This document shows positions 1-51,039 of a stretch of DNA of 51,039 nt, one piece after another (positions within the stretch are counted from its first letter, which is position 1; each line of letters begins with the position of its first letter). The translations under genes were made by a program, and so were the position numbers. The DNA comes from a virus. The notes under the pieces are model-generated. The model saw only the letters and a program-made list of their open reading frames with translations. It searched no databases and was not told where the DNA came from. The stretch is taken from the IMG/VR virus record IMGVR_UViG_3300020477_000003, positions 1-51,039 of that record; one strand, written 5' to 3'.

Positions 1-77
1 GTCAAAAGTTTGCCAAAATGGCAAAAAAACTATGACAAAAATGTCATATGTGTGTGTTAAACCCACAAAAGCACACA
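1..77. repeat. Terminal direct repeat, left copy
   Basis: These 77 bases are identical to 50963-51039. An exact repeat at both ends of a contig is what assembly of a circular or terminally redundant molecule leaves. The length 77 equals a k-mer size used by common short-read assemblers, so I infer an assembly overlap rather than a physical phage terminal repeat. The unit genome is then 50,962 bp and circularly permuted. Confidence 0.95.
9..48. promoter_or_regulatory. Two adjacent perfect inverted repeats
   Basis: TTTGCCA-AAA-TGGCAAA lies at 9-25 and TATGACA-AAAA-TGTCATA at 31-48. Both are perfect 7-bp arms with 3- and 4-base spacers, separated by 5 bases. A looser TGTGTG/CACACA pair follows at about 50-77. 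They have the form of dimeric-protein operator sites and sit inside a gene-free region. Neither has a T-run, so they are not terminators. The protein that would bind them is unknown. Confidence 0.6.
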
Positions 78-204
78 TAAACACGCAAGAATCGTGCCAA
101 ATGCTAATTATAAAGTTGTTATTTATCATATAGTTAGAGCATAGGGCATCCCCCACGCCCTGTAACAAAACGTTACAAAATAAAAAACCCAATGAAATCA
201 GGTA

Positions 205-516
205 TGTGGCAAATGTGGCAACAAAAAAAATCCCTTTGCCACACTTTTTATCTATTAATTTTATATACTTAAATACTAAATTAACCCATGTGGCAATGTG
301 GCAAAAAAAAACCCTATACTCTGCGAAAAATCACCGGCCCCAATATCACCACTGCCTTTACTGCCCTTATCCCCTAATTATATATATGGTGTTTCCGAAA
401 CTTGCCACAATTCACAATTTTGCCCTGTAACCCCTGGATTATAAAGGCGGATTCGGTGTGGCAAAGCCTTGCCACAACTTGCCACACGTTGCCACAATGG
501 CAGATCCTTTGCCACA
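205..516. repeat. Iteron-like cluster of TTGCCACA (putative origin)
   Basis: Eleven exact copies of one 8-mer lie in 312 bp. TGTGGCAA is at 205, 214, 289, 297 and 457. Its complement TTGCCACA is at 236, 402, 469, 479, 489 and 509. The copies at 469, 479 and 489 are exactly 10 bp apart and the one at 509 two steps further, so they face the same side of the helix. Surrounding DNA is AT-rich, and no credible gene lies in 1-608. Clustered, phased repeats in AT-rich DNA are typical of replication-initiator or master-regulator binding regions. Which of the two applies here is inference. Confidence 0.7.
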
Positions 517-547
517 TCTTATTTTTTGTCTTTTATGTTCTTTTTTG

Positions 548-578
548 TTGCACATGATTAAACCGGCTGCTACATAAT
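548..578 (+). promoter_or_regulatory. Candidate sigma-70 promoter for the rightward genes
   Basis: TTGCAC at 548-553 is followed after 17 bases by TACATA at 571-576. CATAAT at 573-578 is an alternative -10 with 19-base spacing. It lies 31 bp upstream of the first rightward gene and just after the TTGCCACA cluster, so protein bound there could control it. The -35 is a good match and the -10 is weaker. Confidence 0.45.
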
Positions 579-608
579 AAGAGAACCGAACAAAAACGGA
601 GATCATTT

Positions 609-1451
609 ATGCACGCCTTTGAAAAAGCAAAACTCGGAATCGCGCCTTTTACGGCAACACAATACCAAGAATTGGCACACGAATTTAAAACGCCCCAGGG
701 GGTTCATTTCAGGGCCGCTGGTATTTGCGACTACTGCGGTACCACGATCCGCCATGCGTATTGGATTCGGGCCGCGTGCGGTGAAAGGTTTAAGGTGGGA
801 TCTTCGTGTGTGGCAAAGGTGGATTTGGCGCTCGCCAGTGAAATGAAAGCAATGCGTTTGGCAGCCCAGCAAGAAAAGCGCACGGCTGCATATAAGGCCA
901 AACAAGAGCAATTCGCAGCCATGGTGGCGGAGTTTGAAAAATACGCTCAAAATCGAGCAGAGGAGTTTTTGGGGCGTATTGAACGGGATGGATCTTTCAT
1001 CACCAATTTCGATGCGCTGCAACGTTTTGCAGCCATTTGTGAAGAGGATTTTATGATGACAAACGCTGAAAATAGGGAATATGCCCAACACGCATGGCAG
1101 ATCAAGCGTCAAATTATCAACCTGGCAAAAAAGCATGCGCAAGATTTGGACACCGCCGAAATCGAAGCGGCTAAAAAACGCCACAAAAGCCATGTGGGCA
1201 CCGTGGGTGAAAAAATCGAAGTGCAGGCCCGCCATATCGGTTCATTCTCATATGACACCCAATGGGGCACTTCATGGGTGCGGAAATTTGAGGATACCAA
1301 CGGCAATTTGCTGGTTTGGTTTACGGGCGCAAGCCCAAAGTGGTTCACTAAGGATTTTAACGGCGTTTTGAAGGCCACCGTAAAAGAGCACGGTCACCGC
1401 AATGGGGAAGCTCAAACCATTATCACCCGCCCAAAGGGCATAGCAGCATAA
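609..1451 (+). CDS. Conserved phage protein with Cys-pair N-terminus and OB-like C-terminus
   Basis: This 280-residue protein of unknown function is the first gene of the rightward set. The N-terminus has a zinc-knuckle-like arrangement (CDYCG at about 40, then ACGERF and SSCVAK about 20-30 residues on). A charged helical stretch spans about 75-185. The C-terminal 75 residues (VGEKIEV, SYDTQWG, FTGAS, ATVKEHG, IITRPK) have the pattern of a small beta-barrel that I recall from many phage hypotheticals. ATG 609 has an ACGGAG site about 9 bases upstream. The long antisense reading frame here is a shadow. A nucleic-acid-binding role near the putative origin is plausible but unproven. Confidence 0.8.
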   Translation: MHAFEKAKLGIAPFTATQYQELAHEFKTPQGVHFRAAGICDYCGTTIRHAYWIRAACGERFKVGSSCVAKVDLALASEMKAMRLAAQQEKRTAAYKAKQEQFAAMVAEFEKYAQNRAEEFLGRIERDGSFITNFDALQRFAAICEEDFMMTNAENREYAQHAWQIKRQIINLAKKHAQDLDTAEIEAAKKRHKSHVGTVGEKIEVQARHIGSFSYDTQWGTSWVRKFEDTNGNLLVWFTGASPKWFTKDFNGVLKATVKEHGHRNGEAQTIITRPKGIAA

Positions 1452-1522
1452 CAAAGGTAGAAGTGTCAGATAATTGATCTAACGTCGTTTTATATTTAAC
1501 ACTAAGCAAAAAAGGAAACGCC

Positions 1523-1684
1523 ATGAAAAACGAAAACGAAAACGAAGAATTGCGAAACGCGCTGCGCACGGCCCTGGTTTTATGGGAATTGGGCGGCCAA
1601 AATTTACTTGAAAAAATCATTAACAAGCCCAGCACCACCGGTGCCAACGTAAAAAACGCCATTAACGAGCGGCAAAAATCATGA
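1523..1684 (+). CDS. Small hypothetical protein (53 aa)
   Basis: It starts with MKNENENEELRNALRTALVL. The acidic Asn/Glu-rich start is followed by a likely helix and a basic tail. AAAAAGGAAACGCC just before ATG 1523 is a good ribosome-binding site. The stop TGA at 1682-1684 overlaps the ATG of the next gene (ATGA), which indicates translational coupling. No family is recognised. Confidence 0.65.
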   Translation: MKNENENEELRNALRTALVLWELGGQNLLEKIINKPSTTGANVKNAINERQKS

Positions 1685-1779
1685 AAAAATTACTAACAGA
1701 CATAAAAAACGCCTTTGCTGCGGTCGCAGCAGATATAAAAAACGCCTTTGGGGCGCTCTTGAAAGGACATAAAAAATGA
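1681..1779 (+). CDS. Amphipathic micropeptide with tandem DIKNAF motif (32 aa)
   Basis: A 32-residue peptide is joined by ATGA overlaps to the genes on both sides (1681-1684 and 1776-1779). It contains two tandem units, TDIKNAFAAVA and ADIKNAFGALL, the second followed by KGHKK. The DNA repeats too: ATAAAAAACGCCTTTG occurs twice. The sequence would form a basic amphipathic helix. The ribosome-binding site is weak, so expression probably depends on coupling. Its being a real product is supported mainly by the overlaps and repeat structure. Confidence 0.5.
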   Translation: MKKLLTDIKNAFAAVAADIKNAFGALLKGHKK

Positions 1780-2285
1780 AAAACAGCAAAATAATAAAAG
1801 CGCTTTGTGGCGTAACGTCAAAAAACCGTGGTTTCGCCCTGGAAAACATAATGGCAGAACACGACGGCCACCGGCACACAATGGCGGCAACAAATGGCAC
1901 ACTGCTTTTAATGGCCGAATTCTCCAATCCCAATCCGTCCATTGCCGGCAAGGGATTCATCGACGAAGAAACCGGCAAGTTTCATCCAAGCGAACACGAG
2001 CACCCAAATTGGCGCAACGTTTTGCCTAGTGACGATTCGCCCCCTGATTTTACTGTTAGTTTAGACGCCTTAGAGAAAATGGTGAAAGCGCTAAAACAGT
2101 CAATGGGGGCGCGAAAACGTGGGGATATGGTAGGCGTTGAATTCAGGACCGATCACCCCACGGCTCCAGTGACAGTTAAGATCTGCCCTAAAGACGTGGC
2201 AAAGGCACATGACGGATCCGACGCCATCGCCGTAAAAATCCAAGGGGCGATTATGCCCTTAAAACCGGAAATGAGGGCCGACTAG
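1776..2285 (+). CDS. Hypothetical protein, weak resemblance to sliding-clamp-like phage proteins
   Basis: The protein has 169 residues. The pattern FALENIMAEHDG, MAATNGTLLLMAEF and later WRNVLPSDD recalls the 'ATDGHRL...FPDY..VLP' layout of DNA polymerase beta-clamp domains and their short phage relatives. One clamp domain would be about 120 residues, so a single-domain or degenerate form is possible. This is inference from pattern only. GAAAGG lies 9 bases before ATG 1776, and the start overlaps the previous stop. Confidence 0.7.
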   Translation: MKNSKIIKALCGVTSKNRGFALENIMAEHDGHRHTMAATNGTLLLMAEFSNPNPSIAGKGFIDEETGKFHPSEHEHPNWRNVLPSDDSPPDFTVSLDALEKMVKALKQSMGARKRGDMVGVEFRTDHPTAPVTVKICPKDVAKAHDGSDAIAVKIQGAIMPLKPEMRAD

Positions 2286-2286
2286 G

Positions 2287-2309
2287 CCCCCTCTTTTAAA
2301 AGTTTTTCA
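2287..2309 (+). repeat. C-run/T-run/AAAAG motif, copy 1
   Basis: CCCCCTCTTTTAAAAGTTTT follows directly after the TAG of the preceding gene. It contains the perfect palindrome CTTTTAAAAG. Related copies are at 3999, 5990, 48395, 50784 and 50904. The function is unknown. Confidence 0.6.
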
Positions 2310-2326
2310 GAAAGGGAGAAAAACAA

Positions 2327-2638
2327 ATGAAAATTATAGTAAAAAAGCATCAAATAATTGGCACACAGCAATGGATTTTCACTGCATGGGAACCCATGAC
2401 AACAGAGCATAGCACGATCACACACATCGACGGCATGGCCCATGGGCGAGTCGGATCAAAGAGTCCCGAATTGTGTACAGCGGAGTACCCCTATTGCACC
2501 GAAAAACGCATGGACGCCCTAGTTGAACTTTTTAAGGCTGAGTGGGGCAGAGCTTATAAGGAAATTTACAAACAAGTGCCCGAATTAAGAGAGCAGCCGA
2601 TAGTTGAAAATCGCGGGCAAATTGAGGTGTGGGCATGA
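2327..2638 (+). CDS. Hypothetical protein (103 aa)
   Basis: A 103-residue protein with a beta-rich first half and a helical second half (DALVELFKAEW, KEIYKQVPEL). No family is recognised. The ribosome-binding site AAAGGGAGAA is clear. Its end overlaps the ATG of the next gene by 4 bases. It is the first gene after motif copy 1. Confidence 0.7.
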   Translation: MKIIVKKHQIIGTQQWIFTAWEPMTTEHSTITHIDGMAHGRVGSKSPELCTAEYPYCTEKRMDALVELFKAEWGRAYKEIYKQVPELREQPIVENRGQIEVWA

Positions 2639-2907
2639 ATCACTTTATTGGGCGCATTGATCCAGTTTCGCAAAACGTCGCAGGGCGAGTGGTGGGCACT
2701 TATCAGAATTCTCAATTTCAAACCTTAATGCTGGTAACCATAAGCACATCAAACGGTTGGGCGGACGTGACGCAGGGGTCAACCGTGCTTGTCATGCGTG
2801 ATCATTGCGTTTTTGTTGAAGAGCACGGCGCACACGAAGATGAAATTGGCGAATTTGTTTTTGTGCCGATAAAGGCAGTTTTGGGCACACGAAAAACCGA
2901 TATATAA
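2635..2907 (+). CDS. Hypothetical beta-rich protein (90 aa)
   Basis: A 90-residue protein starting MNHFIGRIDPVSQNVAGRVV. I prefer ATG 2635, which overlaps the previous TGA (ATGA), over an in-frame GTG at 2629. The sequence is mostly predicted beta-strand with an acidic patch (EEHGAHEDEIGE). No domain is recognised. Confidence 0.65.
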   Translation: MNHFIGRIDPVSQNVAGRVVGTYQNSQFQTLMLVTISTSNGWADVTQGSTVLVMRDHCVFVEEHGAHEDEIGEFVFVPIKAVLGTRKTDI

Positions 2908-2917
2908 GGAAAAAATT

Positions 2918-3097
2918 ATGAGCAACAATTTCTTAAAAGAACAGTCCAAATTCATCACGAATGCAATTATTGACTCGCAAATCGAGGCAATAAAAAACAG
3001 CAACAAACCCGAAGAGGAAAAGGCTTTGGCTATCGCAAGATGCGAAAAGGCCCGCGCCCAATCTTTTTTGGATATCGAAAACAGCAAAAGGGAGTAA
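2918..3097 (+). CDS. Small helical hypothetical protein (59 aa)
   Basis: A 59-residue protein starting MSNNFLKEQSKF and ending IENSKRE. It is highly charged and probably two helices around a KPEEEK turn. AAGGA lies 7 bases before ATG 2918, and the gene sits snugly between its neighbours. Confidence 0.65.
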   Translation: MSNNFLKEQSKFITNAIIDSQIEAIKNSNKPEEEKALAIARCEKARAQSFLDIENSKRE

Positions 3098-3100
3098 AAA

Positions 3101-3649
3101 ATGGGGTTTTTTTCATGGGTAACTAGCGATACGGCGCGGAGCATTTCAAACACTTATTCATCGGAAGGTGCTTTTGATGTGTATATGATTTTACCGAATT
3201 TGACCGAAGAAGGCGCGGCAAGGGCCGCCGGCTACGGTTATGAGGGGGATCCGATCACAAGAGTGCGGCACACCCCTGCGTTGATTGGTAAAGATCCAGG
3301 CGGCATAGGCGAATCAGGGTGCCTGGGGACGCTGGAAAAGGCTTACGACGGCTATGGTATTTTTGGGGGCGTATGCTTTTATGCTGCGCTGTTTGAGCTT
3401 AACAGATCAAAATACAGCAAAAGCGATCTTGAAAAAATCAAAACATACGATGATCGCAGGAATGAAGGCATAAAAATTGAGACCAGGGCGATCCAGCAAA
3501 CGGGTTTTGAGGCAATGAAATCTGAGGGCTGGGTGTTCCCGATCCTTATCGAAAACAAATCTACCATTAAAGATCTAGGTATTGGGCAGATCAAATGGCA
3601 AGATTTGGATTTTTGCCACCACTGCCCACACCAAGGATATTTTTATTAA
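3101..3649 (+). CDS. Conserved phage protein of the GFFSW...TSDTxRSI type
   Basis: A 182-residue protein starting MGFFSWVTSDTARSISNTYS and containing AYDGYGIFGG. I recognise this layout (GFFSWxTSDTxxSI, then YxGYGxFGGxD) from hypothetical proteins in many phages and some plasmids, without a known function. The second half is family-variable and ends in a His/Cys-rich stretch (DFCHHCPHQ). GGGAG precedes the start closely. No catalytic motif is apparent. Confidence 0.75.
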   Translation: MGFFSWVTSDTARSISNTYSSEGAFDVYMILPNLTEEGAARAAGYGYEGDPITRVRHTPALIGKDPGGIGESGCLGTLEKAYDGYGIFGGVCFYAALFELNRSKYSKSDLEKIKTYDDRRNEGIKIETRAIQQTGFEAMKSEGWVFPILIENKSTIKDLGIGQIKWQDLDFCHHCPHQGYFY

Positions 3650-3661
3650 AAGAGGGAAACA

Positions 3662-4012
3662 ATGAACAAACTTAAAGCAAAAACCGAAGTGCTGCAACGT
3701 CTTTTGGGTGTGGCCGGCATCGATGTAAGCACAAAAGTAATTGGCTCAACCGTAAGCATTCAACTATTAATTGGTGACGATCAATTGACACTCCGTGGGC
3801 GGATCCCGTTTGGCCACGATCATAAGGGCGCAGCATATAAAGAAATGGTAAGAGGAGCGAAAACCTACGTCCACTTAGTGAAACCAGCAATCCAAACCGC
3901 TACCCTATCGCAACTTGCCGGCCCATTCAAAAAGGGAGACTACTGGGAAGGGGTTGTGACAGATGCGCTGGCAACAATAAAAGAAGACGTATTGGGCACC
4001 CCCCCTTTTTAA
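3662..4012 (+). CDS. Hypothetical protein (116 aa)
   Basis: A 116-residue protein with an N-terminal helix (LKAKTEVLQRLLGVAGI), then alternating strands and helices. AGAGGGAAACA precedes ATG 3662. The last codons (PPF, stop) lie inside motif copy 2, so the repeat overlaps the coding end. No family is recognised. Confidence 0.7.
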   Translation: MNKLKAKTEVLQRLLGVAGIDVSTKVIGSTVSIQLLIGDDQLTLRGRIPFGHDHKGAAYKEMVRGAKTYVHLVKPAIQTATLSQLAGPFKKGDYWEGVVTDALATIKEDVLGTPPF

Positions 4013-4023
4013 AAGTTTTTTTT
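3999..4023 (+). repeat. C-run/T-run/AAAAG motif, copy 2
   Basis: C7-T5-AAAAG-T8 overlaps the TAA stop of the preceding gene. A downstream TTGTCTTTA element at 4030-4038 is shared with sequence before the genes at 609 (near 526) and 6574 (near 6539). The pairing of the two elements suggests a regulatory junction, but no function is proven. Confidence 0.6.
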
Positions 4024-4090
4024 ACCTTTTTGTCTTTACATGTTTGACTCAACACGCAAGCATGTATTCATCAAACCAAAGGAGCCCATT

Positions 4091-4393
4091 ATGCTTATAG
4101 AGATCTTAAAAAAAATCGACGCAGAAGAAGTTTTTGGGCCGTTCTTTGAGTTTTACGAAGGCTTACCAGAAAGGGAGAAAAACGGCGACCTTAAAAAAGG
4201 CTTTGATTCAGTTCAAGAACTTTTTTGGATCTGCAAAATGAATGACGAAGGGTTGTTTGATGAAGTTGTTTTATTTGGAGATGACGATGGGTCTGAGACT
4301 GTTGACTTCCGTGCCGGCATCGCCAAAAAAGAATTGGGTATTGATAAACAATTCGCGTATGACGCTCTTGAAAGATACATGGTGATAACTTGA
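4091..4393 (+). CDS. Acidic hypothetical protein (100 aa)
   Basis: A strongly acidic 100-residue protein (LFGDDDGSETVDF) starting MLIEILKKIDAEEVFGPFFE. I chose ATG 4091 because AAAGGAG stands 7 bases upstream. An in-frame ATG at 4040 has no such site. The stop overlaps the TTG start of the peptidase gene, so the two are coupled. The function is unknown. Confidence 0.7.
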   Translation: MLIEILKKIDAEEVFGPFFEFYEGLPEREKNGDLKKGFDSVQELFWICKMNDEGLFDEVVLFGDDDGSETVDFRAGIAKKELGIDKQFAYDALERYMVIT

Positions 4394-5223
4394 AAAATCC
4401 TGATTTTATGGTTTCGGCTTCGCCTTACGATGACCGAGATTTGCTTTTCGACCAAGCCGTGGCAACAAGGCCCCCCCTTCCTGAAAGGTTTTCTCTCAGA
4501 GAGGATATGTTTGGGGTTCGCAATCAAGGGCCGCAGGGGTCATGCGTGGCCCAGTCTCTTGCTGCGATGCAAGAAAGAAACAACCTTAAACACCTGCTGG
4601 ACAAGGGATATTTAAGCCCACAATACATTTACGACTGCCGCCCAAAAAATCGATCTGGGCGCGGCATGAATGTGCGCAATGCCCTGAAATTTTTGCGTGT
4701 GCATGGCGCACCGCTGGAAAAATCGTACCCCTACCGGCAAGGAAAAGACACCCCACCCCTTGGGCTAAAAAAAATGACGCCAGAGCTGAAAGAGGAAGCC
4801 GAATTTTATCGCATCCAAGGCTTCGCAAAATGCACTACGGTTCAAGATACTAAACGCGCAATTTACCTTAATGGCCCGTGCATTATCGTGGTGCCAGTTT
4901 ACGCAAAACCATGGGAGGGATCGGCCTCGGTAGATCATCAAAAATATATTATCCCATCGCGCATGTGGCTCAAGGAACCGAATTATAAAAAAATGGGGGG
5001 ACACGCCATGGCTATCGTAGGGTGGGATCTTCACGGTTTCGACATTAGGAATTCCTGGGGGTACAACTGGGGGTCGCGTGGGCATTGCACGTTCCCATAT
5101 GGGGACTGGGGCCGGCAATACGAGGTTTGGAGCGCCATTGATTATGAGCCCGAGGTGTGCGCCAAGCCCGATACGGTAGTGCAAAAAATTAAAAAATGCC
5201 TGGACAAAACAAGATGGGGTTAG
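4390..5223 (+). CDS. Papain-like (C1 family) cysteine peptidase
   Basis: The 277-residue protein carries the papain catalytic set: NQGPQGSCVAQS (Cys52, with Gln46 or Gln49 as the oxyanion residue), GGHAMAIVGWD (His205) and IRNSWGYNWG (Asn221). The order Q-C-H-N and the spacing match clan CA, family C1. There is no signal peptide or long propeptide, since the Cys is only about 50 residues in, so it should be a cytoplasmic, directly active form. Start TTG 4390 overlaps the previous stop (TTGA). ATG 4408 is an alternative. C1 peptidases occur in some phages without an established role. Cleavage of a host or phage protein early in infection is inference. Confidence 0.88.
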   Translation: MKNPDFMVSASPYDDRDLLFDQAVATRPPLPERFSLREDMFGVRNQGPQGSCVAQSLAAMQERNNLKHLLDKGYLSPQYIYDCRPKNRSGRGMNVRNALKFLRVHGAPLEKSYPYRQGKDTPPLGLKKMTPELKEEAEFYRIQGFAKCTTVQDTKRAIYLNGPCIIVVPVYAKPWEGSASVDHQKYIIPSRMWLKEPNYKKMGGHAMAIVGWDLHGFDIRNSWGYNWGSRGHCTFPYGDWGRQYEVWSAIDYEPEVCAKPDTVVQKIKKCLDKTRWG

Positions 5224-5588
5224 AGTTTGCAGAATGGACCGGCCTTCGATGGCGCACGCCAGATATGGATACAGTTGAGGTTGATGATCTGGGCTGGATT
5301 ATCGTGCGCGGATGCGTGGGCATACCAGATTTTGCTTTTGAGCCTTGCGATGACGAAGAATTGGTGGCACATCTTCGGAATTGGCGCAACACCTCTGGCT
5401 TGGGCGTGCGCAGCGTCACTTATGGCCTGTTTACCCATAAAGATGGTTTTTGCGTGTCCCCCCTTTATGAAAAATTTTCAATCGCAGACCTTAGAAAATA
5501 CGATGACGTAAAAACCGATGAAGATCTTTTTAACGCTATATGCGCATCCGAGGCCGCAGAGGCATTGGGACTGGTGGCGATTATATGA
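5196..5588 (+). CDS. Acidic hypothetical protein (130 aa)
   Basis: A 130-residue acidic protein (DMDTVEVDDLGW, EPCDDEELVAHL). ATG 5196 overlaps the peptidase end by 28 bases. ATG 5214 (MGLEFAEW) would shorten the overlap. Neither has a strong ribosome-binding site, so the start is uncertain. The stop overlaps the next ATG. No family is recognised. Confidence 0.65.
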   Translation: MPGQNKMGLEFAEWTGLRWRTPDMDTVEVDDLGWIIVRGCVGIPDFAFEPCDDEELVAHLRNWRNTSGLGVRSVTYGLFTHKDGFCVSPLYEKFSIADLRKYDDVKTDEDLFNAICASEAAEALGLVAII

Positions 5589-6013
5589 AAAAGATTAACC
5601 GGCCAGAGACCCAAGACCGCGCTAAAGAATTCCAGCAGTGGCACCGCACCCTCGGTCGCCGTTTGCTGGCGTCTGACGTTGACCTGGTGGAATGGCGATT
5701 GATTGATGGGGAGTTGGTTCCGGTAGGGGTGCTGGAAATCACCCTGGCGGACTGGCCGCCGACAAAGCCCTACCTGGATGCCATCATCCACCGATACGAA
5801 AAAAAAGACGTACAAGGCCGCACAGCGCGTCATGTGGCCGACGCCCTGGGGTGTAAAGCATGGATCGTTTGTTACACGCAGGGTTGCCAAAAATTCTGGG
5901 TATGGAACCTCACAGAATCGAAAGGGTGGTTCAATTTTAACGCTAAACAGATGGAGCTTTTTTTGGAGGGTCTTGAGCGCGGCATCAGGCCCCCCTTTTT
6001 AAAAGTTTCTTAA
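5585..6013 (+). CDS. PD-(D/E)XK-like phage protein, possibly inactive
   Basis: A 142-residue protein starting at ATG 5585 (ATGA overlap), not at the longer upstream opening. QWHRTLGRRLLASDVDLVEW followed by VPVGVLEIT resembles phage proteins with 'HR...DIDFIEYR...PVALIEYK', a PD-(D/E)XK-nuclease-like core. Asp31, Asp33, Glu36 and Glu51 are present, but the expected Lys is Thr53 (LEIT). Catalysis is therefore doubtful. The C-terminal PPFLKVS is encoded by motif copy 3. Confidence 0.7.
   Translation: MKKINRPETQDRAKEFQQWHRTLGRRLLASDVDLVEWRLIDGELVPVGVLEITLADWPPTKPYLDAIIHRYEKKDVQGRTARHVADALGCKAWIVCYTQGCQKFWVWNLTESKGWFNFNAKQMELFLEGLERGIRPPFLKVS
5990..6010 (+). repeat. C-run/T-run/AAAAG motif, copy 3
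   Basis: C6-T5-AAAAG-TTTCTT, at the very end of the preceding coding sequence and contributing its last residues. It shares the same gene-end position as copies 1 and 2. Confidence 0.6.
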
Positions 6014-6028
6014 AAAAAGGGGCAGAGA

Positions 6029-6298
6029 ATGTTTGCAGTTTACGACACGCGAGACATGAACGTTTGGGGGGCGGCACCGACCGTTGAGGGTGCATGGAGC
6101 AGGGCCAAGGAAGAGGTTTCGGCCTATATTGCTTTTTTAAAACACCATAACCAGGAGCCAGACCTGTCCATGGATGACCTTATGCTTCATTTTCTATGCG
6201 CCAAATGCACACTTGAAACATGGCAAGAGCACGTTACGCAGGATTTCCCACCGGCCCAAAAAGCAAAGATTTCTGATGGCGTCTTGGAGACACAATGA
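6029..6298 (+). CDS. Hypothetical protein (89 aa)
   Basis: An 89-residue, mainly helical protein starting MFAVYDTRDMNVWGAAPTVE. GGGGCAGAGA gives a ribosome-binding site before ATG 6029. The stop overlaps the next start by 4 bases. No family is recognised. Confidence 0.65.
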   Translation: MFAVYDTRDMNVWGAAPTVEGAWSRAKEEVSAYIAFLKHHNQEPDLSMDDLMLHFLCAKCTLETWQEHVTQDFPPAQKAKISDGVLETQ

Positions 6299-6534
6299 GA
6301 AAAAATGATGTAATGAATTTGATTGATCGAGTTGAGCGCTACCCTGGTTTTGCGTGCGAAGACAAGAACGTGCAAATGGCGTTTGCAAACTTCCAAGAAA
6401 TTATGGCCGGTGCGATTCGCAAATTGCTGGCAAAGGCTGAGTCTCAACACGACGAGCGCATGCGTGACATATACATCCAGGAAATCCGATACATGATTGA
6501 AAACATAAAACATTGGGCAAATTTTATAGATTAG
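6295..6534 (+). CDS. Helical hypothetical protein (79 aa)
   Basis: A 79-residue protein (LIDRVERYPGFACEDKNVQM) predicted to be almost all helix. It is translationally coupled to the previous gene (ATGA). The function is unknown. Confidence 0.65.
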   Translation: MRKNDVMNLIDRVERYPGFACEDKNVQMAFANFQEIMAGAIRKLLAKAESQHDERMRDIYIQEIRYMIENIKHWANFID

Positions 6535-6573
6535 TTTATTGTCTTTATTGATCAAATGTGCAAAGAGTGCGAA

Positions 6574-6777
6574 ATGACCTTAACAGCATGGCAAAACATA
6601 AAAACAGACAAGGGCTGCGCAGCGGCATCAATCATGGGCTGTCAGTACAGAATTTATGAGACAACACCCAACAATTTTTGGGTCTACCGAAATGGCGGTC
6701 ATGGGTGGAGCTACCTGTGCTCCCATCACTCAATGGCGTTGGCTAAATCTTTTGCGGAAAGGCATGCGTTGTCATGA
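6574..6777 (+). CDS. Small hypothetical protein (67 aa)
   Basis: It starts MTLTAWQNIKTDKGCAAASI. AAAGAG lies 7 bases before ATG 6574, while the earlier in-frame ATG 6556 has no site. The body reads like a compact alpha/beta fold (YRIYETTPNNFWVYRNGG). It ends in the ATG cluster of the sigma-factor gene, so the two are coupled. Confidence 0.6.
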   Translation: MTLTAWQNIKTDKGCAAASIMGCQYRIYETTPNNFWVYRNGGHGWSYLCSHHSMALAKSFAERHALS

Positions 6778-7328
6778 TGATGAAACTTATAAAGGCGACC
6801 GTGGCGAGAATGAGGCTCCCGCACAACAAGGGAGATCTCTATGGCTATGGATGGATCGGATATAAAAAAGCCTTAGAGACTTATTCCCCAGAAAACAGCA
6901 ACATAAGCTTTGAGAACTACGCCAAATGGAAAATTAAATACGCCATTATAGATGGTATCCGTCGAGAGGACCCGAGAAAAGATCGTATAGTGCGAAAGGC
7001 CAAAAAAATGGTGGGCCAGCGCAAAGATCTCTGTCTTGATGATGCCATACGGCAAATCGATCCCATGGCCAATAGTCTTTGCGTCGAGCAAATTGAAATC
7101 CCATCAAGAGAGCGAGGTTTTGATATTGTGGACACAAGGATGTTGTTAGCATTTGGGTTTTCAGGGCTTAACACCAGGGAAATCTCTATAATATGGATGA
7201 ATTTTTACAGGGGTGACACCCTTAAAAAAATAGGTGAAAACATGAATCTTACAGAGTCAGGAGTTTCACTAATACGAAAAGAAGCACTAGACAAAATGAA
7301 ACGAGCAATGACCTACGATGAGGTCTAA
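6774..7328 (+). CDS. Phage-encoded sigma-70-family factor (FliA/WhiG-like)
   Basis: The 184-residue protein has sigma region 2 at about 18-66 (GDLYGYGWIGYKKAL, FENYAKWKIKYAIIDGIR), matching the 'DL...G.iGL..Ai..F..YA..rI+gaI.D.lR' core-binding and -10 segment. Region 4 lies at about 126-178 (LNTREISIIWMNFYRGDTL, then KKIGENMNLTESGVSLIRKE), a -35-binding helix-turn-helix. It is short: region 1 is missing and region 3 is reduced. It would bind host core RNA polymerase and redirect it, probably to later phage genes. Three tandem ATGs open the gene, the first overlapping the previous stop. Its cognate promoters are not identified. Confidence 0.85.
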   Translation: MMMKLIKATVARMRLPHNKGDLYGYGWIGYKKALETYSPENSNISFENYAKWKIKYAIIDGIRREDPRKDRIVRKAKKMVGQRKDLCLDDAIRQIDPMANSLCVEQIEIPSRERGFDIVDTRMLLAFGFSGLNTREISIIWMNFYRGDTLKKIGENMNLTESGVSLIRKEALDKMKRAMTYDEV

Positions 7329-7340
7329 AAGGGGTTTGTT

Positions 7341-7616
7341 ATGGAGTGGTATTTTTATTTTTCGGCGGTAATGTTTGTTGTTGCGCTGGTTGTGCAGGCG
7401 GCCCACTCGCGAGAGGTCGAGCGCATCGAAAAAATAAAGAAAAAATTCGCAGAAGACATAGGGCGCAGGCGTGTTGTCCCGTACAAAGACGCCGTGGTGG
7501 AGGTGTTTCCAGACGGGAATTTTATTGTAAACGGTCGGAATGACGCCCACTGTCAGGTCATTCACGATGAGGTCATGGAGTCATTCAGGAAAAATTATGG
7601 CAACTTTGGTAGATAG
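7341..7616 (+). CDS. Small membrane-anchored protein (91 aa)
   Basis: An N-terminal membrane helix (YFYFSAVMFVVALVVQAA) is followed by a charged helix (REVERIEKIKKKFAEDI) and a beta-rich tail. AAAAGGGGTTTGTT precedes ATG 7341. The short N-terminal side suggests an inner-membrane anchor with the bulk on one face. The function is unknown. Confidence 0.65.
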   Translation: MEWYFYFSAVMFVVALVVQAAHSREVERIEKIKKKFAEDIGRRRVVPYKDAVVEVFPDGNFIVNGRNDAHCQVIHDEVMESFRKNYGNFGR

Positions 7617-7821
7617 AAACACGCCGCTGTGCCGTGGTGAGAATTGCAACCTTCGGGATGACTGTTATCGATACAGGGCCGAGCCTCGGCATCTTCAGGA
7701 ATACTTAACCCCATCGCCAGTAAAAGACGGTAATTGTGATTATTTTATACGCAACAAGGATGCGGTAATGACGAATTGGGATGACACGCTTTTTCTTCGC
7801 AGGGGTGATTTCAATGATTAA
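7597..7821 (+). CDS. Cys-rich small phage protein (74 aa)
   Basis: Start ATG 7597 is chosen for the AGGA 6 bases upstream. The open frame runs further back, but that part overlaps the previous gene. Motif CRGENCNLRDDCYRY plus a later NCDYF gives four Cys, a pattern I know from small phage proteins of unknown function ('C...C.lRd.C.Ry...C.yF'). Metal or Fe-S binding is plausible. Confidence 0.65.
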   Translation: MATLVDRNTPLCRGENCNLRDDCYRYRAEPRHLQEYLTPSPVKDGNCDYFIRNKDAVMTNWDDTLFLRRGDFND

Positions 7822-8035
7822 TATGACCGACCCCTACGAGCTTCGCATTCCCCAATTCAATCTCGAAGTGAAAGAGGTGCGCATGAGAAAAGGAAAAAGA
7901 ACCATGCTGCTGCGCCCCCTGAGAACAGAGATAAGGTGGCACAGGGGCGAGCTTAAACTCATGACGCTATATGAAACTTTTAATTTTGCCCAGGGTGAAG
8001 TGGGGTACTGGGCCGGATGGATTCCAAATGAGTAG
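7814..8035 (+). CDS. Basic hypothetical protein (73 aa)
   Basis: It starts MINMTDPYELRIPQFNLEVK. AGGGG stands 9 bases before ATG 7814, and ATG 7823 is an alternative. The centre is basic (RMRKGKRTMLLRPLRTEIRW). It overlaps both neighbours by a few bases. No family is recognised. Confidence 0.6.
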   Translation: MINMTDPYELRIPQFNLEVKEVRMRKGKRTMLLRPLRTEIRWHRGELKLMTLYETFNFAQGEVGYWAGWIPNE

Positions 8036-8480
8036 CATGATTGAAAACGTTATGGAGTTTGTCGAGCGATATGGAGATTTTCCGGTAGAGGTCGTAAGCA
8101 AGGCGCTGAGGGCTAACGTGGATTTTGAAGACGGAAACATTATCATCAAATCCTTCAGAATCCCCAAGCGCGTGACCGGCACGAAGCTTAAACAGGAGTC
8201 ATGGTGGTGGCGGTGTAAAGCATATTCACCAGATATTTTTCAAGACGAAAAAAGCGAGACATATGGCGCTTCAATATTTTTTTGGCGTGAAAAAGACCGC
8301 ATATTAAAGACAGAAAAGTTTGCCAAGAAATATGTTGAGGAGGACAAGCTTATCACATACCGAGAGCTTTGTGCGGCATATCAGCACCCCTCCATTCTGA
8401 AGACCTCTTTCGGTGTCAACCTCAAGGTGGCGCTATCACCCCAGCAGCATGTTTTAATGATGTGGGTTTACGGCAAGTAA
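8028..8480 (+). CDS. Hypothetical protein (150 aa)
   Basis: A 150-residue protein starting MSSMIENVMEFVERYGDFPV. I chose ATG 8028, which overlaps the previous stop, over the opening at 7971 inside the neighbour. It contains ESWWWRCKAYSPDIF and FFWREKDR. No family is recognised. Confidence 0.65.
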   Translation: MSSMIENVMEFVERYGDFPVEVVSKALRANVDFEDGNIIIKSFRIPKRVTGTKLKQESWWWRCKAYSPDIFQDEKSETYGASIFFWREKDRILKTEKFAKKYVEEDKLITYRELCAAYQHPSILKTSFGVNLKVALSPQQHVLMMWVYGK

Positions 8481-8481
8481 T

Positions 8482-8826
8482 ATGAACGCAGAGATTTTTT
8501 GCTACATGAACCCATCAGCACCGGCAGCGGAGGACCGGTATCCGGTCCCGTTCTTTCAGTCCGCCAAGAGCGCTGCCCTGGTTTCATTTTCGGTTGATGA
8601 CAAAAATCGCTATGCTTTTGTTTTTGAAGTAGTTGATGCACACAAAGAAAATTTTGCAGATCGAGGCGTGTTGCTAAAGATACCTGGCAACCAATTCGTT
8701 TTGCATTCAAATGAACTGGGCGTTTTTAATGTCCGGTGGCGCTCTGTTGACATATCCCAGGATGACCCTGGGATCGTTACCGAGTGGCTTTTTCAAGGGG
8801 AGAGGATAGATGTTATTTTTAACTGA
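8482..8826 (+). CDS. Hypothetical protein (114 aa)
   Basis: A 114-residue beta-rich protein (MNAEIFCYMNPSAPAAEDRY). The spacing to the previous stop is 1 base. It overlaps the next gene by 17 bases, where AGGGGAGAGG serves the next start. The function is unknown. Confidence 0.65.
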   Translation: MNAEIFCYMNPSAPAAEDRYPVPFFQSAKSAALVSFSVDDKNRYAFVFEVVDAHKENFADRGVLLKIPGNQFVLHSNELGVFNVRWRSVDISQDDPGIVTEWLFQGERIDVIFN

Positions 8827-9112
8827 TTCATTCAGGATGGACATGCTACCAAGACAGGAAACACAGGTCCAGGTAGTCCCAATCCATCCATCAAACGTAA
8901 GAGACATAATTTCGAGGCACAGCAGTTTTATGTGCTGCTTCAGAAAAGAGCCCATCGCCAAAAGATTCGTAGAGGAAACCGGATTTGACGCTGTTATCAA
9001 CGGCGGTCGCATAAATATATCCTCTGGCGACAAGCTTATTAACGTAAGCGTAAACGATGAGGGTGAGCTGGTTTTATGGTGGATAAACCCCCTTTATTTT
9101 GAGGAGTGTTAA
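8810..9112 (+). CDS. Hypothetical protein (100 aa)
   Basis: It starts MLFLTDSFRMDMLPRQETQV. A strong site, AGGGGAGAGG, precedes ATG 8810. The C-terminal half is beta-rich and acidic (VNDEGELVLWWINP). No family is recognised. Confidence 0.65.
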   Translation: MLFLTDSFRMDMLPRQETQVQVVPIHPSNVRDIISRHSSFMCCFRKEPIAKRFVEETGFDAVINGGRINISSGDKLINVSVNDEGELVLWWINPLYFEEC

Positions 9113-9113
9113 A

Positions 9114-9347
9114 ATGTCAAAAGATAAAAAGATTAAGTTTTTAAGAGAAATCGAAAAAAACGGCCTAACAGCCTCAGATATCACAGCAGAGTATTCCTTT
9201 CTGAGCAAGCGGCAAGTGATCAATGCCATCAAGACTGGAAGGCTCCGTGCCATCAGGCTTGGGAGTGGGCGCGGTGCGGCACCATACATGACAACAAGGC
9301 GAGAGGTTGAAAAATGGATAGACCAGAATTTCGAGATGAATACCTGA
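9114..9347 (+). CDS. Helix-turn-helix protein, excisionase/MerR-like fold
   Basis: This 77-residue basic protein contains FLSKRQVINAIKTGRLRAIR, a gap and APYMTTRREVEKWI. That is the layout of the short winged-helix DNA-binding proteins of the excisionase/AlpA type (HTH_17). ATG 9114 has GAGGAG 7 bases upstream. No integrase is present, so regulation or DNA architecture is likelier than excision. The target is unknown. Confidence 0.7.
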   Translation: MSKDKKIKFLREIEKNGLTASDITAEYSFLSKRQVINAIKTGRLRAIRLGSGRGAAPYMTTRREVEKWIDQNFEMNT

Positions 9348-9592
9348 ACATGGTTTTCTTTTTTACAAGGGAAACATGCGATGACTTAAAAATACCTTTT
9401 AGTGGGGAGGCTGAGATTGTGTACAAAATTGGCGTTTCAGAGCTTCTTGAAAAGATTAAAAGGTCTTGCGCATCAGATCTTCTGGAGCCCTTTAAGGGGT
9501 GCATTGTTACGATTGCTCGTTTTTCTCATTTATCGGCAGGCGGGTATCAAATTGTCGGATTTTATGATCCGGCGTCCCAAACATTCACCTAG
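9314..9592 (+). CDS. Hypothetical protein (92 aa)
   Basis: It starts MDRPEFRDEYLNMVFFFTRE at ATG 9314, with GAGAGG 7 bases upstream inside the HTH gene (34-base overlap). ATG 9350 is an alternative start. It appears to be a globular alpha/beta protein. No family is recognised. Confidence 0.6.
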   Translation: MDRPEFRDEYLNMVFFFTRETCDDLKIPFSGEAEIVYKIGVSELLEKIKRSCASDLLEPFKGCIVTIARFSHLSAGGYQIVGFYDPASQTFT

Positions 9593-9602
9593 AGGAGCCA
9601 CT

Positions 9603-9815
9603 GTGATAACAAGAGAGAGGGGGAGGTTTGCAGAGGCCGATTTGAAACCTAAAAAAATATCCAACGGTGTTGACAGATGCTTTACATGCAGTCTTTTTGG
9701 GGGTGAGCCCGAGATAAATTGCGAAAAATGCGGCATAAAGCTTAAGTGCGAGCACTGCGGAATGGCAGACGTAAAAATACACTCCTGCACACAGGGGCCG
9801 GAGGAGGCGCAATGA
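9603..9815 (+). CDS. Zinc-ribbon-like small protein (70 aa)
   Basis: GTG 9603 is chosen because GAGGAG lies 5 bases upstream. It contains CFTCS, then INCEKCGIKLKCEHCGM, three CxxC pairs of zinc-ribbon/rubredoxin-like spacing. It probably binds one or two metal ions and may contact nucleic acid or protein. The stop overlaps the next ATG. Confidence 0.6.
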   Translation: MITRERGRFAEADLKPKKISNGVDRCFTCSLFGGEPEINCEKCGIKLKCEHCGMADVKIHSCTQGPEEAQ

Positions 9816-10336
9816 CCGCGAGAAACAGCCTTGCAGCAAAACTCTTAAAAATTGCAAACGAATCACTGGAGAACAGCGAGAGAGATTTCGCCATAGTGAA
9901 AATTTTTTCAACCTACAACATTCAAATGAAAAGAAATCACAAGAAAGATCCAGAAACCAGCGCGAGAAAAGAGGCTTCGCAGAGAATGAGCCTGGCAATG
10001 GGCGAGAAAGTGCTTTGCGCAGAAGAAATTCTTGATGTCTTGCATCCGTTTCGAGTGCAGGAGATAAAAAAGAAATACACACCCAGGCCCCATCGATCAC
10101 CAAGAAGAAAATGCATGACGGCAGCAGTTGTTTGCCTGGCGGGATATAAGGAATCAAAATCAATAAGCTATGGGCAGGTTGGGGGCGGACCACCGTCAAA
10201 AGCTGGATCTAAGAAAATATGCCCCAAGTGCAATTCGATGGGTTTGCACCTCGCGGTAGGGTATAAAGAAAGATACTACAGTTGTGTATACTGTGGGTTT
10301 CATAAGGATCTTGAAACAAAAACTTTAAACTACTGA
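9812..10336 (+). CDS. Basic protein with C-terminal zinc ribbon (174 aa)
   Basis: ATG 9812 overlaps the previous stop (ATGA) and follows GGAGGAGG. The longer upstream opening is not used. The N-terminal part is helical and basic (MKRNHKKDPETSARKEASQR, RPHRSPRRK). The C-terminus has ICPKCNS and SCVYCGF, with Cys137, Cys140, Cys158 and Cys161 in classic zinc-ribbon spacing. This suggests a nucleic-acid-binding protein. It is not recognised further. Confidence 0.65.
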   Translation: MTARNSLAAKLLKIANESLENSERDFAIVKIFSTYNIQMKRNHKKDPETSARKEASQRMSLAMGEKVLCAEEILDVLHPFRVQEIKKKYTPRPHRSPRRKCMTAAVVCLAGYKESKSISYGQVGGGPPSKAGSKKICPKCNSMGLHLAVGYKERYYSCVYCGFHKDLETKTLNY

Positions 10337-10343
10337 GGCGCAC

Positions 10344-10502
10344 ATGACCCATCACGAAATTCAAGCCAGGCTTGAAAGCATTGAAGAAAAAGCGAAAAAA
10401 GCCTGCGAAGAGGCTGCAATATGCAAAGAAGCCATCAAAAAAATAATGAGTCAAAACGCCCAATACAAAGAAAAGCTCATAGAGTGCGGCTATCTAGTTT
10501 AG
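10344..10502 (+). CDS. Coiled-coil micro-protein (52 aa)
   Basis: It starts MTHHEIQARLESIEEKAKKA and ends ECGYLV. The heptad-like charged helix suggests a short coiled coil. GAGGCGCAC precedes ATG 10344. Its stop overlaps by 9 bases the 3' end of the leftward RuvC-like gene, so the two big transcription units converge tail to tail here. I see no clear terminator at this point. Confidence 0.6.
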   Translation: MTHHEIQARLESIEEKAKKACEEAAICKEAIKKIMSQNAQYKEKLIECGYLV

Positions 10503-10961
10503 GAACTTTATAAATGCAGCAGCACCCATCGCAATCGCCTCAGCCTCATCATGGGCAGCGCCACCCCTCGGTCCCTCAATCTTCCTCCCGACGTGTGCTT
10601 CGGCCCACTTTAAAACAACCTCTTTTGCCTCATCTCTGTTCTTTGGGCGTAGGCCTAGCGTTGCACGCCATTGTGTGGGCAGAGGCCGCCATACGAGGGC
10701 GTCGCGCCAGTAAGAATAGCAGTATCCCTCGATAAATCCGGCAGTCTTGCAAAGCTTTAGAATTCCGCTTATGTAGCCCGCCGATTGCATTGGCACATAG
10801 GCCCCTTCGATGACTACAATGTCCACGGTCGCCGGTTCAATATAATTGCGAACTATTTGAACTGCCTTTTCACGGTCTTCAGTGCCAGAAATTAAAACAT
10901 CTTTATCTTCGCGAACGCAGAACCCTGTTTTTGCGCCAGGATCGAAGCTTGCAATAATCAT
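10494..10961 (-). CDS. RuvC-like Holliday junction resolvase
   Basis: The 155-residue protein has the RuvC/RNase-H-fold acidic set: IIASFDPGAKTGF (Asp7), VVIEGAYVPM (Glu52) and GGAAHDEAEAIAMG (Asp138, Glu139, Glu141). The length fits RuvC. It would cut four-way junctions or branched DNA made during recombination or replication before packaging. It is the last gene of the leftward array and is coupled (ATGA) to the methyltransferase gene. Confidence 0.85.
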   Translation of the reverse strand: MIIASFDPGAKTGFCVREDKDVLISGTEDREKAVQIVRNYIEPATVDIVVIEGAYVPMQSAGYISGILKLCKTAGFIEGYCYSYWRDALVWRPLPTQWRATLGLRPKNRDEAKEVVLKWAEAHVGRKIEGPRGGAAHDEAEAIAMGAAAFIKFLN

Positions 10962-11659
10962 GCGGCCTCGGGCTCAACCGTAATGCCCGAAAGGCGCTCC
11001 AGGGCTTTTTGATAAATTTCTTCCCTTATTTCACAGCCTATGGATTTTCTCCCCAGCATTGTAGCGGCTGCAAGCGTAGTGGCACCACCCGCAAAAGGAT
11101 CGCACACAAGATCGCCAGACTTCGTGTAATCCTCTACAAGCTTCTTCATTAACCAAATAGGCTTACCCCCTACGGCAATCTTTTTACGCTCGTAGTGGCC
11201 CTTCTCCAGAACGTAGGCACCAGGTCTGCATCCCCAACGGCTGTAGGTTTTATTTCTAGGTCGAGCCACCATGATGTAATCAGCCCATGATGCTGGACCG
11301 TCACCGAGCAGTCTCGGCACCTTGCGGATGAACGGCAACGGCGCGAATGAGTATAGCCCGATCTCTCTAAATGCTTGTTCCCATACCGGCACTAAATCAT
11401 GCGAAGTGATGCACGCCCACCATCCCTTGTTTCGATGCTGCCATGCGTAAACAAATTCAAAAACGTCCGCTGGGTGAAAATGCTTATACGATATAGGTCT
11501 GCGGATATCTTGGCCCGTTGCTGATTTCTGCTGTACCGCAGCAGCCACGTCGCCCTTGTGGGTTCTAGCTCCAAAGGGCGGGTCCGTAATAATAGCGTCT
11601 ACTTCTTCAACGTCGGAAAGCTGTTCGCGCCAGTCCCCAAGCTTCAATGTCCAGGTCAT
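10958..11659 (-). CDS. DNA N4/N6 methyltransferase (beta class)
   Basis: The 233-residue protein has IITDPPFGART (motif IV, near 24-34) before VCDPFAGGATT (motif I, near 188-198). This order, IV then the AdoMet site, defines the beta class of amino-methyltransferases (N4-cytosine or N6-adenine). DPPF rather than DPPY does not decide the target base. AAGGAG lies before ATG 11659. No restriction partner is nearby, so it is an orphan enzyme, most likely protecting phage DNA. Confidence 0.88.
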   Translation of the reverse strand: MTWTLKLGDWREQLSDVEEVDAIITDPPFGARTHKGDVAAAVQQKSATGQDIRRPISYKHFHPADVFEFVYAWQHRNKGWWACITSHDLVPVWEQAFREIGLYSFAPLPFIRKVPRLLGDGPASWADYIMVARPRNKTYSRWGCRPGAYVLEKGHYERKKIAVGGKPIWLMKKLVEDYTKSGDLVCDPFAGGATTLAAATMLGRKSIGCEIREEIYQKALERLSGITVEPEAA

Positions 11660-11668
11660 TCTTGCTCC

Positions 11669-11917
11669 TTAATATTCGATAGGAATGCAGTGACCCAGTG
11701 TGGCTAAGAAAGTTAAAATACCGGCAAGCCATTTTAATGCCGTAAGACCCCCATCGATCCGGCCTTCAAATTCTTTATAGGCTGCTAGTTTTTCAAGTAT
11801 TGGTTGCTGCTGCTCCTCAAGACTTTCGGCACGCAGCGTAAGGTTTTCGATTTCTCGTTCGAGCGATTCGTTTTTCTCTTCTAGCTCGTCTACTCGCTCT
11901 TTCAGGGTTTGCGCCAC
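11669..11917 (-). CDS. Coiled-coil protein with C-terminal membrane helix (82 aa)
   Basis: GTG 11917 has AGGAG 7 bases upstream. Residues 3-50 form a strongly heptad-like coiled coil (LKERVDELEEKNESLEREIE). Residues about 58-78 are hydrophobic (ALKWLAGILTFLATLGHCI). This resembles XhlA-type phage membrane proteins in layout, but its place among replication genes rather than lysis genes makes that assignment weak. Confidence 0.6.
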   Translation of the reverse strand: MAQTLKERVDELEEKNESLEREIENLTLRAESLEEQQQPILEKLAAYKEFEGRIDGGLTALKWLAGILTFLATLGHCIPIEY

Positions 11918-11956
11918 GGCCTACTCCTGCGGGCCGTGGCACACGCAACGGGCCGC

Positions 11957-12310
11957 CTAAAAGGGGATATCATTACTGCTGTTTGAGCCGCCATTGTCCT
12001 GACTTTTAGGGGATAAAAGCTGCACACTGTTGGCTAATACTTCCGTAGTGTACACAGTCTGGCCGTCTTTTTCATAGGAACGCTGACTTAAGCGTCCAAT
12101 AATCCCAAGCTTTGTGCCTTTTTTGGCGTAAGCCTCTAAAATCTCAGCGGTTTTTCCAAACGCAACGATCTTGTGCCACTCGGTTGTTTTTTCTTTTTTT
12201 ACGAATTCATTGGTGGCGATACTAAAATTAGCAATCTTGATCGCACCATCATGGATCTTCGGGTCTTGGCCCAAATTCCCAACAAGAACTACATTATTAA
12301 CACTAGACAT
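11957..12310 (-). CDS. ssb: Single-stranded DNA-binding protein
   Basis: The 117-residue protein begins MSSVNNVVLVGNLGQDPKIH and keeps the SSB OB-fold pattern (FSIATNEF, TEWHKIVAFGKTAEI, GTKLGIIGRLSQRSYEKDGQ, TTEVLA). It ends with the acidic/aromatic tip NDIPF used to recruit partner proteins. ATG 12310 with AAAGGAGAG upstream is clearly the start; the longer frame is spurious. It would coat single-stranded DNA with the RecT-like annealase and helicases. Confidence 0.95.
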   Translation of the reverse strand: MSSVNNVVLVGNLGQDPKIHDGAIKIANFSIATNEFVKKEKTTEWHKIVAFGKTAEILEAYAKKGTKLGIIGRLSQRSYEKDGQTVYTTEVLANSVQLLSPKSQDNGGSNSSNDIPF

Positions 12311-12320
12311 ATTCTCTCCT

Positions 12321-12632
12321 TTAGTTGACATGTTCCTCTTTTTCGTTGCCCACGCCAGAAATTCGCTCCTGGGCGTCAAACAGCATCTCCCAGAAATCTG
12401 AATCCAAAGTGCGAGCATCATTAATAAAAACCATAAGCATATGCACGGCCATTTCTCTTCCATACGTTTCTTTAATTATCTCAATATGCTTTGAAATGCC
12501 GCATCCCATCGCTTCGGTGAATTCGCTTAAAAATTGAATCAATTCGCTATCGCTCGTGCATCGTGCCTGGCCGTTGTGCAGCAGCAAGTGAAAAAATGTA
12601 AGGACTTCGTGTTTTGCATTGTCATTTGGCAT
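12321..12632 (-). CDS. Helical hypothetical protein (103 aa)
   Basis: A 103-residue protein (MPNDNAKHEVLTFFHLLLHN), almost all predicted helix and acidic. AAGGAGATATTT precedes ATG 12632. It lies between ssb and the primase cluster. No family is recognised. Confidence 0.65.
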   Translation of the reverse strand: MPNDNAKHEVLTFFHLLLHNGQARCTSDSELIQFLSEFTEAMGCGISKHIEIIKETYGREMAVHMLMVFINDARTLDSDFWEMLFDAQERISGVGNEKEEHVN

Positions 12633-13041
12633 AAATATCTCCTTCGAGTCTTGCTATGGTTATCTTTTCTTTTCCGTAGGAGACCTCAAAAAAATCTCCC
12701 CCCTCCTGCGAATAAAGACTCACCGGAACGCGCAGATACACATAATTAGAGCCTTTTTTTTTCGTGGATTTGTAGTATCTCTTTTCATTGATCTTGGGAA
12801 GCCTTTTTGGTTTGTCGTGCAGTATTTGATTTTTCTCATACCAAACGTCCAACTTCTGCTGCTCTGCTTTTGGCGCAAATTCTGAAGTGCCGCAAAGAAC
12901 AGCGTCAACAATTTTTCTTTGCTTCCCCCACGGCCAGTCAGCGATTTTATCGATAAGCCCTACGGCCCCCCTGTCTAAGAACAAGCCAACAAAATCATCT
13001 AAAAAATGATATTTACCATTGTGCTTAATTCTTTTTACCAC
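12622..13041 (-). CDS. Basic hypothetical protein (139 aa)
   Basis: It starts at GTG 13041 (MVKRIKHNGKYHFLDDFVGL), overlapping the end of the primase gene by 7 bases. GAAGAG lies upstream. It is Lys-rich in the middle (RYYKSTKKKGSNYVYLRVPV). The context suggests a replication accessory role. No domain is recognised. Confidence 0.6.
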   Translation of the reverse strand: MVKRIKHNGKYHFLDDFVGLFLDRGAVGLIDKIADWPWGKQRKIVDAVLCGTSEFAPKAEQQKLDVWYEKNQILHDKPKRLPKINEKRYYKSTKKKGSNYVYLRVPVSLYSQEGGDFFEVSYGKEKITIARLEGDIYAK

Positions 13042-15986
13042 TGCAAAGACTCTTCATTCTCGGGCCACATTGACATGCCCATGTCTCGGCGGGCGGCCTC
13101 AAACTCAGCCTTGCTGGTTTTCGTCGGCTCTTCACCGCCATATAGACTAAGCAAGTCGCATGCTTTATCGTTGAACACGACACACGTCACAACCGCCTTG
13201 GGGCCTATTCTAACAGATTTTGTTGGTGAGCCAGATCTGTTGGATTTTGTTTCACACCACCCGCGATCAACCCACTGAGATTTTATCGCCCTGGGGGCGT
13301 ACCCATTCATTTTCAGTGTTTTTTCGATAACGCCGTTGTTGACGGAAATACGAATCATTTTCCCGTCTTTGGTTTCAATGCGTGCGATATAGCTCTTGTT
13401 TGGTTTGGGCGCAAAAGCTGACCCAGAGTTTCCGGCAAGAGTGCTGTCGTAATCGACCTTCCCGTCTTCCACTAGCAAAACTCGATCCATGTTTATGTCC
13501 AGATATTGCCCTAAGCAGTAAAGCGCAGACTTTTCACGATCAGAAGCGTCCGCATTGTCACGACATTTGCTCCATATTTCTGCAATGGCGCTTTCAAGCT
13601 CCGCGTCAGACACGTCCAATATGCCAGCCTCTTGAACAAGTTTTGCACACAGAGAAATGACCGCCATTGAGCTTGCAAGACGAATCAAAATGTCTTGGTT
13701 CCGAGTGGTGAATTTTTTGGCAATATCTCTATGTGCCTTTCGCCATTCGGGCCACCTTTCCTGGTTTTCGATAAGGTAAGAAACAAACAGCGGGCCTGCC
13801 CATCCGTAGTTTGCCAGGACTCGCTCCATGTTTTCAGAAATCTCAAAAGCAAAATCTTTACCACTTCGGGTAAACATCGGCCCAGATACTTGCAGCACCC
13901 TGGCCATAATGCCGCCAGCGGGCGAAAAGTCTGTAATGCTGTCCTCTCCGGTAGAGACAAGAATCGTCTTAAAGTTTTTATCCATGGCGGTGCCGGTAAT
14001 GGTGCCGCGCCCCCTGCCTTGCCCGTTGGCAATCGAGTAAACGATGCTACAAAGCTCATCAAGATCTTTTGCTGCCTTTGTGTCGTCCATAAGCAGCGGC
14101 AAGTGATTGCGGCCAAACGCAGAGCGTTCAATGTTCGTTCTGGTGCTGTCCCAGGACTTTATAAATGATCCTCGCGAAGACCTGTCTGGATTGCCCCAAA
14201 TAGACGCTGCAAACGTTAGCCCAGTCGTTTTGCCGGATGATGTTCTGTTGCAGAAATCTAAGACAAAATTATTCTGCTTTAAAATATCCAAAAGCGGCGC
14301 AGAAAAAGAAGCAAGCACCATCACCAGCATGTTGGGGTGTTTGACGGCCCACTGTATTGATGATTTCCACTCGGGATACTCCCCAGAGGCGTTAAGAGAT
14401 GCCGCCAACTGCTGCTCGCCATCGGAAGACCCCCTGAAGGCAATACAGCGATCAGGCCAGTGCTTTGCTTGTGCTTGTGACAGGTCAACATTCCCGCCAA
14501 TCCCGTTTTTATTGATGTATCTTTGCCCAAGCAAAAACCCAATCTCGTCATCAATAACTTGCCATCCCATTCTTGAGCTCGCCAGGGCGTACTTCATGTT
14601 TTGCTCGTTTTCGAGGTCAAAACATCTTAAAAAGCTTGTTATGGCGGTGGCGTTATCGGAACTGATGCTTAGCCCCTTGTCGGCATACTCCACAAGCCTT
14701 TGCCTGTTCATGAGATCTTTTTTTGGCGCGATGCAATGCCGCCAGCGTCCGCGTCGCATAAAAGAAAGCTGTGCGTACTCGGTGCTGTCATCAACATCTT
14801 CCATGACCGCGCCTATATATAAAGGCTGAGAAGTGATTTCTTTTACCTGTTTGCCATCCATGTGTCTTAGGGCGCTGTCTTCCCAAATATAGTTTTTCGG
14901 CATTTTTAATCGAGCTTGGCCGTCATACCTGAACCTGCGAAAACAATCAGACAAAAGCCTTTCCTCTTTTTGCTGCTCAAGCTCAATGCCAAACTTTTTT
15001 GCAAACTTTAGCGTGCTAACATTGCACGACTCGTGAAAGCACTTGTACGCAAAACCGGTTTCGGTGATTCTTATATAGCCCGAAACGTCCACATTGTCGC
15101 ACTCAGGGCATACAAACTTGTAAATAAGGTCACCATTGCTTGTTGCGGGATTCGACTTGTTGACTATTTTGATGCCAGACTTTTTCTCTATCTCGTCAAT
15201 GCTTGCACTGCTTTTATTTATTACTTTTGGCGTGTGAAACTCTTTAATATGTCGGTGCAGAAGAGCGATTTTTTCGATTAAAGGGGGGGTCACGGGCTCT
15301 GGGGCATCCGCGTAGAAAATGTTTTTACACATTCGATGAGGGCGATCTGGGGTATTGGGGCCTTTTCTGTTCATAGTGCCTGGGATTCTCACAACCCTGT
15401 TGGCATTCTTTACGCTCGTGTCTATTTTCGCGTCCCGAGTCCCTACAAAGTGAGACAAAACGCTAAGGGTGTCCCCAATGAAATCGCTAAGATCAACAGA
15501 GAAAGAGCACAAGTAGAAAATATGATATCCATTTCCAGAGTCGTTTATGCATGCGGGCTCGGGCCATCCGTGGGACTCAAGATATTCAACGACTTTATAT
15601 GCTACCTCTTTTGCGGTGTCCTTTTCCTTTTGCGTGGCACAGCAATCGCCCTTTTTCCCCCTGGTGGGGTCTATGTCAATATAGATATAGTTAATCTCAT
15701 CTATATCTTCCTGGCGGCAGGCAACACCACCAGATATTTTTCCGATAGATTTTTTGGACTTAGACTGCTTAGGGGTGTTGAAGGTGGCAAAATACGCCAC
15801 CTTTTCGTCAAGATTTTCTATTTCTGAGATTAAAAGATCAACATTAGACAGGTTATAATAACCGCTGCCATGCGGTGCCCTACCTCTGAATGTCCTAACC
15901 TCTCTGTGTGCATTTTTTTCTCCGCATAGAAACTTAAAGAATTTTGCGATTTCCTCTTTTGCTTTTCGGTTAAGACTTTGCCCCAT
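13035..15986 (-). CDS. PrimPol-like primase fused to DUF927-type ATPase
   Basis: The protein has 983 residues. The N-terminal archaeo-eukaryotic primase-like part shows YIYIDIDPTR (Asp104, Asp106), SGNGYHIFYL (His155) and ANRVVRIPGT (Arg200). A zinc motif follows at 293-321 (CPEC then CFHESC). The C-terminal half has DUF927 features: Walker A NRTSSGKTTGL (about 580-590), Walker B HLPLLMDDT (Asp634/635) and SIANGQGRGRG. It should make primers and unwind or translocate on DNA at the phage origin. The fusion of primase, zinc and DUF927 ATPase is a phage/mobile-element arrangement. It overlaps the SF2 helicase gene by 17 bases. Confidence 0.85.
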   Translation of the reverse strand: MGQSLNRKAKEEIAKFFKFLCGEKNAHREVRTFRGRAPHGSGYYNLSNVDLLISEIENLDEKVAYFATFNTPKQSKSKKSIGKISGGVACRQEDIDEINYIYIDIDPTRGKKGDCCATQKEKDTAKEVAYKVVEYLESHGWPEPACINDSGNGYHIFYLCSFSVDLSDFIGDTLSVLSHFVGTRDAKIDTSVKNANRVVRIPGTMNRKGPNTPDRPHRMCKNIFYADAPEPVTPPLIEKIALLHRHIKEFHTPKVINKSSASIDEIEKKSGIKIVNKSNPATSNGDLIYKFVCPECDNVDVSGYIRITETGFAYKCFHESCNVSTLKFAKKFGIELEQQKEERLLSDCFRRFRYDGQARLKMPKNYIWEDSALRHMDGKQVKEITSQPLYIGAVMEDVDDSTEYAQLSFMRRGRWRHCIAPKKDLMNRQRLVEYADKGLSISSDNATAITSFLRCFDLENEQNMKYALASSRMGWQVIDDEIGFLLGQRYINKNGIGGNVDLSQAQAKHWPDRCIAFRGSSDGEQQLAASLNASGEYPEWKSSIQWAVKHPNMLVMVLASFSAPLLDILKQNNFVLDFCNRTSSGKTTGLTFAASIWGNPDRSSRGSFIKSWDSTRTNIERSAFGRNHLPLLMDDTKAAKDLDELCSIVYSIANGQGRGRGTITGTAMDKNFKTILVSTGEDSITDFSPAGGIMARVLQVSGPMFTRSGKDFAFEISENMERVLANYGWAGPLFVSYLIENQERWPEWRKAHRDIAKKFTTRNQDILIRLASSMAVISLCAKLVQEAGILDVSDAELESAIAEIWSKCRDNADASDREKSALYCLGQYLDINMDRVLLVEDGKVDYDSTLAGNSGSAFAPKPNKSYIARIETKDGKMIRISVNNGVIEKTLKMNGYAPRAIKSQWVDRGWCETKSNRSGSPTKSVRIGPKAVVTCVVFNDKACDLLSLYGGEEPTKTSKAEFEAARRDMGMSMWPENEESLQW

Positions 15987-17463
15987 CGCCGCCCCTCTTT
16001 TTTCTTAAATTCCAATATTTAAAAGTTTCATTTCCGCTTAGAATACCATCCTCGTGCGGAAATTTCCCATATAAATGTTTATATTTATAACAGGAAACCC
16101 AAAAACTTCTTTTTTCTTTTTTGTCGCGATCCTCAAGCTCGAAGAACTTGAGCCTTCTCTTAATTATCTCCCCCTGCGTCAAGGGGGTTTCTGTTTGGTT
16201 TTTTCTTAGCCTTCTTAGTCTATATTCTTTTTGCTTCAGTTTGGTTTGATTTTCTTGTTTTTTAAAGCCACAACTGCACGATTTTAAATCAATGGGCACG
16301 GCAGCCATGCATCGAGGGCAAACCCATGCGCCGTTTTCGCCGTCCTTTTTGTTTTGTGGCGCGGGACGATCCGATAGGCCAGCAGACAAATCCGCAGGGG
16401 GGTCGTTTGTTGGCCATGTGTGGCGCGTCACGTTTTTTCCATAGTCGAGTATTACTGCATGTTTTTTGCCATCATTTATGCGCAGCCCGCGTCCGACCAT
16501 CTGCTTGTAGAGCGCCATCGACATTGTGGGGCGAGCAAGAATCAGGGCCGACACAGCAGGACAATCAAACCCCTCTGTCAATACACCAAAATTTGAAACT
16601 ACGCGGATCTCTCCCATGGCGAGCCGGCGAAGCATGCTCTCCCTGTCCTTTTTTGGGGTTTCGCCGTCTATGTGACCAGCAGGAATGCCTTTTTCATTGA
16701 AAACAGCGCACAAAGACTTGCTGTGCTGCACTGATGAGGCAAAAACAAGCGTTTGCATGCCATTGCAATACTTTTCCCAGTCCGTGGCTACGTTCTCCAT
16801 CAGATCGCGATCTACGAAAATTTGCTCAAGCTCTGATTTGGCAAAATCGCCTTTCTCGATTTTTATCTTAGAAAAATTTATAACTTGTGGAACCCATACC
16901 TCGCAGGCAGACAAATACCCTTGCTCCACCAGCGAGCCGGTGGTCTCTATCGCCACCAACCCCTTGAAAAGCGTATAGTCATCAATTGATCCAAGCCCTC
17001 TGCCGTCCGACCTGTAAGGAGTGGCCGACAGCCCCATGACGGTCGCCTGGGGGTACATTTTCAGAATTTTTACATAGCTATTGGCCACGGCATGATGCGC
17101 CTCGTCAACAATGATAAGGTCTGGGGATATAGAGGCCATGTACTTTTTTCGGCGCACACAAGTCTGAACAGATCCCACCTGGACTGGTTTTTCAGGTATG
17201 CATCTTTTGTCCCCAGCCAAAATAATAGAGCAATCAAGGCCGAACCCGCTGAAGCGCTCATAGGCCTGGAATATAAGCTCGCGGCGGTGCGCCAAGAATA
17301 GTGCTGTTTTACCTTTTGTGACGGCCAAAGATATGATTTCAGCGGCAATTGTCGTCTTTCCGCCACCGGTTGGAAGCTGCAACAGCACCCTTTTATGCGT
17401 TGCGGCTGCTTCCCTGCATCTATCAACGGCCTCTTGCTGGTAAGGGCGTAAAGATTGCCTCAT
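15970..17463 (-). CDS. SF2 DEAH-box helicase with C-terminal zinc ribbon
   Basis: The 497-residue protein carries QLPTGGGKTTIA (Walker A, 29-40), IIVDEAHHAV (DEAH 120-123), GLSATPYRSDGRG (motif III) and YKQMVGRGLR (motif VI). This is the UvsW/type-III-restriction-like SF2 layout. Near 385-402, CPRC and CSCGF form a zinc ribbon. A role in branch migration, fork remodelling or origin opening fits its position between recombination genes and PrimPol. The start overlaps the preceding stop (ATGA). Confidence 0.93.
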   Translation of the reverse strand: MRQSLRPYQQEAVDRCREAAATHKRVLLQLPTGGGKTTIAAEIISLAVTKGKTALFLAHRRELIFQAYERFSGFGLDCSIILAGDKRCIPEKPVQVGSVQTCVRRKKYMASISPDLIIVDEAHHAVANSYVKILKMYPQATVMGLSATPYRSDGRGLGSIDDYTLFKGLVAIETTGSLVEQGYLSACEVWVPQVINFSKIKIEKGDFAKSELEQIFVDRDLMENVATDWEKYCNGMQTLVFASSVQHSKSLCAVFNEKGIPAGHIDGETPKKDRESMLRRLAMGEIRVVSNFGVLTEGFDCPAVSALILARPTMSMALYKQMVGRGLRINDGKKHAVILDYGKNVTRHTWPTNDPPADLSAGLSDRPAPQNKKDGENGAWVCPRCMAAVPIDLKSCSCGFKKQENQTKLKQKEYRLRRLRKNQTETPLTQGEIIKRRLKFFELEDRDKKEKRSFWVSCYKYKHLYGKFPHEDGILSGNETFKYWNLRKKRGGDGAKS

Positions 17464-17723
17464 CTGTCATTGTTTTCTTCTTTTGGTTTGGTTTTTTTGA
17501 TCGTGATGCCGAGCACGCTGTTTAAGAACTTTTCTTTTTGCGATGTGGTGCTAAATTTTTGCAAATCAGAGGGTTTCCCGCCTTTGGTCTCTATCCACCT
17601 TCTGATCTTCCATCCGAAGGTGGGGTTTTCGGGCACATAGCAATCAGGGCAATAAGAGATTTCGCCTGGTCGTGCAAAACACATATTGCCGCAGGTGGCG
17701 CAGGGGCGCACATGGTCAGCCAT
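17460..17723 (-). CDS. Zinc-ribbon small protein (87 aa)
   Basis: It starts MADHVRPCATCGNMCFARPG. CATCGNMC and YCPDC supply Cys pairs for one zinc site. The rest is basic (KEKFLNSVLGITIKKTKPK). It is coupled to the helicase gene and overlaps the RecT-like gene by 8 bases. It may be a small DNA-binding accessory of the recombination set. Confidence 0.65.
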   Translation of the reverse strand: MADHVRPCATCGNMCFARPGEISYCPDCYVPENPTFGWKIRRWIETKGGKPSDLQKFSTTSQKEKFLNSVLGITIKKTKPKEENNDR

Positions 17724-18435
17724 TCTTTAAAGCTTCCTTGATTGCTTTTGCGCCCTTAAGGTTCTTGGGATTTATTTTTACTGGCTTTTTATCTTCAACC
17801 ACCTCTGGTGCCGGCGCGGCATTGGCGGCAGCTACCGGCTGGGGATCGTCTTGAACAATGCTAATATCATCTTGGATTTCTTCGGTCGTATAAATGGCGC
17901 CAGTAAAAATATCGGCACAATACCACCGAGCACCGTTGCTGATGGCGCGAGCAAAAAGCATGTTTTTAGGGTAGCGTTTCCAGTTTGCGCGACCCCCAAT
18001 GCCGGCCTTAGAAGCATCGGCCATCGTAAACGAAGACACTCCTACAGCCTCCCATGCGCCATCAAGCTTTTCCTTGAACTCAAGCTCGCACTCGGTTTCA
18101 GTGTGTTTTTTAACGATAAACCGGTACTTCCCAGAAGCCTTGATGCGCGACGCAATAAGCCCTGAAGACAACGTTGGCTTCCCTTCAACGATGTGGATTC
18201 CAGCCATGCTGGCAATCGGTGGCACACCAAGCTCCATGCCTGCCTGGACCTTTACAATGGCTTTCGCCACGTCCTGGGCATCTTTAAAGTATCCTGACGC
18301 CGCAGACGCGCTGCAAAACCGTTTCAGGTCTTCAAATGAATGCAACACAATGCCACGCGCACCAACTTCTTCTTGTTTATGTAGAACCATAGCAACCCCT
18401 TTTTGTTGTTGTTCTTTTTTATTGTTTTCTGTCAT
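17716..18435 (-). CDS. RecT-like single-strand annealing protein
   Basis: A 239-residue protein with the pattern AGMELGVPPIASMAGIHIVE, KPTLSSGLIASRIKASGKYR, NWKRYPKNMLFARAISNGAR and DIFTGAIYTTEE. I know this from phage recombinases of the RecT-like group. It pairs with the adjacent exonuclease for end resection and strand annealing. ATG 18435 overlaps the exonuclease end by 17 bases. ATG 18390, with AAGGGG 5 bases upstream, is a credible alternative start. The C-terminus is low-complexity and Lys-rich. Confidence 0.82.
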   Translation of the reverse strand: MTENNKKEQQQKGVAMVLHKQEEVGARGIVLHSFEDLKRFCSASAASGYFKDAQDVAKAIVKVQAGMELGVPPIASMAGIHIVEGKPTLSSGLIASRIKASGKYRFIVKKHTETECELEFKEKLDGAWEAVGVSSFTMADASKAGIGGRANWKRYPKNMLFARAISNGARWYCADIFTGAIYTTEEIQDDISIVQDDPQPVAAANAAPAPEVVEDKKPVKINPKNLKGAKAIKEALKNG

Positions 18436-19492
18436 TTTTCACCGTGAACCGGCGGTAACCTTTTTTTACCACCGTGTTTTGAGACAGAATTTTTTCTGCC
18501 TCGTTTTCTTTCGCGTTTAACTTTTTACACAATGCGTGAAAGGCCGCCTCAAAATCTGTTTTTCTTCCGTCTTTTATGGTCTTCCAGGAAACATACCCCC
18601 AGCTACCCTTAAGGCCGCCATCGTCACCAATCATTTGTTTTAATTTGTTCTCTGCGGCCTGAGCTATGGCCTTGCCTTCGTCCATCATGGATCTGCCGCG
18701 TGCTCGCTCCTGAACCAGCGCATATGCAGATCCGTCATCAGGCTTTAAAGATTTGCTATTTTGAGGGAATCTCTCCGCAAGATAGTCTTTATAGTCGTCG
18801 CTCCCGTCAACCGGTGGTGCAACTTTTTTTAAAACATACTCGTTCCAGAATTCATGCCCTTTTTTTGCAAGTATTTCAATGAGTTCGTCATCCCTTTTAA
18901 TCGTATAGGTGTAAAAAAGCTTATCACCAAAGCCAGGCACCATCACATGCAGATCGACCTCTTTCACCTGCGGCCCGACGATGAACATTTGCCATTGAAC
19001 TTGGGCAAAATACCAACTGGGGATTTCGTCCGTGTGCTCCTCGCCCCAAATCTCCCCAGCGCCTCGGCCTCCAGAAAGAAGTCCGTAGGTCTTAATTTCT
19101 AAGATTTTAACTATATCGCCCTTTTCGTTGGGGATCAGAAAGTCAGGAGTACAATGAAAATACGGCACCTCTGGGTGATAAACTTTGGTCCCTGGTTGCA
19201 GTGCGATCTTCCCATCGGGCGCGAAAAGCTCTTTGCCGCCGACATATGAATTATTACCCAGGCCATCGTAAACGTAATCGTCCACGTTGAACGCATAACC
19301 GTTCTTCATGGCGTAATCTTTGGCCACGGTGGGCTCAAGTTGCAGGCCTAAACGCGATGCCTCGTTGCCGGAAAACCCATCGGAAACGCCCATAATTTCC
19401 GACCAAACGGATATCGGCTTGGTGTAGGGATTGATCCCAGCAATCGCAGTAATTCTTGTTGCGCCAATGGATTGGCCTTTCAAATCAACCAT
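18419..19492 (-). CDS. YqaJ/lambda-exonuclease-like recombination nuclease
   Basis: A 357-residue PD-(D/E)XK nuclease. ITAIAGINPYTKPISVW is the typical YqaJ opening. GLQLEP (Glu53), CTPDFLI (Asp117) and ILEIKTYG (Glu132, Lys134) form the active site. WYFAQVQWQMFIVG is the usual following helix. It would degrade one strand from DNA ends to load the annealing protein. GGGAGAG precedes ATG 19492. The C-terminal 150 residues are longer than the minimal domain, with helical segments. Confidence 0.9.
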   Translation of the reverse strand: MVDLKGQSIGATRITAIAGINPYTKPISVWSEIMGVSDGFSGNEASRLGLQLEPTVAKDYAMKNGYAFNVDDYVYDGLGNNSYVGGKELFAPDGKIALQPGTKVYHPEVPYFHCTPDFLIPNEKGDIVKILEIKTYGLLSGGRGAGEIWGEEHTDEIPSWYFAQVQWQMFIVGPQVKEVDLHVMVPGFGDKLFYTYTIKRDDELIEILAKKGHEFWNEYVLKKVAPPVDGSDDYKDYLAERFPQNSKSLKPDDGSAYALVQERARGRSMMDEGKAIAQAAENKLKQMIGDDGGLKGSWGYVSWKTIKDGRKTDFEAAFHALCKKLNAKENEAEKILSQNTVVKKGYRRFTVKNDRKQ

Positions 19493-19524
19493 ATGTCTCT
19501 CCCTTTTTGTTGGTTGTCTATGTT

Positions 19525-20193
19525 CTAGTCTTTGGTGCGCTCTGCGTCAAGCTGCATTTTATTTTTCAGCGCTGTTTCTGCCCATTTTTTTATCCGCTCA
19601 AACGGGAAGTGCCGACCAGGGCATCCTTTTATACGCTGATTGTTTGCACGGCGCAAATCATCATGTCTTTTTATTCTTACGGTGTCCCCATATTTAAATA
19701 AAAGATCCCTGCACAGCACCATCGATGCATACATTTGTGCATCCGTAGCTCTTTCAATGCGAAAATCACCAATACACGCCACACCAATGCTGTGGCTGTT
19801 GAAACCGTAACAGTGAGCGCCGCGAGCGTCATAATCCAAAAATTGTGTCACTGCGCCGTTTATATCGATAACAAAGTGATAAGGGACAAAGGCACGGGCT
19901 CTGTACCGCTCTGGAATGCCGTGCAGCTTCCATTTTTTTACGGTCTCAGAAATGCGCTGGGGCCGCACCGTCACAGTGGCGACGCCTTCTGGTGTTTCTG
20001 TGAAAAATCTTTCCACGTCCGTAATGCAGCGCCCGACTCCGATGCGGTGCAACACAACATACTTGGTTGTTTGCCGCACTGGCCGCAAAGAGTTGATATT
20101 CACTCTGTACTCAGACTCTAAAACGCGCTTTTGTATTTCTTCGCCTATCGGATCGCTATCCCCCACTTTTCGAGACTCCCTTTTGGGTCTCAT
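19525..20193 (-). CDS. Endolysin: N-acetylmuramoyl-L-alanine amidase (Amidase_2/PGRP fold)
   Basis: A 222-residue protein when started at ATG 20193. VVLHRIG (His49), YHFVID, GAHCYGFNSHSIGVACIGDF (three signature strands, split here by single positions), RIKRHDDL (His177) and KGCPGRHFP (Cys191) fit the zinc amidase fold of T7-lysozyme type. It would cut the bond between MurNAc and L-alanine. An in-frame ATG 20274 exists but would overlap the holin-like gene by 119 bases. There is no signal peptide, so release through a holin pore is expected. Confidence 0.85.
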   Translation of the reverse strand: MRPKRESRKVGDSDPIGEEIQKRVLESEYRVNINSLRPVRQTTKYVVLHRIGVGRCITDVERFFTETPEGVATVTVRPQRISETVKKWKLHGIPERYRARAFVPYHFVIDINGAVTQFLDYDARGAHCYGFNSHSIGVACIGDFRIERATDAQMYASMVLCRDLLFKYGDTVRIKRHDDLRRANNQRIKGCPGRHFPFERIKKWAETALKNKMQLDAERTKD

Positions 20194-20440
20194 ATGTGCC
20201 CACCGACGCCCCCAGGGCGGCGAGTGCCGAAAGCAGTGCGCTAGAGATGGACATGCCGGACATGATGGAGTCACAAAGCGCCAGGGATGCCGCTGTTGCC
20301 ATCAAAATCGCGGGCCGAAGCCATTTTGGAGTTTTTTTCCAGACCTCTCCAAGTCTTTTACTCTTAAGAATTGGCACAAAGGCCCTGATGAATGCCGCTA
20401 TCGCGCCGGCGGCCAAAAGCGAATGAGTTGCTGGTTCCAT
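20156..20440 (-). CDS. Holin-like membrane protein (94 aa)
   Basis: A 94-residue protein with hydrophobic segments near 7-25 (SLLAAGAIAAFIRAFVPIL) and 43-57 (PAILMATAASLALCD), and a third weakly hydrophobic stretch near 65-80. The charged linker between them (KSKRLGEVWKK) and the position directly before the endolysin fit a holin. AGGAT precedes ATG 20440. The assignment rests on size, topology and context only. Confidence 0.6.
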   Translation of the reverse strand: MEPATHSLLAAGAIAAFIRAFVPILKSKRLGEVWKKTPKWLRPAILMATAASLALCDSIMSGMSISSALLSALAALGASVGTYETQKGVSKSGG

Positions 20441-20448
20441 TTTTAATC

Positions 20449-20709
20449 CTATCCCCTTAATGCTTTTATATCTTCTTTCACTTCTTTGAGGTTTTTATCC
20501 ACAGCGGTGATTCTGTCCACCAATCGCTCCTCGATTCCTACAAGTCGCTCTAAAACGTTTTCAACTTTTTCCAGGGATGCTTTTTCTTTTTTTATTTCTT
20601 CCACGCGAGACGTGAGCGCTTGGATTTTTGACTGGGAATGCCCCCATGCCGCGCCTATTCCAGCACCGCTTGTCAAAAGTGATATTAAAAATTTTACATC
20701 TAAATCCAT
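20449..20709 (-). CDS. Membrane-anchored coiled-coil protein, lysis cassette
   Basis: An 86-residue protein: an N-terminal hydrophobic stretch (KFLISLLTSGAGIGAAWG) followed by a long coiled coil (LTSRVEEIKKEKASLEKVEN onward). An inner-membrane anchor plus a periplasmic coiled coil is the form of an i-spanin (Rz-like) or a holin accessory. I see no partner lipoprotein o-spanin embedded in it. GGGGAAAG lies before ATG 20709. Confidence 0.6.
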   Translation of the reverse strand: MDLDVKFLISLLTSGAGIGAAWGHSQSKIQALTSRVEEIKKEKASLEKVENVLERLVGIEERLVDRITAVDKNLKEVKEDIKALRG

Positions 20710-20710
20710 T

Positions 20711-21169
20711 TTATTCTTTCCCCACGCAAAGCTGTGTTTTTCTGCAAAAATGATTGAATACCTCTTTTTTCAGCCTTGAAAAAAAAGGGTGATCTGGCGG
20801 CAGGTTATGCGGGCCATCCTCCAAGAAATACTGAGTAAGCTTGAATTCCATTGGATGCTTTTTGTGAACGTATCGAGCCCAGAAAACAGCCGGTGGTGCT
20901 TCGCACAAATCGCCTATCTCCTTTTCGCATGGCACATGAAAAATTTCAAAATTTACTCGCGGATCAAAGAATAAAACATCGCTAATAGTGCCTACCCATA
21001 TTCCTGTGGCGGAATTATAAAGATCTATGTCGTACTTGATTTCTGGGCCTGAAAGCTCGGCATAGGAAATGTCTTCAAGCGTAACCGCCCTGACGGGTGC
21101 CCTAAAGATCGCCATGTATACGCAACACAGCATCGCACCTAAAACGAAAAGTGCGATGCTTTTAATCAT
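20711..21169 (-). CDS. Exported or membrane-anchored hypothetical protein (152 aa)
   Basis: The N-terminal helix (SIALFVLGAMLCCVYMAIF) can act as a signal anchor. Four later Cys (PCEKEIGDLCE, HFCRKTQLC) suggest disulfides in the periplasm. It lies between the tail-tip gene and the lysis genes, overlapping the former by 4 bases. A lysis or envelope-modifying role is possible. No family is recognised. Confidence 0.6.
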   Translation of the reverse strand: MIKSIALFVLGAMLCCVYMAIFRAPVRAVTLEDISYAELSGPEIKYDIDLYNSATGIWVGTISDVLFFDPRVNFEIFHVPCEKEIGDLCEAPPAVFWARYVHKKHPMEFKLTQYFLEDGPHNLPPDHPFFSRLKKEVFNHFCRKTQLCVGKE

Positions 21170-24100
21170 CTTTTTTCTCCGTTTAAAAGGGTTACCTCAA
21201 GAAAGGTTGTGTCGGCATCGATAAGCATGGCAGTATAAACATTGTATATGTTTCCAGCCCATCCAAGCTGAACCTTTTGTCCCTTGGTCATTTCTTTTTT
21301 TATTTCAATATGGCTGGATGCTACAAAATCGTAATTGCCTCCAGATTCATTTATCCTGTGTGGCGACCCAGGAGACCCGTAGGCTATGATTGTGTTAGGC
21401 GTGGGGTCTCCAGCTTTAAGAATTGCCGTCACAGCGTTTCCGCCTTTAAGGAGATCAATATCCGAGTCGCCGTTGAACCCTGGGGTGGAGTTGGTTGTGG
21501 TTGTAGTCATTGAGACGCAGGCATTTATCTTGTAGAGGCCATCTTCAGGCGCAGTGTAAACATGCGAGCCGCCAGGGGTGAAATTGTCACCTATATCAAC
21601 ATCTACCGAATTTAGGGCGGCAACAGTGTAAGTTTCAAATGTTTTAGACGCTGAGCTTATGGCGCTGTAAGATGTCGCCGGTGACGCTCTCGTAAACGGC
21701 TCACATTCCGTAAGCCGAATCATGTCCAGATACACGCTTGAAGATGCGGCCACTGATCCTGGTGTGATCTCTATACGCGCAAAGGCCACGCCCGACGATG
21801 GCGCGGTAACATAAAATTGTTTTTCTTCGACAAGATCAATCACGCTAAGGGCAGTGGCAGACAGCGACGCAGTGGAAACAGCGCTAGTGTCTTTTCTCGT
21901 AAGATAATAACTAATCGTCCCGCCAACAGTGTTTGCAATGTTTGTTGTGGCGGCGCGCAATTTGATAACGTAAGGCGTATCAGTACGTATGGCAAAAAAC
22001 TCAGAGGTTATCGCGCCTGCGGCATCAGTTATATCAATCAAAAAACTGCCTGTTTGACCGGCTACGGCACCGTCGCCAATGGCTTTGACGTAAACATTGC
22101 CCGCAGACCCCCATGTTCCACCGGTGGTGGTCCACCCTATGGGCTCTAAAAGGTCTCCGTTCAGCCCGCCTCCCCACTGCTCGAAGCCCTGATTGGGCAC
22201 CGCCGGATCTTGGCCGCCAAAAGCCCCCAGTGCCTCCAGGGGGCGAATTTGATTCATAATGGCTGTGAGGGTGGGGCGGGTGCCGTCGCGAGCACTAAAG
22301 GGGGCCTGTGGGCCGGTGTTGCCTGTGCGCTGCATACTGATGTGACGGTTTGAGCCCGATGATGGCGTCCCGCGAAGCCCGAATGACACGTCGACAAATC
22401 CGTTTTTTATTTCTACGTTAATTGTGGATACGGCGTAGTTCTGATCTGAGTCAAAAGATTGATCATCAGCCTCGATGGATAGCATATCATTAAGCTCTAC
22501 CTCGATCAGATCTTTAGCGTTAAGACTTGTGTGAGCCAGCGGCTCTTTAAGGTCGGCCAAAATACCGGAGGCCATTCTGTCGGCCTCGGCGGTGCTATCA
22601 ATAAGATCGACAGGGGACTCCTGTAGCTCCATATATCGACGACCGTATTTTTCTATCGATCCACCTGGGCTGTCGTCCTGCTGGACCATTTCATTTTGAA
22701 CCATCATCAGCGAAGATGGCGTCTTCACCGTGAATGGAACACGATAGGGAAGCGTTGTGCCAAACTTTGGGGCATAGTACGCAATCTTGATAACATTCCT
22801 AACGCCTGATATGTCGAGGCTTAGCTTTGATATGCCCACATAATCATCTGTCGATATAAAACTATCCGCCAGCACCTTGTCGCGGTCAGGCTCGTGCAGC
22901 GTTAGCCTGAATTGCTGTCCTGAGCCGGTAAAACCCTTGTCCCATTTGTATCGAACCATCCATGCAATTTGAGATGCCAATTTATTGATAGCAGACAGCA
23001 CCAAATCGCGAGCGATGGTGCCCTCAGACAAAAACCAATTTGCTGCCACAGGCTCATAAAGCGCCGGTATTGACGATCCAAACGTGCCTCTCCAATTCTG
23101 GTCAAGGATGTGCTGAATGGCCGCTCCAAGCGCCGTATTGTCAGCAATAAAGCGCTCCGTGCTTTCTGGGTTTTCCTGCTCGATGAACGCATCCGCCACC
23201 AGTCCGCCGCTATCCCGAAAACTTATAGATATAGTGTCTTTTCCGAAATCAACCACATCGGTATAGCCCACCACTAAATCATACCAGTCCGAGTCTGTGC
23301 CTGAGAAGCTCGGCACTGCATCAGGCTCTACCCCATGCGGCATCCTGGACATTTGCAGCTTTATCATCCTCCCTATGTTTAAAAAAGTAGTGGGGTCGAC
23401 ATCAGTAGGAGCAGTGTATGATGTGTCAGCTTGCGTTGGATACGTTCTGTCTGCCAGGGTGCTTCCAGCGCTGGCGCGATTCAGATAACTCTCCGACATC
23501 AAGGGAGAAAGATTAACACGTCCATGCTGGCGAAAAACCTTGACTGTTGCGGTTGTCACTCGCTTGTCAACGCTGTCGTCTATGCGAACACCTTCCAGCA
23601 TATCCACCGTGCTGCCGTCAGGCGACGGCACCCTGCTTAAGTCTTGCATGACTCCAAAATTATCCTCAACGAGTGCTCGTATATAGACCCTGTTGCCCGT
23701 GGCCCATCCCAGTCCGCGCCGGTAGTCTTCTTGGATGTCGGCGTCTGTCAGAGCCTCGGAGCACGCCGTGGCAGGGCCAACACGGCCTGTAAAATAATTG
23801 CTAGTTGAGCCATGCACGTTCCCATAGGTCCACCGAGCGCTAGAGCCGCCCGTGGGGTATTCATAGCCTGACCCGCTGTTATCAAAAACCTCTAAAACGC
23901 CGTCCGAGTCACGGGTCTGGCAGCCGTTGATGTAAAATTTCATACGGCACTTGCCAGCGTTATCAGGATCATCCTCCCGCACCATGGCGATGTGACACCA
24001 CTGATCGACGGGTGGGGCCTGATCTGATTGGACTTCTTGGTTTGACCCGCTGCTGTATTCCCAAAACGAACGCAATGTCGCAGGCGTTCCGCTTGATGAT

Positions 24101-24474
24101 GCCACCTTGATGGAAAGCATAACATTGGTGCCAGAGGACTCGCTAGTGGCGGAGTATGTGAAAGCATAAGCAGAATTCTTTACCTGAACACTGTCGATAT
24201 AAACCCAGGCCTGCCAAGTACATTCACCAGTTAAAGATGCGTGATCCCCTGATGCTGCCGAGTCATAGGCGTAATTGGTGCCATCAAAAACACGAGCACC
24301 GGAAACTGGGCAATCGGCAAGCGGGATTGGCGACGAGCTAAGACCGAGCGCTTTCGTGCTTAAAAGATCTTTGACGCTGGCAGTAGCATCCCAGTCTTTA
24401 TCGGGCGAAAAAGACCTAATGGTAGTGGCGCGAAGCTTCGGAGGCACGCCGCGAGCGTGAGTAAATATTCTCAT
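21166..24474 (-). CDS. Large tail-tip/receptor-binding protein with LamG-like and C1q-like domains
   Basis: An 1102-residue protein. Residues about 60-250 read as a LamG/concanavalin-like domain (FDGTNYAYDS, TWQAWVYIDSV, DQWCHIAMVRE, MKFYINGC, GRVGPATACSEALTDADI). The centre (about 260-720) resembles tail-hub/attachment proteins: DDSVDKRVTTATVKVFRQ, KLQMSRMP, and IDSTAEADRMASGILADLKE. A jelly-roll module follows near 775 (NQGFEQWGGGLNGDLLEPIG). The C-terminal 170 residues (VYTAPEDGLYKINACVSM) resemble C1q/TNF-like trimer heads. Carbohydrate and receptor binding at the tail tip is the likely role. GGAGGAGG precedes ATG 24474. Confidence 0.75.
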   Translation of the reverse strand: MRIFTHARGVPPKLRATTIRSFSPDKDWDATASVKDLLSTKALGLSSSPIPLADCPVSGARVFDGTNYAYDSAASGDHASLTGECTWQAWVYIDSVQVKNSAYAFTYSATSESSGTNVMLSIKVASSSGTPATLRSFWEYSSGSNQEVQSDQAPPVDQWCHIAMVREDDPDNAGKCRMKFYINGCQTRDSDGVLEVFDNSGSGYEYPTGGSSARWTYGNVHGSTSNYFTGRVGPATACSEALTDADIQEDYRRGLGWATGNRVYIRALVEDNFGVMQDLSRVPSPDGSTVDMLEGVRIDDSVDKRVTTATVKVFRQHGRVNLSPLMSESYLNRASAGSTLADRTYPTQADTSYTAPTDVDPTTFLNIGRMIKLQMSRMPHGVEPDAVPSFSGTDSDWYDLVVGYTDVVDFGKDTISISFRDSGGLVADAFIEQENPESTERFIADNTALGAAIQHILDQNWRGTFGSSIPALYEPVAANWFLSEGTIARDLVLSAINKLASQIAWMVRYKWDKGFTGSGQQFRLTLHEPDRDKVLADSFISTDDYVGISKLSLDISGVRNVIKIAYYAPKFGTTLPYRVPFTVKTPSSLMMVQNEMVQQDDSPGGSIEKYGRRYMELQESPVDLIDSTAEADRMASGILADLKEPLAHTSLNAKDLIEVELNDMLSIEADDQSFDSDQNYAVSTINVEIKNGFVDVSFGLRGTPSSGSNRHISMQRTGNTGPQAPFSARDGTRPTLTAIMNQIRPLEALGAFGGQDPAVPNQGFEQWGGGLNGDLLEPIGWTTTGGTWGSAGNVYVKAIGDGAVAGQTGSFLIDITDAAGAITSEFFAIRTDTPYVIKLRAATTNIANTVGGTISYYLTRKDTSAVSTASLSATALSVIDLVEEKQFYVTAPSSGVAFARIEITPGSVAASSSVYLDMIRLTECEPFTRASPATSYSAISSASKTFETYTVAALNSVDVDIGDNFTPGGSHVYTAPEDGLYKINACVSMTTTTTNSTPGFNGDSDIDLLKGGNAVTAILKAGDPTPNTIIAYGSPGSPHRINESGGNYDFVASSHIEIKKEMTKGQKVQLGWAGNIYNVYTAMLIDADTTFLEVTLLNGEKR

Positions 24475-25304
24475 ACCTCCTCCAGTGTGAACTCAAGCAC
24501 TACCAGATTGCTTTGAAAGGAACCATCAAGCGCAGCTTGGATATAGTCGGCAGCGGTCACCGTTCCAAAGACCTCGATCTGCTCTTCGGGTATACAGTCG
24601 CCCGAAAGATAAAGGTTTGGCAGGGGGCCGAACGGGTTTATGTGCGTTGCCGCCGAGCGCACGTCCTTCCACGACGCCAGCATGCTTGCGGTGGGGTGAT
24701 AGGGGAGAAATTGCATATCATCCATGCTGCTGTCTGTGGCGCACACAAATTCGCCCGATGCGTTCACATAGAGCTTTGAGTCAAAGTCGGCAGTCGAGCC
24801 CTGGAGTCCGCTGTATCCGGTTCCCCATCTGTAAAATTTTTGTGTTGTTGTGCCGTTGCCGGTGGCCGCCCATCCTTGCCACTCTGGAACTGCGGAGTCA
24901 TAGTAAAAAAGAGAAACACACCAGTCACCTAGGAATATGGACGGAATTGCCCATTGCATCCCCATAGTCAGACCGTTGCCTTCGAGGTATGGGCCGTTGT
25001 CTTCACCGCCGGTCGGATGCCAAACAGATGCGTAGTCGCGATTCGGCCCAAGCCCACGCGACGAATACAGTCCATCGTTAAAACTGAAAGAATGCCCGCG
25101 CCCCAGAATAAGCCCTTCGGTGGCCATGGCGTCCTCATACGTCATGGGCGTTGTTGATGCTGTTATGGTGCGCTTGCTGTATTTTTCGTCAGAGGTATAA
25201 GTGCCACCATAAGAGCGGCTCGTTCGCCCCACCATTGATTTTTGTATTTGAGCATCCTCCACAAAAACCGGCATTGTGTAATTGTTCAGCTTCAAAAATG
25301 CCAC
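24471..25304 (-). CDS. Tail protein, paralogue of the next gene upstream
   Basis: A 277-residue protein starting at GTG 25304 (MAFLKLNNYTMPVFVEDAQI). Its first 80 residues mirror the neighbouring protein: MAFL, a PV..EDA motif, VGRTSRSYGG, KRTITASTTPM, then LILGRGHSF. This is the layout of an N-terminal distal-tail-type domain with a variable C-terminal part. It lies between tape measure and tail tip, where distal tail and hub proteins are expected. It is coupled to both neighbours (1-base and 4-base overlaps). Confidence 0.65.
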   Translation of the reverse strand: MAFLKLNNYTMPVFVEDAQIQKSMVGRTSRSYGGTYTSDEKYSKRTITASTTPMTYEDAMATEGLILGRGHSFSFNDGLYSSRGLGPNRDYASVWHPTGGEDNGPYLEGNGLTMGMQWAIPSIFLGDWCVSLFYYDSAVPEWQGWAATGNGTTTQKFYRWGTGYSGLQGSTADFDSKLYVNASGEFVCATDSSMDDMQFLPYHPTASMLASWKDVRSAATHINPFGPLPNLYLSGDCIPEEQIEVFGTVTAADYIQAALDGSFQSNLVVLEFTLEEV

Positions 25305-26125
25305 TATTTTTCCTGCAAAGTGAAAGAAAGTTTGTTGTTTGCGCCAAATGCGCCTGAAAAACTTGATGGCACAAAATCTGATTTGCCAGACGTTCCCGCG
25401 CAGGTCACGGTTTCGCCGTCAACCATATCGCCCGAAATCGCAATGTACGGCAGTGCGCTGAAGCGCTTGGTGCGGGTTGTGATGGTTTCCATTTGCGATG
25501 CGGTAAGCTTAAAGGGCAGATAAACAATTTCGTGGATTTGCTTTTCTTCGGTGGTGCCGAATAATGGCTGAGCAAGGATGCCAGATACGTAGACCTGAAT
25601 GTTGTAAAAGGGGGTGGTCAGAGAGGTCGAGGACCCGTCTCTGTAGACCAGATCCGCGCCGGATATCGATTCGCCTGTGGCAGTGATAGCAAAAATGCTG
25701 TGCCCAGAAGGTGACGCACTCGAAACCCAGCAAATAGTGTAACCAGTAGATGAATTATACCCAACATCTTCGGCAGACCATAAAACCCAGCCTGCTGTAG
25801 TCATGTAATAGTCACCACCATCAAACTTGTCGGCGGTTGCGGTAAAAGTGGCGGTTCCCTTGCTCGCCCCAACGCCATCCGCCGTGGAGCAATTCTCCTG
25901 CAATGGTATGACGTGGCCCTCCCCATTTAGCAGGCCTTGGTAAGCCAGGAAACTGGAGCGATCCACCACTGGCGTGGCCAGTTTGAACGCTCTTTTACTG
26001 GTTAAGAATGAGCCATCACCAAGACCCGTAATGCTGCGCCTAGCCCGACCCACGAGGTCCACATCAAATCCCGCCGATGCGTCCTCGACGGGAATAGGGA
26101 TGCCGTTGACGGTCAGAAACGCCAC
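25304..26125 (-). CDS. Distal-tail-type protein, first of two paralogues
   Basis: A 273-residue protein starting at GTG 26125 (MAFLTVNGIPIPVEDASAGF), with GGAGG 6 bases upstream. It shares N-terminal and C-terminal frameworks with the following gene (VGRARRSITG, LNGEGHVIPL, LPYIAISGDMV, LSFTLQEK). The middle resembles a beta-sandwich (GWVLWSAEDVGYNSSTGYTI). Position directly after the tape measure fits a distal tail protein. Confidence 0.65.
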   Translation of the reverse strand: MAFLTVNGIPIPVEDASAGFDVDLVGRARRSITGLGDGSFLTSKRAFKLATPVVDRSSFLAYQGLLNGEGHVIPLQENCSTADGVGASKGTATFTATADKFDGGDYYMTTAGWVLWSAEDVGYNSSTGYTICWVSSASPSGHSIFAITATGESISGADLVYRDGSSTSLTTPFYNIQVYVSGILAQPLFGTTEEKQIHEIVYLPFKLTASQMETITTRTKRFSALPYIAISGDMVDGETVTCAGTSGKSDFVPSSFSGAFGANNKLSFTLQEK

Positions 26126-29100
26126 TAAAAGCCTCCTGTGGGTGGAAGGCCGCCAGTCTCATTCGCCTCGTTCAACTGGTCTAGCAAATCCTCGCCGTCC
26201 TCAACGAAAATATTTTCAATATTGATGGTCATGCTGCCGTCAAGACGTGAGCCGGTGAAGGGGTTTGACTGCTCGGGATTCATTGCCTCGTATCGGTATT
26301 TTTCAACCTTAAAGCCCTTTGGCACATTGAGGGCTTTTGATGCTTCTGCTTGGTTTTTTGCCGCCTCCGTTGCCTTTTGCCGCTGATTGGTTTCCTCTGC
26401 CATGGCCTTAGCAGACTCCTCTACGTCTCGACCGAATGCACCAAAATCGGTTGTTGCGCTTTGCTCCAGTGCCGCAGCCGAAGCAATAAGAGCAGCCCCT
26501 ACGTCTTTTAGCCACTGCCAGTCAAACAATGTCTCGCCTAGCCACACGATGGCGTGACCAATTGCGTCCACAAAGCTTATGACTGCCTTTGCTGCATCAT
26601 CGAGAGGCTCTGCTATGAATTCTGCGGCAATGTTCATAACGTATGCAAGCTTTTCAAGGCCAAGCATAATAAGCGCAATTATGGGATCAAGTTGCCAAAA
26701 GACATGTATAAGGGTGGTGATTGCGGCGACGAGCGGCATGAAAATGTCTATAATTTGAATAACAATATCCAAAAACGGATTTATAACCTGAAGCGCTAGC
26801 CCAATCATCCCTCCCACGATTGCGATGAGGGGAAGAATGACGGCAAAAACATCGAAAACTAATTTAAAAACATGCCCAAGCGTACCTGCAATGCCTTCAA
26901 GAACAGGGGTAAGCATGTTGACGACGGCAGCAAGAAGACCTCCCAAGTTCGACGCAAGAAAAAACACTATTTCGGCAAGGGGCTGGAACGCATCCATGGC
27001 AACCTTTAATTGGTCCATAAACTCCCAATTGATAAGTTCGCCCATATTCAATTCGACAAACTCGCCGTCCGCGTTAAGGACATCGGTCTGAACCGTCATA
27101 TTGGAGATCATCATGTCGGAAAATGCACCAATCGCCGAGCCTATTTTTTGCCCCATTTCGGGAGGGGCACCGGCAGCCACGGCAACGCCCGCTCCTACGC
27201 CGCCCCCAATGGTGGACATGACTGAGCCGAAGTCGCCAGACACGGCACCAGCGAAAGCATCGACCATCGAAGCCGCTGCCGTAACGGCGGCAGCGCCGAG
27301 CATGACAAGATCATCGCGAACACCATCGAATACTTTATCGATGTTTTTGCCTGTTTTTTGCAGCAACTTGCCGAACTTAGAGGCATCCATGCCGGCAAGT
27401 CCGAATTTTTCAACTTGGAGCCCAGCAGTTTGCAGCCGGCTCCCAAAACCGTCCACTTCGTCAAGGCCTTTTTCAAGATTTTTAAAAACCTTCTTCGCCA
27501 CATCGACGCCGCCGAGCATTGGCCCCATGCCTTTTGCCGCAGTCGTTCTCTGCTCTGTTATCTCGCTCAGTCTTGCTTTTTTGGCCGGCCCCATCTCCAT
27601 AATTTCGCCAGCCGAAACATCTCGACCAACAGCACTTGCGGCTTGTGCCAACGCAATGGCTCTTGCGGCCTCCTTTAAATACTCGGCCTGCACCCTGGCG
27701 TCTTGCTTCATCTTTTCCTGTTCGGCGGCGGCGGCCTCCATGTCTCTGAGTATGACACCGGTTTCTGGGTCCACCCAAAACGCCTTGGATTTAAGATCGG
27801 CCATTCTTTTTTCTATTTTTTTGAGCTGTGCCTCGGCATCTTTTACTCCAAGACTTTTGAGAAGTCCGGCTTGCTCGCCCGTTGGGGCTTCCTTGATGAC
27901 TTCGTATAGACTGTTAATTATTTCTTGAAGATTTTTTGCTTGGCCAATAGCCTCTTTCATTGCGTCCGTAAAAAACTTTAAAGCCGGATCTTCTTCTTCT
28001 TTTTCAGGTTTCCCCTTCTTTGTGGTTTTCGGTGCCGCCTCTTTTACTTTTGGGGCAAGATCAACAATGTCCTTAAGGGCGTCTCTTTGACCTTCTATAT
28101 ATCCCTTTAGAAGCCTTGCAGCGGCACCGGTTCTTGATATTGCATTCTCAACATTAAGAATCTTCATTTTTTGGAGGTCAATTTCCTTGTTGACTGCCTC
28201 CGTCATAGCTTTTTTTTGTGCCTCGCTTCTAATTACCGTGGGGTCGTAAATGTCCCGTCTTGCTTGTTTTAGGCTTTCTAGTATTCCTAGCTCGGTATTT
28301 CTTTCCTTGTTCAAGTCACTGGTTTTTTTAGCTAGATCTTCTTCAATTTTTAAGTATTTTGCGAAATCCCGATTAGCATTTTTAATTTCCTTTCCTGCCT
28401 GCGACAAAGAACTGTTTTGATCGTCTATCTCCCTTTTTAGTCTTGATACCGCTGTTCCGAGTTTCGGGAGTTGTGAAATTTGTTTTTTAACGGCTGCAAT
28501 TTCGTCTTTCGCATCATCTGCATTAAAATCTTGAAATGCTTCATTGAGAGCCCTCTGCGCACTTCCAGCATTCCTCAAGAAGAATTCTAAGTCTGAAATT
28601 TCACCAGAAAGCTCTCTGGCTTCTTTTTTTGCATCCTTGGTTTTTGCGCCAAACCAGCCCATTTTTGCGGCGACCAAACCTAGGACACCCATGAGGCCAG
28701 TAAGCGCCATCTGGAATGGAATCACCCATTTTGCCATATTCAAAAGGAGGGCTTTTGTGGATCCTGCTGCTGCCGCTGCTGCTTTTGCGAAGCCAGAGGC
28801 ATGAAAAGAGCCGATCATCATGGCATCACTGAGGTCGCCCATGAAAAACATCGCAAACTGGCGGCCTCCCATGAGCCCTTTCTGAAAGGCTTCAGTGATG
28901 TTCGTGAAACTCATTACCGTGGCACGAGCCGCACCAGCGCCGCCGGTCGACATTGCAGCAAAAACGGTTGACATCTTGCTTGCGCCCTTGTCGACCTGGC
29001 TCGTAAGGTTGCTCATTTTTGAGGCCGCAGTATCCGATACGTTAATGAAGGCCTTCATGCCGGTGCTGGCCGCTAGGCCCTTGTTTAATTCCCGAAACGC

Positions 29101-29760
29101 CGCCGTTCCACTTGTTAGTCCAGCGCCGAGTCTTTTTAGTGAGGCCTCGTATTTCTCAAGAGATTTTTTTGCGTCCGCCGCCGTGATTTGATTGCTCTTG
29201 AGTTGGTCCGACAAGCTTGAGATGTTTTTTCGCACCTCCGCCATCGCTTTAGTATTATCTTTGCCGCCGCGCCGACGGCCTTCAGGGCGTGTCTTCTCCT
29301 CCATGGCTAGCTGGGTTTTCTTTGCCGCCATGGCGGCCTTTTTCTCGGCGCTTTCCACTTTGGCGATTTGAGAGGCGGCCATGCCAGCTACATTGTTAAA
29401 TTTCTCGTAAGCCACAGAGTTTGCATCGACTGCGGCCTTTAGAGTGTTTGCGGACTGAACAACGCCCTGCATGCTTTTTTTGTACGCCTCTTGGGACTGG
29501 GCACCTTGCTTGAAATTATGTCTAAGATTTTTGTACTCTAAAACAAGATTAGACAGTGCTTCTTTTTGTTTTTTTGCCGCCGAGGCAGCTTTTTTTGAGG
29601 ACTGGGCCGAGGCATCCCCACCACCGCCAGACGATGCGGCCTGGTCGATGGTTTTCTGCATTTTGCCAATGGCGCTTTGAGCCTTTTTTATGGACTCTTG
29701 AAACTTAGAAATATCCAGCGTCAAAGACGCGGTTATTTGACCTGCTGCGTCACCAGCCAT
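26125..29760 (-). CDS. Tape measure protein
   Basis: A 1211-residue protein. It has an N-terminal helical, Ala/Lys-rich region to about 250 (ITASLTLDISKFQESIKKAQ), a charged coiled-coil centre, and long hydrophobic segments near 850-880 and 920-1080 (GGMIGLALQVINPFLDIVIQ). Length, composition and position after the G/GT chaperones identify it. At the usual 1.5 angstrom per residue it predicts a tail of roughly 180 nm, so a siphovirus with a long non-contractile tail. There is no embedded peptidase or lysozyme domain that I can see. AGGAGACG precedes ATG 29760. Confidence 0.92.
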   Translation of the reverse strand: MAGDAAGQITASLTLDISKFQESIKKAQSAIGKMQKTIDQAASSGGGGDASAQSSKKAASAAKKQKEALSNLVLEYKNLRHNFKQGAQSQEAYKKSMQGVVQSANTLKAAVDANSVAYEKFNNVAGMAASQIAKVESAEKKAAMAAKKTQLAMEEKTRPEGRRRGGKDNTKAMAEVRKNISSLSDQLKSNQITAADAKKSLEKYEASLKRLGAGLTSGTAAFRELNKGLAASTGMKAFINVSDTAASKMSNLTSQVDKGASKMSTVFAAMSTGGAGAARATVMSFTNITEAFQKGLMGGRQFAMFFMGDLSDAMMIGSFHASGFAKAAAAAAGSTKALLLNMAKWVIPFQMALTGLMGVLGLVAAKMGWFGAKTKDAKKEARELSGEISDLEFFLRNAGSAQRALNEAFQDFNADDAKDEIAAVKKQISQLPKLGTAVSRLKREIDDQNSSLSQAGKEIKNANRDFAKYLKIEEDLAKKTSDLNKERNTELGILESLKQARRDIYDPTVIRSEAQKKAMTEAVNKEIDLQKMKILNVENAISRTGAAARLLKGYIEGQRDALKDIVDLAPKVKEAAPKTTKKGKPEKEEEDPALKFFTDAMKEAIGQAKNLQEIINSLYEVIKEAPTGEQAGLLKSLGVKDAEAQLKKIEKRMADLKSKAFWVDPETGVILRDMEAAAAEQEKMKQDARVQAEYLKEAARAIALAQAASAVGRDVSAGEIMEMGPAKKARLSEITEQRTTAAKGMGPMLGGVDVAKKVFKNLEKGLDEVDGFGSRLQTAGLQVEKFGLAGMDASKFGKLLQKTGKNIDKVFDGVRDDLVMLGAAAVTAAASMVDAFAGAVSGDFGSVMSTIGGGVGAGVAVAAGAPPEMGQKIGSAIGAFSDMMISNMTVQTDVLNADGEFVELNMGELINWEFMDQLKVAMDAFQPLAEIVFFLASNLGGLLAAVVNMLTPVLEGIAGTLGHVFKLVFDVFAVILPLIAIVGGMIGLALQVINPFLDIVIQIIDIFMPLVAAITTLIHVFWQLDPIIALIMLGLEKLAYVMNIAAEFIAEPLDDAAKAVISFVDAIGHAIVWLGETLFDWQWLKDVGAALIASAAALEQSATTDFGAFGRDVEESAKAMAEETNQRQKATEAAKNQAEASKALNVPKGFKVEKYRYEAMNPEQSNPFTGSRLDGSMTINIENIFVEDGEDLLDQLNEANETGGLPPTGGF

Positions 29761-30331
29761 TAGCGTCTCCTAAACGAACGAGGAGATCTGCTTTTGCTTT
29801 TTGCTCTTGATTTTTCCATGGCCTTCTTCTCCGCCTCGTTCTTTATCTTGAAGTATTCGTGCCACTCCAAAAATTCTGAAACGGACAGACGCTCGGCCAA
29901 GTCATTGACGGTGGTGCCCAATGTTTCTGCTAAGAAGAACAAAAACTGGCGTTCGCCGTCTTTCTTTAGTTTTTTGCGTCTTGCTCCGCTTCGGTATTCA
30001 TTAACCGAACGGCCTCTGCCGCAAGCTCATCAACCCACCCACCGGATGGCATATTCATCAAAGTTGCCTCATCAGCCTTCTCGAAAATGTGTTCTTCCGT
30101 ATTAGGGACGTAGCAGCATTGCATAATGGCAGCGATTTGGAGCTTTGAGAAGTCCTTAATTTCGCCGGTGGTGCCACCGCCTGCGGCAGTCAAAATCTTG
30201 CTGCGCTGGCCTACGGTGGGCTGACGAATCTCTACGTCTTGGCCGTTGACTGGCATCAAGGTTGAGGCTCGCTCGGCCCCAGTGCCCAAGGTTGCTGTAC
30301 GGATTAAATCACGGATGTTGTTTTTCGGCAT
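29760..30331 (-). CDS. Tail assembly chaperone GT, made by -1 frameshift
   Basis: Reading from ATG 30331 with a -1 slip at the heptamer A AAA AAC (29969-29975) joins the G frame to the downstream frame ending at 29760. This gives a product of about 190 residues. After the slip it reads KKLKKDGERQFLFFLAETLG and continues ELSV-type sequence (LAERLSVSEFLEWHEYF), typical of the T domain of siphovirus chaperones. GT should bind the tape measure while G coats it. The last codon overlaps the tape-measure ATG. Confidence 0.85.
29966..30331 (-). CDS. Tail assembly chaperone G (unshifted product)
   Basis: A 121-residue protein (MPKNNIRDLIRTATLGTGAE) with VEIRQPTVGQRSKILTAAGG, the pattern of phage tail chaperones, ending EAEQDAKN. 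The stop TAA follows the slippery heptamer immediately, so ribosomes that do not slip end here. AGGGGAC precedes ATG 30331. Confidence 0.85.
   Translation of the reverse strand: MPKNNIRDLIRTATLGTGAERASTLMPVNGQDVEIRQPTVGQRSKILTAAGGGTTGEIKDFSKLQIAAIMQCCYVPNTEEHIFEKADEATLMNMPSGGWVDELAAEAVRLMNTEAEQDAKN
29969..29975 (-). promoter_or_regulatory. Programmed -1 ribosomal frameshift site
   Basis: On the minus strand the bases are A AAA AAC, in the correct zero-frame register (GCA AAA AAC) and followed directly by TAA. This is one of the most efficient bacterial -1 slippery heptamers. The overlapping downstream frame is open from before this site to the tape-measure start. Confidence 0.88.
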
Positions 30332-30344
30332 GTTGTCCCCTGTA

Positions 30345-31025
30345 TTATTCTTCGTTAGTGTCGCCTAGCTTGTAGGCTGCGCCACCGAGCACGACTGTTT
30401 GCCCTGCTGACTGCGGTGCGCCCTGGAATGATATACTGGTTTCAACAAGTCCGTCAACTGCGCCGGTATTCTCGTAACTCTCAATTACAATCCAAGCCCG
30501 AAGAGCTTCGGTGGTGTCAGGAAAATCAATCTCTAAAACTTTTGGCGTGCCGTCCGACATTAAATCGTAAAGTTTAATTTCGTTGCCGCCAGTGTCATAG
30601 TCCTGGTTGGGGGTCTCCAAAAGCGTAAGGGAGCCGCTTAGGTCAACCAAGCCGCTGATCTTGTTTCTAAAGGTCTCGCCATCCATTGTTGAGGAGTCAA
30701 GAATATCGGAGGACATACTGATGGAAAAATCCGTAACAGTACCAACCTCAAAACGTGGCAAGTAATCAGCATCCACAGTCACAGCGCCGGAGGGGGAGCT
30801 TGAGAAGTCAACAGTGCCGAAAAGGTAATCAACCGTATCCAGCGCGGCGGGAGTTCCGCCATCTTTGCCGACAACAGTGGTTGCCGGACTGAGAATCTGC
30901 TTGGTGGCATCGGTGACCTGAAAGCGCGATCCGGTAGATCCCACCTCATCGGCAGACTCACCGGTAAGTGTTGTAGACGTACCCGTCATGTAAAGACGGC
31001 ATAAATGTGCAGCAATAGCGGCCAT
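30345..31025 (-). CDS. Major tail tube protein, larger paralogue
   Basis: A 226-residue protein. SSDILDSSTMDGETFRNKIS, LVDLSGSLTL and GAVDGLVETSISFQGAP fit the tail-tube fold (ring-forming beta sandwich). The N-terminal 90 residues are extra compared with the adjacent paralogue. AGGAGGT precedes ATG 31025. It lies directly upstream of the chaperones, the standard place for the tube protein. Which of the two paralogues forms the bulk of the tube cannot be told. Confidence 0.78.
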   Translation of the reverse strand: MAAIAAHLCRLYMTGTSTTLTGESADEVGSTGSRFQVTDATKQILSPATTVVGKDGGTPAALDTVDYLFGTVDFSSSPSGAVTVDADYLPRFEVGTVTDFSISMSSDILDSSTMDGETFRNKISGLVDLSGSLTLLETPNQDYDTGGNEIKLYDLMSDGTPKVLEIDFPDTTEALRAWIVIESYENTGAVDGLVETSISFQGAPQSAGQTVVLGGAAYKLGDTNEE

Positions 31026-31037
31026 GCTGACCTCCTA

Positions 31038-31496
31038 TTAGCTTAGAAATTCAGGTGCGCCAGAGAGCTGGACCGAGATAGATGCCTCAACTAGACCATC
31101 GACCGCGCCAGTAATTTCCACAGACTCGATAACGCCGGATGCTGCAAAGCCTGCCTCGGTGGTAGCGCCCGCCCCAGTGAGGCCGATAAAATAATGACGA
31201 GTCTCACCGCCTGACAGGGCGTCAAAAATGTCCTTCACCGAGCCATCGCCCGTGCCTGCTTCAAAATTTGCACTAAAAGACATGGATGCGTCTTTAAGGC
31301 CCGAAAGCTTGGTGCGAAAAGAGGTGCTGTCATCAAAAGCGGTTGTGTCAAGAATGTCCGCGCTGTTGCTCAGCGTAACATCTTTTGCGCCGGCCATATC
31401 AGTGCCAGCCGCCTCAGCGGTTGAGTAATCGGTGACGAATGGGGTAGAGACTGCGCTAGAAGTGCGTAAAATAATCTCATGTGCTGCTAAAGCCAT
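31038..31496 (-). CDS. Tail tube protein, smaller paralogue
   Basis: A 152-residue protein (MALAAHEIILRTSSAVSTPF). ATG 31496 has GGAGG 8 bases upstream and is preferred to an earlier in-frame start. NSADILDTTAFDDSTSFRTK, LKDASMSFSANF and GAVDGLVEASISVQ align with the larger paralogue. The DNA between its start and the next gene upstream (31497-31718) is a structured non-coding stretch, so its expression may be set separately from the genes before it. Confidence 0.78.
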   Translation of the reverse strand: MALAAHEIILRTSSAVSTPFVTDYSTAEAAGTDMAGAKDVTLSNSADILDTTAFDDSTSFRTKLSGLKDASMSFSANFEAGTGDGSVKDIFDALSGGETRHYFIGLTGAGATTEAGFAASGVIESVEITGAVDGLVEASISVQLSGAPEFLS

Positions 31497-31597
31497 ATTA
31501 GTGTCCTCCAAATAGACATTGTTTCAGGGTGTAAATTAACAGATCAAACACCTAAAAAACAAATAGATCTGTTATCGCGAGCCATTTTTATAGATCT

Positions 31598-31671
31598 AAA
31601 AAAAAGAGAAGGGCAGGGAGTCGAACCCCACTGCCGGAAAGGGGAGAAAACCGGCATATCCTAACCTTCTC
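31598..31671 (-). terminator. Structured element: tRNA-like or attenuator/terminator with T8
   Basis: On the minus strand GAGAAGG (31671-31665) pairs with CCTTCTC (31612-31606) and is followed by eight T. Inside, TGCCGG/CCGGCA can form one hairpin, while GGCAG/CTGCC around a GGGTTCGACTCCC-like core forms another. The two share bases and exclude each other. The core looks like a tRNA T-arm. At 66 bases no full cloverleaf fits, because the D arm, variable loop and T stem compete. A terminator or attenuator before the tail-tube genes, possibly derived from a tRNA, is the best reading. Confidence 0.5.
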
Positions 31672-31683
31672 ATAGGGGCAAGG

Positions 31684-31701
31684 CCCCTTCCGAAGAAGGG
31701 G
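31684..31701 (-). promoter_or_regulatory. UUCG-type hairpin after the TIG-repeat gene
   Basis: CCCCTTC-TTCG-GAAGGGG on the minus strand has a 7-bp GC-rich stem and the very stable UUCG loop, 18 bases past the stop of the large Ig-like protein. No T-run follows, so mRNA protection or processing is likelier than termination. Confidence 0.55.
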
Positions 31702-31718
31702 GCACTTGCGAGAGCAAA

Positions 31719-34364
31719 TTAAAGAGCAGCGATAGCGACTAGAGCCGCATTCAAATCCGCTTCAAGGACTTGCATTTCTGCGTCCGGCCCATTGGTTGCC
31801 TGATACGCAGCCAAATCAGCGAGCAGCGCAGGGATGGGACCCATTGCAAAACCTTGCAAGAGCGCAATCGTGCCAGGATCGCTTATGGGAGGCTGCGCCA
31901 GAGGCAGCAGGCCGTTGATTGCGGACAAAAAGTCACCGGCGGCCCACTCGAGGTAGTCCTCCTCGCTTAAGATGTTCGCATCCAGCGAAATACTTTGACT
32001 TGGGGATGCAGCAGTTGTTGCCGTTAAGGTGTCGGTGACGGCAGCGGGTGTCTGGTCGAGCTTTACTCGAATGACAACCCAGTCGTCAGCCGTCATGTCT
32101 GCAAGGGTTGCCGCCCAAGCACTATCGGCAGCGCCGCCAGTATCAATCGCCTGCATTTTGGCAAAGTTTGCGTTGGCGTCGTAGGTGTCAGTGAATTTGG
32201 CGATTTCAAATGCGCCATTAGCATCAACAGCGACATCTACAAGCTCTCCGCCAACAGGATTGACGAAATCATGCACTCTGCGATACGCAGCGGGAGTCAT
32301 TGCCATTTCTCGGTTCCCAAAATCAACATTGGTTTGATTCGGGTCGTAGGGGTATTTGATACCCAGCAAGGTCGAGCCAGCAATTGCGCCATCGCCAGCA
32401 GGGTGGAAGTTAGCACCGGACAAGGTAAGAACCAAGTCTCCTGTACCTTCCATGATGGCATCGGGAGCAACAGCGGTGAATTCGGGATCACCAGGGATGA
32501 TATCCAAAACACCAGTCAGTACAGCGGTAGCGCCGGAGCGGGTCGTTACTTCCATGTCGACCAAGCCCAGTGGGGCGTTGGACGCAACGGTAACAGTGCC
32601 GGTTGCCTTAGTGGCGCTCGTGGCACGCATGCTGAAGCTGGTGAGGCCGGATGCCGCATTGGCGGTTCCTGTTGCGTAGAGCGCGGCAGACATAGTGTCC
32701 CCAGCCTGGTAGTAGTTCACAAAATCGCCATCGGTAGCACGAAGGCCGTCGGAAGTGTTTCCAGCGTCCCAAATGTTCATGAAGTTTGTTCCGTCAATAG
32801 TGAACTCGTGTACGTGAGTGCCTGAGTTCGGACGGTCCAAAGTCAAATGGTTTTGTGCTGGGTCTGTGGACAGCGTAGGTGGTGGCAAGATAATTTCAAG
32901 CCTTGACGCAGCGTTAGAGCTGGTTGAAGAACCGCCCTCAAGCTCGACAGTAAAGTCTTGAACGGTTATTGCAGCAGCCGCACCAATTTCAACATCAACA
33001 GACAATTCAGTGTCGCTTACTTTTGTTGGGTTGGTGAGCGTAACGCCGCCTGGGTTTGCGGCCAAAACAATGTTCGCGAGATCGCCATAAAAGTTTGATC
33101 CATTAATGGTCACCGTAGTGCTGCCCATGCCGTGGTAGATGGAGCCGGCATCGCCTGCGGGCCGACCAGCAACAGAAATGTCGCTAATGGTAGGCTCAGC
33201 AGCGTCAATGCTAAAAGCTTCTGCTATTGGCAAGACCGTTTGCAGCGCTCCGCCAGCATCAAGAGCAGTAACGCGAAAACCAATGTTCGCTAAATCGCTT
33301 GGGATATTCTGGGCCATTGCCAGGTCAAAATCAACAGTATGATTTGTGCCAGCACCAGCGGGTGTGGATGCCGAGACGTTGCTAATGGTCGCAAAGCTGC
33401 TGAGAACAACATTTCCACTTCCATCTTCTTGCGTTGGGCTAGGGTTAAAGTTTCCGCCAGCGTCAACCTGTCCGACTTCAATGCGGGCAGGGGCGTCAAC
33501 ACCTTCAAGGCGGCTTCCAGAGAGTCGCAAGCTTTTGGTTTCACCAGCAGCGATTGATGTCATATTGGCACCACTTTGCTCGGCCAAAGAGGCAAGAGTA
33601 GGGGCACTGTAGTAAACAGTCAGGTTGGAAGCAAGTTCGTTGGAGTCACCAGAGTAGGTGGTGGTTTTGACTGAGTGAGACTGTCTCGAAGCATCAGCCG
33701 CAACGGTAAACGTGGCGGTGGCCTGAGTGGGGCTGTCCACAGTCATTCCGGTGAGGGTAAGGCCCTGGGCCGCGAGATCGCCGAGTGATGAAGCCATGTC
33801 TTGGTTGTTGTCCCATTTATCATAAAACTTCGTTCCGGTGATTGTGGCAGTAACCGTGTCACCCTGGTTTACGATGGGCGACCCACCTGCGTCGGCATAG
33901 GCGATGCTGGACAAGCTTGGGGCGCTAAAATAAATTCGCAGTTCGTTGGCGAAAATTGATTGCTGTTCGATGGATTCACCATCAGAGTCAGTCTGACCAG
34001 GGAGGGTTGTGACGGTAATGCTACGCAAGTCGTCGGCGTTGGCGGTTTGAATGTTTGCTGAATCGGCGGCGACCTCGATACGGGTGGTAACCTGACCGTC
34101 GCTATCAACATAAACATCCTCAACAGTAACGCCCGCGCCGCTGATACCCAGCCCTAGGGGGTTATAAGTTCTGTTTCCAGACATAATTATTTCTCTTTCT
34201 TCGCCCTCCATAATGTATGAAGGGACAATTAAATTAATGATCGGCGGGCCAAAGTCGTCAATAACATCATCAATCGACTCTTGACGCGCCTGAAAAACAA
34301 AATCGCCGGTAGTCAATATTTGACCGCCGACGACGAGGATGGTGCTATCCGATATATGAGTCAT
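31719..34364 (-). CDS. Large virion protein with about six IPT/TIG-like Ig repeats
   Basis: An 881-residue protein built of repeated IPT/TIG-like units: PPIINLIVPSYIMEGEERE, PSLSSIAYADAG...TGTKFYD, PTLASLAEQ...SGSRLEG, PTISDISVAG...NGSNFYG, PTLSTDPAQN...DGTNFMN and PEFTAVAPDAIMEGTGD. They begin at roughly residues 40, 148, 253, 390, 497 and 630. A helical C-terminal part follows (EEDYLEWAAGDFLSAINGLL). The tandem Ig-like modules and place between connectors and tail tube suggest a tail-tube or head decoration protein that touches the host surface weakly. It has no enzymatic motif. Confidence 0.75.
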   Translation of the reverse strand: MTHISDSTILVVGGQILTTGDFVFQARQESIDDVIDDFGPPIINLIVPSYIMEGEEREIIMSGNRTYNPLGLGISGAGVTVEDVYVDSDGQVTTRIEVAADSANIQTANADDLRSITVTTLPGQTDSDGESIEQQSIFANELRIYFSAPSLSSIAYADAGGSPIVNQGDTVTATITGTKFYDKWDNNQDMASSLGDLAAQGLTLTGMTVDSPTQATATFTVAADASRQSHSVKTTTYSGDSNELASNLTVYYSAPTLASLAEQSGANMTSIAAGETKSLRLSGSRLEGVDAPARIEVGQVDAGGNFNPSPTQEDGSGNVVLSSFATISNVSASTPAGAGTNHTVDFDLAMAQNIPSDLANIGFRVTALDAGGALQTVLPIAEAFSIDAAEPTISDISVAGRPAGDAGSIYHGMGSTTVTINGSNFYGDLANIVLAANPGGVTLTNPTKVSDTELSVDVEIGAAAAITVQDFTVELEGGSSTSSNAASRLEIILPPPTLSTDPAQNHLTLDRPNSGTHVHEFTIDGTNFMNIWDAGNTSDGLRATDGDFVNYYQAGDTMSAALYATGTANAASGLTSFSMRATSATKATGTVTVASNAPLGLVDMEVTTRSGATAVLTGVLDIIPGDPEFTAVAPDAIMEGTGDLVLTLSGANFHPAGDGAIAGSTLLGIKYPYDPNQTNVDFGNREMAMTPAAYRRVHDFVNPVGGELVDVAVDANGAFEIAKFTDTYDANANFAKMQAIDTGGAADSAWAATLADMTADDWVVIRVKLDQTPAAVTDTLTATTAASPSQSISLDANILSEEDYLEWAAGDFLSAINGLLPLAQPPISDPGTIALLQGFAMGPIPALLADLAAYQATNGPDAEMQVLEADLNAALVAIAAL

Positions 34365-34609
34365 CAGCTATCCCACTCTGCCTCCACATGATACCGGCGC
34401 CACACATTTTCAGCCACACAGACATAAATATGAACTCCGTCAAAATACTGCTGGCCCCTGACGCCAGGAGACGTGGGGGTTGGCTTTGTTTCAATGTATG
34501 TTTCGGTTGGGGAGAGGCTTTGTACGTTGCCTGCTTCATCAAATACGGGAATGTCACCACTCTGTACTTGTACAGGCCTGGCCATGGATTTTCCAATTAA
34601 GTAAGACAT
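34364..34609 (-). CDS. Small virion-associated protein (81 aa)
   Basis: It ends DGVHIYVCVAENVWRRYHVE, a pattern (YLYVCVA.NTWRR...) that recurs at the ends of phage fibre and structural proteins. TSPGVRGQQYFDG precedes it. This may be a stand-alone copy of that module. AGGTGAAAA lies before ATG 34609. The stop overlaps the next ATG (TGATG). Confidence 0.6.
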   Translation of the reverse strand: MSYLIGKSMARPVQVQSGDIPVFDEAGNVQSLSPTETYIETKPTPTSPGVRGQQYFDGVHIYVCVAENVWRRYHVEAEWDS

Positions 34610-34616
34610 TTTTCAC

Positions 34617-35354
34617 CTAGAAAATAAAGAAGTTCTCACCATTAGAATAGATAGAGGCAGATCCGTCGTCGTTGCTTACAACAAGAGAGGACTCGCCATC
34701 TATTGTCTCGCCCGCAGCAGGCAAAATGGTGATATTATTCGTCGCTGCGTTACCATCCTCGTCTTTGATTATATACAGTTTCCCGTCGCCAGCCAAGTTT
34801 GCCGCCTGTAATTGAAGAGTGATAGCGCCAGTGGATGTTTTGCAGCTCATAATTTTGTCGGCAACTTTTACCGTGTACGGCGACATTGCATTCGTAACGT
34901 CTACGGTTTCCAATGCGGACGGCAGCACTGGAGTTCCCGATCCAGATGTTCCATCGCTTGAGTAAATCATCATCACATCAAGATTAAAGACGGGATGCTC
35001 TGTGGGATCAAGACCGATATAAAAAGGTTCTGATGCGTCGGTTAAAACAGACGCATAGCCAGAGATTCGCGCCCTCTCCACAGCATCATAAACCATCCTT
35101 GCGAAAGTAGCGGTTGCGGTATATGTGCCGATATTGCCGCGAATATAAACAGTGACACGGGCCTCTCTGACATCGGTGCGATCTGAGCCAAAAAGAGTAA
35201 TCGGCGGCAGCCCCCCCTGGGTAAAACAAAAAATGCTGCGATGCGGGATATATCTTGATGGGGCGCGAACTGGACCGCGAAAAACGTCGGTGCCGACAGT
35301 GCCAACAAGCTCTGTTTCGAGGTGATTTGCTAAATCTAAATCAGGGGTTGGCAT
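34617..35354 (-). CDS. Tail terminator-like protein with fibre-type C-terminal module
   Basis: A 245-residue protein. Residues 1-145 (LELTVGTVGTDVFRGP-like start, VTVYIRGNIGTYTATATFAR, HPVFNLDVMMIY) fit tail terminator/completion proteins of about 130-150 residues. Residues about 155-245 (YTVKVADKIMSC, LYIIKDEDGNAATNNITILP, ETIDGESSLVV, YSNGENFFIF) match a beta-solenoid-like module common at fibre ends. The fusion is unusual: the terminator ring would carry a surface domain. GAGAGG precedes ATG 35354. Confidence 0.65.
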   Translation of the reverse strand: MPTPDLDLANHLETELVGTVGTDVFRGPVRAPSRYIPHRSIFCFTQGGLPPITLFGSDRTDVREARVTVYIRGNIGTYTATATFARMVYDAVERARISGYASVLTDASEPFYIGLDPTEHPVFNLDVMMIYSSDGTSGSGTPVLPSALETVDVTNAMSPYTVKVADKIMSCKTSTGAITLQLQAANLAGDGKLYIIKDEDGNAATNNITILPAAGETIDGESSLVVSNDDGSASIYSNGENFFIF

Positions 35355-35356
35355 TT

Positions 35357-35827
35357 TTAAACCTCTCTACCGTCTTGCTTGGCCTTCTTAACAACCAGAA
35401 CCTCGGATCGACTGTTGCTTTGAGACTCGTATGGGGGATCAATTTGACGACTAAAAAACACCTGAGTCGGCTTGCGAAGAAAAGTTTTTATTGCGCTGAA
35501 AAGGCCGCGCTTAAATATTTCGTTGCTAACAGAATTGGCCAGATACTTACGATTTCTCTCTTGCGTGGCCGCGTAAAAAACATAATCGTTTTCAAATCCG
35601 GCGATGGGGCCGCCATATCCAATCTCGACCGTAGCGCGAACGCCGGTGGCCTTCGTCGCCAAATATCCAGTCGACTTTAATAGCCTCGTATCAACGGGAA
35701 CTATTTGCTGGGATTTGCGCCAAACCTCTAGTGCGCCAAAATGCGTTATCTCCTCAGATGATCTCTGAAGATTTTCTGCGATCTGATTTGTTTTTGCGAT
35801 AAAATCACTGGCGTCAAACTTAAGCAT
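35357..35827 (-). CDS. HK97 gp10-like head-tail connector protein
   Basis: A 156-residue protein with QQIVPVDTRLLKSTGYLATK and VEIGYGGPIAGFENDYVFYA, the 'VPvDTG.Lr.S' plus 'Y..G...YA.yv' hallmark of HK97-gp10-like neck proteins. Such proteins sit at the head-tail joint. The C-terminal 30 residues are basic. It is directly adjacent to the closure gene upstream. Confidence 0.8.
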   Translation of the reverse strand: MLKFDASDFIAKTNQIAENLQRSSEEITHFGALEVWRKSQQIVPVDTRLLKSTGYLATKATGVRATVEIGYGGPIAGFENDYVFYAATQERNRKYLANSVSNEIFKRGLFSAIKTFLRKPTQVFFSRQIDPPYESQSNSRSEVLVVKKAKQDGREV

Positions 35828-36157
35828 TTAGACCTCGATTTCGTAATGGTCCAAATCACCGTTTTCATCAACCAACTCTAATATGAACTTGGGGCGACGG
35901 GCAAGGGTTCGATCTAACGCGCTATCTCCAGGGAGCCACACCCGAAAATCCATCTGAATCGCAGTCTCGGTATAAATCCGATAAGTCGTATCAAGGCGCG
36001 TCCCACGGCCAAGCTCTCGGGTTCGATCAACAGGCTCAACGCGGGCAGACATCGTTCTGGGGATACCATAAGATAGCTCGCCGTCCACACCGACGCCCGT
36101 AGGGATCGCATAGCTCATTTTTTGAGCAAATTGTTTTGCGAGCTGCGGGTCGGCCAT
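35828..36157 (-). CDS. Head closure/stopper-like protein (109 aa)
   Basis: ATG 36157 overlaps the previous stop by one base (TGATG) and has GAGGAC upstream, so I prefer it to the TTG at 36160. RVWLPGDSALDRTLARRPKF and a beta-rich body fit the short closure proteins found between adaptor and gp10-like genes. The assignment rests mostly on position. Confidence 0.65.
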   Translation of the reverse strand: MADPQLAKQFAQKMSYAIPTGVGVDGELSYGIPRTMSARVEPVDRTRELGRGTRLDTTYRIYTETAIQMDFRVWLPGDSALDRTLARRPKFILELVDENGDLDHYEIEV

Positions 36158-36585
36158 CAACAGTCCTCGTCGGTGCCATCAGTGGTGTTATAATCATCCA
36201 TGCCCACGCTGAATGCGGGCTGTACGGCATCAGTGTCGTCGTCAAGCGTGTTTTTACCTGAAATCGTCAGGCCGCCAGCAAATACTTCTGCGCCCAGCAG
36301 AGTGTCGCGTCTTAGCTCTTTGGCTTTTTGCGCGTAAGCATACGATCTTTGCGAGGCCCTAACTGAAAGGCGACCATTAGTCGTGTCCGCTTGACGCGCA
36401 TACTTCGACGAGATTGCGTCACACGCTGCCGCCGCCGCCGGATAAACCGTATCGGAGTACAGCGAAAGGAAATAATCCACTTCGCTGTCCTGTAAAAGCG
36501 CATCATCGCTGTCCGTATCACCCGTAAGCAGTCTGACAGCATCGCGCTTAGAGTTCTCAGGGTCCGAAGTGTAAGTAAAGGCCAT
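36157..36585 (-). CDS. Head-tail adaptor protein (gp6/gp15-like)
   Basis: A 142-residue protein starting MAFTYTSDPENSKRDAVRLL. KRDAVRLLTGDTDSDDALLQ, DSEVDYFLSL, ACDAISSKYARQ and GRLSVRASQRSYAYAQKAKE are the standard helical adaptor pattern ('DaVRfliGDTd..d.lL.DeEI'). It should bind the portal and begin the neck. The acidic C-terminal tail is variable. Confidence 0.82.
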   Translation of the reverse strand: MAFTYTSDPENSKRDAVRLLTGDTDSDDALLQDSEVDYFLSLYSDTVYPAAAAACDAISSKYARQADTTNGRLSVRASQRSYAYAQKAKELRRDTLLGAEVFAGGLTISGKNTLDDDTDAVQPAFSVGMDDYNTTDGTDEDC

Positions 36586-36587
36586 TT

Positions 36588-36941
36588 TTAATCCAGATCA
36601 GGCTTATGTATTGTTGCGGCCTCAAGCGTGTTTTCAGCAACAGTCTCTTTGGCCTTCGAGGAAAGAATTGATCCGATCTTCTTTTTGGTCTTCTTCTTTT
36701 TCTTGCTGGATTTTGTGGCGGGCATGGCTTCGGTAATGTCGACCTTGCCTGTGCTTGTCTTGTTCAAGGCAGGCTTGGCTTCAACGGTCGCAGTGGCAGC
36801 AGTGGTATCACCGACAGATTCAATCCAGCCCTTTGCGATAAATGCGTCAATATTAATGATCTCAGGGGCATTCTCTGGTAAGACATCGCCAATGTAGAAT
36901 ATCTGACCACCAACTTTTAAAACTCTTAAAGCTTTGTACAT
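36588..36941 (-). CDS. Small head-region protein with Lys-rich segment (117 aa)
   Basis: It starts MYKALRVLKVGGQIFYIGDV. The N-terminal 40 residues form a small beta domain followed by a Lys-rich tract (KSSKKKKKTKKKIG). AAAGGAG precedes ATG 36941. It lies between the capsid gene and the adaptor. A DNA- or shell-contacting role is possible. The family is not recognised. Confidence 0.6.
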   Translation of the reverse strand: MYKALRVLKVGGQIFYIGDVLPENAPEIINIDAFIAKGWIESVGDTTAATATVEAKPALNKTSTGKVDITEAMPATKSSKKKKKTKKKIGSILSSKAKETVAENTLEAATIHKPDLD

Positions 36942-36958
36942 GTTCGGCTCCTTTAAAG

Positions 36959-36987
36959 ACGGCCCCCCTCATAAAAAGGAGGACCGT
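36959..36987 (-). promoter_or_regulatory. Intergenic hairpin after the major capsid gene
   Basis: ACGG...CCGT arms with C/T- and G/A-rich inner strands can fold in the 55-base gap between capsid gene and next gene. On the minus strand only CTTT follows, so it is not a clear terminator. Such hairpins often lower read-through or protect the abundant capsid mRNA. This is inference. Confidence 0.4.
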
Positions 36988-36996
36988 GTTTTTTGA

Positions 36997-37974
36997 TTAG
37001 CTTACAGCATCTTCAAAGAAAGCGCCACATTCGCTTGCAACCAATTTTGCATCAAAAGCCATTTCGCCTTCAATGCGGTCAGCAGCGAGGTGCTCCATGC
37101 GGTAACGCTTGATGCGGTTACCTTCAGGGCCAGCGCCAGTCAAGCCGTTCCAGGAGAACATGTATCCACCAGAGGGCGTCAACAAGCTTGGGCTTGGAGC
37201 AGAATAGGTCAACAACGCGCTATTGCCCAAGATGAAGCTTGTTGCAGTAGCGGCACCTTCAGCGGCGGTGTTGTTGGTAGCGGAAGCAACGATAACTTTG
37301 TCCAGATCCAACAATGCAGCCAAGATATCAGTAGTGACAATGCCACGCTGAGTATATTTGATGCGCTCAAGAACCTGCTCGTTGTTACGAAGACCACGGT
37401 AAACAGGGGCGGACAGCACTAAGGTGTTGGGTCGCTTGCCAGTTTTTTCCATGATTGCTTCTGATTGCTCCATGATGTTGTCGATAGGCGTGCCATCGGT
37501 TTCATCCCAACGCTTGAACTCACCAGCGCCAGGAGCACCGGCAACACCGTCAAGATCGATATCCCAGACACCGGTCTTAAAGAAACCATCAGCCCACACG
37601 CGGTCACGCTTCATCATCAATTGCTGAGTTACGTAGCGTGCTGAGTCGGCCTCAACATTAACGGCAGCGTCAGCGTTGGCGCGAACTTGGTCGTCAATGT
37701 TTTTATGGATGGCGTATACTTCGCAGAAATACGAAGCAGTGTTATCCAGGCGGAAACCACCACCAGCAGACTCGGTACCAGGAGCACGCAACTGAGCTTC
37801 AGAGCGCAACAAATCACCACGGTTGTAAACAAAATACCGATCACCCTGTCTTTGAACGGGAACGACCGGAAACACTTTATCGGCCACAAAACCAGCAGCC
37901 TCTTGCATATACGCGATACTGATATTCGACAGCGCCGCATTTACATGTACATCACTTGCAGTAGGTAAAGGCAT
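36997..37974 (-). CDS. Major capsid protein (HK97-fold type)
   Basis: A 325-residue protein (MPLPTASDVHVNAALSNISI). FVADKVFPVVPVQRQGDRYF, MKRDRVWADGFF, KRPNTLVLSAPVYRGLRNNE and AFDAKLVASECGAFFEDAV match the HK97-fold capsid proteins of this type of phage. It is downstream of scaffold and decoration genes. GGAGTACATAAC precedes ATG 37974. There is no N-terminal delta domain, so scaffolding must be separate, consistent with the 38376-39230 gene. Confidence 0.88.
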   Translation of the reverse strand: MPLPTASDVHVNAALSNISIAYMQEAAGFVADKVFPVVPVQRQGDRYFVYNRGDLLRSEAQLRAPGTESAGGGFRLDNTASYFCEVYAIHKNIDDQVRANADAAVNVEADSARYVTQQLMMKRDRVWADGFFKTGVWDIDLDGVAGAPGAGEFKRWDETDGTPIDNIMEQSEAIMEKTGKRPNTLVLSAPVYRGLRNNEQVLERIKYTQRGIVTTDILAALLDLDKVIVASATNNTAAEGAATATSFILGNSALLTYSAPSPSLLTPSGGYMFSWNGLTGAGPEGNRIKRYRMEHLAADRIEGEMAFDAKLVASECGAFFEDAVS

Positions 37975-37989
37975 GTTATGTACTCCTTT

Positions 37990-38373
37990 CTATGAGGCAC
38001 GGTGAGGTGCTTCAGTGTTAATCAAAGCGGTGACGATTTCACCTGACGCTCCGCCTGTAAGGGCTCGGCCTACGACGTATTCTGTGGTGTCGGTGCCAGC
38101 AATTTTCTTATCTGCTGTTCCAGACGCATCGGTGCCCACTAGGTCGCCAGAAGCGATAGTGCCGCCAGCGAGAACTTTTGAGGCCCCACTAATACACACA
38201 GTTGCCGCCTGGCCTGATGCGGGCTTGTTTTGTAAGACACCAACGGGAACGTCGGTTGCCGCCGAGCAGAGAACAGCCTTGCCGGCACTTAGGGTTACCA
38301 TTTTGTATTGATCGCTGGAGAGGTCTGCACCTGCTTCAAGCGTAATACATGTTAAACTTTCTTGAGTTGCCAT
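37990..38373 (-). CDS. Head decoration protein (DUF2190 type)
   Basis: A 127-residue protein. TCITLEAGADLSSDQYKMVT, KAVLCSAATDVPVGVLQNKP, ASGQAATVCISGASKVLAGG and VVGRALTGGASGEIVTALIN are the typical repeats of DUF2190 capsid stabilisers. It binds the mature shell. AAAAGGAGC precedes ATG 38373. It is 15 bases upstream of the capsid gene. Confidence 0.85.
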   Translation of the reverse strand: MATQESLTCITLEAGADLSSDQYKMVTLSAGKAVLCSAATDVPVGVLQNKPASGQAATVCISGASKVLAGGTIASGDLVGTDASGTADKKIAGTDTTEYVVGRALTGGASGEIVTALINTEAPHRAS

Positions 38374-38375
38374 AG

Positions 38376-39230
38376 TTAGCTCCTTTTGTTGGACTCAAAT
38401 TCATTGTTATAAGCTTGGAAAAGTTCAGCATTGCCTTCCAGCACTTTTGCACGCGCCTGATACACAGAAAGGTCAGGATTGGCCTTTTGAAGTTCAATTG
38501 CTCGCGCCTCAACTTTGTCCCATGCAGTCCCAGTTTCTTCCTTGGTCGCCTGACCAGCTTCTTCCAGTACTTCAGAGGTTTCCATTGCCTTGTTTACGGA
38601 CACCAAAATCGATTCAATTTTTGCAGCCGCCTCCGGTGCCGCTGCCGTCAGCTCTTGAAGCAATTCTCCAAGCGCCGTGGCGGTGGTCCCAGGGACGCTG
38701 CCGAAATCCGATCCGGCTTTCTCAATGAATTCTTTCCGAGCTTTTTCGGCCTTCATTACATTGATTTCGTTTTCCAATTCCTCAGCCTTTTGAATGGCTT
38801 CAGATTGACTTTTAAAAAGGCCCTCCACCTGAGCACGAACATCTTCTGGTACCTTCTCAATATTGAGTTCGGTATCATTATCTGCTTCGTTGCTTTCGAC
38901 AGATGGCGCTTCTTCTTCAATGCCTAATAACTCCTTTACGACGTTGACATTCGCACCAGTGAGTGTTTTCTGGTGGGGTTTCAAAAGTCGCATTGCAGCC
39001 GCGATGGCCTGGATGGCGTCATCAGACATTTCATTTTTCTTTAGTGTCTCTAAATACTGCTCTTCGTTTTCAAAGGGCGTATCCAAAAGACTAAGAATTT
39101 TGTCTTCCATGTCTTTTTCTCCTTTAAGAGAGGTTTCGTTTTTAAGAACTAAAAAGGTGCGACGGTTGGCCGGCCTGTCGACCAAACTAACCTCATGTGT
39201 TTCCAGTTCTTTTAATCGTTTAATTGTCAT
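38376..39230 (-). CDS. Scaffold-like protein
   Basis: A 284-residue protein. ATG 39230 with GGGAG 7 bases upstream is preferred to the longer frame. It opens MTIKRLKELETHEVSLVDRP, the 'HEvSLVDrPAN+R.FL' element that links protease/scaffold genes in phages of this kind. The rest is acidic and helical (EELENEINVMKAEKARKEFI), rich in Glu/Ala/Lys as expected of a scaffold. It lies between protease and capsid genes. Confidence 0.75.
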   Translation of the reverse strand: MTIKRLKELETHEVSLVDRPANRRTFLVLKNETSLKGEKDMEDKILSLLDTPFENEEQYLETLKKNEMSDDAIQAIAAAMRLLKPHQKTLTGANVNVVKELLGIEEEAPSVESNEADNDTELNIEKVPEDVRAQVEGLFKSQSEAIQKAEELENEINVMKAEKARKEFIEKAGSDFGSVPGTTATALGELLQELTAAAPEAAAKIESILVSVNKAMETSEVLEEAGQATKEETGTAWDKVEARAIELQKANPDLSVYQARAKVLEGNAELFQAYNNEFESNKRS

Positions 39231-39294
39231 ACGAACTCCCAGCACTGCCAAAAAAGGCATGCTCGCAATTAGTAATTTTGTGATTACCGCAGGC

Positions 39295-40935
39295 TTACTG
39301 TGCTAAACGCCCGTCTTCAATCGGCTCTTTTACTGCGTAGCCGCCAATAGAATACCCTGTGTAGGCACCCTTCTTGATACCGCTCCACATGCTGTCATCG
39401 TGTACTTTCGTCACCATGACCCAAGAGCCTTTTCTGATTTGCTGACCACCTATATCCAGATCGGCGGGTGCAATGTAGCTTTCCACTATGTCTGCCTTGG
39501 CCGGCTTGCTGTGCTGATCGCCAACCATTCGGGACTTAATGAGGTAATTATGCGCTGCGTTTTCTATTTCGTCAATGGAAACAATGTCATTATGTGCATC
39601 AATTACTTCGGGCTCCAAAACAACGCCATAAACCAAACGTCTGTCTGCGTCGCTTTTGGCAATTTTAACCTGACGGTCAAATTTGTTGGAGTATGTTTTT
39701 CCGAGTTCTTCAACCTTGCGTGGAAGGCTGTATTTGGACTTAGAAAACGGATGAGGCATAACAAAATCAACCACATCGGCATAATGCTCTGCGGTATCTT
39801 TGCCCAGCGCCACGACAATGGCGCGGGCGTCGGCCTTGCCAATGGCGTCAAGCACCACCGGTGACCATTGCTCGACAAGCTCCTGAGAAGGGGTAGATCT
39901 CTTTCCGTCCGCGTTAAGCGTTTCAAATGGCACGATGTTGACAAAGCTTACCTGTTCTAAGGAGGTGTCGATGGGATCAATGATTTGTTCTGTTAAGTTT
40001 TTCTCAATACTGCCAGCAAGAGCGCGGCCCGCTGTTTTTTCGTCAAGAGTCGGCATCAAAGACAGAAAAACGATGGTGGCGTTTTTTTCAACCTTATTAG
40101 GGATGATGGTTCCCAAATACTCTTCTGTCGTCGTCGCTTCTGAGATAACGGTTGCAATATCTTCGATAATGCTGTCTTCGTCGGTTAGTGTAGTGCGTGT
40201 TACCGATGTGATTTCGTCATCAATCCCATCAACCCTAACATGATCTGCTATGTTAAAATCTTCATCAACCCAGCCCGTTTCAATGGTATTGCCCTCGTTG
40301 TCCACAAGACGGTACCGGTGCTTACCAGGAAATAAAGAGTGATTTTTCTTTCCGTCCACCTTTAGCACAATTTGAGGGGTTCGATTGAAAACGAAAAATG
40401 GCTTTTCGTCACTGTTTGCAAAAGCTTTTGTGCAGGATTTCGCAAGCATAACAAAATCTTGCCATGACCGAACCTCGCAAGGTCTGTTGCCGTCTGCGGA
40501 GACTGTAACTGGGTACAGGCCCTCAAACGCATCGCGCACCTTGAAGATGTCGCTGGTTTTTTCCATGTTTTTGGGGCCGAGTCGGTTCAGGTATGAGTTC
40601 ACATATCCCATGGCCCATTTCTCGGGTGTCTGGGCGCGATTAGGTTTATAAGTACCGAGCCCGCGCTTATACACGGACTTCAAAGCCCCAAGCGTTGCAC
40701 GAGTTTCCTTATTCTCTCCGAACCTTTTGTTGTGGGATCGCATTTTTCTACGCAAAGCATTCTCAACAGGCAGCGGTATTGAATTATTCGCCTTATCGAC
40801 TCCATCTTTTTTCATCCTCTGATATTCCTCGTTCGAGCCGCAGGGCATATATGACCCATTTGGCATTTTATGTACTGAATCACATCCCATCGACCGCGCT
40901 ACGGCGTAGGCTTGCTCAGGCGTCTTGTAGGGCAT
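39295..40935 (-). CDS. Multidomain prohead protease (XkdF-like) with UDG-like domain
   Basis: A 546-residue protein in four parts. Residues 10-40: MGCDSVHKMPNGSYMPCGS (Cys18, His22, Cys32). Residues 58-120: a conserved helical unit (ALRRKMRSHNKRFG, ATLGALKSVYKRGLGTY). Residues 286-413: uracil-DNA-glycosylase-like fold pattern (ATIVFLSLMP, VSFVNIVPFE, ARAIVVALGKDTAEHY, VMPHPFSK with His395 at the usual HPS position). Residues 430-532: XkdF/S78-type serine protease (LVYGVVLEPEVIDAHNDIVS, VGDQHSKP with His475, TGYSIGG with Ser529). The protease would mature the prohead. AGGAGG precedes ATG 40935, inside the portal gene end. Confidence 0.78.
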   Translation of the reverse strand: MPYKTPEQAYAVARSMGCDSVHKMPNGSYMPCGSNEEYQRMKKDGVDKANNSIPLPVENALRRKMRSHNKRFGENKETRATLGALKSVYKRGLGTYKPNRAQTPEKWAMGYVNSYLNRLGPKNMEKTSDIFKVRDAFEGLYPVTVSADGNRPCEVRSWQDFVMLAKSCTKAFANSDEKPFFVFNRTPQIVLKVDGKKNHSLFPGKHRYRLVDNEGNTIETGWVDEDFNIADHVRVDGIDDEITSVTRTTLTDEDSIIEDIATVISEATTTEEYLGTIIPNKVEKNATIVFLSLMPTLDEKTAGRALAGSIEKNLTEQIIDPIDTSLEQVSFVNIVPFETLNADGKRSTPSQELVEQWSPVVLDAIGKADARAIVVALGKDTAEHYADVVDFVMPHPFSKSKYSLPRKVEELGKTYSNKFDRQVKIAKSDADRRLVYGVVLEPEVIDAHNDIVSIDEIENAAHNYLIKSRMVGDQHSKPAKADIVESYIAPADLDIGGQQIRKGSWVMVTKVHDDSMWSGIKKGAYTGYSIGGYAVKEPIEDGRLAQ

Positions 40936-42268
40936 CTTCTTCCTCCTGTAGCATTTCCTCTTCGGCCTCTTCTTCCACCAGCGCTGTTTCGGGTCCGGCT
41001 TCGGGCAGGCCGGCGATCTCTCTCACCTTGGCCTCAACGGCGGCATCGGGAGTTAGCAAATTAGCGCCAGCAACGCGCTGGATAAACGTGCCGATTTCGT
41101 CCAGCGGTGCTTTTTCGATGTCACCATGCTTGAACCGTGGCCATGCCTCGGGAGGAAAAACCGGATTAAGCTGCATGAGCCGTGCAACGGCGAACCGATT
41201 CAGGACCGCCTCAATAGAGTCCAATATCCCGCCTAATGCCGCAGCAAAAAGCTCGGTCTTTGAGGACGCCAGGGCGAAGGAGCCGTGCGAGTCAGTGCCC
41301 AGCAAAATAAACTCGGCCAGCACCGACATGGCAATACGGGACTCATACCGCTTGATGGTCTCGTTGGTGTCGATTTGGCGGCGACCTCCGGTTGACAACA
41401 GCGACAATTTAAACCCTGTGGGGCGATTGTCGGAGTCTACTTCGGAAGGCATCAAAACGCCTTCGCGTTCGTCGCGGCGAATTTGCTGAATCAGTGTCTC
41501 AAGATTGTTGCGAAGGGTTTTTTGTTCCGCCTTGGCATTGGGCATCATGATTTCTGGCGGAACCTGCAACACGGGCAGACCGGCCAATTCGCGCTCGATA
41601 CCAATGGCTTCAAGTTCTTGGATGCGCTTTAAAAAGAAGTAGGATCGATAGGCGTTGCGAAGCAGCGAGCGACCTTCGGGATTGTTCTTATTAACTTCTG
41701 TGCGGAACAAAAGCGCCTTTTTCATGGGAATAAATACGGTCTCATAGGCTGGTCCGCTATCTTGATAAAACCCCATAATCCCGCCATCTTCGTCTATTTC
41801 CCACCGCGTGATGGAGTCCTGGCCGCGCATGGCAATTTTACGCCAGCCAATGAGGCCGTCTGTGTATTTAGATTTGTACTTAGAACTCCTAGAGCTGGGG
41901 CCGCGCCGGATTTTATACACGATTTCAAACGCAGAATACCCAAACACAAGCATGCTCAGGATTTCTGATATAAGGTCTTCCCAGGTCAGCGACATATCAT
42001 CAAACGCGCACTCCCGCAGAAACTCGGCTGCGCGTTCGGCCTGAGGGTGGCCCGAATGGTTTTCCTCAACGGCCCAGGGGACTTGACGCACCAACGCTTT
42101 GATGGCGTACAGAATCGCGCCGATCACAGCATCGTTATCGCGCATTTCCTTGTAGGTGCGGATGGCCCGCGAGCCCGATAGCTTGTTCAACCATTCTTCG
42201 TAAATATGGCCGCCGGTTTGGTTTAGGCCGGAATACCCTAAGACATCCAAATTTGGGGAACGTGGCAT
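40916..42268 (-). CDS. Portal protein
   Basis: A 450-residue protein. YKEMRDNDAVIGAILYAIKA, LVRQVPWAVEE, LVFGYSAFEIVYK, ENPEGRSLLRNAYR-like NNPEGRSLLRNAYRSYFFLK and GLPVLQVPPEI fit the DUF935/Mu-gp29-like portal family. It forms the dodecameric DNA entry ring and docks the terminase. It shares one base with the terminase gene. The C-terminus is very acidic (ALVEEEAEEEMLQEEEDALQ). Confidence 0.9.
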   Translation of the reverse strand: MPRSPNLDVLGYSGLNQTGGHIYEEWLNKLSGSRAIRTYKEMRDNDAVIGAILYAIKALVRQVPWAVEENHSGHPQAERAAEFLRECAFDDMSLTWEDLISEILSMLVFGYSAFEIVYKIRRGPSSRSSKYKSKYTDGLIGWRKIAMRGQDSITRWEIDEDGGIMGFYQDSGPAYETVFIPMKKALLFRTEVNKNNPEGRSLLRNAYRSYFFLKRIQELEAIGIERELAGLPVLQVPPEIMMPNAKAEQKTLRNNLETLIQQIRRDEREGVLMPSEVDSDNRPTGFKLSLLSTGGRRQIDTNETIKRYESRIAMSVLAEFILLGTDSHGSFALASSKTELFAAALGGILDSIEAVLNRFAVARLMQLNPVFPPEAWPRFKHGDIEKAPLDEIGTFIQRVAGANLLTPDAAVEAKVREIAGLPEAGPETALVEEEAEEEMLQEEEDALQDA

Positions 42269-43620
42269 TAAAGTCTCCAGGGGTTATCGCGCTTCCCAAA
42301 ACCCCAATTAAATTGCGCCAGATCGAGGGGCGCTTTTCGTTTCAGCATCAACTCTGTTAATGCGTGAACCATTGCGTCCAGTCGGTCTGGAGATTTCCGT
42401 TGCCCAGGCTGGTAGGTCACCATTTGGTCTTCAAGGTCTTCAAAGATTCCAATATGAAAAACCCTTCCCTGCTCATAAAGAGCGGAGATGGGCTCAGCCC
42501 GCGATGCTTTTGACTTAGTGGCCCATACAGACTTTACCGGCACATTGGCGTTCGCGGTTTTTATTACCTCTTCAACCATCATACCGCCTTGGTTTGATTC
42601 AGCTACTATACGATCAGCACCATACTCAAAAAAAGCATTAATTGCAATTCGAGCCCAGTTCTGTGGGCTTTCTTTGCAAGACAGATCAGCAATGACATAA
42701 CCCTTGCCTTCTTCGCTTAATCCGCAGACAACAATACCAGTCTCGTCTTTGTCGGATTTGATGGCCGGATCGACGCCAACCACAACGCGCCGCATTTCCG
42801 GCATCTCCGAAACCCGCGCACGCTCAATGGTCGAAAACCGCCACAGCGAACCTGGGAGGTCCTCCAAAAGCTCGCCGTAAATTTCCTGCCGCCCTAAAGA
42901 CGTGCCCTCGTAGCGCCCAACAACCTCCTGAAAAAAGTTGCTCGATAAATTGCTCTTGTTCTCATAGGTCGAGCCGGTGGTCACATGCACGCCTTGTGAT
43001 TTTAATAACTGCCGCATCATCATCGAGGGCTTAGGCGTAGTGGTGATGCACATGCGCGGCTTGCGCCCCAAGCGCAGCCCCAGTTTTAAATGATCAAAAG
43101 TCTCATCGTATTGCCATGCTGCGAGTTCATCGCACCAAGCCAGGTCATGCTGGGGACCACGAAGCATATCGGGTTCTTGGGATGAATAAGTGGTCGCCAT
43201 TGCGCCGCTTGGCCATACGAGTCTGCGCTTTGTGATAATGTACTCAGGACGATTCCATGGCGGACAGCACGCCAAGATGCCCGACTCGCCCTCAATCATA
43301 ACATCGCGCACATCTGCTGCGGTACGGCCTACGAGCGCAATGCGCTTGGCGCGGCCTTTTTCAACCATCATCCGAACAAATTCGGCTCCGCTGCGGGTTT
43401 TGCCGAAACCGCGGCCCGCGCATATCAACCAAACAAACCAGTCGCCTTTAGGCATGATTTGCTTTGGCCGAGCCCACATCTCCCACATGTAGTCCATTTC
43501 TGCGAGCTGCTCGGTTGTTAGGGTCCCAAGGATTTCACGCTTGGTTTGGTCGGGAAGCGCCTGTATTTTTTCCATGGTGGACGGTTTTTCTTGTTTTGGT
43601 TTTCTTATGCGGGTCGCCAT
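42268..43620 (-). CDS. Terminase large subunit
   Basis: The 450-residue packaging motor shows Walker A GRGFGKTR (69-76), Walker B LAWCDE (Asp164, Glu165), coupling motif TTTPKPS (193-199) and RNase-H-type nuclease residues starting with VVGVDPAIKSD (Asp284) and SPDRLDAMVHAL near the end. It pumps and cuts DNA. GAGGAC precedes ATG 43620, which overlaps the small-subunit stop (TGATG). Confidence 0.95.
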   Translation of the reverse strand: MATRIRKPKQEKPSTMEKIQALPDQTKREILGTLTTEQLAEMDYMWEMWARPKQIMPKGDWFVWLICAGRGFGKTRSGAEFVRMMVEKGRAKRIALVGRTAADVRDVMIEGESGILACCPPWNRPEYIITKRRLVWPSGAMATTYSSQEPDMLRGPQHDLAWCDELAAWQYDETFDHLKLGLRLGRKPRMCITTTPKPSMMMRQLLKSQGVHVTTGSTYENKSNLSSNFFQEVVGRYEGTSLGRQEIYGELLEDLPGSLWRFSTIERARVSEMPEMRRVVVGVDPAIKSDKDETGIVVCGLSEEGKGYVIADLSCKESPQNWARIAINAFFEYGADRIVAESNQGGMMVEEVIKTANANVPVKSVWATKSKASRAEPISALYEQGRVFHIGIFEDLEDQMVTYQPGQRKSPDRLDAMVHALTELMLKRKAPLDLAQFNWGFGKRDNPWRL

Positions 43621-44111
43621 CAGTCCTCATCTACCTCTGGTGCGGGCAATGCCATAACAGGCTCAGGTTCTTCTGCCTCATCTTCCGGTACCATGTCTAG
43701 TATTTTTGACATCAATCGGTCTTTAGCTTCGTTCATTTGCTCGATCCTGATGTCGGTTTTGACATCCAGGCGGTCCGGCGCGTCAAGACCAACAAGTTTT
43801 GAGCGACGCTCCATGATCTTTAGCACTCGATCAATGGCCGTTAGTTTTCCGTCCATGCAGTCTTGCCAGATCGCGGTCTGCATCTCGTCTAGGCGAGAAA
43901 GCTCAAGCGAACGAATGCCTTCGGCGGCAGACTTCATCTCTTTCGTTAGCCTTTTGAGCGCAGCGCGGATGATGTCGTTTACGCGATCAAGCGGTATATC
44001 AAGCTCATCAGATATGCGCTGAGCATCATGCCCCATCTTTCTAAGTCTGAGAATGTTGCTTGCCACCGTTCTCTGCGATAAACCATTACGAATGGATAAT
44101 ATGTCAGTCAT
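43620..44111 (-). CDS. Terminase small subunit
   Basis: A 163-residue protein. The N-terminal helix-turn-helix (LRKMGHDAQRISDELDIPLD) is followed by a helical oligomerisation core (LELSRLDEMQTAIWQDCMDG, VLKIMERRSKLVGLDAPDRL), the usual TerS pattern, and an acidic C-terminus that contacts the large subunit. It is the first gene of the leftward late array. No clear ribosome-binding site precedes ATG 44111, and the divergent gap is only 39 bp, so the late promoter must lie in or beyond the HTH gene opposite. Confidence 0.82.
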   Translation of the reverse strand: MTDILSIRNGLSQRTVASNILRLRKMGHDAQRISDELDIPLDRVNDIIRAALKRLTKEMKSAAEGIRSLELSRLDEMQTAIWQDCMDGKLTAIDRVLKIMERRSKLVGLDAPDRLDVKTDIRIEQMNEAKDRLMSKILDMVPEDEAEEPEPVMALPAPEVDED

Positions 44112-44150
44112 AAATCAACAATATCACACATTTCACAATAAGGGGACTAA

Positions 44151-44456
44151 ATGGGGCGCGGCGTTCGACATTACGATCAAGATTTTCCACACGAAGAAGT
44201 AACAAAGATGCATTTAAGCGGTATGGGCATTTTGTCAATAGCGGTGCGGCTAGGAATACCAGCACGAAGCGTGCGGCGATACCTTTGCGAAGGCGAGCGA
44301 GTCACAGAAATGGTGCGCGACGGAAAAACAATCGAGCAAATCGCAAAAGCCCTCAATATCTCCCAGAAGGCTGCCGTGGCGCTGGCACGAACGCCCATTC
44401 GCCTTGATTATTACATAGAGAAAGGCATAGGCGGCTTGCCCGATTATATGATCTAA
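44151..44456 (+). CDS. Helix-turn-helix regulator candidate (101 aa)
   Basis: It starts MGRGVRHYDQDFPHEEVTKM. Two HTH-like units are visible: MGILSIAVRLGIPARSVRRY and TIEQIAKALNISQKAAVALA. AAGGGG lies 6 bases before ATG 44151. It is divergent from terS with 39 bp between, so it may control the late promoter. A stray DNA-packaging helper is the alternative. A strong terminator closes the gene. Confidence 0.72.
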   Translation: MGRGVRHYDQDFPHEEVTKMHLSGMGILSIAVRLGIPARSVRRYLCEGERVTEMVRDGKTIEQIAKALNISQKAAVALARTPIRLDYYIEKGIGGLPDYMI

Positions 44457-44480
44457 GATAAATTGGGATCTAACACAGTG

Positions 44481-44521
44481 CCGGCCCTGCGGAGTCTTTA
44501 TCCGTAGGGGCGGTTTTTTTT
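44481..44521 (+). terminator. Strong intrinsic terminator
   Basis: CCGGCCCTGCGG and CCGTAGGGGCGG form a 12-bp stem with one mismatch and one G-U pair, loop AGTCTTTAT, followed by eight T. It ends transcription of the HTH gene. The next gene begins 12 bases later and so probably needs its own promoter or read-through. Confidence 0.9.
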
Positions 44522-44532
44522 GTGAGGGGGCG

Positions 44533-44808
44533 GTGGCCGTGAGGGATATAGAAACCCTTATAGAAGAAAAAATACACGAGCTTGAGCAGATCTTAGGGCT
44601 TGAGCGCACTAATTACACGCCCATGCGGGAAGTGGTGGATATGTACTTTGATGGGGACGACCGCAGGGCACGGCTCTTTTTTTATGGGATTGGAGTTTTC
44701 CAGCGCGGCTTTATTTCTAAGGATGAATTATACGACATCGCCCTTATGGCAAATGCTTCCAGAGGGCTCGTTGATCGATTGCTCGAAAACATGGGTGTGC
44801 TTACATGA
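44533..44808 (+). CDS. Helical hypothetical protein upstream of the lipoprotein (91 aa)
   Basis: GTG 44533 with GAGGGGG upstream starts MAVRDIETLIEEKIHELEQI. GTG 44539 is an alternative. It is all-helical and acidic, with DDRRARLFFYGIGVF in the middle. The stop overlaps the lipoprotein ATG, so the two are made together. The function is unknown. Confidence 0.68.
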   Translation: MAVRDIETLIEEKIHELEQILGLERTNYTPMREVVDMYFDGDDRRARLFFYGIGVFQRGFISKDELYDIALMANASRGLVDRLLENMGVLT

Positions 44809-45968
44809 AGGCTTTGTTGTTTTTGTTGTTTTTTGTGTTTTTGCAGGCATGCGAGGATGATATTGTAATGGTTTCGCGTGTCTGCAATTTGCCGTGTTAC
44901 ACCGGCCCCACAGGTACGGCAGTACAGGGTATCTGTGAGGCTGGGGTAACGCTGTGTGACGAAAATGACATGGTAATAGAGTGTGAAGGCCAAGTTACGC
45001 CCGAGGATGAATTGTGCGATATGCTCGATAATGACTGCGACGGCATAGTCGACAATAACCTGGTCGAAGAGTGGGCGGGACAAGCTTGCGGCAGCGATAT
45101 TGGCGCATGCAAAGCAGGACGGGAGATTTGCTATGAAGGACAAAAAATCTGTGACGGAAGAGAAGAGGGAACACCGGAGCAATGCAATGGCGTCGATGAT
45201 GATTGCGATGGCCTGGTTGATAACATTGACGGCTTGGAGCTTTGCTATACTGCAAGTCCTGAGACTTTGGCGCATGGGGAGTGTCGGGCCGGAATAATGG
45301 AGTGCGTGAGCGGCGAGTTGACGTGCATGTATGAGCGCGTGCCAACCACCGAGATTTGTGACGGGCTCGATAATGACTGCGACGGCATGATCGACGAAGA
45401 CCTTGCGTCGGAGTTCGATGTTTTTTTTATTATTGATGGTAGTGGCTCGATGGGTGTGCTGACGGGCGAATCCGTCACAACGGCATACAGAATTGCTGGC
45501 GCACTGGAAGGCACAGACAGCTTGTTTGGCGCAGCGAGAGTTCCTGGGGGTGTGATCCCAGAAACCTACACATACAGCAACATGCTGCTAATAAGCGACC
45601 TTGTAGACGCAGCAACTTTTCAGGGGGTTATTACAAATGTTTCGAGTGTTGGAGGAGGCTCTGAGCCAACTATTGATGCCGTTTACAATGTCTGCCTTGG
45701 GGCAGAAGTCTCGTGGCGAGAAAACTCGACAAAGGCGATTGTCGTATTCTCAGACGAAGCACCGCAAAGTGTCGAAGGCAACACGATCCAAGACGCGGTT
45801 ACGGCATGCATCGATGCTGGGGTTATTATTTATGCAGCTGCTATTGTTGGTGTTGTTGGGGACTATCAAGACCTAGTTCACCCCACGGGAGGCGAGATAA
45901 TCTTACTGGGGCCGGCAGTATGGATGGTTGACGACATACTGGCGCTGCTCGCGGTTGACTGCAACTAA
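44805..45968 (+). CDS. Surface lipoprotein with three MopE-type motifs and a VWA domain
   Basis: The 387-residue protein starts MKALLFLLFFVFLQACEDD, a lipoprotein signal with lipobox LQAC (Cys16). Three Cys-rich units of about 55 residues end in CDMLDNDCDGIVD, CNGVDDDCDGLVD and CDGLDNDCDGMID, the MopE-like putative metal-binding motif. From about 203 a von Willebrand A domain follows, with the MIDAS start FFIIDGSGSMG (Asp211, Ser213, Ser215) and a later AIVVFSDEAP. Such DNDCDG proteins are known mainly from Myxococcota and related bacteria. In a phage this looks like an acquired envelope-modifying gene (for example exclusion of other phages or adhesion). The role is inference. Confidence 0.85.
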   Translation: MKALLFLLFFVFLQACEDDIVMVSRVCNLPCYTGPTGTAVQGICEAGVTLCDENDMVIECEGQVTPEDELCDMLDNDCDGIVDNNLVEEWAGQACGSDIGACKAGREICYEGQKICDGREEGTPEQCNGVDDDCDGLVDNIDGLELCYTASPETLAHGECRAGIMECVSGELTCMYERVPTTEICDGLDNDCDGMIDEDLASEFDVFFIIDGSGSMGVLTGESVTTAYRIAGALEGTDSLFGAARVPGGVIPETYTYSNMLLISDLVDAATFQGVITNVSSVGGGSEPTIDAVYNVCLGAEVSWRENSTKAIVVFSDEAPQSVEGNTIQDAVTACIDAGVIIYAAAIVGVVGDYQDLVHPTGGEIILLGPAVWMVDDILALLAVDCN

Positions 45969-46068
45969 TACCGAATGAAGTCCCTGGTTGGAATCCGGCT
46001 GGCTGACGAGCCGCCAATGGAGGGTGGGTTGCTCGATGGTGGGCAACAGGTCTGCTGATGGGGGCAGG

Positions 46069-46854
46069 CTACTTTTTTAACATTAAGAATGCTGACGCCG
46101 CCACTCTTGGAACCTGTCCATTTCCAAGGGCCTTAAGTCTGTCCACCCTATCGGCCACCCCATGAGCCATTCGACCCACTGAGGGTTCAGGGGGCCACCG
46201 ACTTCCGCATTCAAGGGAAGAGAGTTCCGACGATGCTGAGACGGGCCGCCGTTGTTTTTCGCATCCTGAACCGTTGGTGTTGACCACTTCCGAACCGCTG
46301 TTGCCAAGCCGTCGCCTGAATGCTTGCTCGCGCCCTTCCTGTTGTAGTTTCCGTAAACCGTTGGTGTTGGCCAAAACCCAGATGCGCTTGCGCTTGTGGA
46401 GTGCGCCCGTATCTGCTGCGGATAACATACCCCATCGCGCATCATACCCCATCGCGGCCATATCCATGAGAACTTGGTCAAGTCCACGTCCTGTGAGCAT
46501 TGGGCTATTTTCCACGTAAATGTATCTCGGCATAACCTCGCCGCATATCCGCGCCATTTCCGACCAGAGCCCTGACCTTTTGCCCGAAATGCCAGCGCCT
46601 GTTCCTGCTGTGCTAATGTCTTGGCACGGGAACCCTCCGGTGATGATGTCGATGTGTCCACGCCATGGTCGGCCATCGAAGGTGGACACGTCATCCCAGA
46701 TGGGGAACTCGGGCAAGCATCCGTCTCGCTGCCTTGCGAGCAGGACTCGCCTGCAAAAGGGATTAATTTCAACAGCCGCGAGGGTGCGCCATCCAAGCAA
46801 TGACCCTCCCAAGATTCCTCCGCCTGCTCCTGCAAAAAGTGCCAGCTCATTCAC
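46069..46854 (-). CDS. dcm: DNA C5-cytosine methyltransferase
   Basis: A 261-residue protein started at GTG 46854. LFAGAGGGILG (motif I), GGFPCQDIS (motif IV, catalytic Cys77), YVENSPML (motif VI, ENS for the usual ENV), HKRKRIWV (motif VIII) and LKALGNGQVPRVAA (motif X) are all in order. The target-recognition part is very short, about 75 residues. It would methylate cytosine C5 in a short site and protect phage DNA. The same DNA carries a second open frame over nearly the full length (46083-46850). Confidence 0.9.
   Translation of the reverse strand: MNELALFAGAGGGILGGSLLGWRTLAAVEINPFCRRVLLARQRDGCLPEFPIWDDVSTFDGRPWRGHIDIITGGFPCQDISTAGTGAGISGKRSGLWSEMARICGEVMPRYIYVENSPMLTGRGLDQVLMDMAAMGYDARWGMLSAADTGALHKRKRIWVLANTNGLRKLQQEGREQAFRRRLGNSGSEVVNTNGSGCEKQRRPVSASSELSSLECGSRWPPEPSVGRMAHGVADRVDRLKALGNGQVPRVAASAFLMLKK
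46083..46850 (-). CDS. Overlapping-frame protein of the WPTPTV...NPQWVEWLMGWPIGW type
   Basis: A 255-residue open frame nested in the methyltransferase gene, starting at ATG 46850, 4 bases after its GTG. Phrases such as SSPEGSRAKTLAQQEQALAF, DTFTWKIAQCS, WPRWGMMRDGV, GFWPTPTVYGNYNRKGASKH and LNPQWVEWLMGWPIGWTDL are ones I recall as a conserved family in phages and prophages, often near cytosine methyltransferases. The unusual point is that both frames look conserved. Expression could use the same ribosome-binding site. It could instead be a reading-frame shadow conserved through the methyltransferase. Confidence 0.55.
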   Translation of the reverse strand: MSWHFLQEQAEESWEGHCLDGAPSRLLKLIPFAGESCSQGSETDACPSSPSGMTCPPSMADHGVDTSTSSPEGSRAKTLAQQEQALAFRAKGQGSGRKWRGYAARLCRDTFTWKIAQCSQDVDLTKFSWIWPRWGMMRDGVCYPQQIRAHSTSASASGFWPTPTVYGNYNRKGASKHSGDGLATAVRKWSTPTVQDAKNNGGPSQHRRNSLPLNAEVGGPLNPQWVEWLMGWPIGWTDLRPLEMDRFQEWRRQHS

Positions 46855-46856
46855 GC

Positions 46857-47063
46857 CTACCTCTTCATCAATCTAATAAGTTCTTCGGTGGTGAGAGGCC
46901 TAGCTGGTCTTTCTTGTTTCTTTGACGCATTAGACATTAACCCCAATATCAACCCTGATACAAGAAGGTTTATCGAAATCGCGCCCCATACCGGCAGATA
47001 AGAAAATAGTACCCAAGGCAACCCGCCAAAAAACAACAAAAACAAAATGCAGCCGATGATCAT
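46857..47063 (-). CDS. Small membrane protein (68 aa)
   Basis: Two membrane helices (IIGCILFLLFFGGLPWVLFS and WGAISINLLVSGLILGLM) are followed by a basic cytoplasmic tail (KKQERPARPLTTEELIRLMK). GGAG sits just before ATG 47063, directly behind a terminator T-run. It ends 2 bases before the methyltransferase start. The function is unknown. Confidence 0.65.
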   Translation of the reverse strand: MIIGCILFLLFFGGLPWVLFSYLPVWGAISINLLVSGLILGLMSNASKKQERPARPLTTEELIRLMKR

Positions 47064-47072
47064 TCAAACTCC

Positions 47073-47128
47073 AAAAAAAAGGCAGCCCTAGACACGGATG
47101 ATGTTGGTTAGGGGGAGCAGTGTCTAGG
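47073..47128 (-). terminator. Probable intrinsic terminator, minus strand
   Basis: CCTAGACAC and GTGTCTAGG are a perfect 9-bp inverted repeat separated by 24 bases. On the minus strand the stem is followed after five bases by eight T. It would end the upstream exported-protein gene. The long loop makes it weaker than usual. Confidence 0.55.
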
Positions 47129-47165
47129 ACCACCCATGCACACTAGGGTCGCTAAGTGCATGAGA

Positions 47166-47597
47166 TCACAGTCGATCCGGCAGTGCAAGTATTTCCTCTA
47201 AAAAAATGCGAAAATCGCGGCCCGATATATTCACGTCGCAAGACGAAAAATCCCGCATCAAAGCGCGAACATCACCGTCAGGGGAGATGTCGGCACGGCG
47301 GAGCGTAAGACCCCTGGTGCCGCTGCAAGCCACGGTGATGACGGTAGCAATGTTTTGACCCACGATGGCCTCGCCCCCTGCATGCAGGCCCGTGACGGGA
47401 TCATGCACCGAGTACAAAGTCGTATAAACATAATAATCCTCATCGTCGTCATCAGGCCCGTAGGGCGTAAGCGATGCATAGGTTACGCGGCGCTGCGTAT
47501 CAACAAGCTTAGAACCATCCATAAAAGGCGTTATTTGCAGGCCAATAACAACCCACGCAGAAAACCAACCCAATGCCGGTATAAGAAACCTAAGCAT
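47166..47597 (-). CDS. Exported or membrane-anchored hypothetical protein (143 aa)
   Basis: It starts MLRFLIPALGWFSAWVVIGL, one N-terminal membrane helix or signal peptide. ATG 47597 is preferred to GTG 47603, with GGGCGGG upstream. The rest is soluble, with an acidic DDDDEDYY stretch and two Cys (VACSG, SSCDVN) that could pair in the periplasm. No family is recognised. Confidence 0.62.
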   Translation of the reverse strand: MLRFLIPALGWFSAWVVIGLQITPFMDGSKLVDTQRRVTYASLTPYGPDDDDEDYYVYTTLYSVHDPVTGLHAGGEAIVGQNIATVITVACSGTRGLTLRRADISPDGDVRALMRDFSSCDVNISGRDFRIFLEEILALPDRL

Positions 47598-47788
47598 AAA
47601 CACCCGCCCAATTAAAACCGCCCCACAAGGCCAAAGACCGAGCGAGGCGGAACACCAAACAAAAAAGAAGTGCAGGACAGAGCAAAAGGGTAACCGTCCC
47701 GCATTTTTTTATGCATGTAGAAATTGTAATCACCAAAAGACCAAAAGGCAAGGTTTACGTCATAGAAGTTCGCAAGTAACGCAGTGCG

Positions 47789-47835
47789 TCACCGGATGCC
47801 ACCGGATGTCACCACATGTCACCACATGCCACCAA
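47789..47835. repeat. 10-bp tandem repeat array, 4.7 copies
   Basis: TCACCGGATG, CCACCGGATG, TCACCACATG, TCACCACATG and CCACCAA follow without gaps. The 10-bp period and CCACA core resemble the phased TTGCCACA units near 469-516. This could be a second binding array for the same or a related protein. Confidence 0.75.
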
Positions 47836-47977
47836 TAAGCCTAAAATTTGTTTTTTGTAAAATTGGCCGATCAACTTTTAAGCCTTTGTAATTTTTGAAA
47901 AATAAAACTTGGTTCCATGGAGCATGTATGATTTTATGGTCGCAAGCCTGTATTAAACCACATAGCATCGGGCTTGG

Positions 47978-48002
47978 GCCGTCTGGGAGGGCGGCTTTTT
48001 TT
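47978..48002 (+). terminator. Intrinsic terminator directly before a start codon
   Basis: GCCGTC-TGGGAG-GGCGGC followed by seven T, ending one base before ATG 48003. GGAGG within the hairpin is also the only Shine-Dalgarno-like sequence for that ATG. So the element could both stop transcription and hide the ribosome site. Confidence 0.72.
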
Positions 48003-48335
48003 ATGGGCATCGTGTACTTTTTTGTCATTACTGTGATTGGCCACATCGCAGTATGGTTTCAGTGTAACGGCCAACTGCTCTACAAATCATGGGCGGACAA
48101 CCCAATGGTCGTGGCCCTGATTGGACTGCCCGTGTCATACGCTTTTATCCAAGCTACAAGAGTCGGGTATGACCATTTCGGGCAGCTGTGGCCGTTGCGA
48201 ATAATCGGGTTCTCTGTTGGGACGGCGGTTTTCGGCGTTCTAACGATGGCCATGATGGGTGAAGGGCTGACAGCAAAAACCATGCTTCTGCTTGGGCTTT
48301 GCGCGGTCATCATCATCATTCAAATAGCCATGTAG
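48003..48335 (+). CDS. Four-helix membrane protein (110 aa)
   Basis: It starts MGIVYFFVITVIGHIAVWFQ. Further hydrophobic stretches are MVVALIGLPVSYAFIQA, IIGFSVGTAVFGVLTMAMMG and MLLLGLCAVIIIIQIAM. It thus has four membrane helices with short loops. The start is uncertain: ATG 48003 follows the terminator hairpin at once, while ATG 47928 with GGAG 5 bases upstream would add 25 residues and read through the hairpin. A role in the host membrane is likely. The family is not recognised. Confidence 0.65.
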   Translation: MGIVYFFVITVIGHIAVWFQCNGQLLYKSWADNPMVVALIGLPVSYAFIQATRVGYDHFGQLWPLRIIGFSVGTAVFGVLTMAMMGEGLTAKTMLLLGLCAVIIIIQIAM

Positions 48336-48394
48336 TCAAAGGTGGGATACCTTCACGGACTACTTTGGCGTTCGGTGGGGCTAGGGCACCCGCC

Positions 48395-48411
48395 CCCCTG
48401 TTTTAAAAGAT
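48395..48411 (+). repeat. C-run/T-run/AAAAG motif, copy 4
   Basis: C6-TG-TTTTAAAAG, 60 bases after the membrane-protein stop. It is a weaker version of the repeat at 2287, 3999 and 5990. Confidence 0.45.
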
Positions 48412-48477
48412 GACAATTTCCGAATTTGGCCCCTGTGGGGCTGTGGCGGCCTTGTGTGGGGCTTTCGCGGTGGTGGT

Positions 48478-48506
48478 GGGGCTGCGGTGGGGCCGTGGGG
48501 CTGGGG
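48478..48506 (+). other. G-quadruplex-forming run
   Basis: Four GGGG runs separated by 7, 4 and 2 bases fit the strict four-tract rule. Further GGGG and G6 runs follow to 48536. The whole 48420-48540 stretch is G/T-rich on the plus strand and non-coding on both strands. It lies just beyond the minus-strand terminator at 48545. No other gene is seen in 48336-48595. Confidence 0.6.
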
Positions 48507-48544
48507 TCGCTGTGGGCGTGGCTGGGGTGTGGGGGGCAGGGCAT

Positions 48545-48568
48545 AAAAAAAGGCCCGCATTGCGGGCC
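48545..48568 (-). terminator. Intrinsic terminator of the 50155-48596 operon
   Basis: On the minus strand GGCCCGC-AAT-GCGGGCC is followed by seven T. The stem is 7 GC-rich bp with a 3-base loop. It lies 28 bases past the last stop of the operon. Confidence 0.9.
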
Positions 48569-48595
48569 CCTGTGGCGCTGTGGGCGTGGGTGCGG

Positions 48596-49054
48596 TCATG
48601 GGGCCAGGTGCGCCAGGTATCGCGCCTGGGCGGCCTGGCTGGGGGCCATCGTTAAACGGTGGCTGATCTTTGTGTGACGGCTGATCAGCTTATGGGCGGC
48701 AACTTCGTCCCAGTCGGCCAGGGCTTCGGCGGCGGCCCCTTTCCAGGCAGTGCGCTCCGAGGCGGTGAAGGTTCCCCATTCGCAGATCACTTTTTGACCA
48801 GGGCCAAGAGCGGCGGCCCACTTTGGGGCCATCGCTTTCTTGATCCCGTCCAGGCCATCTTGAACGGCGGTGGCGGCCTCAAGGTCGTTAAGGGCTTGAA
48901 GCGTGGCCCGCTCCGCTGGGCTGGGGTGCTTCAAGGCCTTAAGGCGTACGTGGGCGGCCTGCACCGCTGCACGGGCGGCGGCTGTGGCGGCCTGTGCGGC
49001 GGCCTGGGCGGTGATGTGGCGGGCGATCTCTGTTTTGGTGTTTGCTGTGTTCAT
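48596..49054 (-). CDS. Ala-rich hypothetical protein (152 aa)
   Basis: It starts MNTANTKTEIARHITAQAAA. The first half is a long Ala-rich helix; the second half (AALGPGQKVICEWGTFTASE) is more globular. The leader AAAGGATCGCACC before ATG 49054 is nearly the same as that of the operon's first gene. It is the last gene before the terminator. The function is unknown; small early anti-host proteins often look like this. Confidence 0.7.
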   Translation of the reverse strand: MNTANTKTEIARHITAQAAAQAATAAARAAVQAAHVRLKALKHPSPAERATLQALNDLEAATAVQDGLDGIKKAMAPKWAAALGPGQKVICEWGTFTASERTAWKGAAAEALADWDEVAAHKLISRHTKISHRLTMAPSQAAQARYLAHLAP

Positions 49055-49081
49055 GGTGCGATCCTTTTGCTGGGGTTGGGG

Positions 49082-49642
49082 TTACGAAATGAAATAAATG
49101 CAACGGCCATCGATTTCAAAAGTGTTGATCGGGCTAAGGTTGGCGGCGGCGGATTCCTTCCAGTCAATAAAGAGCCAGCCGATCTCGTTTAAGGCGTCGA
49201 GGGTCTCCGGATAATAGTCGGCTAAATATTCTTGTAAGGCCTCTTGCGCGTTGTCGGCGCCATAGACGTGGAACACCCGATCAGCCGTCCAGGCCTCCAA
49301 ATCAAGATCGGGCTCTTTTTCGAGGTCGGACGCCAGATCCCAGCTGTTATTTTCAAAAGCCACAGCCAGCCGATCCGCGTCATGCTGAGATCGTTCGGTG
49401 TATTCATGGAGGTTATAAAGCCACGCGCCAACACCCAACCGATCCACAATTTTGCGAATCACATAATGACCTTCAACGTCCTGGATCATGATCTCGGGAT
49501 CGGGATCGCCCAAGGTGTCGAGGCCGGCGGCCATGGCCTGATCGACGTCCTCCTGGTCGTAGCATTGATCAAGGTCGAGATCGAAGCCGCGCAAACTGCC
49601 GGCGTTGTAGATTGCATAGGTTGAAATTCTTATGGTTGTCAT
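49082..49642 (-). CDS. ArdA-like anti-restriction protein
   Basis: The 186-residue protein is very acidic. AIYNAGSLRGFDLDLD, PDPEIMIQDVEGHYVI and AQEALQEYLADYY follow the ArdA pattern ('vYNaG.L.G.W.dl...eE..I.DyEg'), a DNA mimic that blocks type I restriction enzymes. Length (about 165-190) fits. The match is by pattern, without a search. GAAAGGCAAACACC precedes ATG 49642. Position near the putative entry/origin region fits early expression. Confidence 0.65.
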   Translation of the reverse strand: MTTIRISTYAIYNAGSLRGFDLDLDQCYDQEDVDQAMAAGLDTLGDPDPEIMIQDVEGHYVIRKIVDRLGVGAWLYNLHEYTERSQHDADRLAVAFENNSWDLASDLEKEPDLDLEAWTADRVFHVYGADNAQEALQEYLADYYPETLDALNEIGWLFIDWKESAAANLSPINTFEIDGRCIYFIS

Positions 49643-49699
49643 GGTGTTTGCCTTTCAAAATGCCCGCCGTGGCGGGCTGTGTTTGGTGTGGGGGGGTGG

Positions 49700-49852
49700 C
49701 TAAAGTGCGCGCGCATAATCTAGGATAATTGTGACCTCGGCGATCCCGAGATCACTTAAGAGAAGTTGTTTTACTTCTGGGGCGGCGGCAGTGCCTTCGG
49801 TTGCTTTTATTATTCTGGCCAAGGTTTCGCGTTTGGTTTCTGTCTTTTTCAT
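49700..49852 (-). CDS. Small hypothetical protein (50 aa)
   Basis: It starts MKKTETKRETLARIIKATEG and ends LDYARAL. GAAAGGCAAACC before ATG 49852 closely matches the leader of the next gene. It is basic at the N-terminus, helical and Ala-rich. No family is recognised. Confidence 0.62.
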   Translation of the reverse strand: MKKTETKRETLARIIKATEGTAAAPEVKQLLLSDLGIAEVTIILDYARAL

Positions 49853-49894
49853 GGTTTGCCTTTCGAGGTGCCCGCAGGGCGGGCGGTTGTTTGT

Positions 49895-50155
49895 TTAGTT
49901 GATATTTTGAGCGATAAGAAAACGAAGCAGATCGGCTGCGCCTTCGTGGCGCTGCTGGATCGTGCCATGGGCGCAGTCCATGATCTCAAAAGCATCGGAC
50001 AAGATCCCGCGCTGGATCGGGTCAAGGCCTGGAAAGGTCGCAACGGCGGCAGCGCGGTCACCCCTGCGGGCGTCGCAAGTGATAGCGCCGAAAGCGCGGC
50101 GGGTGGCGCGGCGACGGTCCAACATTTCGGCGGTTTTGGTAAGTTCGTTTTGCAT
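49895..50155 (-). CDS. First gene of the right-end leftward operon (86 aa)
   Basis: ATG 50155 (MQNELTKTAEMLDRRRATRR) is chosen because GGAAAGGATCTCGCC precedes it, the same leader type as its operon mates. The open frame extends to 50257 with a hydrophobic start, but that part covers the promoter. Helical, with several Arg. It lies 25 bases from the palindromic operator. The function is unknown. Confidence 0.65.
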   Translation of the reverse strand: MQNELTKTAEMLDRRRATRRAFGAITCDARRGDRAAAVATFPGLDPIQRGILSDAFEIMDCAHGTIQQRHEGAADLLRFLIAQNIN

Positions 50156-50180
50156 GGCGAGATCCTTTCCGTGCTTGGTT

Positions 50181-50218
50181 TGTGTATACACAATAATGAC
50201 TAAAATAGCGTTTGTCAT
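50181..50218 (-). promoter_or_regulatory. Sigma-70 promoter with palindromic operator
   Basis: On the minus strand ATGACA (50218-50213) is followed after 17 bases by TATTGT (50195-50190), five and four of six matches to consensus. The perfect 12-bp palindrome TGTGTATACACA (50181-50192) overlaps the -10 and start area, ideal for a repressor. It would drive 50155-48596. Confidence 0.7.
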
Positions 50219-50341
50219 CACAAAAACCAGAATAAACGAAAATAACAGTTTAAGCACCCTTAGAGCCTCGAATTTGAGGGGGGCAGATCTGGATCCGTGG
50301 TGGGTTTTTTGGGTGAAAACTGGTAAATTTGATCCTTAGCT

Positions 50342-50357
50342 TGGGATCATGATCCCA
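50342..50357. promoter_or_regulatory. 16-bp perfect palindrome
   Basis: TGGGATCATGATCCCA, without a spacer, in the gene-free stretch 50258-608. It contains a dam-type GATC twice. Operator or initiator-binding use is possible. Confidence 0.55.
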
Positions 50358-50474
50358 GCCAAGCCAGGCCCGAACCAGGGCCAAGCGCCAAAGGGTAGCA
50401 AATGACCTCGCCACACGTCGACAAAAAGCCAAGCAAGAGCGCCAGCCGTGGCCCTATATATAGTGATGGTAAAC

Positions 50475-50510
50475 GTGCAGATGTGTGCAGATGTGTGCAG
50501 ATGTGTGCAG
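50475..50510. repeat. 10-bp tandem repeat array, 3.5 copies
   Basis: GTGCAG is followed by three exact ATGTGTGCAG units (50481-50510). It shares the 10-bp period of the arrays at 469-516 and 47789-47835. CTATATATAG lies just upstream. The array lies in the same non-coding origin-like region. Confidence 0.75.
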
Positions 50511-50661
50511 GCGGCCTTGGGCGTCGTGTAGGTGTGGGTGGGATACCGGACCCGCGCCCACGTTGCCAGGGCCGAGGGGCGGCCATGTGGCCAGGATCGG
50601 CGGGTTGGGCCTGGATCGGGCCTTGGTCGGTTGTGTCTGGGGCCGGATCTGATTTCGCCAT

Positions 50662-50716
50662 AAAAATCAGGGACTTGCTTGGCCCCTTAAAAGTGGGCCG
50701 TAAGTCACTGATTTTA
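50662..50716. repeat. Long nested inverted repeat (cruciform candidate)
   Basis: AAAATCAGGGACTT (50663-50676) pairs with AAGTCACTGATTTT (50702-50715) at 13 of 14 positions. Inside, GGCCC (681-685) pairs with GGGCC (695-699) around CTTAAAAGT. There is no T-run, so it is not a simple terminator. It may be a hairpin origin, single-strand initiation site or protein-binding cruciform. Confidence 0.6.
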
Positions 50717-50783
50717 AACGATTGCCATTTTGACAAATCCGGTCAATTTTTGGGGTTTTTTGGGCTGAAAATCCAGAATTTTG

Positions 50784-50809
50784 CCCCCCCCTTTTTAAAA
50801 GATTTTCCA
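50784..50809 (+). repeat. C-run/T-run/AAAAG motif, copy 5
   Basis: C8-T5-AAAAG-ATTTTCCAA. Together with copy 6 at 50904 the likeness extends about 20 bases further (TTTTCCAA, CGG, GTGG), so these two are a diverged direct repeat of about 45 bp. Confidence 0.65.
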
Positions 50810-50850
50810 AAAACGGGAGTGGCAAATTGGCGAGCGCGGCGCGGTCCGCG

Positions 50851-50868
50851 TGTAGGAATTTACCTACA
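50851..50868. promoter_or_regulatory. Inverted repeat TGTAGG-N6-CCTACA
   Basis: Perfect 6-bp arms around AATTTA, located between motif copies 5 and 6. It has the size of a small operator. Confidence 0.5.
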
Positions 50869-50903
50869 TTTGACCACCCCCCATTAAGAAAAACCTCAAA
50901 ACC

Positions 50904-50932
50904 GCCCCCCCCTTTTTTTTAAAAGTTTTTCC
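50904..50932 (+). repeat. C-run/T-run/AAAAG motif, copy 6
   Basis: C8-T8-AAAAG-T5-CCAA. It lies 30 bases before the terminal repeat, so in the circular genome it stands directly upstream of the paired inverted repeats at 9-48. Confidence 0.65.
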
Positions 50933-50962
50933 AAGGCCGGTGTGGTAAAAATACCGCGAAAC

Positions 50963-51039
50963 GTCAAAAGTTTGCCAAAATGGCAAAAAAACTATGACAA
51001 AAATGTCATATGTGTGTGTTAAACCCACAAAAGCACACA
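50963..51039. repeat. Terminal direct repeat, right copy
   Basis: Identical to 1-77. See the left copy for the reading as a circular contig. The junction lies in non-coding DNA and interrupts no gene. Confidence 0.95.

Follow-up and report, generated by a model that had tools for sequence, protein, structure and literature searches.

Can one short stretch of phage DNA encode two conserved proteins in two frames of the same strand and, if so, what is the second protein for? The question is raised by a locus in a phage contig of 51,039 nucleotides carrying terminase, portal and head-protease genes (hereafter the window, meaning the whole stretch of DNA analysed), where an open reading frame for a C5 cytosine methyltransferase (F1, or alpha) is overlapped by a second one in frame +1 (F2, or beta). 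The original prediction, made from the sequence alone, was that both frames are open almost end to end, that the locus is a case of extreme overprinting, and that the second protein could be a partner or a decoy linked to methylation. The explanation favoured here, to which a probability of about 0.8 is assigned, is that two polypeptides encoded here, the catalytic F1 and an F2 that carries the target-recognition part (TRD) and motif IX, together form a single C5 cytosine methyltransferase; for translation, association and methylation there are no experimental data.

Organization of the Locus

The predicted coordinates of the two open frames were confirmed, on the minus strand (Table 1); only the first 4 and the last 14 nucleotides of F1 lie outside the overlap with F2. 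The starts are likewise arranged as had been described, four bases apart behind one ribosome site: the heptamer GTGAATG contains both, the GTG of F1 and, 4 nt on, the ATG of F2, and is preceded by a Shine-Dalgarno-like GAGG.

Table 1: Features of the two overlapping frames (positions in the window).
Feature	Position	Strand	Remark or basis
F1 (alpha), C5 cytosine methyltransferase ORF	46069..46854	-	261 aa, GTG start
F2 (beta), overlapping ORF in frame +1	46083..46850	-	255 aa, ATG start
Shared Shine-Dalgarno-like GAGG	46860..46863	-	5 nt before F1 GTG, 9 nt before F2 ATG
F1 start codon GTG	46852..46854	-	sequence
F2 start codon ATG	46848..46850	-	kept in 140/147 F1-selected loci
F1 residues 1-162, motifs I-VIII (FAGAGGG, GGFPCQ, VENS, RKRIW)	46369..46854	-	hhalign
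F1 residues 163-219, place of the TRD in the F1 frame, essentially unconstrained filler	46198..46368	-	NN/SN
F1 motif X (DRLKALGNGQVPRVAA)	46096..46143	-	hhalign of F1 C-termini
F2 residues 1-159, N-terminal half, frame-shifted shadow of motifs I-VIII	46374..46850	-	kept open
F2 residues 160-219, TRD-like modules, first letters WPTPT / WSTPT	46194..46373	-	hhalign
F2 residues 221-239, motif IX-like LNPQWVEWLMGWPIGWTDL	46134..46190	-	hhalign

Two other proteins of the window deserve mention. Adjoining the methyltransferase on the opposite strand (44805-45968, plus strand) is a protein of 387 aa in which CDGxDNDCDG motifs recur and which has a VWA-like FDVFFIIDGSGSMG segment; the PHROG search gave no match for it. 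A 546-aa protein (39295-40935, minus strand) matches head maturation proteases only at residues about 416-540, residues 1 to ~400 lying outside that match.

Conservation of the Second Open Frame

One account of F2 would make it a mere shadow of F1, with frame +1 held open by chance through codon bias and the conservation of F1 residues; the pattern SETxPTSGMTRSG of F2 is also found in frame +1 of single-chain relatives, and such patterns are shadows of F1 motifs. Against this stands an openness far above that of synonymous-codon shuffles of F1, which place on average 5.3 stops in frame +1 and leave F2 open in only 5e-5 of cases; frame +2 of the window locus contains 12 stops. Relatives were gathered by F1 protein alignment only, and comprise 80 viral loci and 80 loci from bacterial genomes, each scan being capped at 80 loci; the two viral scans of the whole analysis, one of them this F1 scan, matched more than 590 loci each. 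F2 is open over the compared region in all of the 149 F1-selected relatives with an intact F1 (about 1.7 would be expected), while their frame +2 holds on average 15-17 stops per gene, above expectation. In relatives F2 spans a median of 98.5% of F1. Across 146 representatives below 80% nucleotide identity, stops in frame +1 number 0 against 442 expected over motifs I-VIII, 0 against 108 in the TRD region and 3 against 143 in the C-terminal part. Frame +1 of four standard C5 methyltransferases of phages contains between 15 and 35 stops. The shuffles, the openness in every relative and the absence of stops over motifs I-VIII rule out a chance open frame as a reading of F2; adding the excess of stops in frame +2, the conserved F2 start codon and, in the TRD region, a codon periodicity that follows F2, the probability left to the shadow account is close to nil. 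A second frame riddled with stops in many relatives, which had been named in advance as a result that would refute the prediction, was not found.

Some limits apply to these figures. Most of the loci in the alignment behind the F1 search had originally been detected via F2, so that openness can be claimed for this clade but not for C5 methyltransferases generally. A joint openness probability for 35 divergent representatives was set aside, the tested region probably extending past the natural F2 stop in 5 of them, and a population check in E. coli matched the Citrobacter copy in only 4 of 5426 genomes. The two-frame arrangement is retained by well over a hundred related genes of phages and prophages, and has apparently gone unrecognised in their annotation.

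Six further loci have an internal in-frame stop in F1 while F2 is open (L033, L147, L208, L214, L237, L248); the reverse case, an intact F1 with a stop in F2, does not occur among the 149 loci. Some of the six may be sequencing errors or decaying prophages; they are unexpected if both proteins are always needed, and count against the explanation favoured here. Runs of 7-10 G were also observed within motif I (L054, about 1519-1526; L202, about 1191-1203; L217, about 1158-1168), and in L115, L189, L202 and L217, the last three being Akkermansiaceae MAGs, an indel near the 5' end makes the F1 start read into the F2 frame; these could reflect a phase-variable tract, programmed slippage or homopolymer assembly error.

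The Start of the Second Frame

Among the 147 F1-selected loci with an aligned start, F2 begins with ATG in 137, with GTG in 3, and has no start codon at this place in 7. The F1 start is variously ATG, GTG or TTG, and in 23 loci no usual start stands at that place (TTA, CTT, CTG, CTA or CTC being found), where F1 may begin upstream. Residue 2 of F1 also varies (Asn, His, Arg or Asp); where it is His or Arg (CAT, CGT) F2 still begins with ATG or GTG. In the F1 genes that have Asn there, the codon overlapping the F2 ATG is AAT in 182 and AAC in 1, against 648 to 1088 elsewhere in F1. A Shine-Dalgarno-like tetramer was found in 116 of 140 relatives, most commonly 8 nt before the F2 ATG. Judged from this pattern of codons, the F2 start is under selection.

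These observations bear on the possibility that no separate F2 is made at all, and that a programmed +1 ribosomal frameshift after motif VIII instead fuses the TRD and motif IX to motifs I-VIII. The junction RIWVLA / WPTPT sits where single-chain relatives carry on in one frame, and the four loci in which an indel puts the F1 start in phase with the F2 frame are compatible with a fused product; a frameshift, however, would require neither an F2 open from its own ATG across motifs I-VIII in every F1-intact relative, without a single one of the expected stops, nor a conserved start codon at a good distance from a ribosome site, and motif X would demand a second shift back. Separate initiation is favoured because the second frame is kept open, and its start retained, along motifs I-VIII, where a frameshift after motif VIII would have no need of them; no systematic search for slippery sites was made, and the frameshift is considered unlikely.

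Substitution Patterns in the Two Frames

Substitutions in 47 disjoint pairs of relatives were sorted by their effect in each frame. Over motifs I-VIII the third positions of F1 change most in 47 of 47 pairs, with an F1 NN/SN of 0.16. In the TRD region (F1 residues 161-219) it is the third positions of F2 that change fastest, in 40 of the 44 untied pairs (sign P 1.7e-8); the NN/SN of F1 is 0.92 there (0.82-1.06), so that F1 is essentially unconstrained, and the NN/NS of F2 is 0.42. Neither frame dominates in the region of motifs IX and X (20 versus 21 pairs), where both are constrained. The outcome that would have told against overprinting, constraint in frame 1 only, is therefore not observed, the TRD region being constrained in frame 2; as far as substitutions can reveal it, purifying selection acts on both frames, and which of them dominates changes along the gene.

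The evidence is weaker for the N-terminal half of F2, whose NN/NS of 0.48 and SN/SS of 0.29 are lower than those of a pseudo +1 frame in flanking control genes (0.74 and 0.52; 21 gene pairs, with few SS sites), and would suggest some constraint there beyond openness. Overprinting, as originally proposed, is supported by the openness of the frame, the conservation of its start codon, the spacing of the ribosome site and the frame-specific substitutions, production of both proteins not having been shown experimentally.

Distribution of the Methyltransferase Motifs

F1 matches PF00145 over residues 4-181 (E 7.7e-30) and phrog_363 (E 9.1e-65), and contains what is required of motifs I-VIII of a C5 methyltransferase (PF00145), GGFPCQ, VENS and RKRIW among them, as well as motif X, whose pattern GNxVxP is present as GNGQVP. 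In profile comparisons (hhalign) its motifs I-VIII align with those of standard C5 methyltransferases (E 4.3e-28) and of single-chain PTP-type enzymes (E 3.4e-37; alignment A9, made of seven single-chain relatives), while F1 C-termini align with the motif X end of the latter (probability 94.6%, E 6.6e-8). No motif IX is recognisable in the F1 chain and no constrained TRD, so that a TRD and motif IX together with I-VIII, as expected of a single-chain enzyme, are missing; the claim that F1 keeps all key C5 motifs holds for I-VIII and X and fails for motif IX and the constrained TRD, which lie in F2. It is the pair of F1 and F2, and not F1 alone, that matches a full C5 enzyme, its m5C activity being inferred without biochemical data.

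F2 matches the profile of phrog_1008, named "DNA methyltransferase" (E 7.8e-22), and also phrog_26627; no Pfam or NCBIfam match and no convincing sequence match in the PDB were obtained for it. Other second-frame proteins match phrog_1008 as well (F2 of L023, the Leyra second-frame ORF, Peaches gp76 and Andrew gp44); the family name says methyltransferase only, while the members examined lack motifs I-VIII and are read here as recognition subunits. Against the single-chain enzymes of A9, hhalign gives a probability of 97.7% and E 1.5e-12 for the TRD and motif IX of F2, E 2e-11 for the whole of F2 and, with single-chain C-termini, a probability of 97.5% and E 5.7e-12 for the motif IX segment alone; the TRD-IX part also aligns with Peaches gp76 and Andrew gp44 (E 3.8e-12). 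Direct profile comparison of F2, or of its motif IX segment, with standard C5 methyltransferases was not significant, and only by its position and pattern can LNPxWVEWLMGWP in F2, like EWMMGWP in the single chains, be equated putatively with RxLTxxExxRxxGFP, the canonical motif IX. The profile alignments show the C-terminal part of F2 to be a homologue of the TRD-motif IX segment of single-chain phage C5 methyltransferases; F1 and F2 are thus the counterparts of complementary portions of one enzyme, as they align with different stretches of the same single chains. The phrases of F2 that had been likened to a separate phage protein family find their place in this scheme, WPTPTV as a TRD module and NPQWVEWLMGWPIGWTDL as motif IX, and F2-like proteins do occur in PHROGs.

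An AlphaFold model of F2 alone, computed with 69 relatives, reached a pLDDT of 49 (about 36 for residues 1-100) and is not counted as support; matches of this model in BFVD, a viral methyltransferase among them, were discounted, the model being too poor.

It could still be held that F2 is a separate protein with a function of its own, such as an anti-restriction decoy or a regulator of the methyltransferase, which merely overlaps F1. Its openness in some loci where F1 has stops, and an SN/SS in its N-terminal half below that of the control genes, would agree with such a protein; the constrained C-terminal part of F2 is, however, homologous to exactly what F1 lacks, and F1 is unconstrained exactly at the TRD region, which makes an independent function very improbable. 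Of the two roles originally suggested for the second protein, that of a partner fits, while that of a decoy does not, given the C-terminal homology to TRD and motif IX.

Single-Chain and Split Relatives

In the single-chain relatives (L275, which is JoeyJr gp71; L276, which is gene 6 of the M. abscessus prophage prophiFVLQ01-1; and L277-L281, L284 and L285 from viral contigs) motifs I-VIII, PTP-type modules, EWMMGWP and GNG follow one another in one frame. An AlphaFold model of L285 is usable for I-VIII and X, its pLDDT falling below 50 in the TRD, which is left unresolved; its nearest PDB entries are M.HhaI and M.HaeIII. In split actinophage relatives (Peaches gp77/gp76, Andrew gp43/gp44, L282 and L283) the first ORF contains I-VIII and an overlapping +1 ORF contains PTP-type modules, EWMMG and GNGVV, that is, TRD, IX and X; Peaches gp76 and Andrew gp44 match phrog_116, a long methyltransferase, directly after its I-VIII part.

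Two variants were observed besides. The single chain of L284 (989-2986), of about 665 aa, is rich in LLPTP modules, which suggests that TRD modules have been expanded or swapped. The annotated methyltransferase ORF of L273 (1078-2112; Gordonia phage Shivanishola gene 4) starts in the +1 shadow of motifs V-VIII and runs on into TRD-IX-X, motifs I-IV being absent from its own frame.

In a tree of the I-VIII region the sampled fully overlapping loci form one group (94/98), and the single-chain and split forms, mostly of actinophages, are intermixed in another (99/98); loci whose F2 starts inside F1 are scattered in several places, and the order of events is unresolved.

A Proposed Two-Subunit Enzyme in Overlapping Frames

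At the level of sequence, the comparisons establish that both frames are constrained, that the frame under constraint changes from region to region, and that the two products have their homologues in different segments of one set of single-chain enzymes. It is an inference that F2 is initiated separately and that the two products associate in trans, and so is their role in the phage. In the proposed mechanism, alpha and beta would be initiated at two starts on a single message, both served by one ribosome site. F1 would supply the AdoMet-binding catalytic large domain (I-VIII) and motif X, and F2, from its own ATG 4 nt downstream, motif IX and the modules for target recognition; they would associate into one m5C methyltransferase acting on DNA, the target most likely being phage DNA, protected from host restriction, as may be supposed from the usual role of phage methyltransferases. 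Each polypeptide would contain filler, F1 through the TRD and F2 through the catalytic domain, both being read there in the wrong frame, and this agrees with the unconstrained TRD region of F1 and with the low confidence of F2 residues 1-100.

A wider generalization, which is judged somewhat more probable than its opposite, is that a large clade of phages and prophages encodes the catalytic and the specificity subunits in two frames that overlap almost fully and start side by side. Sharing their DNA, the subunits would be inherited as one unit, TRD modules could be swapped in frame +1 while the catalytic frame is little affected, one ribosome site may fix the ratio of the subunits, and specificity would reside in a usually unannotated frame.

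If this is true, many phage and prophage cytosine methyltransferases regarded as complete are half an enzyme, their recognition part being hidden in an unannotated or misannotated frame. Codon-optimised cloning of the annotated gene would destroy the second subunit, the loss of which could explain inactive or unassignable enzymes. The locus set also provides an unusually well-populated comparative case of two long sense-strand frames under selection, with dominance switching along the gene, in which the functional logic of the overlap is visible.

Comparison with Known Systems

No description of a phage arrangement of this kind was found in the open-access literature searched. The closest precedent is M.EcoHK31I (YGGCCR), a two-polypeptide C5 methyltransferase whose small subunit is encoded in an overlapping frame of the gene of the large one. 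According to a published summary, its large subunit carries motifs I-VIII and X, motif IX resides on the small subunit, and the predicted TRD is in the large subunit (PMC3404938). The motifs are distributed as in the window, I-VIII and X against a separate IX; unlike in M.EcoHK31I, the TRD of the window locus lies in F2, the corresponding region of the large subunit, F1, being unconstrained. M.AquI (CYCGRG), in the same source, also consists of two polypeptides, split into catalytic motifs and recognition part, its small subunit having motifs IX and X (PMC3404938). Unlike in M.AquI, motif X of the window is in F1, and a small subunit uniting TRD, IX and X is not found; the actinophage pairs Peaches gp77/gp76 and Andrew gp43/gp44 are closer to M.AquI than the window locus is. 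Single-chain phage C5 methyltransferases, such as prophiFVLQ01-1 gene 6 and JoeyJr gp71, have the same parts in the same order, but in one frame. Three things are new in the present arrangement: the overlap is almost total, the second frame holds the TRD, and the occurrence among relatives is broad.
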